Positions 1 through 64,000 of a stretch of 64,000 nucleotides of DNA are shown piece after piece; positions within the stretch are counted from its first letter, which is position 1, and every line of letters begins with the position of its first letter. The position numbers and the translations under genes were made by a program. The stretch is from Mesodorylaimus sp. YZB2_4. Lineage: Eukaryota; Nematoda; Enoplea; Dorylaimida; Dorylaimidae. The stretch covers positions 124,001-188,000 of the forward strand of contig JASANH010000448.1 of assembly GCA_030248295.1 (NCBI GenBank), in the 5' to 3' direction. The notes under the pieces are model-generated. The model was not told where the DNA came from, did not search any database, and saw only the letters and a list, made by a program, of their open reading frames with translations.

Positions 1-1936
1 GTATTTTAAATTTCCCGCCTGTTTGTGGAACAGCACTGATTCGAGTGGCAGGGGACCCGTTGTTGTCCTAATTGGCGCGGATAGCTTCATCTTCTGTAGC
101 TGACTCGGTTCAGGCCACGAAAGGCTACGCTTTCCTGAGCTAAGCTAACTTGGTCATGCATTGTTCGTTTGCGACGCCGGGGCGCGGACGTGAGGACGCA
201 AGCAGTGTTCTCAGGGTGATATCACCTATCCAGCAATTCCTGACTGAGTTGCGTCGAGACTGTCAACGAGGAAATCACCCGCGTGCAATATCAGCGACGG
301 ATGCCGATATCCCGAACAATGAATAGCTGCTTTCGCTATTTGGCGTAAATAATGCGGCTTAGACCAGGGCAACGGATTGACTGATTAGTAAAAAACGTGG
401 AATCCAGAAATTTGGAATTGCCATCAGCTACAGTCGAAAACCAAAAAGGGGCGAGCGGGAACGCCGGACGATTCAATGGAATCAGGCCATGCAGCGCGCA
501 CCCCCCCCCCCCTTCCTGCGTCAAATGCGTTTCTGTCCGCAGTCATAAGCCCGCGTGTTATTGTCTCAGTCCTAGTGTCTCGCGAGCTAATGTCGGTTCA
601 CCAGTCGAGGCAGGCTTTCTAGTCGTACAGACAGCCCGACGGGTTTCCGCCTCGCCAAGAGGAGCGTATCGACAAACCAACGAAGACAAGGCAAAGCACT
701 GCTCGCCATATAAGGCGGAAAAATACAGTGCATCCCCACAACACAGGCCAAACACGCCAACACACCTGCCAGCGCATTGTAAAAGGTTAGCTTTCGTCTA
801 CAATGAGGACTGCGGCATGAAATTACTAAGCCCTAACTGACCTCGCCACAGTACTTCGACCGTGTCCAAACATTTTTCACCAACTTCCACAGCCGTAGCT
901 GGCGCGAAGGAGAGAATGTGACCGCCGAAGCCTGTGCGACAAAAACTCCGACTGGAGCGGGCGTCTTGGGGCTGAAGCTCAACCAGGGGAGATCAATAAT
1001 TCTTCCCATCTCGCCATGGCCCGCTAGGCAGTGAGGTTACGTGGAACAAAAGAGATTGAAACTCACAAATCGATTGTAAGCTGTCTGCTGTTTTCAGCTA
1101 CAATGGAAGTCTCCAAGACAGCTTTGGAAAATTTCCCTCTGAAAGACATGTGCCACTTTGGCTTTGGCGCTCGGTCAAACAATACAGGACGTTATTAGGA
1201 CTCACGATCAGCTGACCACAGCGAGAGGGCCCCCTACAATTCTGGCATGCTCTCGCCAGTTGAGCCTTCGCTGGACATCGACCTAATGATAAAGATTGTC
1301 ACTGTTTTTGTGCTGCCTCTGCGCCAGTATGACATTGTTTGGCACCATTCGAAGGCGAGTTGTGGAAATATTGACTGTTATTGCTACAAAACGAATAAGA
1401 GCCTCTTCAACGCAGCGATATTGCTCTTTTATTTTCTTCCTTGACAATTCCAGTTTTGATAAGCTTGAATGAAGATATGGACACCCTTGTTTTCTCAATT
1501 GGCATTTGCTGTCACTCTAGCCAGTGTCCCCTCGAAGTGGCCGGGAAGTGTAAACAAGTCGACTCAGTTATATCAGTTTCAATGCCGTCCCGAGCACTCG
1601 ATGGCCCGAGGGCACGACGAGCAGTCGAATTCCTGGCTGCGCGCGGTCAGTCGCCTTATTTGTCGCGTGTGCACATTTTTGTCACACCGCGTCATTGGCC
1701 TTAGAATGTTGTCGGCGGCAGGTTCTAGTGTCCTCTTTCGCCGATCGAGTGGAAGAAACTGGTATTTCCTTCGGCAGGCACAACCTCGCTTTTCATTCGC
1801 CTTTCCGCAACTGTTGGCGCTGCTTCTCTCGGCTCGGCTTCCGTACTGCACTCGCTCACTGTACGAAATAAGGTGAGTGTCTCAATTTGCATTCAATCCT
1901 CAACTAATGCGGCATTTGTCTGGTAGCTAGCTGAGG
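1..1936. other. Upstream non-coding stretch, no gene supported
   Basis: I see no supportable gene here. Several open frames exist (for example 397-840 and 1469-1876), but they overlap on both strands, carry no recognisable domain and have no splice structure linking them to a neighbour. A run of thirteen C residues lies near 499-511. A copy of the dispersed repeat family lies near 905-1000 in minus orientation. The last 100 bases probably hold the promoter or 5' leader of the gene starting at 1937, but no clear TATA box was found. Confidence 0.5.
905..1000 (-). repeat. Dispersed repeat family copy
   Basis: On the minus strand this stretch contains the conserved block with GTCGGAGTTTTTGTC and a block with CCCCTGG, which also occur near 10481, 9075, 33150 and elsewhere in the left third of the window. 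The copy is partial and diverged. No coding capacity is seen. Confidence 0.45.
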
Positions 1937-2667
1937 ATGAGGACGTTGCTCGTCGTGCTGGCCCTGCTCGTTGGTTCCTGCTCGAGCGACAACGCCACCT
2001 CGGCCAACAAGAAGGGTCTGTTCGAGAAGGAGGACGATTGCAAGGAGGCTTGCAAGGGCGACCATGACGTCGGCTGCTCGCCCATCAAGGGCGGCGGTCC
2101 CCAGTTCGCTTGCCGCTGCGCCTCCACCTTCTACAGTGTGCAACAAACTTGCGAGGACGAATGCGAGGATAATCAGTATTGGAGTCTGTTTACTCACGGC
2201 TCGTGCGTCGAATACACGTCCTCCGTGCTGCCCGGTGCTTGTAACAAACAATGCGTTTTCAAGTTTCGAACGTGGACGACAGTATTTATCATTATCTGCT
2301 TCGTCGCTGGTAAGACCCGGTTCGAACCCCACTCGTTCCAACTCTTTTTGAAAATTTGCGCGGGCACTAATCACCGAGGGTCTGGACTAGCCCCCATGCA
2401 TTCTCACCCTGAGCCCCTGGATCTTGCCTACTTTGCTTGGTTTCAGCCGTCATAATTATTCTGGCCACCCTTCCCAACTGCATAATCAACTGCATCGCGT
2501 GTATTCGCGTCCGCAAGCAGCAGCGCGCCATCGAGGACATGAACGTGGCCGGCGAGCTGGGCGGAGGCAAAGGCGGTCAGGCGGGGCCATCGGCGCACCA
2601 AATGGCGGCTGCAGTCAGTCCGTGGCACCAGTACCCCTACTATGGATATTACGGGGCCCGCGCGTGA
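1937..2667 (+). CDS. Cysteine-rich single-pass membrane protein, unknown function
   Basis: Two exons, 1937-2309 and 2447-2667, joined across a 137-bp GT-AG intron, give 197 residues. I do not recognise the family. Residues 1-17 look like a signal peptide (MRTLLVVLALLVGSCSS). A lumenal or extracellular part of about 105 residues holds about a dozen cysteines, many in pairs spaced 3-5 residues apart, which suggests a disulfide-stabilised module. A hydrophobic segment (VFIIICFVAAVIIILATLP, near residues 114-132) spans the splice junction. It is followed by a cytoplasmic cysteine cluster (NCIINCIACIRVRK) that could be palmitoylated, then a Gly/Ala-rich tail ending in a tyrosine-rich YYGYYGARA. 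The start is the first ATG of the frame, directly before the signal peptide. The intron begins with a B-box-like GGTTCGAACCCC, which may be SINE debris. Gene structure is well supported; function is unknown. Confidence 0.75.
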
Positions 2668-3079
2668 ATTGGACGAGCAGAGGATGATAGGTGCATGCCA
2701 TAGCTAGCCACGCCTCCTTTATCGCTTAGTCTATTCAATAAGCTAAATGATCGCTTTTCATGTCATTCACTCGTATAAGTGTGGAGTCGGTCGTTTTCGC
2801 ACGCTGCTCAGCCCCGTTTTGAGTCAATTAAGTTTCTTATTTGTCGTTTGGTAGGGGAATGTGTACAAAGGCTAGTCGTGACGTGTCCAAGGCAAATAAA
2901 CTACTCGAACTTGAGGAGGCGAGCATGTGAGAATTGGTCGAGTATTTTGTCACTTTCCTCGCTAATTATCCCCGACTTCTTAGCTCCGGCCCCGTCAACC
3001 TCGTCCACTCGACCGCCCTCGGGTGCCTAGATTCGAATCGCTACTTCTCGTCGACTGGTCGGTTGCCGATTTTGTCAGC
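2668..3079. other. Intergenic: 3' region of the 1937 gene and 5' region of the collagen gene
   Basis: It contains TTCAATAAGC near 2735 and GCAAATAAAC near 2892, either of which could serve as a weak polyadenylation signal for the upstream gene. No open frame with recognisable content was found. No TATA box was seen before the collagen start at 3080. Confidence 0.4.
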
Positions 3080-4812
3080 ATGCTAAACGGAAAAAGTTTA
3101 GTTTTGAGTGCAGGTAAATAAGTGAGGCGATGAACAGGACACGGGCCGATAGGTGCCTTTTTCAGTGCTGTGCGCCCTGGTGATGGCGAGCTATGCCAGC
3201 AACACGACCGCCCGAGGCCTGATCGTGGTGCCGAAGGAGTTGGAGGAACGAGTTCTGGGTGAGTCTTGTTGGTGTTGGTGGGTGCGGGGGACCCAGCCTC
3301 GTCGCCTGTTAAGCAACAATAAACTCGAAAAGCTAGTCTGCAAGCTGCTGAGCTTTGAGAAAAAAGTCAAGCCTAAAGCAAGGCACTTGCTGAGGGCGAT
3401 CGTGTCTGTTCCAAATCCTCACCCTGGCATCCAGGTAAACCCTGTGCGTCCAAATCACCAAAAAATCATACATTTTCAGCCGTTATCAAACAGTTGACCT
3501 CGGAGCAGCATCCACTCTTGCAACAGCCAACGACACCCTCCTCCTCCGTCGTCCACAAACGTCAACGTCGAAGCGCGTTGGGGCAAAAATGTGAAGAGAA
3601 TTCGCCGATCGGTGCCATGTGCTCGGTGGAGAACTCGGAGTGTCGTCGGGGCATACCCCCCTTCGATAATATCAAATATTGCCAATGCAAAGTCGGATAC
3701 ATACAAAACCATTTCAAATGCGTACCTTGGAGAGGTTAGTGCAGCACCAAACACTAAACCAGTCCGTGTTTTTCTTACAAGTTTTTCAAATTTTGGCTCG
3801 TTTGGGCAATTCTAAAACGTGTTTTATGAAAACCAGCTGCAGAACACAGTTTGAAAATAATTGGGGCTAAGCACGTGCAAAGTGGGCCGAAAGACAGCCA
3901 TTTAGAATGAGATTGTACGTCTTACAGGTTTAGAGTGTGTTTCAGGTGAGGAAACGACCAATGCCCCGCTACCAACGGCACCCAAGCAACAAAACGAGCC
4001 TTTGCCGGTGGTAAAACCCACGCAACCAGTGCCCCCACCCACCACCCTCCGACCACGTCCCCTGGCAGCCCTGGCGCTGGCCCCTCCCGCCGCCTCGCAG
4101 CCCAACCCCAGGACACTGACCCAATCGGCCGAAGGGACAGTCAGAATATTTGTGTCTGGCACAGCCGAGGACTCCGCGGCGGCGAGTCCGGCCGCCGCTG
4201 CTGCGGGATCGAGCGTCCCCGGGGCACCCGTCGATGTGCCCAGCATGAACACCCAGCAGCTCCTGGTCCTCGTGCAATACATTCTGCAAGTCCTGTCCCA
4301 AAATGGAAGCATGAAAGAGTTCCAGGGTCCGCCTGGACCCGCCGGGCCCCCAGGTAGGTCAGGGCGGGTTTTTGTGGAACCGAGGGAATGACATGTATTT
4401 GGTTTAGGCCCACCAGGCCCCCAGGGCCCTCCCGGACCAGCTGGCATCAATGGCCTCCCGGGAACTCAAGGTCTGCGAGGAGAGCGGGGCGAACCGGGCC
4501 CTCCCGGATTGCCCGGCGCCCTGAGCCAAGTCAGCGGAAGCAGCAGCACTAGCCTGTCCGACAGCAGCAAGGGGAGTGGCCCCCGCGGAGAACCTGTAAG
4601 TCACCTGGTGCACCCGACTGGTCAGCCAATCAACCTTGTTTCTGTAGGGACCACCCGGGCCACCCGGTCCGCCCGGCAAGGATGGTCTGCCGGGAAGATG
4701 CGTGCTGGCACCAACGGCGAGCTGCTGGCCAGTCGATGCCATGATCAATGCACTGACCAAGTTGAAGGACGATAAATCACCCGCCTTGTCAGCACTGACC
4801 ACTTTCAACTAG
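3080..4812 (+). CDS. Short collagen with N-terminal anchor and EB-like cysteine module
   Basis: Six exons (3080-3113, 3166-3258, 3480-3734, 3946-4353, 4408-4595, 4648-4812) keep phase and encode 380 residues. The N-terminus starts MLNGK and continues with a hydrophobic segment ([16 protein letters not shown]), a signal peptide or type II anchor as in nematode cuticle collagens. A dibasic cluster (KRQRR, near residue 67) resembles a furin-type cleavage site. Then follows a six-cysteine module (Cys residues within about 45 residues, CQCKVGY pattern) like EB/EGF modules, a Pro/Ala-rich linker, and interrupted Gly-X-Y tracts. The longest tract runs from [10 protein letters not shown] to [10 protein letters not shown]; a second, shorter one ends in [10 protein letters not shown] non-collagenous tail with two cysteines ends the protein. 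The start was chosen because only this ATG supplies the hydrophobic N-terminus through the 52-bp first intron. It is probably a cuticle or extracellular-matrix collagen; the combination with a cysteine module is unusual. Confidence 0.8.
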
Positions 4813-7750
4813 ATCTAACCAATTCTTATTTCGTCGCTTCCAAGTGTCCAGATTTTTCCAAGAAAGTCATTGCTTTGATAATTTTTACTCGCTACAACTT
4901 GTTTTTTGAGAATTCTAGACGTTCCTATTTGGTGGCCGTTTGTGTTTAGGAAAGTCGAAAGTGCCCTGCGGCCTTTGTGCTTGAGTTTAAAACCTCAGCA
5001 AATTTGGGCCGCATGCAGTCATTGTTGATTTCTCGCTGGTTTACAGGATCAGCCAGCGCCTTTGAGCCCAATTCAAACAAAATTGTTGTCTTCTGCACTG
5101 ACTGGCTCTTTCACATATCTCTAGCAAAATTCGATCACATTGTAAGGCTTGGGCCCGACCCAAAACAAGAAGCCAATATCCGCAAGTGCTTTACTAAGCG
5201 GCCGCACACGAGCAGTCACAACGAGACACTGGCACGGGCACAATAACAGGAAACAGACAGGCCGCACCCTCGACCCAGACAGTTGGGGACCAAGGAGAGG
5301 CCAGGCGCGTATCATGCTGCACTTGGAGGTCAACCCACCTCTAGGCTCAGGGCATTAGCATGGATCCCAAGGCTAAACCAGGGTTTCAGGTAGGGCACCC
5401 AAGCATGACTGTACCTGAGCATCACTGGCGCCTTATCACTCAGCGGTTACCATATTCCAGACGTGTCCAACCCGTTACAACATCCGCTATCATACGAAGA
5501 CGTTAGACTGACAGTGGGGAAAAGCTGCCATGTCAGCTTCGTACTACTTCATACTGAATGTATACTCAAGCACCACAGGCGCACTGAGGGAGTGTTAAAC
5601 ACAGGATTCGTCACTGGTAAAAGTCTGCGACCCAGAGCCCAGTTTCACGGAGGCACTTCCAAGTGTTGGAGACTCCCCAAGTGACTATTTAACAAGCATC
5701 AGCGATTCACCCAAACGAAGTCACAAGTTAGAGCGTGAGAGGGGCTGATTGCAAGGACCTGCCAGCCGCCCGCGATAAACACAGCAAGCATCAAGAAATA
5801 TGGGCATCACGAGCTGATGGACGAGCCCTTGTAAAAACACTTGGATAAAGTGACTGTGAAAGATTGCGGCATAACTTGTCAATGAGCTTGAAGGCAGAAG
5901 ACAGCGGAGTCTTTGCACGGTGAAGGCGCAAGGTGCTGTGGGGTGGGCCCCTCTCACAGGGCGCAGAAATTGTGGTGCCAATATCATCGGCCCGCCAAAA
6001 GAAAGGAATCCATGGCAAAAACATAGGCGAATGGATAAAAATCAGCAATGCTACAAGTCTCCGCCCACTGTTTCTGAGACGTTGTAAGTCCGCGAAATTG
6101 TTCGTAGTTGTGCAAGTCTTGTAAGACTGCGAAGTGTCGGCGCATGGTATGGGGAGACGCTCGTATGTCTCTTCGTCGAGAAGACCTCGTCCTCCACTTG
6201 TTCAGGGCCGCGCACTGGTCGAGCATCACTTTCTGCACCACCAGCTGACACAGCCTCGATGGATAACTTGGGGTGAGGTGCTCCGCAATCGCGATCGCAG
6301 CTCGTCGTTACTGGGAATAGCGCCACGCAAAATTCATATTGTTCAAATGTCGAGCCATTTTGAGCAAAATTCAAAGTGAAGCGAGTAAAATGAAACTCGC
6401 TGGCCCTCTCTTACAGACTGTATTGTACACTCGACGGGTGGTCGCGCCGATGTGGGAAATGCACTAATGGCCCATTCAATTTGGTGAAACGCGAGTCGCC
6501 TGCGAGCTTGTAACTTGGTGAAACCTGGCCAGGCGGTGGCAGGCCAAAGTGTCTGGGGCTAGAAACTCAAAGCGAGTACTTTCTGGGCCAAGTGGGAAGA
6601 CGGGCGGAACATGGTGCCTACTGGTCTGATGTCTCCCTGCCGGGTCTCAGTCGCTCCCAGTTCCCTCGCTTCCAAAATCTTCAGGACAGACTTTAAAGTA
6701 CTTCCAAAACTGTCCTCAACGATTTTGCAGGAGTTTGCATCTCCTCAGAACTTGTGGACTGCTTGAGACTCCAGAGACCATTGACTCAAGTTTGCCTTTT
6801 CCCTGCAGTCTGCTAAAGTAGGAATGCCAGTAGGGCGCTGTAATGCTGGCGCAGGTTAATTTAGTTTCTGTACGTAGACTACAAGCAGATTTAAGCAAAT
6901 CGTTAGAAATATTTGACGAGTTTCAGCGCGAAGCTGAAAAAACTGTGAATCAGGGAGTCGGCGGACGAAAAATCTGTCACCCCACACGACTGACTTCGGT
7001 TATTTCGTATGTGTCAGCGATAAGCCTGGTAAAACCATTTAATTGCTGGTAAAATCCGACTCGCATCTCCCGCGTCTGACCCATTTGAAATCCTGCACTG
7101 TCTGTGCACATCTCAGTTCGATGTACTGGGAATCAGTGACGTCTTCATCGACGCCGCGCCATTGCTGGTTCTTTCATGACGAGGAAAAGTTGGGTGCAGT
7201 CGAAAGGAGACGCTGCGTGAAGACAAGAACACAAAAACTGCATTCAGGGGACTGGCAGCTCGTTAAAATGATTCCAGTAAAAATGTAGTCCTTTTTGCAC
7301 AGGCTGAGGGACTAACTGAAACATGCTGGCTTGGTGTAAAGGACAAACTTCACAAGTTGACGAGGCAATCTATCTAATTTCAAACCACTCATCACTTTTC
7401 AGCCATGTTAGCCAGGCAATTCGGTTTAGAATGGCCTAAAATTAAATGGTGGCATTTGATTTATTGCCACAACTCAAAAACGATTTCGTCGCTCGCCATT
7501 GACATTGAAAACTGCGAAAAATTTGACGAGCACCTGAAAAGGTGGACCGTGAATGAGAGGAAAAGAGGGGCTTTTGTCAATCACACATTATTCCGTGGTC
7601 GCGCACTGGTGGACGAGTTCGCGGCCGAGGATCCGAGCGGACGGACATTGAACTCGTTTCGACTGAATTCAGGCTGCATCGAGTGCAACCGCATCCGCCA
7701 GCCAATTTACCCAAATTTGGCCATCCTCCCCCACCAAAGTCAACGCGGCG
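4813..7750. other. Long intergenic stretch, no gene supported
   Basis: No exon with recognisable protein content was found on either strand over 2.9 kb. Open frames such as 5463-5684, 5984-6241 (minus) and 7405-7989 are short, lack motifs, and the last runs into the first exon of the next gene in a different frame. The DNA is of mixed composition without obvious tandem repeats. The region just before 7751 presumably holds the promoter of the UDP-glycosyltransferase, but I see no TATA box. Confidence 0.5.
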
Positions 7751-10074
7751 ATGATGAAACCCGCCATCGCTCTGCTCAGCTTCTTCCCGCTGGCCTGCAT
7801 CGAAGCCGCCCATATCGGCCTATTTGCCAGCACGGGATGCTACAGCCACGACATGCTGATGAGGAACCTGGCCGATCGGCTGGTGCTGGACGGAGGCCAT
7901 CGAGTGACCATCATTCAAATCCGTGTCTACGAATTCAATCGAACATTCCCCCCAGCCGAGGCCAACTGGACTTACTTGTCATTCAATAGCACGGGCCACG
8001 ACTCGGCCGCCCTTCAACGCAGGTCCCAACGACTGATGTGGTTGACCACCCTGCCCTTCGACGCCGACAAGTTCGACCTGGAGAGTGTCCGCGTGCTGGA
8101 CAGAATACATTCCTATCAAATGAGAGCTTGTTTCAGAGCTTTGCGGGATCCCACATTTGTGACCGCACTGAAATGGTTGGACTTGGACTTGCTCGTTGTT
8201 GATTACGTTCTCAACGAATGTGCTCTGGGACTCGGCCACGCACTCATGAACAGGGTCAATTTCGTGTATCTCTCCAATTACCCCGTGGTCAGTTCGTACG
8301 TGGAGAATATGGGCGTCTCGTCCAACCCGTCCTTCGTGCCGGCCGTCATCGGCTCTGAACGATGGCCCATGACCGCGGCTCGACGCACAGCTAATGCATT
8401 TCTGTACTTGCTGGTGTTTGGAACGAGAAGAAGATTTTATAGAAATGCATTGCGAACATTCAAATTGGCCTCGAATATCGATTTGCTTAGTTTGTCCGAA
8501 TTGGAACGACGAATGCTCATTTTCGCCACCCCATTCGAAATGTTACTCGACGCGCCTCGTCCGTTGGTGACCGGCCTGCGATATTTCGGATGCGAGCATT
8601 GTACGAACTCGGTCGCCGGGGCCAACATTACGCAGGTAAAATGGGGGAGGCCATTGTGCAAATGGATTACAGTGCAAGGGGGAGGGGGGGCAACGAGCCG
8701 CGTGGAAATAGACATACAAAAAGAATGCCAAGTTCAAAAACTACATGAAAATTATGGTACAAACAGATTTTATGGAAACTGTAACCCAGGATTCTGCATG
8801 TTCTACTGAGCTGGCCTTCCAATTTGCCAGTGTCGAAGTCGCTTTCACTAACTTGGCTTCTCACCGCCAGAATGATAAATCGGACATATTTTTAAGAACT
8901 TATTCTTTTCGCCTTCTCCGCAGAGAATCAAGACACAGCGGTGCCGCGTGCAAGCAAACCTGGCAGACGCAGGAGAAAATGTGGCGGACAAAAATTCCCA
9001 CCGGAACAGGCTAGTCTTTCGGCTGAAACATCAAGCCGATGGGTTGGCGTTTCCTAGAGTAACCCTCTATCGATACTCTCCCTTGGCTGGGAGACGCCAA
9101 CCTATCGAGTTGATGTAGTCGTAAGACTTTCCCTCAACAGTCGGAGCTTTTGTCCAGCCGACACCTGTCTCCCGTGCTCCTGCCGTGACACTGTCCGCCA
9201 ACTAATCACTCGTTTCCAGGCTCTTTCGCTACCTCCCACCTCAAACAACTTCATCGTGGTCTCGTTCGGCACAGTGACCAAAGGCGATTTGATCCCATTG
9301 GAGCACCTTGTCCGCTTGTTCCGCACTTTCTCCAGATTCCCCAACTTCACGTTCGTGTGGCAGCTGGACGCGCCGAGGGAGTACTTCGAGCGGGCTGTCC
9401 TAAGGGCGCTGAATTCGAGCTCGTTGCCAGAGCACATTCATATTTTTCCGTGGATTCCCCTGCGAAGAGTGCTGGCCGACCCCGGAGTGGCCTTGCTGGT
9501 CAGCCACGGCGGGGTGACCACGTGCATCGAGGCAGTGAACAGCGGGGTGCCAGTGCTGGGCGTGGCCATCCAGGGCGATCAGTTGTACAATTTGCAACGA
9601 TTCGTCGAGAAGGGCGTGGGCGAGTTCTTGCAGGTCACCAAATTGACTGAGCAAGTACTCTTCGAGAAAATGGCCAAAATGATTGGGGAACACGCGAAGT
9701 AAGACAACTTGCACTGGCCTCCAGCAGCTGAGGGGGGTCAGACCTCATCGAGCTGACTAGGATACGGGAAAATTCGGGTCCATCACAAACGCTCACACTT
9801 TTCCAACGCCTTCAGGTACAAAGAGGCGGCGTTAAGATTGAGGTCGATGCTCCAAGACTATAAATCCTTGGAAAAGAAACCGTCGTCCGTATTTTGGCTC
9901 AGTTGGGCAGTCGCACATTTTAGTCAGAAAGATAGCGGAAGAAGAATTTGGGCTGAAAAGTTTATTTTATCGAAGCATCCATCAAATTGGCTGGTCTATT
10001 ATAGTTTGGATGTCATTCTCGCTTGTCTCGCCGTTATTGGTGTTCTTGGAAATCTGGCAATTGTAACATGCTAA
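7751..10074 (+). CDS. UDP-glycosyltransferase 1 (UGT family), ER membrane
   Basis: Three exons (7751-8635, 9220-9698, 9816-10074) give 540 residues, the usual UGT length. These enzymes move a sugar from a UDP-sugar to a small lipophilic acceptor in the ER lumen. Residues 1-20 are a signal peptide. The N-terminal acceptor domain has the catalytic His at H33 (GCYSHDML) and its partner Asp at D151 (LLVVDYVLNECA). The C-terminal nucleotide-sugar domain has the signature region from HIFPWIPLRRVL through VSHGGVTTCIEAV to GVPVLGVAIQGDQ. A C-terminal hydrophobic anchor (residues about 508-540) ends IVTC, without a dilysine retention tail. ATG 7754 is an equally possible start. The 584-bp first intron holds dispersed-repeat copies. 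The paralog at 29910-32280 has the same exon count, an identical 479-nt middle exon and the same total length. It lies at the left edge of the putative cyclodipeptide cluster. Confidence 0.92.
9010..9185. repeat. Dispersed repeat family, two copies head to head
   Basis: Within the first UGT intron a minus-oriented piece (GGCTGAAACATCAAGCC, near 9022) is followed by a plus-oriented copy with CTGGGAGACGCCAACC (near 9087) and AGTCGGAGCTTTTGTCC (near 9138). The two copies face each other and could fold into a hairpin. The plus copy matches the longer copy at 10481. Confidence 0.5.
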
Positions 10075-12156
10075 CATTCCTGGCAAAGTCTGCGCGCCAG
10101 CTCCTGCCTGTACTCGTTGCACCCCTACAGTGACCACGAGATGAGGGAGAGGCAAGGTTTGCCAGCAGTGCACCAGCGTGCTAGGCGGGAATGGTAAGAC
10201 CTAGGAGGAATCCATTCGATGGCTTATCACTTTGCGGTCATTTTGATATATTTCAGATCCTAGTAGGACCAAAGGTTGGCGAGATACGGCCGCCATCGCC
10301 CAAGCAACACGTTTTTATGTGTATTTCCATAGGGAAGGGGTGAAATTGTTTCGACCTTTGCATCACCATACACTCATGGGGTACTTCCTACGCACAAAAT
10401 TCGTGAGCTCAAAATTTTCACTTGGCAATGTCCTAGTGTAACCCCCCCCCCCCCCGCCTAGTAGGACATGGTGAGTGGGAGAGAGTAACCGATACTCTCC
10501 CCTGGCTGGGAGACGTCAACCCCTCGGGTTGATGTTTCAGCCGTAGGTATAGTCGCAAGACTTGCCTGCTCAGGTCGGAGTTTTTGTCCCGCCGACTTCG
10601 GTCGGCCGCCTCCCTCCTACGCCTGCCAGGCTTGGTTAAACTAGTCGAGCCCCACAGAAAGCCTCTATAAGCGCAGACCGTGCCAGCCTTATCTGAGGCT
10701 TGTTGCTGCAACCCTGTCCCACGCCTGCCAGGCTTGGTTGCATTGGGGCGCACAAGTTGATTCATCTTTTTACCAACTAAAAGCACCAACTTTTGCAACA
10801 GAAGTCAGCCACTGCACCTGTTCGAGACAAAATAGCATTTGTGTGTTCTGTGCTGACTGAGCGATCGTTTTCGTCAAGCTCTAACCCCGGAACCGCGAAC
10901 GTGCGGCAGCATTCCGTGATTGCACCTGAGTCAGATTTCTAGCGCCTTGTCATCTCGGGACACAAGACCTTGAAGGGCGAAGATGGATCTGTTCGGTCTG
11001 TCAAATCGTTAGAGTTGTGACAAAAGGACTGCCGATGAGGGGAACCAAGTGACCGCAGTGGGCGTGGCGCATTAGATCGAAGATCGCTAAAAACCCGCAG
11101 TGTTCTCGAAGTTCGCACACGTCCCGAGGGTGTTTGCATGAAACAGACTTATGTGCTCTCACGACTCTTTTCGGACATGCATGCAACAGACTTTAAGATA
11201 GGGGTTGAAATCCTTGGCTCGCCCTAGGGCTATCTAGGGCTGACCAGAGGATGGCTCAAGCCAGGAACCAACCCACGCAGTCCACGGACACCTTGCAATA
11301 TAGTTTATTAGTCCCCACACCACAAGGGCCGTGTAGACTCACGATTCGGGGAGCAGCCGCACGTGCTGGCCGTCAAAGGGGTTCTGACGGACCTGAGCCC
11401 GAAGTGCTCACAGAGCAAGTTCGGATCAGGCACTCAAGACTAGTTCTCAACCGGTGTCTGCAATCAGACCAGTCACTCGACCTCGACCTCGCTCTCGGTC
11501 TCGTGCTGGCCTTGACTTAGGAGAGGCGGACAGGTTCCCTGAACCAGTGCACTCATAGGCCAGAGGGCATAGCACATGCCTAGTCCATGCCTATTACAGG
11601 ATCCATTACTGGAGGGGGTGAGGGTGGAACTTTTGCACCAAGCCGAAATCCCAAGTCTTCCGCCCTGGTACGGCTGAAACATGACCCTTGTAAAGGACAC
11701 AACCGAATGGGGGTTATGATTTTATTGTGGAAGCGGTAAATAACCTAATGAGCCCAATGAACCAATGGTAAATGCCCAACCTTCAGTCAATCAAATCCCT
11801 TGTTTATATAGAAAGCTAATTAGAATAAACTAGAATGCAAGTGAAAGCGAGAAGGAATGAGAAATAGGTCACCTTGCTGGAAAGGTGACGCCTTTGGAAA
11901 GATCATGAAGTAGCAAAGGTTGAGAAGGCGAGAAATGTTAACTGAGTTGTCAAAGGTTAGGAGAAGTTGGAAATGTTGTGGGAATGATTCACTGCTCGCG
12001 ATAGGCGCGACAACCCTGACGTGTGACGCTGTGCAAAAGACGATCAGTAGACGCGCCTCTACACACAGCGCTATTGCTGTAGTATCCGTCAACATTTTCA
12101 GAATGAGAAATACAAAGTCCGCTAATTTTATAAAACATGCACCACTGAGACTACTA
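10075..12156. other. Intergenic between convergent UGT1 and the transporter
   Basis: No gene is supported over 2.1 kb. The stretch holds a run of C residues at about 10441-10455 and the longest copy of the dispersed repeat (10481-10740). On the minus strand an AATAAAA lies near 11719-11725, about 430 bases beyond the transporter stop, and could be its polyadenylation signal. Open frames here have no recognisable content. Confidence 0.5.
10481..10740 (+). repeat. Dispersed repeat family, longest copy
   Basis: This copy begins around CCGATACTCTCCCCTGGC, continues with AGACGTCAACCC, TTGATGTTTCAGCCG, CAGGTCGGAGTTTTTGTC, and ends with two CGCCTGCCAGGCTTGGTT-like blocks about 100 bp apart (near 10620 and 10720). 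Related copies occur near 905, 9010, 16845, 17885, 19660, 22870, 27300 and 33140. No protein is encoded. It behaves like a non-autonomous mobile repeat, but I could not see clean ends or target-site duplications. Confidence 0.5.
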
Positions 12157-15100
12157 TTATGGCCTAGTATGGTCAGATATATACCCCTCATTCTGGTAAC
12201 AATTAGCACTGCTCGATGGCGCTGAGCTGTCATTTACAAGCGCTTCTTGGGTGGCGGCAGCGACACAAGTTCCGCTGTCCTTTTCAGTCCACTTTGCCCA
12301 TTCTTGGATCTCAGCTGAATAAAACAAAATTCACTCATTATTATAATGATCAAAGAGATTAGCAATACCTGAGCCGAATATCAAAAATAATAAGCCAGCC
12401 GCTACTAATCCCCCGGAAATGACCAGAAACACGATTTGCCACTCGCCCGTGGTTCCCTAAAAACATGTTATGCAATCGTCATAACTCGCTCCGACCCGTG
12501 CTTGCATGGTCAAAGTAGTCCACAGGGCGGAAATAGGTCTTATTTCAAGGAAGCCGCAGGTTGAGACAAGCAAGCAGTGCCTGAACCATACCGCGCACAT
12601 TCACCCCAGAATCGCTGAATAACATTAGAGTACTCTTAATCAGAGCGGAACATTCCCGGACACTGTCCCTCCTGAATGGCCCAGTTGAAAGAGGACAGAT
12701 GACGGTCGTCCCTCGCTACTTGGCAGGCCTGGGTGGCCCTAGTCCCGGTCGGTATTTTGTGCCCGCCTGTCAGCACTTACGTGGACAGTGACTAGGCCGA
12801 CCATGTAAGGAGCGAGGACTGCTCCGATCTGGCCGACGAACCTGGACAGGGCGTTCACCATGCCCGTGTAAATGGGAGCGATGCAGACCAGACTGGTCAG
12901 AAAACCGGGCACTTGACACGAAAACAGGCCGTTGGCCATGGTGACAAGGGCCACGGCTAGTGCGGAATGATTGGAGTCCATGTAAGCGCAGGCGATCAGG
13001 AATGCAGCAACGACGAAAGACCCTGAAATTTGCAATTAGCGTTGCTGAATTCAGTCGAAATCAAACAATGCCGACGCACCGACAGAATTGAAAATTTTAC
13101 AGATGCATGTAGGACTGATTTTTGTTCGAGATTTCATTTGGTCGGCGATGGCAGCAAAAATTAGTTTTCCAAGTAGTTGCGACAAAAATGGCAGTGCACT
13201 GAGGAGACCATTCTGGAAAAATAAATCATGTTGGACATAAAATTTTGGGTACCCGCTCACGCAATGTCTGAAATAATCGATATGCACTTGAGAAATCATG
13301 CGGATGATATATACAATGTGTATGTACTGTACACATGCATTTATACATAGCTGTAGTGGGTACATAATTATGTAAGTTACTAAAGGCTATCGATTTCAAG
13401 CATTGCGAGACCTTTTGCTAATTTATGCCTGGAAGCACTTAGAATTGGAGACACAAGGCACCTTGAGACCCTGGCATTGTTTCACCAGCGCACACAACTC
13501 CGATTGGAGGAAGTCAAGTGTGGCGACTATAGCTGCCATTGAAGCATCGACCAGAGTGGTTTGCGTGTGCTAGCCAGGAAAGAGTAAGCATCCGTCCCCC
13601 CGTCTGCCAAGAATGCAGGTCACTACTTACTCGGGATAAATCAAACTGTAATGACTGTTCGAAATAAGTAGGAATGTACGAGGTCAGTGTGGCATTCATG
13701 GCCGTCAATGTAAAGCTGCCGAACACGCCGACCAGCAGAGGCAACGAGGTCAGCATCTTTATCCAAGGCACTTCTTTCAAAGTAATCTGATCGGAAGCAA
13801 CAATTCGCCGCACACATTTCATGCACTGCAAAATATACGACTTACTTTTCGCTTGTTTATATTTTGCTTGTGCAGTGAATCCAGAATAAACAGTCTTTCT
13901 TCATCTGAGATACATTTCGATTCATCAGGATTATTCGATGCCCCGATGAACCAGAAGAATATAATTGGAATGTTGATTATGCCTGAAACAAGGACTTTGT
14001 CAAGTTGGGGGCTGCGGCTGTGGCTGCACTTGAATAATGAATTAACAACAGGTCAGTCGAGTGCTGTGATGATTGTAGCTCCAGGTATAGCCAGCCAGCT
14101 GTTGCAATCCATACGATCCTTGCAACAAGCTCCTAAATCAATGGCCTTTGGGGTATTTTTCATATATATTTGTAGTCCAGACAAATGCAACGATTTTTCA
14201 CTCCTGACCCTTACTTACTTCAGCTAGTTCTATTTCAGCATTAGCTTGATACCACCTTACCCGTTGAAATATCTCCAACATATCCTATCCCTAAATATCT
14301 CTGATATATCCAATCCACTGATATTTTGTATATCTATGGATATATATTGGATATATATTGTGTACTAATGGATAAGGGATATACATTCACGTCTTCGATA
14401 TATCCATGGATATATATATTGGATGTATATTGTGTACCAATGGATAAGGGATATACATTCATGTCTTCGATATATCCATGGATATATATATTGGATGTAT
14501 ATTGTGTACCAATGGATAAGGGATATACATTCACGTCTTCGATATATCCATGGATATATATATTGGATGTATATTGTGTACCAATGGATAAGGGATATAC
14601 ATTCATGTCTTCGATATATCCATGGATATATATATTGGATGTATATTGTGTACCAATGGATAAGGGATATACATTCACGTCTTCGATATATCCATGGATA
14701 TATATATTGGATGTATATTGTGTACCAATGGATAAGGGATATACATTCATGTCTTCGATATATCCATGGATATATATATTGGATGTATATTGTGTACCAA
14801 TGGATAAGGGATATACATTCATGTCTTCGATATATCCATGGATATATATATTGGATGTATATTGTGTACCAATGGATAAGGGATATACATTCATGTCTTC
14901 GATATATCCATGGAATATATATATTGGATGTATATTGTGTACCAATGGATAAGGGATATACATTCATGTCTTCGATATATCCATGGATATATATATTGGA
15001 TGTATATTGTGTACCAATGGATAAGGGATATACATTCATGTCTTCGATATATCCATGGATATATATATTGGATGTATATTGTGTACCAATGGATAAGGGA

Positions 15101-18100
15101 TATACATTCATGTCTTCGATATATCCATGGATATATATATTGGATGTATATTGTGTACCAATGGATAAGGGATATACATTCATTTCTTCGATATATCCAT
15201 GGATATATATATTGGATGTATATTGTGTACCAATGGATAAGGGATATTCATTCATATCTTCGATATATCCATGGATATATATATTGGATGTATATTGTGT
15301 AACAATGGATAAGGGATATACATTCACGTCTTCGATATATCCATGGATATATATATTGGATGTATATTGTGTACCAATGGATAAGGGATATACATTCATG
15401 TCTTCGATATATCAATGGATATATATATTGGATGTATAATTGTGTACCAATGGAATAAGGGATACACAGTCAGGTCCTCGATATATCCATGGATATATAT
15501 ATTGGATGTATATTGTGTACCAATGGATAAGGGATATACATTCATGTCTTCGATATATCCATGGATATATATATTGGATGTATATTGTGTACCAATGGAT
15601 AAGGGATATACATTCATTTCTTCGATATATCCATGGATATATATATTGGATGTATATTGTGTACCAATGGATAAGGGATATACATTCATGTCTTCGATAT
15701 ATCCATGGATATATATATTGGATGTATATTGTGTACCAATGGATGAGGGATATACATTCATGTCTTCGATATATCCATGGATATATATATATTGAATGTA
15801 TATTGTGTACCAATGGATGAGGGATATACATTCATGTCTTCGATATATCCATGGATATATATATTAGATGTATATTGTGTACCAATGGATAAGGGATATT
15901 CATTCATATCTTCGGAATATCCATGGATATATATATTGGATATATATTGTGTACCAATGGATAAGGGATATTCATTCATATCTTCGGTATATCCATGGAT
16001 ATATATATTGGATATATATTGTGTGCCAATGGATAAGGGATATTCATTCATATCTTATATATACCTATGGATATATAGTTAATGCATATCAATATGTACG
16101 GGAAATTCGTTGATATCTCTGGCACATTCACTGATATATCTTGTATATCCATGGATATATAATGTGCACCAACGGATATCGATATCCATTAATATTTCTG
16201 GTACATCAATATAACAGAGATATCCATACTTCTTTCTACCAGCGGGATATATCAGCCATATCGAGATCTCTGGTACATCCTGGGATATCTCCGCTTCAAT
16301 GCGAGTTTCTGCCATCCAAAGAGGTTACGATTTTCAGCGGACTTGACTGTTATCGGGTGACATACGCGATATTGGTTATCTTACCAGTGACATAAAATAT
16401 GGACGGCCAGCCCCCGAGAAAGTGCTTCTGTCTGCACAAGAACGCATTCAGCGGACTGCCAATAATGCTCGCAACCTGACTACCTGAAAAGTAACATTTT
16501 CTGCTGTACTGACAAGGAATCAATCGTGCTTTCATTAAAATCCGGGGCTAGTAAGGGTGTTTTTTGTGCCAAATGGAATATGAACAAAGGAATGCAAGAA
16601 AAAAAGTTTTGAGGTTGTGCAAGGCTCAAAGAGCACATATTCTGGAAACGTAGGAACAAAGGCGTTGGAGCACGCCTCACCAGCTGTGTAAATGGCGATG
16701 ACGGACGAGCGCTCGGTCGGCGGGATCCATCGAGCAGTGATCGATGCTATTGCAGGAAACATGGCAGCCTAAAGCGATTTCTGTTGATTGGACAGCGATG
16801 TGTAACCAAGTCTGGCAGGCGTAGAGCAGAGTATGGGACAAACACTTCGAGTGGAGCAGGCGAGTCTCCGACGGGTTGACGTCGTCTAGCCAGGTACAGT
16901 AGGCACGAAGGTTACAGGCAGAAAGGCCAGTCAGAACTATGTGACCGAACTGAGGGTGTCTCACCTGGCCGCCCACTCCCATGATCAGCCGCAGCACGAA
17001 CAGTGGAATCAGGCCACCAGCCGTGGCTGCGATGGGCGTCAACACACACCCGACCAGGTTTATCACCAGGCAAATGCTAACGATTAGTTTGGGATTGTAC
17101 CGATCGGATAAGAAACCAGCGGGAAGACCAGATATCATGCCGCCCCAGAATATGGCCGAAAATACATAACCCTGTTGCTCGCTGTCCCACAACAGGCTGC
17201 CCTAAGAAATAAGGAATGTAACCAGCCAACAAATACCAAACGGGGAAAATAGTAAAAACGCATGAAAGGTGGAAAGAAAACTAAGAAGTTGTAGATAGTG
17301 CACAGCCGAAGATGGCCACCCCCGACCCCGAAAAAGACCGACCGAGGGTCGAGGTTCACAAGAGGCAATCAATTAGCCGCAATTTTTTTGCTAGCTTAAT
17401 AAATAGGGTGTACGGCTGGTTCGCCAATATCTCCCGCCTTTTTTGAAGTGGATGACTTGTCTCTTGAAAATACAATTAGAAAAGCATGGAAATATGCTGA
17501 AACTTGCAGGACACATCACAAAATAAATTGGGAGCTGTTAGCAGAAACCTCGAGCCTCGAAAAGTCACCCTCGGCCGAACACTAGTTCTAGAATGGGGCA
17601 GCACAACATCTTACATCATAAATGTCCGATTCGATATCGGAAAGTTCATGTCTGTGGGAAGAATTATGGGGTGCGACAGCCGTGTTGTTGACCATGCACA
17701 CCATGGCCATGCTGAGTGTGCTCATGACCAGAATGTTGCCCATAAATGCCAGCATCAGCACCATGGTCAGTCGGAATCGGGATGATCTCACAGTCCAGAA
17801 TGCTGAAACGAATGCAAGATTGAGCAGGAGTTGGATCGGGGTGTGTAATCCTGGGGCCAAGGCGTACGGAATAGAATTCGATCTCCCTTGACAGGGAGGG
17901 AGCCTAAACCCGTCGGCTTGATGTTTCAGTCGTAGCTAGGTATAGTCGCAATACGCCTTGCCTTGCGGCTGCATTATCTCCTGCGTCTCGCCTGGCTGGC
18001 ATCTACTTCACACACCCTGTATTGCCTCTAGGCCGCTTCTGCCTAATATCGATTGATCGATTAGAGGCTTCTCACAATTCGATCAGTCGAAAACTTACGC

Positions 18101-18771
18101 TTCATTTGACAGACCAGTTAAACCCAGGGTGTGCAGAGGACTTTACTTATCCTACACTTGGATCTTGATTATAGAGGCCTCGCCCTGTGGGAACTGTTGT
18201 CGCGTCGTGTTCAGTGCCCACTCCTCAACATAGCCGAGGGACAAGCAGCAGTCCAGCACTAGCAACCCCTTTTAGCTTCTCGCTGCTTCTAGCAATCAAA
18301 TTGCGCAGGAAGAAAACTTTTCTGCAGACGAACAAAGTAAACAAGCTGATTTCCTATCTCTAAGTTTGCTCTTGCCCGGCGAAGCGAATTCTTCGATGTA
18401 ATGGTTCGTGAAGGGGATTATTTTCAAATTCAGCCGACACGGATTCACTTTTAAAGGGTTCGAGGCCAGGGCGAGGGGGAACAAAAAATATTCTATGTTC
18501 AAAATTCAAATATCGGGGGAAATTCAATTGGTGCAATGTAAAAACCTTCAATTTTCACAGTGCAGTGTTCTCTTTCCATGGCTCTAATAGCTGTGGAGTC
18601 CGAAATCTGACGAGCCAGCATTGGATCCAAATTTGGGAATTATCAGTCCCCTTCAAACTTGGCAGTAAATTCCTTACCACATTTTTTGTCAGAATTACTT
18701 GACTTGGTCGCGGATTCGGCATCCACTCGACTTTGATCATCTTCTTCGATCAAACCCTGCCTGTCGCCCAT
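12157..18771 (-). CDS. SLC17-type (sialin/phosphate cotransporter-like) membrane transporter
   Basis: Eleven exons on the minus strand (18771-18678, 17802-17615, 17201-16965, 16768-16681, 16483-16385, 13982-13846, 13825-13631, 13212-13080, 13022-12781, 12456-12369, 12314-12157) encode 552 residues. The order of segments fits the SLC17 anion transporter branch of the major facilitator superfamily: cytosolic N-terminus with acidic patch, TM1 ending in STLSMAMVCMVN, a glycosylated loop (NNT, NSS), the WDSEQQGYVFSAIFWGG stretch, ARWIPPTERS in the next loop, NGLLSALPFLSQLLGK, CKIFNSVG, TGMVNALSRFVGQIGAVL, and the C-terminal EIQEWAKW after the last helix. Such proteins export organic anions across lysosomal, vesicular or plasma membranes, driven by protons, sodium or membrane potential. 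The 2.4-kb intron between exons 5 and 6 carries the 72-bp satellite. It is divergent from the P450 at 19136. The substrate cannot be told from sequence. Confidence 0.92.
14329..16080. repeat. 72-bp tandem satellite inside a transporter intron
   Basis: About 24 copies of a 72-bp unit lie head to tail. The unit contains the perfect palindrome ATATATCCATGGATATAT followed by TTGGATGTATATTGTGTACC and AATGGATAAGGGATATACAT. Copies in the centre differ by one or two bases, while those after about 15,780 are more diverged. Degenerate relatives continue to about 16,300. Because 72 is divisible by three and the unit lacks stops in several frames, long open frames appear on both strands. They are artefacts of the repeat: the array lies wholly within the intron 13983-16384. 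Confidence 0.97.
16843..16900 (-). repeat. Dispersed repeat family fragment
   Basis: The plus strand reads GTGGAGCAGGCGAGTCTCCG and ACGGGTTGACGTCGTCTAGC. This is the reverse complement of the GACGTCAACCCGTCGG block seen in other copies. It lies in the intron between exons 3 and 4 of the transporter. Confidence 0.45.
17885..18000 (+). repeat. Dispersed repeat family copy
   Basis: It shares AACCCGTCGGCTTGATGTTT, CAGTCGTAG and GGTATAGTCGCAA with the copy at 10481, in the same orientation. It lies in the first intron of the transporter gene. Confidence 0.5.
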
Positions 18772-19135
18772 ATTTTTCTTCCAGCAGATTTGTTCAGAGT
18801 CAGCGTGGATTGCAGACAAGGTGCAGTAGAGAAGGAAGCAGGGTAGCCCCAGCACGAACGAGCGCGATGAGTACAACCACCCGCCAGCATGGTCGTCATC
18901 GCGTCAGTGTTGCGAGGTGAGTCATGGCCCCCGCTGTGGGAAGTCGAATCATGACAGTCAGAATGACAGGGTTAGCCGAACGTGAAATCCAAACACCACA
19001 TTGTTGGCCAATATTTGCGTAATCTTCACCAAGGCTGACATAAAACAGCCAGGACTCTGGAATTCCTTCTCAGAACAGACAGTATATAAGACCACTTTCT
19101 GTGCCAAAACGCCAGTTTCAATTTTCGAGCAGAAA
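18772..19135. promoter_or_regulatory. Shared divergent promoter region of transporter and P450-1
   Basis: The 364 bp separate the ATG of the minus-strand transporter (18771) from the ATG of the plus-strand P450 (19136). On the plus strand a TATA box (GTATATAAG, 19082-19090) lies about 46 bp before the P450 ATG, well placed for a short leader. No equally good TATA box was seen for the transporter. Shared control of the two genes is plausible from the arrangement but is inference. Confidence 0.6.
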
Positions 19136-22100
19136 ATGATCATTTTAACCCTTTTCCTCCTATTTCTTCCATTAGCACTGATTCTTTCTGAAATAGTCAG
19201 GAAGAGACGATATTCAAAGTTGCCACCTGGCCCCGCGGTATGGCCTTTATTGGGAAATGTGTTTCGTAAGTAAAAGGTCAGAAAATGGAAAATGGTTTGA
19301 GAATTTGGATTTTTAGATTTTATCTCCAAGAAACTGCCCAAGCACGAAATTATTGCAGAAATGAGCGAAAAATATGGCGACGTGTTTACTGTGTGGTTTT
19401 TCACGAAACCAGTCGTCATCCTGTCGTCTTTGGATGCTGTTCGCCAAGCCTATATTCATAGGCGGGAGGACTTTGCCAGCAGGCCCGACACGCTAGTTGG
19501 TAATCACGTTTGCTCTGGTCAGGGTGTGCTTTTCTGATGGAAATAGGACGAAATGGGGGTTGAATCACCAAATCATAAAAGTATCTTCCTTCCTCCTCCT
19601 TGATCACCTGCTGGTCGGTGCGGCATGCGCTGGTGGCCCATCGATTGGCGCAAGTGGTCAACCAGTCCAGTCTGGTTGATGTTTTACCAGTCTTATTGTC
19701 AGACTGAGGTTTGAGGCTGAGGTTCATGCGGAGTCTCCGCGGGACACCATCTATGCGCCTCAGGGAGTCGTCCGACGGGAGTGAAACGACTGGTGGGACG
19801 TGCTGTAGGAGGTGGGGTATGCACAGGGGCACAGCTGAGGAAAAGCATGCTGGTAGCAAGTGCTCGTTTCAGCCGTGGGCCTGTTCGATGGCTATCACAA
19901 CGACTTGAGTTTCGGCCGCTATACCGAAAAGTGGAAGGCCAAAAGGAAATTATTCCATCATTCAGTCAGGTAATGAGGATATGAAAATGTCGTCCAGGCT
20001 GAAACACCGACAGCAAACACTGGCAGCACTGATTAGAGTGCACATGCACTTGACAGTAGGCACAATCCTGCCGAGTCTTTACTCACCCATAGTCTAATGG
20101 CGGAAGTGATTGAGAAAATCCGCTCATATGGTGTCACAGGCACTAAGAAAATTCAAATTTCACATTTTCGCGCCAAATTTTTCTGGGCAACAAAAAATGC
20201 TTTGAGCTTAGTTTTGTTTCATATGAATCTTGCGATTAGTAAACACAGACGATGGTTTTGAAACTGGGTTCCAGCATTTTGCAGTGCTTGCCAGATTTTC
20301 CTGGATTCCTCAACCAGGGCAAAGCGCTTGTAGCCTGCTTTCTCCAAGCACCAGCTCCTGGCTCCTATCCCTCACTGCGCACAGACATCCAAAATAGAGA
20401 GCAATCGCGGTAAAACAAACAAAATTAGGCCATATCTGAAAGATCAGCTGCTGAGAATTCCTTGCAGCCAACTTTTGAAATTTAGCGCCAAAAAATGCAA
20501 TCTTGACTTATCGCCCAAGAAAATACACGCATTTCAGAAGCGAGAAGCACAGGATAAAAGAAAGGTTGAAAGTAAATTGCAGATGTCAAAGTGAAAACTG
20601 AAAAACCTCCAAACTCCAGAGTACAGTAATTTACAGGGTTTATTCCCAGGGTTTTGGTCAACTGACCTTTCAGACATCGCCTCATTTTGTTTCTTTTGCT
20701 CTATTTTGGATGGGAACTTACGATTAGCTCTACTCGTCCTCTACTGACCAGACACCCTGCAGGTCGCTCATTGCAACCAAGCAGTTCGAACTGGAAATCA
20801 ACCATATTACTCAGAAAATAATCACGGAAATGCTCGAAGCAGGACCAGAATCCGCTTTCGATATTCAATCTTTCATTCATAAAGCATATTACAACGCTTC
20901 TTTGGTACTGGCGTTCGGAAAACGGTAGGAAAATTGGGAAAACTAGAAATTTGACATGAATTCGATTGTTTTGCAGGTTCGAATTCGATGAGCCAGAATT
21001 CTTACGTTTCGTAGAAATGCACCACGATGCAAATCAGGGAATCAGTGTGTGCCGATTCTACGACTCGTTTCCCTTCCTCCACTACGTGCCCATATTCCAC
21101 CTGTCTCCTGCACTGCGATCCATGAAAAGGGCAGTCAAACACTTGCAAAACTATTTGCTGCGATGGTTTGTGGAAGCCAGGCAAAACGAGTCTGCAGGTG
21201 AACCAAACTGGGTGGCGCTGCAGACCACGTCGTAGCTTGGTGTTTTCAGATGAAAAAGAGAACATGGTGCAGGCACTGGCCAATGGTGTGAATCGGGCTG
21301 AGGTGAAGGCCGATGGGGCAGAAAGCAGTGAGATGTTTACTAATGAAGAAATAATGCACATGCTGATGAACCTATTCACAGGTGGGGCCAAACTCCGCTT
21401 TCTGTTTCTCCTTGTTTTTTGCCATTCATGGTGGCCCAAAAGTCCAGTTACAACTTTGAAACTGGCGCGGGCGGCTGTTTTTTGCGGGAAGTTTAAAAAT
21501 AACCATGTAACCGGACTTTTGGGACACCTTGTTCACCAGGGCTATCTGAATGGTCACCTCGGTTTCAGCCACCACAATACCGACCAGTTCAGCCACACTT
21601 TGGCTGCTCTTGGAAATGATCTTACACCCTGAAATCCAAGAAAAGTGCTACGAGGATTTGCAGAAGGTCAGCTTACTTCAGGACGCTCAACAGGACATGA
21701 CTAATGAACGTGTAGATTGCGCGCAGGTGACTGCTGGCCGGCCGATCTCCTTGTCCGATCGTGCACACCTGCCCTACGTCGAGGCGTGCATTATGGAGGC
21801 CCTGCGACACTACAGTCCCATTTCATTGAACCTACCGCACACCCCCAGCAGCGACGCTCCGTTGAGTAAGTCAGTGCCCGGACTGTTCCCCGGCTGACAA
21901 TGAGGAATACACTTGCACTTTGAACTTGTGCAGGAGATTACATGATTCCGGCTGGCACAGAAACGATTATGAATATTTGGGCGCTTCATCACGATCCGAA
22001 ATCATGGAAAGACCCGAATAATTATAATCCGAATAATTTCCTGGACGAGAATGGCCAACTCGTGCGCCCACTCTGCTTCTTGCCGTTCGGGGCGGGACGA

Positions 22101-22292
22101 CGCGTGTGCCCCGGCGATGCGTTCGCAAAGAACCTCATTTTCCTCACCTTCACTCAAATGCTACAGCATTTGCGATTGGAAAGAGTGCCGGGCTGCGAGT
22201 ACTCGACGCAATGGTCGCATATCAGCAGCGAGTTCGTCAATATTCCCGAGGCATATCCGGTGAAGGTGGTTGCAAGGAGCAAGCGCGAGTGA
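19136..22292 (+). CDS. Cytochrome P450 1, microsomal, CYP2-like layout
   Basis: Nine exons (19136-19265, 19317-19499, 19873-19969, 20763-20924, 20977-21197, 21250-21381, 21569-21666, 21727-21865, 21934-22292) encode 506 residues. P450s insert one oxygen atom into a substrate using NADPH-P450 reductase at the ER. An N-terminal anchor (MIILTLFLLFLPLALIL) is followed by the proline-rich hinge LPPGPAVWPLLGN. The K-helix ExxR is E365-R368 (EALR), and the heme-binding loop is FLPFGAGRRVCPGD with the thiolate ligand C446. The I-helix reads LFTGATTIPTSS, so the usual acidic residue of (A/G)Gx(D/E)T is replaced by Thr, which may alter oxygen activation or indicate an unusual reaction. A TATA box lies at 19082-19090 and an AATAAA at 22373. 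The gene is divergent from the SLC17 transporter. Substrate is unknown; a role in oxidising a cyclodipeptide is a hypothesis from its neighbours. Confidence 0.94.
19650..19705 (+). repeat. Dispersed repeat family fragment
   Basis: In P450-1 intron 2 the sequence has CAACCAGTCCAGTCTGGTTG followed by ATGTTTTACCAGTCTTATTG, a diverged version of the hairpin-like CAACCCGTCGGGTTGATGTTT block of the family. Confidence 0.35.
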
Positions 22293-22372
22293 ACGTCAGG
22301 TGCAGCACATTACTCCAGGCACAGCTAAGACTGCCTATCCTGCAGATATATCTAAGTGTGGTTTGCTGTGAA

Positions 22373-22378
22373 AATAAA
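22373..22378 (+). terminator. Polyadenylation signal of P450-1
   Basis: A canonical AATAAA lies 81 bases after the P450-1 stop codon, in the only reasonable position for its 3' end. Confidence 0.65.
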
Positions 22379-23424
22379 CACCTGGCAGTCCTGATTCTGA
22401 CAGGGAGCACACTGTGTGCCAGTCGAGTACACGACTGGGGACGACGCAGTCTACTAATTCGGGCACGTCTGTTTTGCGTGTCATGCGAGAGAGGCAGTAC
22501 GGAAATGTGGTCCCTGATTCTGTGGGCCATGCGTAGTCTGAATGGGGAGGATTTGAGCCAGCTTGGTGAATGTCGACCGATTCGAGCTCTTTGGGACATT
22601 GAGTAAGCAAGTGCAACTTTTTTGGCAGCGCGGAACAGTCGAACATATCGGAGTGGCAAGATATGCCTTTGGCAGTCATGTTAGCGGACGCAGTGCGCCC
22701 ACTAGTCAAGGCAGCAGGAAAATCACACCAGTACCGACTCGACTGGCATGGCACTCGCAAACACGCGTTCGTGTGGTAGGTTGTCTGCCTGCTGTCACAC
22801 GGAGCACAGGCGTGTTCGGCCGGTGGGGAAGGTTGCGTATTGACTTGCCTTCATTGGCCGCTCGATACGCTCTCTGCAGGCGAGGTAGAAACCCGTCGGC
22901 TAGATGTCTCTAGGACTAGGAGTGGGAGGCCTACCTGGAGTGTTTAGAGAGCATCCTCTCCCTTCAGTACGGTCACAGCCTGTTACACCAGCAAACATCC
23001 GCAGAGGCGGTGCTGCTTTTGTTATTTGTGCGCTTCCATTTTTTAAATGGCCTTTCCCTGTCCTTTTTTGCTAATTTTTGTCTCGAGCGTCACGATGATC
23101 GGGATTTTTCGTCTTTATCCTTGGGCTGCAGGATATCGAAGGGCTGACCTGGGGAGGAAAGTTGGCGGTGCAAGCGAGGATTTACGACCGATAAGGAAAA
23201 ATGCCTGTAGCATCCTGGACATGAATAAATGAGACGGTATAGATAAACCAGGACAAAGGCTGGGGTCTGCACTGCGTGTCATGAGCACACAGTCCATGTG
23301 GTGTACAACACAACTGGTGCGAATATGTGGGCAGTCCCCGTTCCTGTCAGGTCACTTTTCGTCCATAGCCAAGCACTACAGCGCACTCGAGGCCTAAGGA
23401 ACTCATATTTGACAATCATTTCTT

Positions 23425-23512
23425 CCCGAGGCGGAAGTCGAACCCTCGTCTGTAAGTGCGCACAGCGTGAGAGGCAGACGCCTTGACCCGCCAGGCCACG
23501 ACCAGGAACCGT
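23425..23512 (-). repeat. tRNA-derived SINE-like element, copy 1
   Basis: Read on the minus strand it has an A-box-like TGGCCTGGCGGGT, then GGCGTCTGCCTCTCACGC and a B-box GGGTTCGACTTCC, spaced as in a tRNA. The same layout occurs in the plus orientation at 27840-27930. The anticodon arm cannot pair properly and no acceptor stem forms, so it is not a functional tRNA gene. The CTGCCTGTCAC-type segment resembles tRNA-Asp. Confidence 0.6.
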
Positions 23513-23682
23513 CTGCTGCAATACTGATCCTGTTATTGAACCAACCCCCATTCGGAACATTTTATGCAAAATAAATTATAAGACTTGAATATTTTAAAAG
23601 TTTTTTAAAAGTTAAATGCTTCGAATAGCTCGTAATAAAAATAGCATGCATTTCTTGGCAATGCTATCATTTGCCCGATAGC

Positions 23683-25873
23683 TCATCCATTCACTCGTCT
23701 TTCGGCCAAGATCTTGAAGGGGACTGGAGTACGAATCAGGGCTACCACAGCCTCCAATGGTGGCTTCGGCTCGTCTGATGGAAACGAAAATTTTAAATGC
23801 GTCACCAAAGCGGTGAAGAAAACGAACAGTTCCATCTTAGCCAGTGATTCCCCGAGACACGACCGCTTGCCTAGAAGACTCGTCTGGTGTGCTGAAAACT
23901 GAAAAACAAGTCATTCATACCAGCCATGAATGGAATCAAGTGGGCGTGCGCCTGCCGCCCATCGTTCTTGCCCGGCAGGAAACGGGTGGGGTCGAATGTG
24001 GCGGGGTCGAAGTAGACGCGGGGGTCGTTCAGGACAGCGGTGAGCAAGGACACGACGACTGTCCCGGCCGGGATGTGGTAGCCGCGCAGTGTGCCGGGTG
24101 CCAGTGTCCGACGCATGACCCCGGTCGGAATGAGATCAGCGAATCGCTGTATTTCCATGATGGTGGCCTCGGTGAAGGGCAGTCTCGTCCTGTCAGCGTA
24201 GGCGGGCACGGTCGACTGGCCAGCCAGTTCGCGCTTGATTTCTTCGTAAACTCGATCTTGGACATGCGGATGATGGGCCAGCAGGAAAAGGGCCCACCTG
24301 AGGGTGGTGGCTGTGGTGTCAGTGCCAGCTTCGAATAGATTCCCCACGCTGGCCACCAGTTGCTTGTCGTTAAATGTCCAATCGTCTTTATTTTCTTGTT
24401 GACTTTTATAAAATGCTTGAACATAATTTGTGGGTTCTTCAACCTGCGATTTGTAATTGGCCAAAACTGCCTGCGATTGTTTTTTGATAAAATCAACCAT
24501 CTCGTTGTTTGATGTTTTGAGATGATTCATCTGAAATGGCAGGGCGCAGAAGATGGGTTTGTTTTCTATGCGAGATGTCTCTGGATGTCAAGCATCGGAG
24601 AGAGCTAGTCTATTCTACGTCCATGGGTGAGATGTGAGATGTATGAGATGTCTGGACCAGGTGGCCAATCAGAAGCGGGGTTAGGGCGGGGCTTGTCCAT
24701 CAACAGCCAATCAGAAGCAGGGTTGTGGGCGTGGCTTGTTCATCAACAGCCAATCAGAACTTACTTGGGGCAAATAGGACACCAACTTGGCCACATTCTT
24801 TGACAGAACCATGGGGGTCATAAAACTGAGATAAGTCTCAGTAGAGCGCGCTCTCAGAGAACGCAGCAATGCGCGATATTCCTCGTCCTCGTATTCGAAT
24901 CTGCGTCCAAATACCAGAGATGAAATGACATTAGATGTGGCGTTGCAGAGCAGAAGGGCCGGGTCGAATGGTGTGTCCTGCAGGGCGGACATTGCGCGGA
25001 TCAGATGGTCAGCCTCGTCAGCGATCCGGGGCTCGATGATCGGACGACCAAAACCAAAATCCCGCAGAGTGGATAGAGCGAATCGTCGATGCGTTTTCCA
25101 TAATTCTCCTTCCGAGTTTACCAGGCCTGCCAAAGGATTGCAACGAGGTGTACCTATTGTGTTCGGGCATGCTAGTATTCCCCACCCGTTGAAAGCTGTG
25201 CAGTACCCCAGTATTCTCAACCCGTTGAAAGATGTACCACTTCTGCCAGTAGACCCGTAGAGTCAACCCGAGCGCGCACCCTCCTCAAACTCTTCTTTAC
25301 ACACGCCAATCCCAATATACTGTACACTCAAAAACTTCCTCCTGCGGGAGTCGAATCTGCGACCACTGGACGCCCAAATCTTCCCAACTTGTTTAACACG
25401 TGAGATTCCCACTCAAAACTCAGGTTTCTGTGCCTACCTATGCAGTCCTAGCAAAAGTGTTGGCTTTCAGGTAGTTCCAGGTTAAGTAGCATCAGTATTT
25501 CTCACCTGTTGAAATTGCATGGTTAACAGTCAGAACACTCACCCAAGCCAGCTATCTCATCAGCGAATATATTGTGGAATACGGGCCTTCCTGAGTACAC
25601 GTCGCCTTGCTTGACCAGGGCCTCTTGCACGGCCTGGTAATCGGCCAGCACCAGCACCAGCTTGTTGCCAACGTAGACCGTGAAGACTGGCCCGTACTCC
25701 CCCGCCCATTGCAACAGCGTCTTGTACAGGCTCGCTGCGTTCCAAGTCTGCAGGGCGGAACCGAGTAGGGGCAGGCCCCTGGGACCAGGCGGCAAGTCGG
25801 GTGGCACGCTCGCGTACCACCAAATTGCCAATGCGAATAGGAGAGCGATGCCAGCGATGACTAACCACGCCAT
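23683..25873 (-). CDS. Cytochrome P450 2, microsomal, CYP2-like layout
   Basis: Four minus-strand exons (25873-25543, 25126-24765, 24530-23921, 23870-23683) encode 496 residues. An N-terminal anchor (WLVIAGIALLFALAIWWYA) leads to the hinge LPPGPRGLPLLGS. The C-helix motif ELWKTHRRFALSTLRDFG is typical of CYP2-like enzymes. The I-helix is canonical (EAGTDTTATTLRWAL, A299-T303), ExxR is E357-R360 (EIQR), and the heme loop is FMAGKRSCLGE with C439. The last intron is only 50 bp. The in-frame GTG and CTC codons upstream of ATG 25873 are not needed. A TATATAT on the minus strand at about 25912-25918 lies some 40 bp before the ATG. The gene is divergent from the cyclodipeptide synthase at 26325 across 451 bp and convergent with P450-1, with which it shares family-level similarity only. 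Its intron structure differs (4 against 9 exons), so it is not a recent tandem copy. Confidence 0.95.
24665..24760. repeat. Tandem 42/43-bp repeat carrying CCAATCAGA boxes
   Basis: Two full units start CCAATCAGAAGC and end CATCAACAG, followed by a third partial unit. Each has a CCAAT-type box and a GGGCGTGGC- or GGGCGGGGC-type box. The repeat ends exactly at the 5' splice site of P450-2 intron 2. It could be an intronic regulatory element or an incidental duplication. Confidence 0.7.
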
Positions 25874-26324
25874 GATGACAATGAGCACTGCCCAGCCCGA
25901 TGCAGTCTGTCACATATATACGACAGTTTCGAGAACATTTCGCGAAAATGACTCAAATGTTGCATGTTTCAAATAATGCCTGTTAGCTGAACGCAGCCAG
26001 CGCAAGAGTTACGCTGCACTTTGCCTATTCTGCACGCCATGTCATCAGGACCAAGTAAGAGTTGCTGATTGAAGCATTTGTCACTCGCACAAAATGACAC
26101 GAAAAGTGTATTTAAAGCGGAAAATTCCATGTGATTCGAGAAAGACTTTGGAGCGCGAAAGGAAGGAGAATCGTGGTTTGACGAACATTCTGCCCACATT
26201 TGGGCGTAGAGCTGAATATAAGAATGCTGCGCGTCCCAGAAGTTTGGTGCAAGTCTTGCTCTTCCTTCTAAAGATAACAATTGTGTATTTTCGGAGTCGA
26301 CACACAAAGTCCAAACAGAACATC
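25874..26324. promoter_or_regulatory. Shared divergent promoter of P450-2 and the CDPS
   Basis: These 451 bp separate two oppositely oriented starts. On the minus strand GTATATATG (25911-25919) is placed as a TATA box for P450-2. On the plus strand GTGTATTTAAAG (26105-26116) and GAATATAAG (26214-26222) are candidate TATA boxes for the CDPS. An in-frame ATG at 26094 would extend the CDPS by 77 residues. No other gene fits here, so the two genes very probably share control elements. Confidence 0.65.
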
Positions 26325-27113
26325 ATGAAATCTTCGTCCGCCGTGGTCAACTACAGGATCAGTGGGCTTGGTCGGTTCCCCGCCTACAAGCTGGAGGATG
26401 GGGCCTTCAAGGATCGAACGTTCGTGTACGCGGTCAGCGTGGGCAAGGACCATTTCGAGGCCGACTGGGTGGCTGGCTACGTCAACTTGCACAAGTCGCT
26501 GGGTTCGAGCAGAGTGTGCGTTCTGGTGGCTGACACACTGCAGAGACACAATCTGTCCTGTTACCACGAGGACGCCCACGAGAGGTCGTTGGAGAAGGGG
26601 CGCCAGTGGGTGCACAAATACGCGCCACTCTTCGACGGCTTGGGCCACGATGTGACCAAGGAATTCATGCGCTGGAGTCGATTCACAGATCACCCCGATT
26701 TCCCCAAATATTTGCGAATGATGCGAGACTTGGAAGCCAGCGACGCCGAGTTCCGAGCAGCCTTGGACGAGTCGATCGACGAGTACATGCGGCGGTCGAG
26801 CGGGGCCCCGATGGCGTGCAGCCCGCAGGAGAAGAGACGTCGCTCCAGCGACTATTTCGTGGAGGAGTGCGCAGTGATTTGGATTCTGGCCCAGGATCGA
26901 GGCCTCAAGGGCATCCTCTACCCCAGCAAGTGCGTCCCACCCATCGCCTACACTCTGCAACTGATCAACGCCCAGGCCAGGGCCGACGACCCTTTCGTGT
27001 GGTTCCAGTTGTGCCCCAAGAAACAAAAGGCCAAATGTATTTTTGAAACTGAGCAATTGTTGAAGCAGGCTGAAGAAAGTATGGATTCTTGGAATGAGGA
27101 AAAAATGTTTTAA
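26325..27113 (+). CDS. tRNA-dependent cyclodipeptide synthase (CDPS), intronless, XYP type
   Basis: A single exon encodes 262 residues. CDPSs take two aminoacyl-tRNAs and form a cyclic dipeptide (diketopiperazine) through an aminoacyl-serine intermediate. Landmarks match Streptomyces AlbC: the nucleophile S38 in YAVSVGKDHFE (AlbC S37), the acidic helix stretch SDAEFRAALDESIDEYM, Y177 and E181 in DYFVEECAVIW (AlbC Y178/E182, same spacing), and Y199-P200 in GILYPSKCVPP. With K41 at the AlbC N40 position and Pro after the Tyr, it falls in the XYP rather than the NYH subfamily. The basic RRR stretch at 171-173 and KKQKAK near 232-237 could contact tRNA. ATG 26325 gives the usual bacterial length; an upstream in-frame ATG at 26094 would add 77 residues with a hydrophobic stretch (LVQVLLFLLKITIVYF). 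All neighbours have introns but this gene has none, which suggests horizontal acquisition. The product dipeptide cannot be predicted from sequence alone. Confidence 0.93.
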   Translation: MKSSSAVVNYRISGLGRFPAYKLEDGAFKDRTFVYAVSVGKDHFEADWVAGYVNLHKSLGSSRVCVLVADTLQRHNLSCYHEDAHERSLEKGRQWVHKYAPLFDGLGHDVTKEFMRWSRFTDHPDFPKYLRMMRDLEASDAEFRAALDESIDEYMRRSSGAPMACSPQEKRRRSSDYFVEECAVIWILAQDRGLKGILYPSKCVPPIAYTLQLINAQARADDPFVWFQLCPKKQKAKCIFETEQLLKQAEESMDSWNEEKMF

Positions 27114-27299
27114 TGTATTTGCCAATAGCTTGTCTGTTAATGAAGTAGAACTTTGTCAGCTCTCATGCCTAGCCCAGCAAGACTTGAAAGATTCCGTGCA
27201 TGGCGTCTTTTGAAACCGTGGATGCAACAAGTATGTGTGTAGCCCCTGGCGGAGGGAGGTGATGTGAGAGGCTGGAGCAAGGCAGTCTTTCAAATGCCT

Positions 27300-27352
27300 G
27301 CAGCTGAAACAACAACATGAGTGGTTGACGCCTCCTAGCCAGGGGAGAGTCC
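27300..27352 (-). repeat. Dispersed repeat family fragment
   Basis: The minus strand reads ACTCTCCCCTGGCTAGGAGG then CGTCAACCACTCATG and GTTTCAGCTG, in the same order as the copy at 10481. Confidence 0.5.
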
Positions 27353-27839
27353 ATGTCTATGCCGCGGGATGCTGGTTTAATTTGGTTGCAAACATTTTTG
27401 CGACTTCCAAGATTACTCATACGGAAAACCACTCTTATCAGAACCCTTGCAAGTCGGCAAGTGCTCACACGGGGCCGACGTGGGTGGTTGGGCGTACGGC
27501 CACATACGACCATACACGACACGACCGAAGAGTACGCAAGGCAGCTGGGCTGACTCACGAGAGCAGCACAGCGGCATCATTGGTTGCCGACTCTGTGGCT
27601 TGTTGGAAATCCGTGCAATGCAGCCAGACTGGACTTGAATAACTGTTTCTCGTTTACTATCGATTCATCGTCGCGCATGACTAACATCACTGGCTGTGTC
27701 CCACTGCAGCCTACGAACTGCGGGTCCTGTAGCAATCAGGAAGGTAGTGAAATCGTGTCCTGCAAGTCACTCCTTCTGCAACGCAGTTTACTGGCCTGGC
27801 CTAATATGGAGACAGTAAACTGTTACACTGAACAAGCCG

Positions 27840-27935
27840 GGCTCGTGGCCTGGTGGGTTAGGCGTCTGCCTGTCACGCCAGGTGCGCAGTTCCGAGCGAG
27901 TGTTCGACTCTCGGTCCGGCATATCATTTCGTGAA
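27840..27935 (+). repeat. tRNA-derived SINE-like element, copy 2
   Basis: It has an A-box-like TGGCCTGGTGGGT, then GGCGTCTGCCTGTCACGCC and a B-box GTTCGACTCTCGG. It aligns over about 90 bp with copy 1 (23425-23512, opposite strand). The stems do not pair well enough for a working tRNA. Confidence 0.6.
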
Positions 27936-29909
27936 AAAATGTGTCCCTTCACCCTCGAGTGCGCATAAGCGTTTGCTAAAACATGAACATGCTTAGTCAA
28001 GGATCGGGATGGGATGGAAAGGACGGAATCGACGTCTACTCGGCACGCGGAACATTTCCCAAAAAGACTACTGACAACCAAATGAAATCGTTTAATACGA
28101 GCCGATGTGCAAGCCAGAAATGCGAAGACCACGAATGACTACTACGGATGGCTGAGCACGGCAAAATAAGCTCCTTATATACTGTACATTTCTAATACAC
28201 ACGGGTGTAGGGCGCTAGTAGTGCCCCAACCTGGCACAGATGAACCAATCGTACACACAATAGACATTCCCAGGTCGACCTGCCAATTAGGCGATATGCA
28301 AATCACACTACACACTACACATGGGGGCTGCATCCCCTTCAGGTTTGCACACCTAAATCAGGTCCTATCACATTTGGCAACACGCCCTCGACTGCTTTGA
28401 TTCCAGTCCAGTTCTGCCATGATCCATCCCTGTTGGACTTTAATCCCAGATTCAGTTGCGTGGTATAAGGGACCAACACTGCACTTCTACTCAACGCTGC
28501 CACACCCGTCCACTTGTCAAACCTTGTAACCGAGGCTTGCAGCGACCATTCACGCCCCCTCTGCGTCCCCAATGGGACCCCTCCACAGTGGCATCCTGGA
28601 CAGGACAGGCCGACTGTAAACTCTGCTTCCGACTCTCCACTCGGAGCATATCGCTGGGTGAGCCTGGCGTGCAAGGTTTACAGTTCACAAACTACCCAGA
28701 ACGAGTCCAGCCCTCGTTACGCTGCTTACCAAACGGCCGACCCGGGCATCCCTGAACCAAGGACGGGTCGGGACGCGGGACGTGGTGCACAATGATCGAG
28801 AATAACAACGACAAAAGTAGATACTCGAGTTTTCTTTGACTCATCGGCAGCTGATCGTCAGCATGTCCTGTGCATTCCCGAGGACACGACTGACTAGTTT
28901 CCTGGCCTGATCTTACAGACTGTAGAAATACCTCACATATCACACATCCCCTGCCAGTTTGCGCGCACCGAATCAGGTCCTAGTGCACGCAAAGTGTCCT
29001 CAACTAACTCGATACAAGTCCTTCTGTCATCATGAAACGTGTCATAATCGATGACTGTAAACCTCTCTGCAAAATAGTAGACGTCTGGTCAGCTGGCCAG
29101 CAGTGGTCAGCGCCTTGGTCCTACGCATTTTTGAATTCTTGTGTGCTGGAAGCAGTGTTGAAAAAACTCGCAGGGTTTATCGAAACTTGGTTTTCAGGTT
29201 TCGGACAACTTTGGAAGGATAACAAATCATTCAGTTGAGTGATTCAGTGCCAGTTTCAGTTAACTGAATCTTTTCAAAACTGTGTCATCGCTAGTCTGGA
29301 CGCGCGGTGTTTATTGTATACTGTACAACAGCACACACAGGACGACTGAACAGGGGCGGGTATGTGTTCACCTTCGAGTGCGACTAGGTGAATGCACACC
29401 GGTGGCACAAGCACGGAAGAAACAAAGCTGGTGAGTCCTGGCCAAATTATTGATTCTAGTTCTGGCACACTGTGGAATACACAGCCAAAGAACTGGTGCT
29501 CGGTTCGCCCCAGGGCATAGTTTTGTGCTGGGGATTCATTTCGCTTCCAAAACACTATGAGAGGGTGTGCATGACACGTGCTGTGGGCAGTCACTGGACC
29601 AATCAGATCCTCGGAGGGAAAGGAGACGAGCATGGAAGTCACTCAACAAGCCCCGTTTATCTTTGCCTTGCCCTCCATTTCTACTGCGACCTTGAATATT
29701 CGACCAGCCTTCACTGTGTCGTTGGGCAGGTGTGGACTTTGGTCAGAGCCCCTCTTCGGGGGCTCGCCAGTCGGGACTGGTTTTCTCTGTTTATCTCAAA
29801 GTGCCGCCATCCAGTTTCTCTTGGCCGCTATCCGATTGCGCCTAAGGTCATTGCATGTGTGTTCTGCCGCAGCGCGCGACAGGGGATAAATGGCAGTCAT
29901 TCGGTCGCC

Positions 29910-32280
29910 ATGGTTGGGCGACTGGCAATGACTCGTCTGCCCTGTCTCCTCCTGGCCATCCCGTGCACGCTGGCCGCCCACGTCGGCCTATTCGCCAGCA
30001 CGACCGGCTGTTTCAGCCACGACATGCTGATCAGGGATCTGGCCGATCGACTGGTGCAGGACGGGCATCGAGTGACCATGCTCCAAGTGCGGGTCTACGA
30101 CTTCAATCGAACCATACCCGCCGCCAAGTCCAGCTGGGCCTACGTCTCGTTCAATCGAACCTGCGACGAGTCGGCCGTCCTGCAACGCCGATCGCAGAAG
30201 TTGATGTGGTTGACCACGCTGCCCTTCGACCACAACAACTTCGACCTGGAGAGCGTACGCTTATTCGACAAACTGTACTCTTACCAATTGCGGGCCTGTT
30301 TCGGGGCGTTGCGCGATGACGCATTCATGAGTCGAGTCAGGTCGCTGGAGTTGGACTTGTTGGTGGTGGACTACTTGCTGAACGAGTGCGCCCTCGGATT
30401 CGCGCACGCCATCATGACCAGTCCCAACCTGGTCTACATATCCAACTACCCCGTAGTCAGTGCCAGTGTGGAGAATATGGGCGTCCCGTCCAACCCAGCC
30501 TTCGTGCCCGCAGTGATCGGACCCGAGACTCGGCCCATGAGTGCGCTCGGGCGAGCACTGAACACTGTCCTCTACATAATTATGTTCATTCTGAGGGTAC
30601 AATTCCATTTTCGCGCCTTGAACACTTTCAAAACGGCGGCCGACATCGATTTGCCCAGTTTGACCACTTACGAGAACAGGACCTTGATTTTCGGGACCCC
30701 CTTCGAGATGTTGCTCGATTCACCCAGACCGTTGACCACGGGCCTGAAATATTTCGGGTGCGAGCACTGCACTGGAGCCGAGGCGAAGGGGAACATCAGT
30801 CGAGTGAGTGGCCCTGTTGGTGCAGTCATTCATTGGCACAGGTGATCACGGCACAAATTGCATGCACTCTTGCATGTGCAGAGTTGTCGGAAACAGCGCC
30901 GATTTCGGATGCTGTGGGGATGTCAGGCCGCTCGATTCTATCGTTTTACTTGGCACTCACAGGAAAGGTTCACATGGGAAAAGGAGTGAGTCTGAGGTGG
31001 ATGGAGAAGGGTGCAATACTTGCGAGGCACAGGAGTCACCAAAAACAGATAACAGGACTGAGGTTGAAACGTTCCGACCCCATTTTTTCCCAAATTTCTT
31101 TGTGACCAGAATGTCTAACCGACCGATGCAGCCAAAATGTGGAGGGCGACTGTTTCTCCAACGATTTGTAATCGTGCAGCATTGCTTGCATTTTTGAAGC
31201 CGCTTTTTATATCTGAAACAAAGCAATGAGGAAAAGTTACAAAGTCATTTTCTGAACATACCTGGCATTTTGTTGACTCATTTGTGTCATTTTGTGCAGC
31301 AGAATATCTTCTTTGCATGAACTCGGCCGTTGCCTGGTCGCTCTGGATGGCCACGCCCAGCACTGACACCCCGCTGTTGACTGCCTCGCTGACCGTGGTC
31401 ACCACCAGCACCACCCTGGGTCCGTCAGCAGGCTCCTCAGGGGAGTCGAGAGGAACACAGGTTGCTCAAAGACCTCGAGTCGTCATGAGGCTCCCTTTTC
31501 AGGTTCTGTCAGTACCAGTCTCAGCCCGCGGCATCGTACTGGTCTCGTTCGGCACAGTGTCCAGGGGCGATTTGATCCCGCTCGAGCAACTTGTTCGACT
31601 AATCCGCACATTCACCAGATTCCCTCACCACACGATCGTCTGGCAGTTGGATGCGTCGAGAGACTACTTCGAGCAGGCCGTGGCCAAGGCCACAAATTCG
31701 ACCACCCTGCCCGGCCACGTGCACGTGTTCCCCTGGATTCCCCTTCGGAGCCTGCTGACGGACCCCAGGGTGGTGCTGATGGTCAGTCACGGAGGGGTGA
31801 CCACGGTCAGCGAGGCAGTCAACAGCGGGGTGCCAGTGCTGGGCGTGGCCATCCAGGGCGATCAGGCATTCAACCTGCAGCGACTGGTCGACAAGGGCAT
31901 GGCAGAGTTCGTACAAGTGGCCAAATTGAAGAAAGATATTCTCCTGCACAAAATGACACAAATGATTCAACAAAATGCCAGGTATGCTCAGAAAATGACT
32001 TTGTAACTTTTCCTCATTGCTTTGTTTCAGATATAAAAAAGCGGCTTTAAAAATGCAAACAATGCTGCACGATTACAAATCGTTAGAGAAACAGTCGCCC
32101 TCCACATTTTGGCTGAATTGGTCGGTTAGACATTTTAGTCACAAAGAAATTGGGACAAAAATGTGGTCGCAACGTTTTATTTTCTCCAAGCACCCAACTA
32201 ATTGGCTCGTTTATTATAATCTGGACTTGGTTTTTTGGGTTGCCACCAGTCTTATTGGTTTTGTGACGTTGACGTCCTAG
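29910..32280 (+). CDS. UDP-glycosyltransferase 2 (UGT family), ER membrane
   Basis: Three exons (29910-30803, 31503-31981, 32031-32280) encode 540 residues, the same length as UGT1, and the middle exon is 479 nt in both. A signal peptide covers residues 1-23. The catalytic pair is H37 (GCFSHDML) and D154 (LLVVDYLLNECA). The sugar-nucleotide domain holds VFPWIPLRSLL, VSHGGVTTVSEAV and GVPVLGVAIQGDQ. A C-terminal anchor follows NWLVYYNLDLVFW and the protein ends TLTS. ATG 29910 was chosen because the signal peptide starts there; the same frame is open upstream to 29472 but that part has no UGT similarity. Intron 1 (699 bp) carries an inverted copy of the gene's own exon 2-intron 2-exon 3 region. 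With UGT1 it brackets the transporter, P450 and CDPS genes. Its acceptor may be a P450-oxidised cyclodipeptide, which is inference. Confidence 0.93.
31065..31460 (-). pseudogene. Inverted partial copy of UGT2 inside UGT2 intron 1
   Basis: Read on the minus strand, this block matches UGT2 from about 31735 to 32185: the end of exon 2, all of intron 2 and the first part of exon 3. Translation gives VTTVSEAVNSGVSVLGVAIQ, nearly the UGT2 signature, but bases for the SHGG part and for the stretch after GDQA are deleted. Intron 2 is retained with one or two changes, so this is a DNA-level, recent inverted duplication, not a retrocopy. It lacks a start and the N-terminal half and cannot make an enzyme. 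In the UGT2 pre-mRNA it is antisense to the downstream exons. Confidence 0.9.
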
Positions 32281-32902
32281 TGCATTTTTGGAATTCAGTT
32301 TTGTAAACGATTCTGATTTGACGAGCAAAAAACAATGACAGCGAAGAATCTCTTTCGATTTTCCTGTTACAGGCGAATCGCCGTTTCTCGCTTTTCAGCC
32401 GTGAAGATTGGTTTACTTTTATTTTAGTTTTACTCCGCAGTCGAAAAGGGACTAGTTTTTGGTCCTTGCGGAAGATATGGCTTCGAAAGTGGTAGTGGCT
32501 TTGTTGTTTGGACTCACTGCGCGCCTTGGTGGCTGGAATGTACTTTTTCACAAACCTTGTTCTCGCTGTTGTCGGAATGGAATGTGGCCGCACCTTAATT
32601 TATGACTAGACAAGCCGGGGGGGGCAACGCCACATTCTGCACAGGAAAATGTCGGAAGAATTTTCAGTGATTTACGAATGGATGACTGGCCATTTTACAG
32701 TCACTGAGCGCCCAAGTCGGAATTCCAGGCGCTGGAAATCCGCAAAGGGCACTCATATCTGGATTTCACAATCAACATGTCTAAAATGGCTAAAGCTGGT
32801 TTCTGGTTTCTTATCGTTTCCACTCGGAGGCCGCGTTATCTGAGAAACTTCCTCCTGTCAGAACTGATCCCATGCGAACTCGGGTGACAGGAAAACATGA
32901 CA

Positions 32903-33755
32903 GCCTCCTGTCGTTCCTGCCTACCACAGCACCAAAGGGCGATGATTTGGCGACTAAGTTGGTCCCTGTAACTCGTTGTTGAAGAAAGGCACCAATCAGA
33001 CCAATGCTGTCAACACTGAATCAAGAACCAGTTGTGAGGACCACGCAAAGTGGCTCCTATATTTGACCTCTTAGGGGGTGTATTGTAGAAACTATTCTGC
33101 ATGAATGGCACTGATGGTCAGCCGCTTCTGTCCATGCCCGCTAGGCGTAGGAAGGGGTGGCCTACAGGACAAAAACTGACTGGAGCAGGCGAGTCACTAC
33201 TGTATTTGCGGCTGGGACATCAACAGTCTTACGACTTTTGGATCGGCTCATCCGATGGGAAATTCCAAGCCATTGGTGTTTCCAATAACTGCTGGAAAAC
33301 GTTGATGTTTCAGCGGACATTACTCAGATGTGGACCCTCACGCAGAAATTACTCAGAAAATTAAGTCATACTCACATCTTACCTGCCTAAGTTACATAGA
33401 ATGCGAGACCAGGAGTGCAAGGCCTTATGAACATAATAAAGCCTCGCACTTGCACATTTTTTATTCTCGCAGAATATGCTTTCTGCATGGGTAAAGCAAA
33501 TTCTGCAAATCCTGGAGTTGAAAAGATGTGAAAAGGTTTCTCTGGCTTCGAATAGTAGAAACTTGCAAAATTACAGTATTGTTGACTTGATTGACCCAGT
33601 CTTCTAAAAAAGTTGACCCAACCCGATCCACTCCAGGGTCTACTGTAGTTTTGACAGCGCCTGGTAGGTGCCTTTCTTCAACAACGGGTGACAGGGACCA
33701 AGTCAGTCACCTAATCATCGTCCTTTGGTGATGTGGTAGGCAGGAAGGTGGCCTT
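32903..33755. repeat. Foldback element with ~105-bp inverted arms
   Basis: The left arm (about 32905-33013) contains TTCCTGCCTACCACAGCACC and CGTTGTTGAAGAAAGGCACC. The right arm (about 33649-33752) is its reverse complement with scattered differences. The spacer of about 630 bp contains a dispersed-repeat copy and no coding sequence. It looks like a non-autonomous terminal-inverted-repeat element that has been invaded. Confidence 0.7.
33140..33240 (-). repeat. Dispersed repeat family copy
   Basis: The plus strand reads GGACAAAAACTGACTGGAGC and AGGCGAGTC, then GCGGCTGGGACATCAAC, which is the reverse complement of the family order. It lies inside the spacer of the foldback element. Confidence 0.5.
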
Positions 33756-34544
33756 ACATGATCGACCCCAGCCAGTAGACAAGGCACGACTTGCAATGGG
33801 CGTGTCTTGTTTGGACGATACTCATAGTGTCCCCCACTCGCCATGGCCCACCAGGCACGTGGGTCACACCTGGATTCTCTCAGCATTGAAGGAGTGAGCG
33901 CAAACGGACTGCTTCAACTTGCATCGAGACAAGCTTGACTTTCGTTTTCCGTCAGCTGTGCCCGCATGAATTCTTTGCATCAAGGTGCCCAAAGGCTGTC
34001 AAAACCAGGCAGCTGGTGCAGCTTCTATCCCTGCTGGTGGTTACCATTTTACTCCCCCATGCTGAGGGGGGCAGTCAGACAGGTTCCCTAGTGAGACTGT
34101 TTTTGGAGGTTTTTCGCGTTTTCATTCTGACATTTCTGCAGTGCGCTTTATCTTTTTATGCTTATTCTGTGTCACTCGCTCCTTGAGTGCATGTATTTGC
34201 TTGGGCGATGAGTAAAACATAAGTGAGAGTTCGCAGTGTGTGAATTGTGACCCGACCTGGGTTATCCAGTTATTGTGAGAATCAATTGTTTCAACCCCCC
34301 TTTTGTGGACATGCCTTGAAACCATTGACATGTTCGGTTTATTTGAGACAATACTTTAGCTGACTGTGCATTGAGTAGGCTATGATCAGCACGCATGGAC
34401 TTCGAGTACGAACAAGCGAGGCGTCCCAGTCCACTTATCAAAATTAGGCGTGTCTCACATTTCAAATTTCCCGCCATAAAATAGCATCCGAAATTGATGC
34501 TCAGGTACTCAACGTGTTCGCACTGCATAACGAGGCCGCTTTCG

Positions 34545-35856
34545 CTTCTCTGTGCGACAGAGTATCCACGCGGGCTGATGTGCGTAGGATACTCTGTCAA
34601 CTTTCGCCACCCTCGTTGGACAGGATCCTGTCCTGTGTGCTGTAGGATAGGCCGAGGGTGTGCTCCAGGGTGCTCTCCGAGGGTTATGCTCTCCACGGCG
34701 GAGCAAACCCTGGCGAGGGTTATGCTCTGCATGGAAAGAGCAGACCCTGGAGCGAACCTTGGCGAGAAACTTTGTTTTATTGGAATTTTTTGCGTGAAAT
34801 GTAGCTAGAAGTACCTGAAATGAATTATTGCTATTGTGAATTCGAATTTTACTTCATTTTTTGTTTTTATTTTTAGGGGAAGGTTCCGTTTGGGGGAACA
34901 AATCATGAAAAATTTCGCCTGTATGTAATCGCATCAAACTTCGGAACATTTTTTATTCTCGAAGCGAAGAAAGACAGGTGAGATAGTTTATGAATTCACA
35001 AAAGCGTGGTTTTTTTCGTCATTCTGAGAACTGTTTGCATCCTTTAAGGATTTAGGGGAATTTTTCAGTAGGCCTATCGGAGAAAAGAAAATAATGTAGG
35101 AAGGAAGTGATAATCAGTGAAGATTAACCGCCCGTTTACGTAAAATTCGAGGACTCACGTAGTCACTTTCTTGCTCTGGGGAAAACAATGATGTGCATTA
35201 GTAGTTTCAATTTTACTGATACAGTCGCTAACTTTTCTAGGTTGTTTATTCATTATGCTCTTTTATAGATCGGTGCTTTACAATACGACGAATTACGGAA
35301 AGGCGGAATTAGGTCTGCAGTACTGTAAGCTTGTCGATTTGTATTGTCGATTGTCGATACGATACGATATGTCGATTGATATTGCAAGACAAAGGTGAGT
35401 GTTTTTTATATTAAAAAATGTTCTCGAGATTAAGAGATGACAATTTTTGTTTTAGAACCCGCTTCTGTTGATCACATTGATGAATTGAACTAGTGTTTCT
35501 TTGTTTTATCTGTGTTCGCATTTTGTATTTTTGTCTCCATGATGAAAATAACGAAAACGATGTGCCTGTTGGTCTGAATTTGAATTTGCGCATTTTTCGT
35601 TTTGTGATTTTTGCTTGCTTGAGTCTCACGAATGGCAAAAGAAGGCAAGAAATGGTAAAACACGAGCGAAAATCTGAAACTACAGCGGTTACAGTAGCCA
35701 CTCAGCCGCGCACAGTTCGCGCATTCATATACATGTCTGCTAGGACGCGCGAGAGCGACCCTGGAGCAGACCCTCAAGGCCGCTCTCAGGGTGGCGAAAG
35801 TTGACAGAGTATCCTACGCACATCAGCCCGCGTGGATACTCTGTCGCACAGAGAAG
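34545..35856. repeat. 1.3-kb element with perfect 69-bp inverted ends, each a hairpin
   Basis: Bases 34545-34613 and 35788-35856 are exact reverse complements over 69 bp. Each arm also folds on itself: ACAGAGTATCC and GGATACTCTGT form an 11-bp stem around a 19-base loop. Just inside the left arm lie two similar blocks of about 40 bp starting GAGGGTTATGCTCT. The 1.17-kb interior is AT-rich with no credible open frame. The right arm ends 142 bp before the ATG of the SR-protein gene. Perfect identity of the arms suggests recent movement or gene conversion. It may be a non-autonomous DNA transposon. Confidence 0.85.
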
Positions 35857-35998
35857 CTTTCGCTTCGTCTTTCCTCGCTTCTGTCCACGCCGGGAAAAGA
35901 AAAGAAGCAGTCGAAATCAATCTTTGATTCTGTTAGTACAATTCGGCTACCGGCACCTTATCTGACTAAACCTTTTCGTTTCTTGAGCAATCGGAGAA

Positions 35999-37794
35999 AT
36001 GTCCCGACGCGAAACGGGCCCCATAGAATGTAAAATTTACGTCGGCGGGCTGCCAGAAACGGCGAGCAGAAGCGAGGTAAGGCCGCGAAAACTTCTTTGT
36101 TTCTTTGCCATATAAAGTGCCAGGCCGAGTCATTTGCAGTCCTAATCAGAGATAATTTGAGTCCTAATCATTTGCATGCAATTAGAGTTTAAATCTGAAT
36201 CAACATAATTTTTACATTTTTGGTTTGTGATAATGACCAAAAAAGGGAATAGAGTGCCAGAAAGTGCCAACTATGCTTAGTCCCCTACATAAATGTTGTT
36301 TCGCTACAGCTGGAAGCCATTTTCGGTCGTTACGGTCGATTGAGGAACGTTTGGGTGGCGCGTCGCCCGCCGGGATTCGCTTTCATCGAATTCGAGGACC
36401 CGCGCGACGCCGAAGACGCCTCTCGAGCTCTGGATGGAACGTAAGTCTGCGTTTTTTGTTACATTTGTGGCCAAAACGAGGCTTGTTTGCAGTCGGATGT
36501 GCGGGAATCGTGTTCGTGTGGAAATGTCTCACGGACGTCCCCGAGGTCGCGGGCCCCCGATGGGCAGTCGGTACAGCACGACCTGGGACGAACGGCACGG
36601 CTCCAAGGACGGCTACTACGACAGGTAAGGCCACCAGATTGGGTGTCACTCCATTCCTTTTCAGTTGAAACTTGAAGTTTATTGGGTTTTGCGTGAGTTT
36701 ATCGGAAAAATAAGTTTTAATGGCCAAAAATATGCAATCGAAAGACAGCTAATTAATTTGTAATTTATATTTGTTAGCTGGCAACTACTACCTCCTGCGC
36801 GACTCATCTAAATCTTCCTGGTGATTATCATCTCCGCAACCGAGTCGTCTTAAAATGTCCACAAAACATCTGTGAGGTCATCCGCCCGCCACGGCACGGC
36901 ACGGCTGATCTACGATAAATTACTGGCTACCACGCCGCTTGTTAAAAATAATTTAAACATCTTTCAATCAAGAAAATGGAAATAAACAAATTTATGCAAA
37001 ATGTCTTCTAAAATGTTCTTCATAAGTGTTGATCCAAACTTTCTTCACCTGACTCCGTCTGCATGGCTGGGTAAGGATCGAGTACGGTGCATGGGTTGCC
37101 ATTTCGACCAGTTTACTCGACTCTGCTCTCATCTCCGCATTGCCACTCTTTCTATTTCAGATCGCCCAGGGGCGGTGGTGGACGCGGACGATCTCGATCG
37201 AGGACTCCTCAAAAACGTTATCGTTCGCGTAGCAACTCGCCGTAAGTCGTGCGTTTTTGTATTTCTGCCTCTTTTGTTCTGAAATATGGGATTAGGCTCG
37301 GCAGGGTGAATACAATCAAGGAAAATGGATCTAAAAACTTTTGGATCTAAAAACTTTTGGATTTAAAAACAGGGAAAACTGAGCGTTTAGGCACCCCTCC
37401 CAGTGAAAATACACATAAAACTGAGTTATCTGGGCGATATCGGTCGTATCTTCCCAACCTTTGGTCCTGGAATGATCTAGAATATATCAAAATGACCATA
37501 AGATAATAAGCTATCGAATGGTTTTTTTAAATTTCACGTAAGTCTTAATATTCCAAAGATATTCCCGCCAAAAGTCAAAATTCGAATTTTATCCCGCGGA
37601 TATGCGCCTTATGCTCGAAATGGGTGGGAAAGTGTGAGAATAATCAGGGAAACCTGGAAAAATCAGTTTTCGCTCCTTGTATGAATCTTGTGAATTTTTC
37701 GAGCCCGTTCGCTTCTAATTATTAAATCTTTCTGAATATTTTCAGGAATAATCGTGGTGGTCGCTACGCATCGCGCAGTCGTTCTCGCGATTGA
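35999..37794 (+). CDS. rsp-6: SR splicing factor, SRSF3/SRSF7-like (RSP-6-like)
   Basis: Five exons (35999-36076, 36310-36440, 36493-36624, 37161-37241, 37746-37794) encode 156 residues. One RNA-recognition motif covers about residues 10-82, with RNP2 KIYVGGL and RNP1 [10 protein letters not shown]. The string [15 protein letters not shown] and [14 protein letters not shown] match the SRSF3/SRSF7 group and C. elegans RSP-6. No zinc knuckle is present, which favours the SRSF3 side. The C-terminus is a short RS domain ([22 protein letters not shown]). Such proteins bind exonic enhancers in the nucleus and guide splice-site choice. An AATAAA follows at 37985 and a probable trans-splice acceptor at about 38087, then the Drosha start, so this could be the first gene of an operon. 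The 536-bp and 504-bp introns 3 and 4 could hold regulated exons, but none is evident. Confidence 0.92.
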
Positions 37795-37984
37795 ATGGAA
37801 TTTGAAAAGTGGAGAAAACATCGAGAAATATTTGACAAAAAAGTTGATTCGTGGTTTTTCATTTTATTGGGTTTATGCACTGCGTTTTTGCATTTCGTGA
37901 ATTCGTGCACGTTGCTGATGAAGGGCACTGATTTTATTGACTTATGTAATCGGCTGGCACAATATTCGAATTGCGCGCATTTGT

Positions 37985-37990
37985 AATAAA
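37985..37990 (+). terminator. Polyadenylation signal of the SR-protein gene
   Basis: Canonical AATAAA 191 bases after the stop codon and about 100 bases before the next gene's acceptor site. The short gap between signal and acceptor is typical of nematode operons. Confidence 0.65.
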
Positions 37991-38080
37991 TGGAAGACAA
38001 GATTTGTGGGAATTGGATATTTGGTGTAGCCATGGAATTTTATGATTTTAGTATGGACTCGATTTTGGTTGAATTTGGTG

Positions 38081-38092
38081 ATTTCAGGCGGA
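38081..38092 (+). promoter_or_regulatory. Probable trans-splice acceptor before Drosha
   Basis: GATTTCAG followed by GCGGA and the ATG at 38093. No upstream exon in frame is needed, so the AG at 38086-38087 is best read as a spliced-leader acceptor. The spliced leader itself is not in this window. Confidence 0.5.
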
Positions 38093-41000
38093 ATGTCGGG
38101 ATCAGAGGATGGAAGACGATGGAGGATGGCGGTGGCCCCGTTCGACCCCAGCCGACCCCCGCCCCCTCTGGCCGCCCACTTCATGGCCAGCCTGGCGTCG
38201 GGGGCCTTCGTGTACCCGCAGCCAGCAGTCATTCGAATCGGGGTGCCACCCCTGGCCGCCGGGTAAGTCGAGGGCCCCACTGGGCAGGGTTCGACTATGG
38301 ATTCAGGCGTTTCAGGCCGCCACCCAGTCACTTCCGACAGTCCTATTCGTCGCAACCGTCTCGACGCGACCATTCGTCCTCTCGAGTTGGCCAACAGCAG
38401 CGAGACCAGTCGCCGTCGACCAGTTACCACGATCGGGGACGTCGTGGCCACGATCGCTATCGATCCGATTCCAGATCATCATCGATCGATCGGCGACGAA
38501 TCGATGGCAAACGAGAATATGGCGGGCGAGTGAAATCGATGGATCGATGGCGTCGTGACGAGGAAAAATCGGAGGAGAGTCGGCTGCCCGCCTCGTATCG
38601 GCCGAAAGACGAGTCGTCGAGCGAGGCCAAACGCGAAACGGAGGAGGAGAGCGGGAGCGACACGTCGGTGGTGGACAGTGCCGAGCACAGGTAGGAGGGG
38701 CCGGGGTGGGGACCCAGGCTGAGGGACCACTGTTGCAGGACGACCGAGCGGGTGACCATGTCGAATCTGGACTTCGAGGGTGTCGGCTCGGACGTGAGCG
38801 AGACCGAGGAGGAGGACAACCCGTTGGGCGCCACCGAGGCCGACTCGGCCCACTGGCTCCAATGCGCCGCCGCCAAATTGTACTTCCAACGCGACACGCA
38901 GGTAGGAGTGGGCTGCCGGGGGGGGGGGGGGGCGGTCTGTCAGTGCTTTGCTGTTGCAGAACCCGGCCCACGTTCGAGTCACGGAGAAAATGCGGGCGGT
39001 GGAGGACGAGTTCGAGAAGAGTGTGCTGGGGGCCAGCAGGAGGGGACGCTCGGGCCAGCCGCAGTTGCAACCCCCGCCCGCCAAACCGCTCGTGCATCAC
39101 TGCTGTCGACACGGCCATGGTGAGGCTAGTCCAGTTGTCCATCGATTATGAACGCTAAACTGCAACAATTTTCAGATTCGAGCGATTCAAGCGATAGCAA
39201 CAGCGAAGAAGGCCAAATTGGCAGCGATTCGAGCGAATCGTCGGGCAGCGATCGCAAACGAAAGAAATCGATTAAAAAGAAATTGAAGAATACGAGAATG
39301 AATCGACGAGAAGAGAAACAGAAATGGTGCAAGCACAAACAAGGCGATGGCGGCCAGTCGTCGTCGAGCGAGAACGAGAGTCAGTGCTCGTCCGATTCGG
39401 ACATCGAACACGAACGATTCAAACTGGCTGTCGAGGAGATGAGCAGGAAGCAGGACCATCCGGCCCGACTGCACCCCGAACTATGGTTCAACGAGCCTGG
39501 CCAGGTACGTGCGGCGCGTGTAGGAGGCGAGAGTATGGACTGCGGGACGAGCTCATCGCGGACTGGATTTTAGATGAACGATGGTCCGTTGTGTCGATGC
39601 AGTTGGAAGGCCCGGCAGACCGGCATCGCGCACGCCATATATCCCGGGGAGAAGGTAGACTGCGGGGAGGTGTGGCCCGGACCAGCCTCGATGGGGTGTG
39701 TTGCAGGTGATGGAAGAGTGCGACGCCAGCAGCAATAACCTGACGCGACTTCACCACTATCGCGTAGTCATCGCACCATTGGAGAATATCAAGGTGAGCC
39801 GGGGACCCGACCCCTCCATCGAGTCTATGACCATCGTCTTCCAGGCCAAGATGACGACCACCATCAACCACGATGGCCACGATTACCAGTTCCAAGGATT
39901 CTCGATTTTGTCGCACGATCCACTGCCGCCGAACGTAAGCACCTTTTCACATTTGCACGGGGCAGGAAGCCGAGCAGCAGCTGTTGTTTGCGGGCTGCTG
40001 GTCTGACGCGGGGCCTGCTGTGGTCGTTGCATCTCATGGACCAGCTGCCACTGCAGTTTTGTCGATATTTCCAAGGGGCGGGGGTTGTCAGCAGCAAAGT
40101 GGGGGCGGAAAATGCCATCAGCAAGTGTCCATTTTGTGGTTTTCCTTCTCCACAAAGATTCTAATGAATTTCGACTGTCCGACATTAAAGTGTTCAGTTC
40201 AAGCATAGATCGGATCCCGAGCTATGGTTTGCCCAGTCGGTGCTGGAGACGAGCCCGCGCTGTGACTGGTGTCGACTTGTTTCAGTTGCCCATTTGTCGA
40301 GTGATTCGATGGAATATCGAGTACACCATCACGTTTTGCAGGGAGGAGGCGCCCGAGGTGAGCCTTGTTGACTCGGTTGCCAGTGCCAATCGTGTCGTTT
40401 TCAGTTGTTCTCTGTGCGTGACCTGGACCTGATGTGGGATTATATATTCGTGGAATTACTCGAATTGTACGACGTGCAATTGCGCCCGGTCGGATCGTGC
40501 CAGACGTGCCCCATGTTCCACGTGCTTCCCAGATTCGTGCGCGCATTGGACGGTGAGTCGACCCTGAGGTCACGGGTTCAGTGCGATGGCCATCATCACA
40601 TGTCCTTTCAATAATCGATATGATCATGATTATCGATCGATCGATGTTTCAGAAGGCGGTGTTGAGATATTGCCGACGTGCTACATTCTCAAGTATTTAT
40701 TGGACAGCTATCGACCCCTGATCAATGACGAGGCCGTGCGCGACGTGCCCAATTGGCCGCAGGATAGATGGGACAAGTTGGTCGAGGAGACCAAGGATCA
40801 GATTATCACCAATCCCGCCAAGGTAAGCGGATGCCACGTCCAGATATCGATTTCGATCCGATCGATAATCTGATTAAGGAATCGATTAGATGTAATCAGA
40901 CGATAGGGATGGTATCGACTTTGATCCTATCGATAACTACATCCAATCGATTCTTTAATCGATCACCATCTGCATTAATCGGTATGATCAACGGGCGCGG

Positions 41001-44000
41001 ATGACGGCAATCAAAATATCGTCTGATTGAAGGATCGATTAGATGTAATCAGACGATAGTGATGGTAGACGATACTGGTGGGGTCTGGTCCCATCGATAA
41101 TCGCCAAGTACATCTAATCGACTCCTCAATCAGAGTATCGGACTATGGCTTAATTGCCATCATCATTGTCCATTGATTCATCGATTGATGGAGATGGTGA
41201 TCGATTCAGTTGATTAGAAACTGATCAGTGGGCAATAAATTCTTGTCTTTGCAGCGTCCGAGCGCCCTGCGAGTGGACTCGTTGGATCGTGTGGGCGAGC
41301 CGTACCCGATCGTGGTGCACTTCGGCGTGCGTCCGGCCGTGCTGACCTACACGGGCAACCCGGACTATCAGAAGGCCTGGAAGCAGTACGTCAAGTTCAG
41401 GCATTTGCTCATGATGAAGGCCAAATTGACGTCCGAGGATCGAGCCAAGCTGGCCCAGAAGGAATCCCATTTGCAGCAACTCAAGGCCAAGGCGTGAGTG
41501 CATTGGGGGGGGGGGGGAGTGCCGATGTACACGGGACTGGTTGTAGGAGCCTGAAACGGGACGTGACCGTGGAAGTGTCCAGCCAGGGCTTCTACACGAC
41601 TGGTGTCTACACGGATGTGGTGCAGGTACGTCTGCCGGGGCTCACCTGGGGGTCCCTGTACGCCCTGATACGGTACTTGATTTTAAGAGACGAGGGGATG
41701 GTCACTAGCTAGCAGGCATAGTATGTTCATGAGAAGAGAAAGAGAAATAAAATCAAATTTAAAAAAGGCGGGAACTTTGCAAGCTAGCATGAAAAGAGTG
41801 CCCTGTCCCTGATTATCGATTTTTCCATTTCAGCACGCTCTGATGCTGTTGGTGGCATTTTGCCACGTCAGATTCCACTGGTCGCTGCAGTGTTTCGAGG
41901 ATGAGCGCATCAAGTACAAATTCAGGAATCGTGCCCTTTTGGAGGTGAGTGTGCTCGATTAGATGCCTGGCTGGGCGCAAAGTTCGATTACTTACAGCTG
42001 GCATTCACGCACCCTTCGTATCGCCAAAATTACGGCACCAATCCCGATCACGCCAGGAACACGCTGAGCAATTGTGGAATTCGACAACCAGAGTATGGCA
42101 ACAAGAGGATGCAACACATACTCAGCAGGAAACGAGGTGAGCACATTTCAGTCATTGATCGATGAAATCGATAGGTGATCGATAATCGCTTAAATTGATC
42201 ATGAGCGATGGTCGATATAATCGATAAGAAATCGATGATCGATTCGCTCAATAATAAGCGATAATCGATTAATTTGAGAAATAAGCGATGGTCGATCAAA
42301 TCGGTATGTGATCATTGATCGATTGCATCGATAAGTGAGTGATGATAGATTACGTCGCTAGGTGATCGATTAAATCGATAGTAGTCTAACATTGGATGAG
42401 CAGTGATCTTAAAGCGATCGATTTACCCAAATTGACCGACCTCAACACTTCAGGAATCAACACTTTGATCGATATCATGTCGCGCATGGGATCGAAAAAG
42501 GTCAAGCAAAGTCAAGTGACCAATAACGAACGACTGGAATATTTGGGCGATGCTGTCATTGAATTTTTGTCAACGTGAGTCAAAATTACACCTAAAAATT
42601 TTTAGGTTTTTCTTGAAATTTCTGTAAAATTTGAATTTGTTTTTTCAGGATTCACTTGTTTTTTATGTTCCCGCAATTGCAAGAGGGTGGTTTGGCCACT
42701 TATCGCGCTTCGTTGGTGCAAAACAAACATTTGGCCGTTTTGGCAAAAGTAAGTCCAGCAAATTGATATTTGGTCATTTTTGTGAGGAAAATCAGGAAAA
42801 GTTTTTCGTTGAATGGTATGAAAATCGATTTTTAGCTGAGTTGATCGATGAAAGCTGATCGATAATTGACGATTTTAGGTGGGCCATTAGTTTGAGTATG
42901 TGGTAGGTGGTGGGCCAGTGTGATGGTGATAGTGATTTATCGATTGGCTAATTAATGAACTTGAGGTGGTTTTCCTTACTGAGGAGTAATTGAGATTAAA
43001 CGAATTTTGTAAGATCAGCCAAATCGAATTTCAAGTTTTTAATTGACTTATCGGCCAGATCGATTTTGTGTGATTATTTGATGACTGATCGATTGTGTCA
43101 TGTGAGATTAATCGGTTATCGATCGATGCTGTTTGGTCAGTCGATATTCGATCGGTGTTGTATAATACATCGATAATCGATCAATGTTGTATGATGAATC
43201 GATAATCGATCGACGTTGTGTGATCAGTCGATAATCGATTGATATCATTCTGATTAGTACATATAATTTATTCACAGTGGTTGAAAAATTTGTGAGTATT
43301 TTTAATGAGTGATTGGTTGGCAACTGATATCGAATGCAAAATCCGTTTTAGGCTGCCTACAATTTTTAGTCTCATTTTGGAACCGTGTGTTTTTAGAAAT
43401 TGGGCATGGACGATTTTATGTTGTACGCGCACGGGCCCGATTTGTGCCACGAAGCCGATCTGAAACACGCCATGGCCAACGCGTTCGAGGCAGTGATGGG
43501 GGCCTTGTTCTTGGACGGCGGGGTGGACGTGGCCGATCGAGTGTTCGGCGAGGCCTTGTTCAGAAAAGAGGACGACGAGAAGCTGCATCACGTCTGGTTC
43601 AATTTGAGGAAGCATCCGTTGCAGGTCAGTGGCGATGCTGGTCAAGCGGGCTCGTGTCGGCAACGTGTGGTGTTTGCATTTTGTAGGAGGAGGAACCCGA
43701 CGGGGACAGGCATTGGATCGAGCGAGTGGAAGCCTTGCAGAAATTGACCAACTTCGAAAACCAAACCGGCATTCATTTCAAACATATTCGACTGCTGGCC
43801 AGAGCGTTCACACGCAAAAATATGGGATTCACTTATTTGACACTGTAAGTGAAATGTGCGCAATTATGAATTTGTGATGGGGAATAAGGAATAGGGTTTA
43901 TGCTGTGCAATAACATTTTCATTCGCGAAATTGCTTCAAAATAATTACACCAAGAAAAATGCTTGAAAAGGCAGCCTGAGGAGCAAGTTTAATCATTTAC

Positions 44001-45718
44001 TGTAGTTGTGTATGTCATGCACAATGCAGGAACAGTATATATTACACTGTGAATATACAATCCATCATAATTGGTGTATGTCAGTTTATAATATATATAT
44101 AGTGTATAATATATATATTATAAACTGACATATATAATATATGGAAACTGACGTATATAGTATAAAGAAAACACGTATTATGTATATTATAAACTGACGT
44201 ATATAATATACATGAACTAACGTATGTAATATATATAAACTGACGTATATAATATATATAGACTAACGTATATAATACATATAAACTGATTTATATTCTA
44301 TATTTCAGTAGTATATATATATATAAATATAAATTTTCATTATTATGTAATGTATAAATTTTTTATATGTGGTATATATATTTTTATACAGTGCGAGCGT
44401 ATGTATGTATATATGCTTTATTACACCAGGTTAATTGAATTATAAGATCATTAGGCGCACTTTTAAAGTTATATAATGGGTGTTCCTACTCAATAAAAAG
44501 TATATGCCAGGCTATTATGCAGATATACGGCATAGAATTAACGAACCCTTTCTTATTTCTACCTAAAACTTAAAAATTCTGACGAGTAATTTCCTTTTTA
44601 GAGGCCATAATCAACGACTGGAATTTTTGGGCGATACAGTTTTGCAGTTGATCACATCGGAATATTTGTACAAGCATTTTCCTGAGCATCACGAGGGACA
44701 TTTATCGGTGAGGTTTTTTCGAGTTCTTTGCAGCAAAAATGTGAATATAATTTTATGAAATTGAGATTTTTGAGTTGATTGCTCGAAACTGGCAAAAAAA
44801 TAATTCAAAGCTCGTTTTTTTCAGTTGCTTCGAAGTTGTTTAGTGAATAATAAAACGCAATCGGTGATTTGCGACGATCTTGGCATGACCAAATTTGTGC
44901 TTCATCCGTCGTCGTGCCAGAAAACGGGTCCACCCGAGCTTCGAATGAAAGACAAGGCCGATTTGGTGGAGTGTAAGTCGAATGCCACGTGCTCTTGTTG
45001 CCTTGTAATCGGAATCATTTTTAGCATTTCTGGGTGCTTTGTATGTTGATCGCGGATTACAATTTTGCAAAGTTTTTTGCAAAGTTTGTTTTTATCCGAG
45101 ATTGAAGGTAAGCCCACTTTTTTCGTAATTAGAATGCTCCTAAACATGTTTTTGTGATTATAGTATTTTATCATGTCCCAAAAATGGAATGATCCCAAGT
45201 CGCAGTTGCAGCAGTGTTGTTTGACATTGCGGAATCCGGATGGCGGCGAGCCGGATATTCCCACCTACAAGGTGATCTCGGCCGAAGGACCCACCAACAC
45301 GAGGCTGTACAAAGTGGCTGTCTATTTCAAAGGCCAACGATTGGCCGCTGGTGAGTTGAGAATGCGAAACAATACCTTTTAAGGGGTTTACATGTATTTG
45401 TCCGGGGGCACTTTTTTGATTGCCCTTCACGAACCTGTGATATTCGCAGTGGTGTCAAGTTTGTATGGCGCTTTCGTTTTAGGCAATGGCCACAGTGTAC
45501 AGGAAGCCGAAATGAAGGCGGCCGAAGAGGCGTTAAAAAAGCGCGCGGATCTTTTCCCTCATTTGGAGAAGCAAAGATATTTTATTGAGCACAGATTTGG
45601 TCGGGAATTTGGTGAGAAATGGAAACGAGGCCGAGCGAACGATGACGAGGACGGGGATCGGCGAAGGAAAAGGTTTAAGGCGAGTCATAATTCTAATGAT
45701 ACCAGTCGGACACTTTGA
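38093..45718 (+). CDS. drsh-1: Drosha, nuclear RNase III of the Microprocessor
   Basis: Twenty-four exons (38093-38262, 38316-38690, 38739-38901, 38960-39119, 39176-39504, 39574-39654, 39707-39793, 39845-39934, 40286-40357, 40405-40552, 40653-40822, 41255-41493, 41547-41625, 41834-41944, 41998-42136, 42454-42574, 42649-42748, 43397-43624, 43687-43844, 44602-44707, 44825-44972, 45025-45107, 45164-45350, 45483-45718) encode 1259 residues. The enzyme crops primary microRNA hairpins together with Pasha/DGCR8. Order: Pro-rich then Arg/Ser-rich N-terminus, Asp/Ser-rich region, VHHCCRHGH, central domain ([20 protein letters not shown]), RNase IIIa ([16 protein letters not shown]833/D837), RNase IIIb ([15 protein letters not shown]1014/D1018; D1088/E1091), and one dsRNA-binding domain (about 1130-1205). 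All catalytic acids that I can place are present. Introns are short except those carrying ATCGAT-rich or AT-rich repeats. Confidence 0.96.
40845..41235. repeat. ATCGAT-rich intron block in Drosha (intron 11)
   Basis: The intron between 40822 and 41255 is crowded with TCGATTAGATGTAATCAGAC-type words in both orientations. Two versions of that 20-mer motif lie about 150 bp apart. The block is near-palindromic at many points. Confidence 0.7.
42150..42400. repeat. ATCGAT-rich intron block in Drosha (intron 15)
   Basis: I count eleven ATCGAT hexamers between 42150 and 42395, many as GATCGATAATCG or AATCGATAAG. The hexamer is its own reverse complement. Confidence 0.8.
42835..43260. repeat. ATCGAT-rich intron block in Drosha (intron 17)
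   Basis: The second half (43085-43255) has four near-tandem units ending CGATAATCGATC(A/G), each about 40 bp, of the type GTTGTGTGATCAGTCGATAA. The first half is less ordered. Confidence 0.7.
44085..44350. repeat. AT-rich tandem repeat in Drosha intron 19
   Basis: Irregular units of about 28-32 bp built on ATAAACTGACGTATATAATA recur six or seven times, followed by a plain TA run. They lie in the 757-bp intron before the second RNase III domain. Confidence 0.8.
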
Positions 45719-50308
<4,590 letters not shown>

Positions 50309-50658
50309 AACGAAAAAAATAGTGTTTGTTTTGTGAATGTTTGGTGTAATTTTTGTGTGAATCAGAAGTAATTTTTGGGCGGCGAGTCATTCGAGCAATT
50401 CAGTCCTTGAAAGGACTGACTGACGGCCTTGAACCCACTCCGACTGCCACTCGTTGTCTTTGCGCGCGCGGAGTGTGATTCAAGGGGGGACCGGATTCTC
50501 CCGGCTGGAATGCAGTCGGCATCGATCGAGTGACGTCAGCGACTGCCACGACTGGCCGCCCGGCCGGCACGACAGTGTGCACAGGCTGCGTCGCGGCGGA
50601 CGGTTGGTTGTTCTGTTAGACAGTCCCGACTGCAAGTGTTTTGTACGAGTTGGCAAGA
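50309..50658. other. Intergenic and 5' leader of the intermediate filament gene
   Basis: It begins with an AT-rich 3' end of KRR1 and becomes GC-rich from about 50375. Candidate leader sequence runs to the ATG at 50659. No TATA box and no strong acceptor site directly before the ATG were seen, although AATTCAG at 50396-50402 could accept a spliced leader. Confidence 0.4.
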
Positions 50659-53600
50659 ATGTCGCATCACCACGAAACATATCGTTCGACCATTTCGGCG
50701 CGTCCGGGCTTCTCGCGCACGGCTTCGTCGGCCGTCAGCCCGGGGGGCGGTCGAGTGCTGAAGATCGTGACCGAGCAGCACACCAGCTCGATGTCCGGCT
50801 ACTCGCCCGCCTTCTCGACCGGCGCCGCCTCGGCCATTTTGGAGACGAGGGAGAGGGAGAAGAAGGAAATGCAGGACCTCAACGATCGCTTGGCCAGCTA
50901 CATCGAAAAGGTGCGTTTCTTGGAGGCCCAAAATCGCAAATTGGCCGCCGACTTGGAGGCGTTGCGCGGCCGATGGGGCAAAGACACGTCGTCCATCAAG
51001 CACATGTACGAGTCCGAGTTGACCGAGGCCCGCAAACTGATCGACGACACGGCCAAGGCCAGGCACGGATTGCAGGAGCAAATTGCAAAGTTGCAGGACG
51101 AGTTGGCCGATTATCGTCGAAAGTAAGATATTTTACGTGCACCTTTTACTTTTTCCCCGCCTCAGTCGAGTGTGTGTTGCGCGTTTTCGCTCGACGGGCC
51201 AACAAGGAAGCCCGTGTGACAGTTTATTCGAGCGCGGGCCCGGGCGTGGATGATGAGACGGTCCCCCGGCGAGCAGTCGGGCGTGCAAGGACTGGCTGCG
51301 TGCTTTCATGCCCCACATCTCGTCGACAATGCTCGACACCTTTTCGGCCATCCAAGAGGGCTTTATTTTTTGCCCCCAACGAAATGAGGGAATTTAAAAA
51401 TGGCCGAGTCCAGGCTGACGCTTTTGTTGAATCAGGCGGTCGGCAATGCGAAACGACACAAAGCCGGGCAAACAAGAACGAGTTTGCCCCCTTCGCTCGC
51501 GCATTGCCGTTTACGAAGTGGGCGTAAAAGTTGAATTTTATTCTTCGTACCTGTCCTACAAATATGCACCCTATCTCGGCCAGTGAGTCACCCCGTCCGG
51601 GCCCGCGCTTGATTTATGGACTCGATGGAATGCCGCTCGGTGTTTGCCTTTTGCGGATAAGAGCAGAGGCAGGTGGGCGAGTGAGACAAGGGGCGCCCAG
51701 TACAAACTACACTCCTGACCCCCCGCAGATATGAAGACACTATGCGCATGCGCGATGGAGACAAGGAGAAGATCGACGGACTCCTGCAACAACTCAGCAA
51801 CTACGAAGCCGAAATCTCCCTGCTTCGTCGTCGCATCGAATTATTGGAAGCCGAAGTGGTCCGCTTGAAAAAAGAAAACTTCCGGTTGCAGAGCGAATTG
51901 CAAAAAGCTAGAACAGTAGGTTTCTTTTACAACTCGAAAAAACCCACCATTCAGGACGTTTTGTGCAGGATTTGGACCAAGAAACGCTCAACCGCATCGA
52001 TTATCAAAATCAAGTCCAAACGTTGTTGGAAGAGATCGAATTCATTCGTCGCGTTCACGATCAGGTGAGACTGCTATTCGCAGCTGTGGGGCAAAATCAA
52101 GAATAATAGCCATTTCTGCTGGAAATGTGATATCTGATTTTAGGAGATCAAAGAATTGCAAGCGTTGGCCTCGCGCGATACGACGGCCGAAAATCGTGAA
52201 TATTTCAAGAACGAATTGGCCTTGGCGATTCGCGATATTCGTAACGAATATGACGCCATCGCGGCCCAAAATAAGACCGAAATGGATTCGTGGTATAAGT
52301 TGAAGGTGAGCGCGCAAACCTTTCGTTCAAGCGCAATGGCGCAAGTTTTATGGCGAATGCACTCGAGACGACGCGTCCTTTTTTTCAGGTTCAAGAAATC
52401 CAGACCCAATCGGCCCGTCAACAATTGGACACTGGTTATCAACGCGAAGAAACGAAACGTCTGCGCGTGCAACTGGGCGATCTGCGCTCGAAGTTGGGCG
52501 ATCTTGAAGGCAGAGTGAGTTGTGGTTGGTGTTTACTCGGGTCGAGTGGCGGGCGAGAAATGTGTCACCCGCCCCGTCGCCACATTTCGAGTTTGTCGAT
52601 TTTAGAACGCCCTGCTGGAGAAACAAGTGCAGGAATTGACTTATCAACTGGAGGACGATCAGCGCCAATACGAGGCCGCCTTGAACGATCGCGATGCTCA
52701 GATTCGTAAAATGCGCGAAGAATGCCAGGCTTTGATGGTCGAACTGCAAATGCTGTTGGACACTAAACAAACATTGGACGCCGAGATCGCCATTTATCGC
52801 AAAATGTTGGAAGGCGAGGAGAATCGCGCCGGGTTGCGACAATTGGTCGAACAAGTCGTCAAAACGCACAGTTTGCAACAACAAGAGGACACGGGTGAGG
52901 GGCGGCAATTTTGTTTTTTCCACATTGCAAAAGCAGGTTTTGCCAAAATCACACAAAATCCATCAAAATTTCGAGAAGACTCGGCTCGAAGAGGGGCGAA
53001 CTTTTTTAGATTTCTCTCACAAGTGTCTTGATATTGTAGTTTTTCAAGTAGAACTTTGGTGTTTTTCAGAAAGCTTGCGCGTGGTGAAGGGCGAACTGGC
53101 GACGAGGACCAGCTTCCAACGTTCGGCCAAGGGCAACGTCAGCATCGCCGACTGCAACCCGGAGGGCAAATTCATCGTCCTCGAGAACACTCATCGCTCG
53201 AAGGTAGGCGCACCCAAACTTGCGAAAAATCCATTTCGCGTTTTCGCCATTTTCACTCTTCATATTCACATTCACTGTAGAGCGCACTCAAAACTGGGAA
53301 AAATCCATTTTTGCACTCGCCGCTGTCACTTTTCACACACATGCGGAGTGAAAATGGGAAAAATAATAGGTTCCTTAATTCTTCCAAATTTTCCACCACA
53401 CTGATTATTTTAGGAAGAAAACTTGGACGAATGGAAATTGAAACGCAAGATCGACGGGAAAAAGGAGATTGTGTTCACTTTGCCGAAAGGCTTCGTGCTG
53501 AAGCCGAGCAAAACGGTCAAGGTCAGTCGGTGAGAATTTGTTGGTGGACTGGCGAGAATTGTGCTATGTTTCAGGTTTGGGCCAAGAACCAAGGCGGTTC

Positions 53601-53873
53601 GAACAACCCACCCGAACAACTCATCTTCGAAGGCGAAGAAAGTTGGGGAACTGGACAAAATGTGCAGACTATTCTCTACAATAAGGATGGCGAGGTAAGA
53701 TACTCACATTTCTTGAAATTTCATGCAAGAATCTCCAAGAAATGAATTTTACGTGCTGGCTGCAAAAATCGTATTAACCATGGAATTTTTTGCAGGAAAA
53801 AGCCACTCACATTCAACGCACGAGCAGCACAGTTGAGAAGACACCCCACGCAACTGAACATCATCACCACTAG
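50659..53873 (+). CDS. Cytoplasmic intermediate filament protein, nematode IFB/IFA type
   Basis: Ten exons (50659-51122, 51729-51915, 51969-52064, 52144-52305, 52389-52514, 52606-52894, 53070-53203, 53414-53521, 53575-53694, 53796-53873) encode 587 residues. The protein forms structural filaments, in nematodes mainly in epidermis, muscle attachment sites and gut. A head of about 60 residues is followed by the coil 1 start ([19 protein letters not shown]), a long lamin-like coil 1B, coil 2 ending in the class hallmark ([12 protein letters not shown]), and a lamin-type Ig-fold tail ([49 protein letters not shown]). It has no nuclear localisation signal or CaaX box, so it is not a nuclear lamin; it ends EHHHH. 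The coil and tail wording is closest to nematode IFB proteins. The 606-bp first intron could hold an alternative promoter for isoforms with different heads, as known in this family. Confidence 0.95.
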
Positions 53874-54374
53874 ACCTGTCGGCAAACTGGACCAAACTCG
53901 CTCGCCAATTTCTCTGAATTCCTAATTTCACCATTTAGTTGTTGATGAGCACTCAATTTAGTCTTTTTTTAACCTTTTCTACTTGGGAGGGTGAGGGTGG
54001 CCTTGGTGGGTTTTTCGGTGCACGAAGTCTGTTGTTTATCACATATTTTTCGATGTCGTGGTCGATCGATTCCAGCTATTCACTAGCCAGTTTTCCACCC
54101 GTGCGAGTTCTAAAAAGTGCCTTTGAGAGAATGCAGTCTTTTCTAGATGATTATCCACCATAGTTTACGTCGTTGCGATGATTGCATTTTTTATATTTAC
54201 ATATCCCAGACGATACGCCGAGTTTTAGCAATAACGCACGTTCCTAGCTGATAAATGACCACAAATTTTTAAAGTAGTGATTGGAAAGTAAAAGTAACTT
54301 TTTCGAGCCTCGTTTTCTCCTACTCCCTCAAAAATCAATAACCGACAGCCGAACTAAAGCGAAGCCCGAAATAT
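53874..54374. other. Intergenic between convergent filament gene and ATG2
   Basis: About 500 bp of AT-leaning sequence that must hold both 3' ends. No canonical AATAAA was found on either strand, so variant signals are probably used. No open frame of interest. Confidence 0.5.
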
Positions 54375-57300
54375 TTACAAAGAATCGTTCTTCCATTTTT
54401 CCTGTTCCTCTCGTCTCGTGTCGGGTCTCAACTGATTGCGCAATCCGCCCAGCACGTGCGCCGTGGCCTGGCTGAACACGACGACGGGACGCAGCGCGGT
54501 GGGCGTGGCCTGCCGCAGCACGCCCCGCACAGCCCACCGACCACTGGCCCGCTCCTCCTGCGTGGCCAGAACGATGGCCTGCGCAGTCTCCGAGAAACCC
54601 TGAAATGAAAGACAGTCAGAGCCTGGCCCTCAGTCGAGATTCCGATCCGCTCCTGTTCAATATTTGCTCGTGTACCTTCGAGTCTCGAGTCGATCACCGA
54701 TCAGAAAGATCGATAGTCTGGCACTCACCTTTCTGAACGCATTCATGGCCAACGTGACGCCCTCGCGAAAATCGGCCGGTTGCGCCAACGATTGTAAAAT
54801 ATCGGCCTGCGATCGGTGTCGATGATAATCGGGGTTCACAACATCGAAGGCGAATTCGGCCATGAACTTCAATCAAACTGGTTAGTTTAGGACACAAACC
54901 TCGTTCTCCTCGCTTCTCACCTGAATAGCTCCGAAAAACTTCTGTCCTAATTCCAGGGTGGCTGTGGCCGTCGACACACCGAAACTGTGCGCCCCGCGTT
55001 GCAGGCCCTTCACGATGTGGCCATCGCGACGATACTGGTCCACCGGCAGCCAGAACAGATCACGAATGCCCAAAGCTGAAATCACCACAGTGCTCAATTT
55101 TGATTATTTGAAAATAAATTTAAGCAATCGACTAGGAATCGATGTGATCAATCACACGGCACTGATCGAAGCGATTGATCGGACACAGCATAGATAAAAT
55201 CAATCGATCACATTGGCACAGACCGGATCGATGACTGCTCACATGGCGTTGATCAAATCGATCGATTACACGGCACTAATCAGATCGATCAAACGGCATT
55301 GATACGGCCTGCCATTTGATCGATCGATTAGACCACATGACACTGGTCGCATCGATCGATCACATGGGCGAGCCTGTCGTCGACTGGTTCACCAACATGG
55401 ACGGCATTGACACTCACCGATCTGCACGAGGCTGTGCATGGGCCCCACGCCGCCCACGATGCTGTACAGCTGATTGCGACGAATGTCCCGCAGCCACTCG
55501 CACAGCGCGTAGTTGACCACCTTGTCGAAACCGAGCAGGCTGAAAGGCGCAATTGGACACACTGGACCACCAACTCCGAGCAGGCACTCACCCGTGACGA
55601 TGACTCAACTCCTTCAATCTGAGCTCGGTGCAGTGCAGCTGACTCAGTCCGAGCAGCAGGCCCACCACGGCCCCCTGGTTGGTGTGGATACGTTTGCCGT
55701 GATAGTCCATACGAAGCACCAAATCGGGCGAAAATGTGAACGACCTGCAAAATGCAAGTTCATGACTGGACCAGAAACCCCGCTCAGGGGTCTCACTTGA
55801 AGTAGAGCCCGCCCTCGGTGGTGGGCACGGGCGTGTGGAACAACTTGATCATGTCCGTCTCGCTGATGGCCGCCCCAGTCGACGGGTCCTCCTCCATCGA
55901 CGACTGCGACAACGCCACGCTCTGCTCGGGCGACGTGGTTCGGAAGAGGACGGAGACAGTGGGCTGGTGTCCGCACGACTCCTCGTCCTCGACCGCCTCC
56001 AACTCGGCCTCGAAATTGGGCGGCCCGAAGAGTTGCACGCACAACTGGTCCTCGTCCTGGCTGTCCGCCCGATCCACATCCAGCAGATCACTGTCGATGA
56101 CGGGCGAGTGACGGGGGCAGGCCCCTGCAGACCCGTCCTGGCCACCCGTTTCCCGACTGGCCTCGTGCAACAGGTCCTCCACCGACTCCTCGCCACCCCT
56201 CGTCGACTGGCCACCGCCCCCCAGTTTGACGAGCGGGGCCGAACTGGACGACACGCGGTGCCCTGCAAACGAGACCCGTCACCCGCCCACTCTGGCCGCC
56301 CACTCATCGACTTACTTCGCTGATGAGACCCCTTGGACGACGGACCGGCCAACAACTCGCCGCATTCCTTGCCAAAGTCTTGCAAAAATTGCAGAGTATC
56401 CTGAAAATGACGAGTCCAATGCCATAGATTGTGCGAGCGAGGCTGCTCTGACCTGATCCACATTCAATCTCAACGGCAGAATGGACACTTTCAAACAACA
56501 CTCGCCGTCGGTCGGCTCGTCGGCCTGCTTCGCATCGCGGGGAACAACGTGCAACATCTTGACACACACCTGCAAAGTGGAGACTGCAGCCCGGCACCGG
56601 CTGCCAGGCCCCACAACTCACCATGGGCACGTAGGTCTGTCGGGGCTTGTGATCGGCGGCGTACTGGTAGAGCAGCTTGTTAATACTGGACACGGTCAGC
56701 ATGTCGAGCACCTCCACGTCCTGCACAGTCATCACCTCGCGGGCGATCTGCGGGTGCCCGGGCGGGAACAGCTCGTGCAGGCAGCAAATCTGCAATCAAA
56801 CTCGTGTCATAGGCGTGTTCGGCCGGGCGAGGCTGAAACCCGTCGCACCCACGACCAGGTGGCCCGAGTACCTTCTCCGATGTAGGGCCGACCAGTCTGT
56901 TGCACCAGTCATCCACCACCTACCTTGTTCAGGTGCAAGGCCACGCACACGCTGTGGTCGCGCTGAGGGCCCCCGGCCGTGAACAGGCTCTCCTTGGCCT
57001 CGTGGAATCGCTGGTTGACCTTGGGCGAGCACTTGGAGCCCTGCACGCCGCTGTACGACTTGTACTCCCCGCTCGAGTCGCCTGCAACGGGCGCCTCGTC
57101 AGTGGATGACCCCCTGACCCCCCACGACGACTCACCCAAGTCACTGCCGCCGTACACGTACCACACGATCGATATGTCCCGCAACAGGTACTGGACCAGG
57201 GGCGTCGGGTAGCCGGGCGGCAGGCTGGCCAGCACGTCCGTCCTCCGCAACGGCGGCTCCAAGTGGTTCTCCACGATCCGCACCGACTCGGCACACAGCA

Positions 57301-60300
57301 CGCGCACCACTGGCTCGGGGGGTTTCACCTGGAAACAGGCACTGCAGCCACGACATACCGAGCACACCAGAGTCGGGCCTACCTTGGCCAAGGCGGCACT
57401 CCTGGACCTGGACTCCTCCGAGGCGGCGGGACTGGGGCCGCCCGAGCTGACCGTCCTGGCCGGAGGCACGATGGCGTCCTCCATGGCCGACGCCATCATG
57501 TCACGCAGTTTATCATCGCTCGACACCCCCTTCGACTCCTGCAAAACACAATCTAGCAAAGTGCACTGACTATTGTTTTCTGAAAAATGGTGCAAGTTTT
57601 ACAAAAACACAGGTTTTTGGAACTTATTTGGGAAAAACGAGTCAGAAGTTTGACAGCGAAGCCACAGGGGAGCCACAGACTGTGTGACTCACCTCGCGAG
57701 CGCACCCATTCACCAGGACGGCCTCCCTGCTCGTCGCCTGTTGGCTGTGTCGCCCGTCGGCCGGACTGTCGTTCGTGCTGACACCCTCGTCGGCCAGGTG
57801 TTGCGCGATGGCGGCCAGGGCGGCCAGCGAGTCGGCGCACGTTCTCATCTCCAACACGTCGTTCCTGGCCTGCAGTTCGAGCAGGGGTCTGGCCTGGCCT
57901 GGACGGGGCTCGGTCGACGTGACGGTCAGCTCGAAGAATCCCATCCGCATGAGGCACACGAAGGCGGCCAGCGGCACGTCCGACATTGATTTCGAGGCGC
58001 ACACGAACAGGCTGGACTCCTCGAATATGAAATGGAGACGGAAGACGGCCGCCTCGTGCACCAGGTTGCTCGACACGTCCAGCGAGTCCACGTAGTAGCG
58101 CACAACGTAGGGCAACTGCCACGGCCTGTACTCGGCCGCCATGCACCAGCCGTGCACGTGCAGCTCGGTCACCGTCCTGGGCGGCTCGAATCCCAGCACC
58201 GGGTCGTCGACCACGTCGAAGAAGTCCATCAGCTGCATCAGCCAGTAGTGCTGGGGGGCCTGCACCCGGTAGTGAATGGTCGTGTTCCGAAATCCCAGCG
58301 TGACCAGCAGGTCCTAGGAGAAGGAGGGACTCAGTCCGGCCGCCAGCCCGCCACCCCGCAACTCACCTTGATATTCTGGCCGGGATTCAAACAACTCCTC
58401 AAGGCCACGCTGAAGTTGTCGCCAGCTTCGTTCTTCAAAGCCAATCGCAACGGGGTCGGCTCGGCGATGCAGCGCAACGAGAGCAGCTCGTCGGCAGCCG
58501 GGTCCGCGCAGAATCCGTCCTCCACATCCAAGTACGAGTACTCTCGGCTGACTAGTCGTATCACATCGCTCGCTATCACTGAAACGAGCGCGGACTAGAC
58601 ATTGTGATGGCCTGCCCACGACCAAGCCAGCGGACATACCATTGTGCCACAAGGCCAGGGCCCTCGTGGTCAAATAGAAATAAACCGTGTTCTCATCGCC
58701 TTCGTATCCGCTCACCACAAACAGCTCGCCATATTCGGACGACAATTTCAACAGGCCAGTCGACTCGGGCTCGTCCTGCAACGCATCCATGCCATGCCCT
58801 GCCCTCCGACCCCCTCCCCCGACTCACCTTGACCGCCATGCCCGCCACGCCGTCCAATTTATCGCATTGCAGCAAGAAGGTGAATTTGTGGGCCTCCTTG
58901 TTCTTCTCTTCTCGCCCAGTCCCGTTCGCGTTCAACGTCCGATCGCCGTCCGACAACTCCGAGTCCGATATGGATCCTGCAAAGAGCACACACCTCGCAC
59001 CGTGCACGGCTGACCAACTGGGGCACACTGACCATCCAACTTGTGCATGGACTTGCACGGCCCGAACAGCTCGTCGTCCAGTCCCAGGCCAGCCACGTGC
59101 ACACTGTAGGCAGTCGACTCGTTGGGCGCGCACTGGAAGCCGGGCCCCGACGGCGACCACAAACTCAGGTCGTTAGCGATCCTGAAAAAACACCGATTGG
59201 CGAAACGAGAACGTCAAAAACGGCCACGACCAACCTGTTGTATAAAATAGTGAAGAATTGTTTGCTCTGCAAATGCAACCTCAACTCGGGCACATTGACA
59301 GCGACCCCCATCTCGCATCGTCGCAAACACGACCGCCTGAACTCGCCGATCTCCTCCTTACTGCCCACGATGGTCAGCTGCTCGTTCTCGTGCACCACCG
59401 ATCGTTTGGAAAATGGACCGTCCAGCGAGGAATCGATTTTGAAACACTGCCTTTCCAAACTATTATCGCCGCTCGACCCGTCGCCCGACAACGCGGCCCC
59501 CTCATCGCCGTCGTCCAACAAACTACGACCAACCAAATTCCATTTGATTTCCACGCTGAAAACGATCAGAAATGCGCACAAAATCCACCGGAAACACAGA
59601 AATTCAATACCTGCACATTTTCGACGGAGCTGCTCGCGATGACGGCTGGTTGCAACATGCGTGCACGAATTTCACAAATTCTTCACCCGAATCCAATTTA
59701 AAAAGGCCTAAAATGAAAATCGAAAATTGAACTCAAGCGGGAGGGCCTCAGATCCTCCTGAGGGAGAACTGACACCAAATTAGGGGACAATCACCAGGAC
59801 GATTGCCATGAAAAACTGACATCGAGGAGGAGCGCGAGCGGCCATCAAATCCTTCACCCGAGAGAAAACTGACACCAAACTAGGGAGCAATCACCCGGAC
59901 GACTCCACCCATCCAAGACCATCCGCTCGGAAAACTGCCACCCCGCAACTTACCAGTTCCTTTGCGAAATTCGATGCCGACTCGGCCTTGTTTGGACATG
60001 GATTCGTTGAACAAGGTGACCAATTTGAAATTAGCAAATTGCAATCGCAGAATTTCGCGACGAACATCGCGGACCCACCAAGGACGACGATCGACGGCCT
60101 GCACCGACCTCATGTCGGGCACTGGAAATCTGAGAAGCCCCAATTTATTACGCACTCATCAGAAAAATTATACTTCCAGCCATTTTACCTCAAATCCAAC
60201 GTCCACGATGAACAGGACAATTCGAATGTCACATCGAAATCGGCTTCCTTTCGCTCCAATGGCTCGAATAGATCATCGCGCAGGGACTGAAAAAGTGATA

Positions 60301-63300
60301 CATTCTAGCCAGCGATCACACAACTTCCCGACCCAGCACTCACCAAATCGCTGACTGGAGGTACCTCGAACAAGTACTTGTGACGGGCCACCTGCGACTG
60401 CTGCTGACCACAGGCCCGTTTGAAGTTCGGCTGGCAGAACAACAAATTGCACAGGCGATCCAGCAGACTCACATCGAATTCGGTCCTGCACGGCCGCAAC
60501 GACACGCAGCATCCGTACCGCTAAAACCAATGCGGCTTCCCCCCAAATCCTTGAATCTGAACCAGCCACTCACCTGAGCATCCCGGGTCAGTTTGAGTAG
60601 GAAATCCGGTTTGTCCGCCATTTCACCATCTTCTCGATCGAAGGCCAACAATTCAACGCACAACGGCCCGGGCACAGGAGTCGACGCCCACACGGACGGG
60701 CCCGACAAGTATTCGACCAGCTCGCAGTTGCCCGACGACACCTGCAATTCGACCAGGTCCGACGACGAGCGACCCCCCGACGACGCCTTGCGATGGGCAG
60801 TGTACTCGAGCACGAACGGACACGCCACCAATCTGCAGCCAACAACGGGTGCACATCCAGTCGACACGTCAGTCCGGCCTGCTTACCTCAAATGGTCCTT
60901 GTCGTAAGCGGCCTCGCACTTCTTGCGGACATGGCTTAGCACCGTGCCAGCCGCCAGCGGGACACGATTCGCCACCTGAAAACACACCCCAGTCTCGACC
61001 CGTCGACCAACTGAAAATGGACACTCACCTGGAAAAACTTGGAGACCAGCGTGGACAGCGAGTCCAGGACACCAGTCGGCGATGATCCAGTCGAGGTCGA
61101 CAACGAATCTTCGTGACTCAACGTCAACCAAAAACTCGAAAATTGAACTTTGCAATGCGTCGTCTCCGGTTTCTCGGCGTGACCTGCAAATAAACCAAAC
61201 TGTCGCTCGTAATCTTTCCAAAATCGAATAAACATACTCGTTTTTCTTTTTGAATTGCCGCCACTGCTCGACGGGAAACCGCTGTTCAGTTTCCAATGCA
61301 TCGTCTCCAACAGGTCAGGACCCGGCACGTCCGACGAAACTGAAGAGACATGTTCGCAGTTGACATCGCTCAAAAAACACAATCCCCCATGATAATTGAC
61401 CCCGGGTCCTAAAGTCGGAAAATTCAACCCAAGCCCTTGACCAGAGGACTGACACCAGGATAGAGCGCACTTGCGATGAATGTGAACTGGGAGGTGCATT
61501 CGGTACAAAGTCCCAGTTAACCCACGCGTTTTCACACTCCACTCAGAAATCACAGTCCCCATGCGTTTACAAATGGAGGGTTATAACTGATGCCCCTGAC
61601 CCCCGAGAACTCAGCCCAAACCCCTGACCGGACGACTGACTCCAGGAAAGAACGTATGTACTTGCGATGGATGTGAACTGAGAGGTGGATCCAGCACAAA
61701 TTCCCAGTTGACCAACACGTTTTCACATGCCCCTGCAGATGATGCCGGATAATTGATCCCGGGTCCTGTACTCGGGAAACTCAACCCAAACCCCCGACCG
61801 GACGACTGACACCAGAATAGAACGTACTTGCGATGGATGTGAACTGTGAGGTGGACTCGGTGATGACGTGTCGCGTGTCCGAGCCAGCATTCTTAGGGAA
61901 TCTACTGGTCGAATAGAAGGCGTCCTCGCCCGACCAATTGCCTGAAACACAGCCGATGAGCCGACGGCACCAGAGCAGCCACGCGGGCACTCACCCGACT
62001 GGAAATCATTGTGCAAAGCACCGGCCCCCTGGCCGAGTATTCGCGTCCCCAACCGCCCCTCCTCCAAATTCTGCTTCAAATCCCACTCGACCTTGGCGAA
62101 ATCGTCGGCTTGCATCGGTTTGTCCTTCGATGGCGCCAATTCGAATTTTTCAGCTACAAAATGAAGGCGATCAAAAAGTGCATGTTTTTGGAAAAGTTCT
62201 AACTTACGATCGGGCACCATAGCTTTGATCAAGGTGATCAGTAAATGGACTTGGGTCGGGGTCAAAAACACGTTCAACGCCCCCAAAAACATTTCGACAT
62301 CCACCTGAAATAAAAGGGGCACCTGAAACCTTCAAAAACTCATCCAAAAAGAAAAATCGCTCACGTTCTCCATTTTCGGCCCGACACCAACTGCGGCCGT
62401 GCTAGCAGACCCGTTTTTTAATTTGATCTTAATAAACATCTTTTCCGAACAAAATTGAGCGAATTGCAGTGGTTTGCTGGACGAAAAACTCGGATCCGAT
62501 GTTGGCGATGAGAAAATGGAGGGAGGCGCGGCCGACGAGTTGATGGACTGATAAAGCGACTGAGCGCAGTCGCCGCTGGAGCTCATGGGCGACTGAAAAT
62601 GGGAGAATGGACGCAAGACAAGGGGGCCACTGAATGGACTTACATCGCCGTTCCTTCGACTACTTCGCAAAAACACGCTTTTGCACAGCACGTCGGCCGG
62701 TTTGTGAAAGACGTCGGTGAGTAAGCGAACGCCGTGCAGTCGAACGATCTTGCACAGGTCAGTCGAGGAGGGCACTCCGATGCTGCTGGGCTGCGAGGTG
62801 ATCGGCGACTGCTGCGATTCCGCGTCCATCAGCAGCTCGTCCAGGAATTCCAACCTGAAAAATGACCATTTTAATGCAAGATATTGCATCGCGACGATTC
62901 CCAGCGCCGAAAATGATCTTCGCCCAGCAAATGGACCCGAACTCGGAGAAGAACTCACTTTTGTATGTTGATTTCCAAGGCGATGCCCAACGAATCTTGC
63001 CCAGCTGGGAAATGTTCGACTCGAATTATGGTATCGTGAAATACGACTTTCATGCGGGATAAAACTGAAAAATGAATTATCAAAACGTTTGAGCACGTTT
63101 TGTCAAATTGAGGAAAGGAATTTGGCAGGTGCAAATAAAAATCACCGTAAATCTGCATGGTCACGCATATCGCGAGGCTCAATCCCTCAATGTGAGAGAA
63201 CATGTAAAAACTGGATCTCTCGTTTTTTGAGCTACGCCCCGTCAGTCGTGTATTTTCTCACCGATTTCGATCAATTTGGCCAACGCATCGATGCCTTTGA

Positions 63301-63973
63301 CCTGCTGATCGTCGCCCTCGAGTTCCAGGTCGCCGCGTTCCTCGACGAAGCTGCGTGCCAGCTCCATGCTGGTCGTCATGCTGCCCACCATGGACTCGAA
63401 CATGGAGGTCACTGCAAGGAGCGGGGATGTCTCAGACCACACGCACCCTGACACCTTGACTCACCCAAGTCCCCCGCGGCCTGCGGTCGAGGCTGGACGG
63501 TGAGCTCGAGTCCGGTCACCTCGATCGTGCAACTCTCCTCCAGCACCTTCATGAACGGCACCTGCACCACGATCGAACTCACGTAGCCATCGATCAGCTC
63601 CAGGGGCACGTCCGCCTTGCGCAATGCTTCGTTGATGTACTAAACGGAAAAGAGGAGGCCCGAGTGGGAGTCGAACGGACCCATCCAAGCACAGGCAGTC
63701 ACTATGGGCTCATGAGCGGGTGGGACGGACGGGACGAGACATGCACAAAAGTGGGGTCCTGAGCGGGGATCGAACCTGCGCCAGAGTCCGCAGTCTCCGA
63801 CTCACCTGGACATTCAAATTGACATCGTTCAACGAACCCGTACTGTTGACGAGATCGATCGTCAGCTGATCGCGACTGACTTTATTCAATAATAATTCGC
63901 CCACGTATCGATTCAATAAAAAACTGACCACCGGTTTGATGGTTTGTTCGGGTATCGCCAACCAAGATGGCAT
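54375..63973 (-). CDS. atg-2: ATG2, autophagy lipid-transfer protein
   Basis: Thirty-five minus-strand exons encode 2094 residues, close to human ATG2A/B. ATG2 bridges ER exit sites and the growing phagophore and moves phospholipids with WIPI proteins and ATG9. Exon limits: 63973-63806, 63639-63465, 63411-63262, 63064-62959, 62854-62644, 62592-62365, 62304-62208, 62153-61995, 61941-61828, 61339-61238, 61183-61029, 60975-60887, 60832-60574, 60520-60344, 60286-60189, 60129-59954, 59707-59611, 59555-59235, 59181-59033, 58976-58828, 58775-58640, 58578-58367, 58313-57693, 57538-57383, 57328-57136, 57081-56924, 56789-56622, 56569-56453, 56400-56316, 56262-55797, 55744-55592, 55539-55418, 55075-54921, 54866-54729, 54599-54375. 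The N-terminus is a chorein lipid-transfer domain (MPSWLAIPEQTIK); mid-protein VTELHVHGWCMAAEYRP and VSILPLRLNVDQ and the C-terminal DYHGKRIHTNQGAVVGLL with GGVGPMHSLVQ are ATG2 hallmarks. Splice phases agree throughout. Confidence 0.95.
55125..55385. repeat. ATCGAT-rich block in an ATG2 intron
   Basis: The intron between the exons ending 55418 and starting 55075 carries near-tandem GATCGATCAC and CGATTGATCG words with units like ACGGCACTGATCGAA about 45-55 bp apart. It matches the Drosha and KRR1 blocks in style. Confidence 0.7.
61440..61890 (-). repeat. Triplicated exon end plus splice site in ATG2
   Basis: The 3' end of ATG2 exon 9 with its 5' splice site (TTCACATCCATCGCAA then GTACGTTC) is repeated twice in the following intron. 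The copies lie at about 61655-61745 (minus) with TTCACATCCATCGCAA then GTACATACG, and at about 61455-61545 with TTCACATTCATCGCAA then GTGCGCTC. The two extra copies are similar to each other further upstream (GTGAAAACG...TTAACTGGGA type) than to exon 9. The middle copy has an acceptor-like CATCTGCAG in front, making a possible 71-nt exon. Confidence 0.8.
63660..63805 (-). repeat. B-box-bearing, tRNA-like fragments in ATG2 intron 1
   Basis: The minus strand contains GGTTCGATCCCCGCTCAGGA (from 63772 down) and CCGTTCGACTCCCACTCGG (near 63690). Both are tRNA B-box-like, but no complete tRNA fold is present. They may be SINE debris related in origin to the elements at 23425 and 27840. Confidence 0.4.
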
Positions 63974-64000
63974 CTTATTATTGTTATACCCACTTGATAT

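Follow-up and report, generated by a model that had tools for sequence, protein, structure and literature searches.

How does a gene for a cyclodipeptide synthase (CDPS) come to lie in the genome of a worm, and could its product still work as an enzyme? The enzyme family is a known and otherwise mainly bacterial one; the host is unexpected. The gene (copy 1) occupies positions 26325-27113 of the forward strand of the window, by which we mean the whole 64,000-nucleotide stretch analysed (Table 1). We consider it probable that the locus is a nuclear gene resident in a nematode genome, encoding an XYP-type CDPS with the catalytic mechanism expected from its homologues. The gene would have been gained from a bacterium long ago, and would have diverged far and acquired the codon usage of its host. 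A duplication would then have produced two paralogues, and gene conversion would later have evened out their cores.

Table 1. Features of the CDPS locus and its surroundings, in window coordinates
Feature	Position	Strand	Basis or remark
XYP-type CDPS gene, copy 1	26325..27113	+	262 aa, single exon, ATG to TAA
Ser38 codon	26436..26438	+	predicted acyl-acceptor serine; aligns with Nbra S34, AlbC S37
Lys41 codon	26445..26447	+	X of X-Y-P; aligns with Nbra A37
Tyr177 to Glu181 codons (YFVEE)	26853..26867	+	predicted catalytic Y and E; align with Nbra Y172/E176
Tyr199-Pro200 codons	26919..26924	+	YP of X-Y-P; align with Nbra Y194-P195
TATA-like hexamer	26217..26222	+	108 bp before copy 1 ATG
Near-identical tract	26343..27029	+	99.1% over 688 alignment columns versus C186:4101-4877 (-), six columns differ; inferred gene-conversion tract
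Cytochrome P450 gene, spliced	23700..25873 (low end not fixed)	-	Pfam p450 E 4.5e-56 for one exon; GT-AG junctions read by eye
Second cytochrome P450 (exons)	21126..22292	+	p450 E 4.4e-17 for one exon; ORFs
UDP-glucuronosyltransferase-like gene (exons)	7667..9702	+	homology
Second UDP-glucuronosyltransferase-like gene (exons)	29460..32006	+	64-65% identical to the first in matched pieces
MFS transporter exon	16677..17201	-	MFS_1 E 7.3e-11

A cyclodipeptide synthase of the XYP subfamily

The first-pass annotation had proposed a 262-residue, single-exon CDPS with Ser38, Lys41, Tyr177, Glu181, Tyr199 and Pro200 as its landmarks. The reading frame and all six residues are where it placed them, Ser38 and Lys41 both within the motif AVSVGKDHF, and membership of the CDPS family is near certain. 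A phmmer search of the PDB with the copy 1 protein recovers the CDPSs of Nocardia brasiliensis (Nbra, 5mlq, E 2.6e-23) and Fluoribacter dumoffii (Fdum, 5ocd, E 1.2e-10), and the six distinct sequences within E<=10 all bear the label CDPS. The NCBIfam model TIGR04539 gives E 3.8e-9 with a score of 36.4 bits, which falls short of its curated cut-off of 45. A profile built from 65 sequences reaches AlbC in the PDB (E 0.0097), and the predicted fold is the class-Ic aminoacyl-tRNA synthetase-like Rossmann fold, as anticipated. The Pfam profile that the annotation had named, PF16715, gave no match at E<=10 to the protein, HMMER filters discarding most weak matches, and none to the whole genome, nor did the control genomes match it. 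The model seems insensitive on this branch, since some bacterial CDPSs named as such by NCBI (P0009, P0012, P0013, P0015) likewise lack a match. As PF16715 misses this branch, further CDPSs may be hidden in animal genomes.

A protein search with copy 1 at E<=10 returned two proteins among 2314 candidates, P0001 (about 60% identical) and P0002 (about 58%; 56-60% overall), which are unnamed Logan and ENA proteins. A search with an alignment that included the Nbra piece returned 181 proteins at E<=0.001; among the 120 listed, those with a named organism are bacterial, and their entries read "tRNA-dependent cyclodipeptide synthase" in many cases and hypothetical protein in others. A pattern scan of GTDB genomes gave 127 stretches, of which 98 encode relatives; the 80 that were kept come from Nocardia, Gordonia, Mycolicibacterium, Streptomyces, Pseudomonas, Xenorhabdus, Photorhabdus, Legionella and others.

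The XYP subfamily is defined in the available text of PMC13062777 by a residue other than Asn at X40 and by Y202-P203. Copy 1 has K41 and Y199-P200 at these places, where the NYH subfamily would have N40 and H203, and its best solved relatives, Nbra and Fdum, are both XYP; the XYP assignment made earlier from K41 and P200 is thus supported at the level of sequence. According to an excerpt of PMC7566563, XYP enzymes carry basic β2 and β7 strands, with L(R/K)FKK as the β7 consensus. This is partly retained, as LCPKK in copy 1 and as LRPKK and LYPKK in P0001 and P0002.

Where does the protein begin? The frame of copy 1 is open upstream to 26073, and an ATG at 26094 makes a protein of 339 residues formally possible. 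The start at 26325 is likelier, because nothing similar lies upstream of the second copy of the gene (see below). Within 300 nt of each ATG there is a single TATA-like site, at -108 in copy 1 and at -114 in the second copy, and these are suggestive only as putative promoter elements. The second copy also has a pyrimidine-rich run, CTCCTCCCAG (L002:2281-2291, minus strand), ending 1 nt before its ATG, which could possibly be a splice or trans-splice acceptor; copy 1 has no comparable run that near its ATG. The spliced-leader SL1 model gave no matches, with 50 of 31302 candidates scored and no match in the controls either.

Active site and predicted activity

Ser38, Tyr177, Glu181 and Tyr199 align onto S34, Y172, E176 and Y194 of Nbra-CDPS, of which S34, Y172 and Y194 correspond to S37, Y178 and Y202 of AlbC/Snou (PMC13062777, 2026, in the available part). 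The full AlbC set of S37, Y178, E182 and Y202 is thus present, as the first-pass annotation had argued, with the E182 equivalence taken from spacing, and the catalytic landmarks that it described as remaining are indeed intact. Ser38 is invariant across all 65 sequences of alignment A2. By homology, the Rossmann-fold enzyme would bind an aminoacyl-tRNA via its CCA end, pass the aminoacyl group to Ser38, receive the second one from a further aminoacyl-tRNA and release the cyclic dipeptide with the help of Tyr199, Tyr177 and Glu181 being placed in the active site.

It is possible that the protein is a CDPS by descent that makes no cyclodipeptides now, its ligand being aminoacyl-tRNA or another molecule, or the gene being in decay. 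We regard this as unlikely, yet several substitutions speak for it. Nbra Y39-H40 are H43-F44 in copy 1: position 44, which is His in all 62 other A2 sequences, is Phe in copy 1, P0001 and P0002, and position 43, Tyr in 97%, is His. The Nbra counterpart of the latter Tyr stacks on C74/C75 (PMC13062777, in the text available). Contacts to the acceptor stem and phosphates are weaker, with Nbra R156 replaced by Ala161 and, as read from the alignment, K44 by W48 and the β7 motif LRFKK by LCPKK. Of 38 columns that are at least 90% conserved, 19 differ in one or more of the three proteins. The three form a clade on a long branch, and two attempts to express a fungal XYP CDPS in E. coli failed, as described in part of PMC5816076. 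Against a loss of activity, copy 1 and its two 56-60% identical relatives all retain the CCA-end contacts along with the four catalytic residues, and no stop interrupts either genomic copy. Catalysis by the nematode CDPS is likely, and the worm may make cyclic dipeptides itself, because the catalytic residues are kept. A role for these in chemical defence or as a signal is a guess. With one short gene without introns, the prediction is directly testable.

Nbra-CDPS (PDB 5mlq, 9i5m, 9iaj, 9iam) makes cyclo(Ala-Glu) and is about 30% identical to the copy 1 protein. Its dimer residues N108, F114 and S117 are E113, R119 and D122 in copy 1, and its L32, which precedes the catalytic S34 by two residues and presumably lines the P1 pocket, is Ala36. 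A prediction of the product from pocket residues was dropped, the pocket data in the accessible part of PMC5816076 coming from NYH structures and only two P1 positions being placeable.

Two copies and probable gene conversion

Genome searches with the copy 1 protein and with the Nocardia CDPS P0003 (the latter at E<=10 in the 145-Mb genome) each find the same two places, C186:150325-151110 (+), which is copy 1, and C186:4101-4877 (-), a second copy 91% identical to it, likewise intron-free and without internal stop. The two lie 145 kb apart on contig C186 (199 kb), with different flanks. Their differences are unevenly spread: from about 26383 to 27025 the sole change is one doublet (Ser175 to Gly), and the identity ends about six codons after the start and 27 before the end, so that both edges fall within coding sequence. 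In a blastn comparison (E<=1e-20) of the window with the preceding 124 kb, no further shared stretch of at least 300 bp was found, shorter repeats being present.

The tails are of equal length and both end in NEEK-x-F. Over the 104 nt past the core (27 codons, the stop and 20 nt) 47 sites match, against a mean of 29.3 in shuffles, and 2 of 20,000 shuffles reached as high. The simplest reading is that these are two older paralogues, the cores of which were later homogenised by gene conversion. The dN/dS between the copies was computed but is not taken as a sign of selection, since the core is reset by conversion. The second copy shares its N-terminus (MQSV.VNYRIS) with P0001.

Genes around the CDPS

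Within about 20 kb of the CDPS, in the interval 7667-32006 of the window, lie two P450 genes, two UDP-glucuronosyltransferase (UGT) genes and an MFS exon; the nearer P450 is divergent from the CDPS, with start codons 451 bp apart. Could this be a biosynthetic locus? A tRNA-derived cyclodipeptide would then be oxidised by the divergent P450, the UGT and MFS proteins might add a sugar and see to export, and the resulting modified diketopiperazine would serve in defence or signalling; to this scheme we give little credence. No P450 or UGT like those of copy 1 was found beside the second copy (blastn, window versus the preceding 124 kb). In nematodes, genes of both kinds are common, and for both reasons the grouping may be due to chance. 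Alternatively, the surroundings may be an ordinary detoxification gene neighbourhood. Elsewhere in the window, at positions 14329-16077, a 72-bp unit is repeated in tandem 24.2 times (96% matches); the ORFs there are long, but being repetitive they give no evidence of a gene.

Origin

As of June 2017, the known XYP CDPSs were bacterial save for the fungal ones and one archaeal metagenome sequence (PMC5816076, in the part available), and because of this distribution horizontal gain is the best reading; we infer that gain from a bacterium is the likeliest origin. Among the 120 relatives listed of 181, and in GTDB, the top identities to named bacteria are 30-34%, to Gordonia, Nocardia, Mycolicibacterium and their kin. 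From 201 sequences, nine of over 300 aa were dropped, and the remaining 192 were reduced to 83 at 68% identity; for the 50-row trees 33 of the 83 rows were excluded by hand as divergent or long-branched. All four trees unite copy 1, P0001 and P0002 with 100% support, and the branch that leads to them is 2-5 changes per column long. In AU tests, holding this clade with the Nocardia group gains 9.6 log units on the quick tree (p 0.686) and loses 6.0 on the careful tree (p 0.072), where placement with a Legionella group loses 3.4 (p 0.443) and placement inside the 37-row core loses 5.4 (p 0.096); none of these groupings is rejected. The horizontal transfer proposed at first stands as the likeliest origin, and neither the quick and careful trees nor these four tests single out a donor. 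A viral source was rejected, none of 20 pattern-matching stretches in an IMG/VR scan encoding a relative.

Xenorhabdus and Photorhabdus are nematode symbionts. Their XYP-like CDPSs (L016, L021, L032, L033, L037, L041, L044, L045) are 24-25% identical to the nematode protein.

The gene could instead have been inherited vertically, as an ancestral animal CDPS retained here and lost elsewhere, given that CDPSs occur in cnidarians and annelids (PMC5816076, PMC2922099 and PMC11610984, each in the part available). This is very improbable. The animal enzymes described in the available part of PMC5816076 (Nematostella Nvec-CDPS2 and those of coral, sea anemones and marine worms; Platynereis is not named in that account) likewise sit in animal genomes but are NYH, which places the nematode enzyme in another subfamily, and no named animal appears among the 120 relatives listed of 181, though the database contains named Trichuris and Trichinella proteins. 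Eukaryotic XYP CDPSs come from fungi (Gibberella/Fusarium) in the same partial source.

How does gain from a bacterium sit with what has been reported? The first animal and fungal CDPSs, including a Platynereis gene induced in the immune response, are described in PMC2922099, and twelve eukaryotic CDPSs from Ascomycota, Annelida, Ciliophora and Cnidaria in PMC11610984 (both as far as available). In the CC-licensed PMC literature, by titles and abstract openings, no nematode CDPS was found, and that literature gave nothing on horizontally acquired diketopiperazine biosynthesis with Caenorhabditis elegans; the portion available of an account of horizontal transfer in Trichinella (PMC9079694) does not mention CDPSs. 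Within that literature the present gene would be the first nematode CDPS and the first XYP-type CDPS in any animal. A 2023 survey reports no NRPS in Dorylaimia (PMC10531068; the word cyclodipeptide is absent from the part available). If the host belongs there, a tRNA-dependent route would be another way to peptide metabolites in such worms.

The host and residence in its genome

The animal, probably nematode, host suggested by the first-pass annotation is supported and can be narrowed. The genome (145.1 Mb, 1067 contigs) has 27 matches to TTR-52 (PF01060) at E<=0.001, all over the cut-off, and 14 control genomes have none; to our knowledge the family is nematode-specific. The eight controls that are named are prokaryotes, which makes them a poor guide to other animals. 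An intermediate-filament gene of the window lies on the same contig as the CDPS, and among the 120 matches listed of 756 the nearest named sequences to its protein are Trichuris (76%) and Trichinella (73%), other nematodes reaching about 57-67%. In a 33-row tree this protein falls outside a clade of 20 rows (support 100/99) to which every named chromadorean sequence belongs. It is joined with two JGI sequences at 100/100, with identity up to 97%, its order relative to Trichuris and Trichinella being left open by the tree. Trichinellida are an order of Dorylaimia, class Enoplea. We place the host among nematodes other than Chromadorea, probably in Dorylaimia; that it lives in soil is a guess.

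The CDPS is a single exon beside a spliced P450, in line with the lack of introns among intron-rich neighbours noted at first. Its codon usage and that of ten pooled neighbour exon sets correlate at 0.87 (each set against the rest gives 0.16-0.83, the sets being short and noisy), and its third-position GC is 0.749 versus 0.740 in neighbour exons; among six hand-picked bacterial CDPS genes, the three of high GC give 0.65-0.68 and the three of low GC -0.41 to -0.51. That a bacterial gene was placed on a nematode contig by contamination or misassembly, as its single exon and its bacterial named relatives (among the 120 listed of 181, and in GTDB) might suggest, is hardly credible: a spliced, animal-type P450 stands within 0.5 kb on C186, the two copies lie 145 kb from each other and differ in their flanks, the codon usage resembles that of the host, and of the 120 relatives listed of 181 no named bacterial one is more than 34% identical.

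COX1-like matches occur at 15 places in the genome (G000 C73:251445-254668, C273, C741, C47 and others), with internal TGA and, in several, TAA or TAG, and may represent nuclear mitochondrial fragments and/or mitochondrial contigs.
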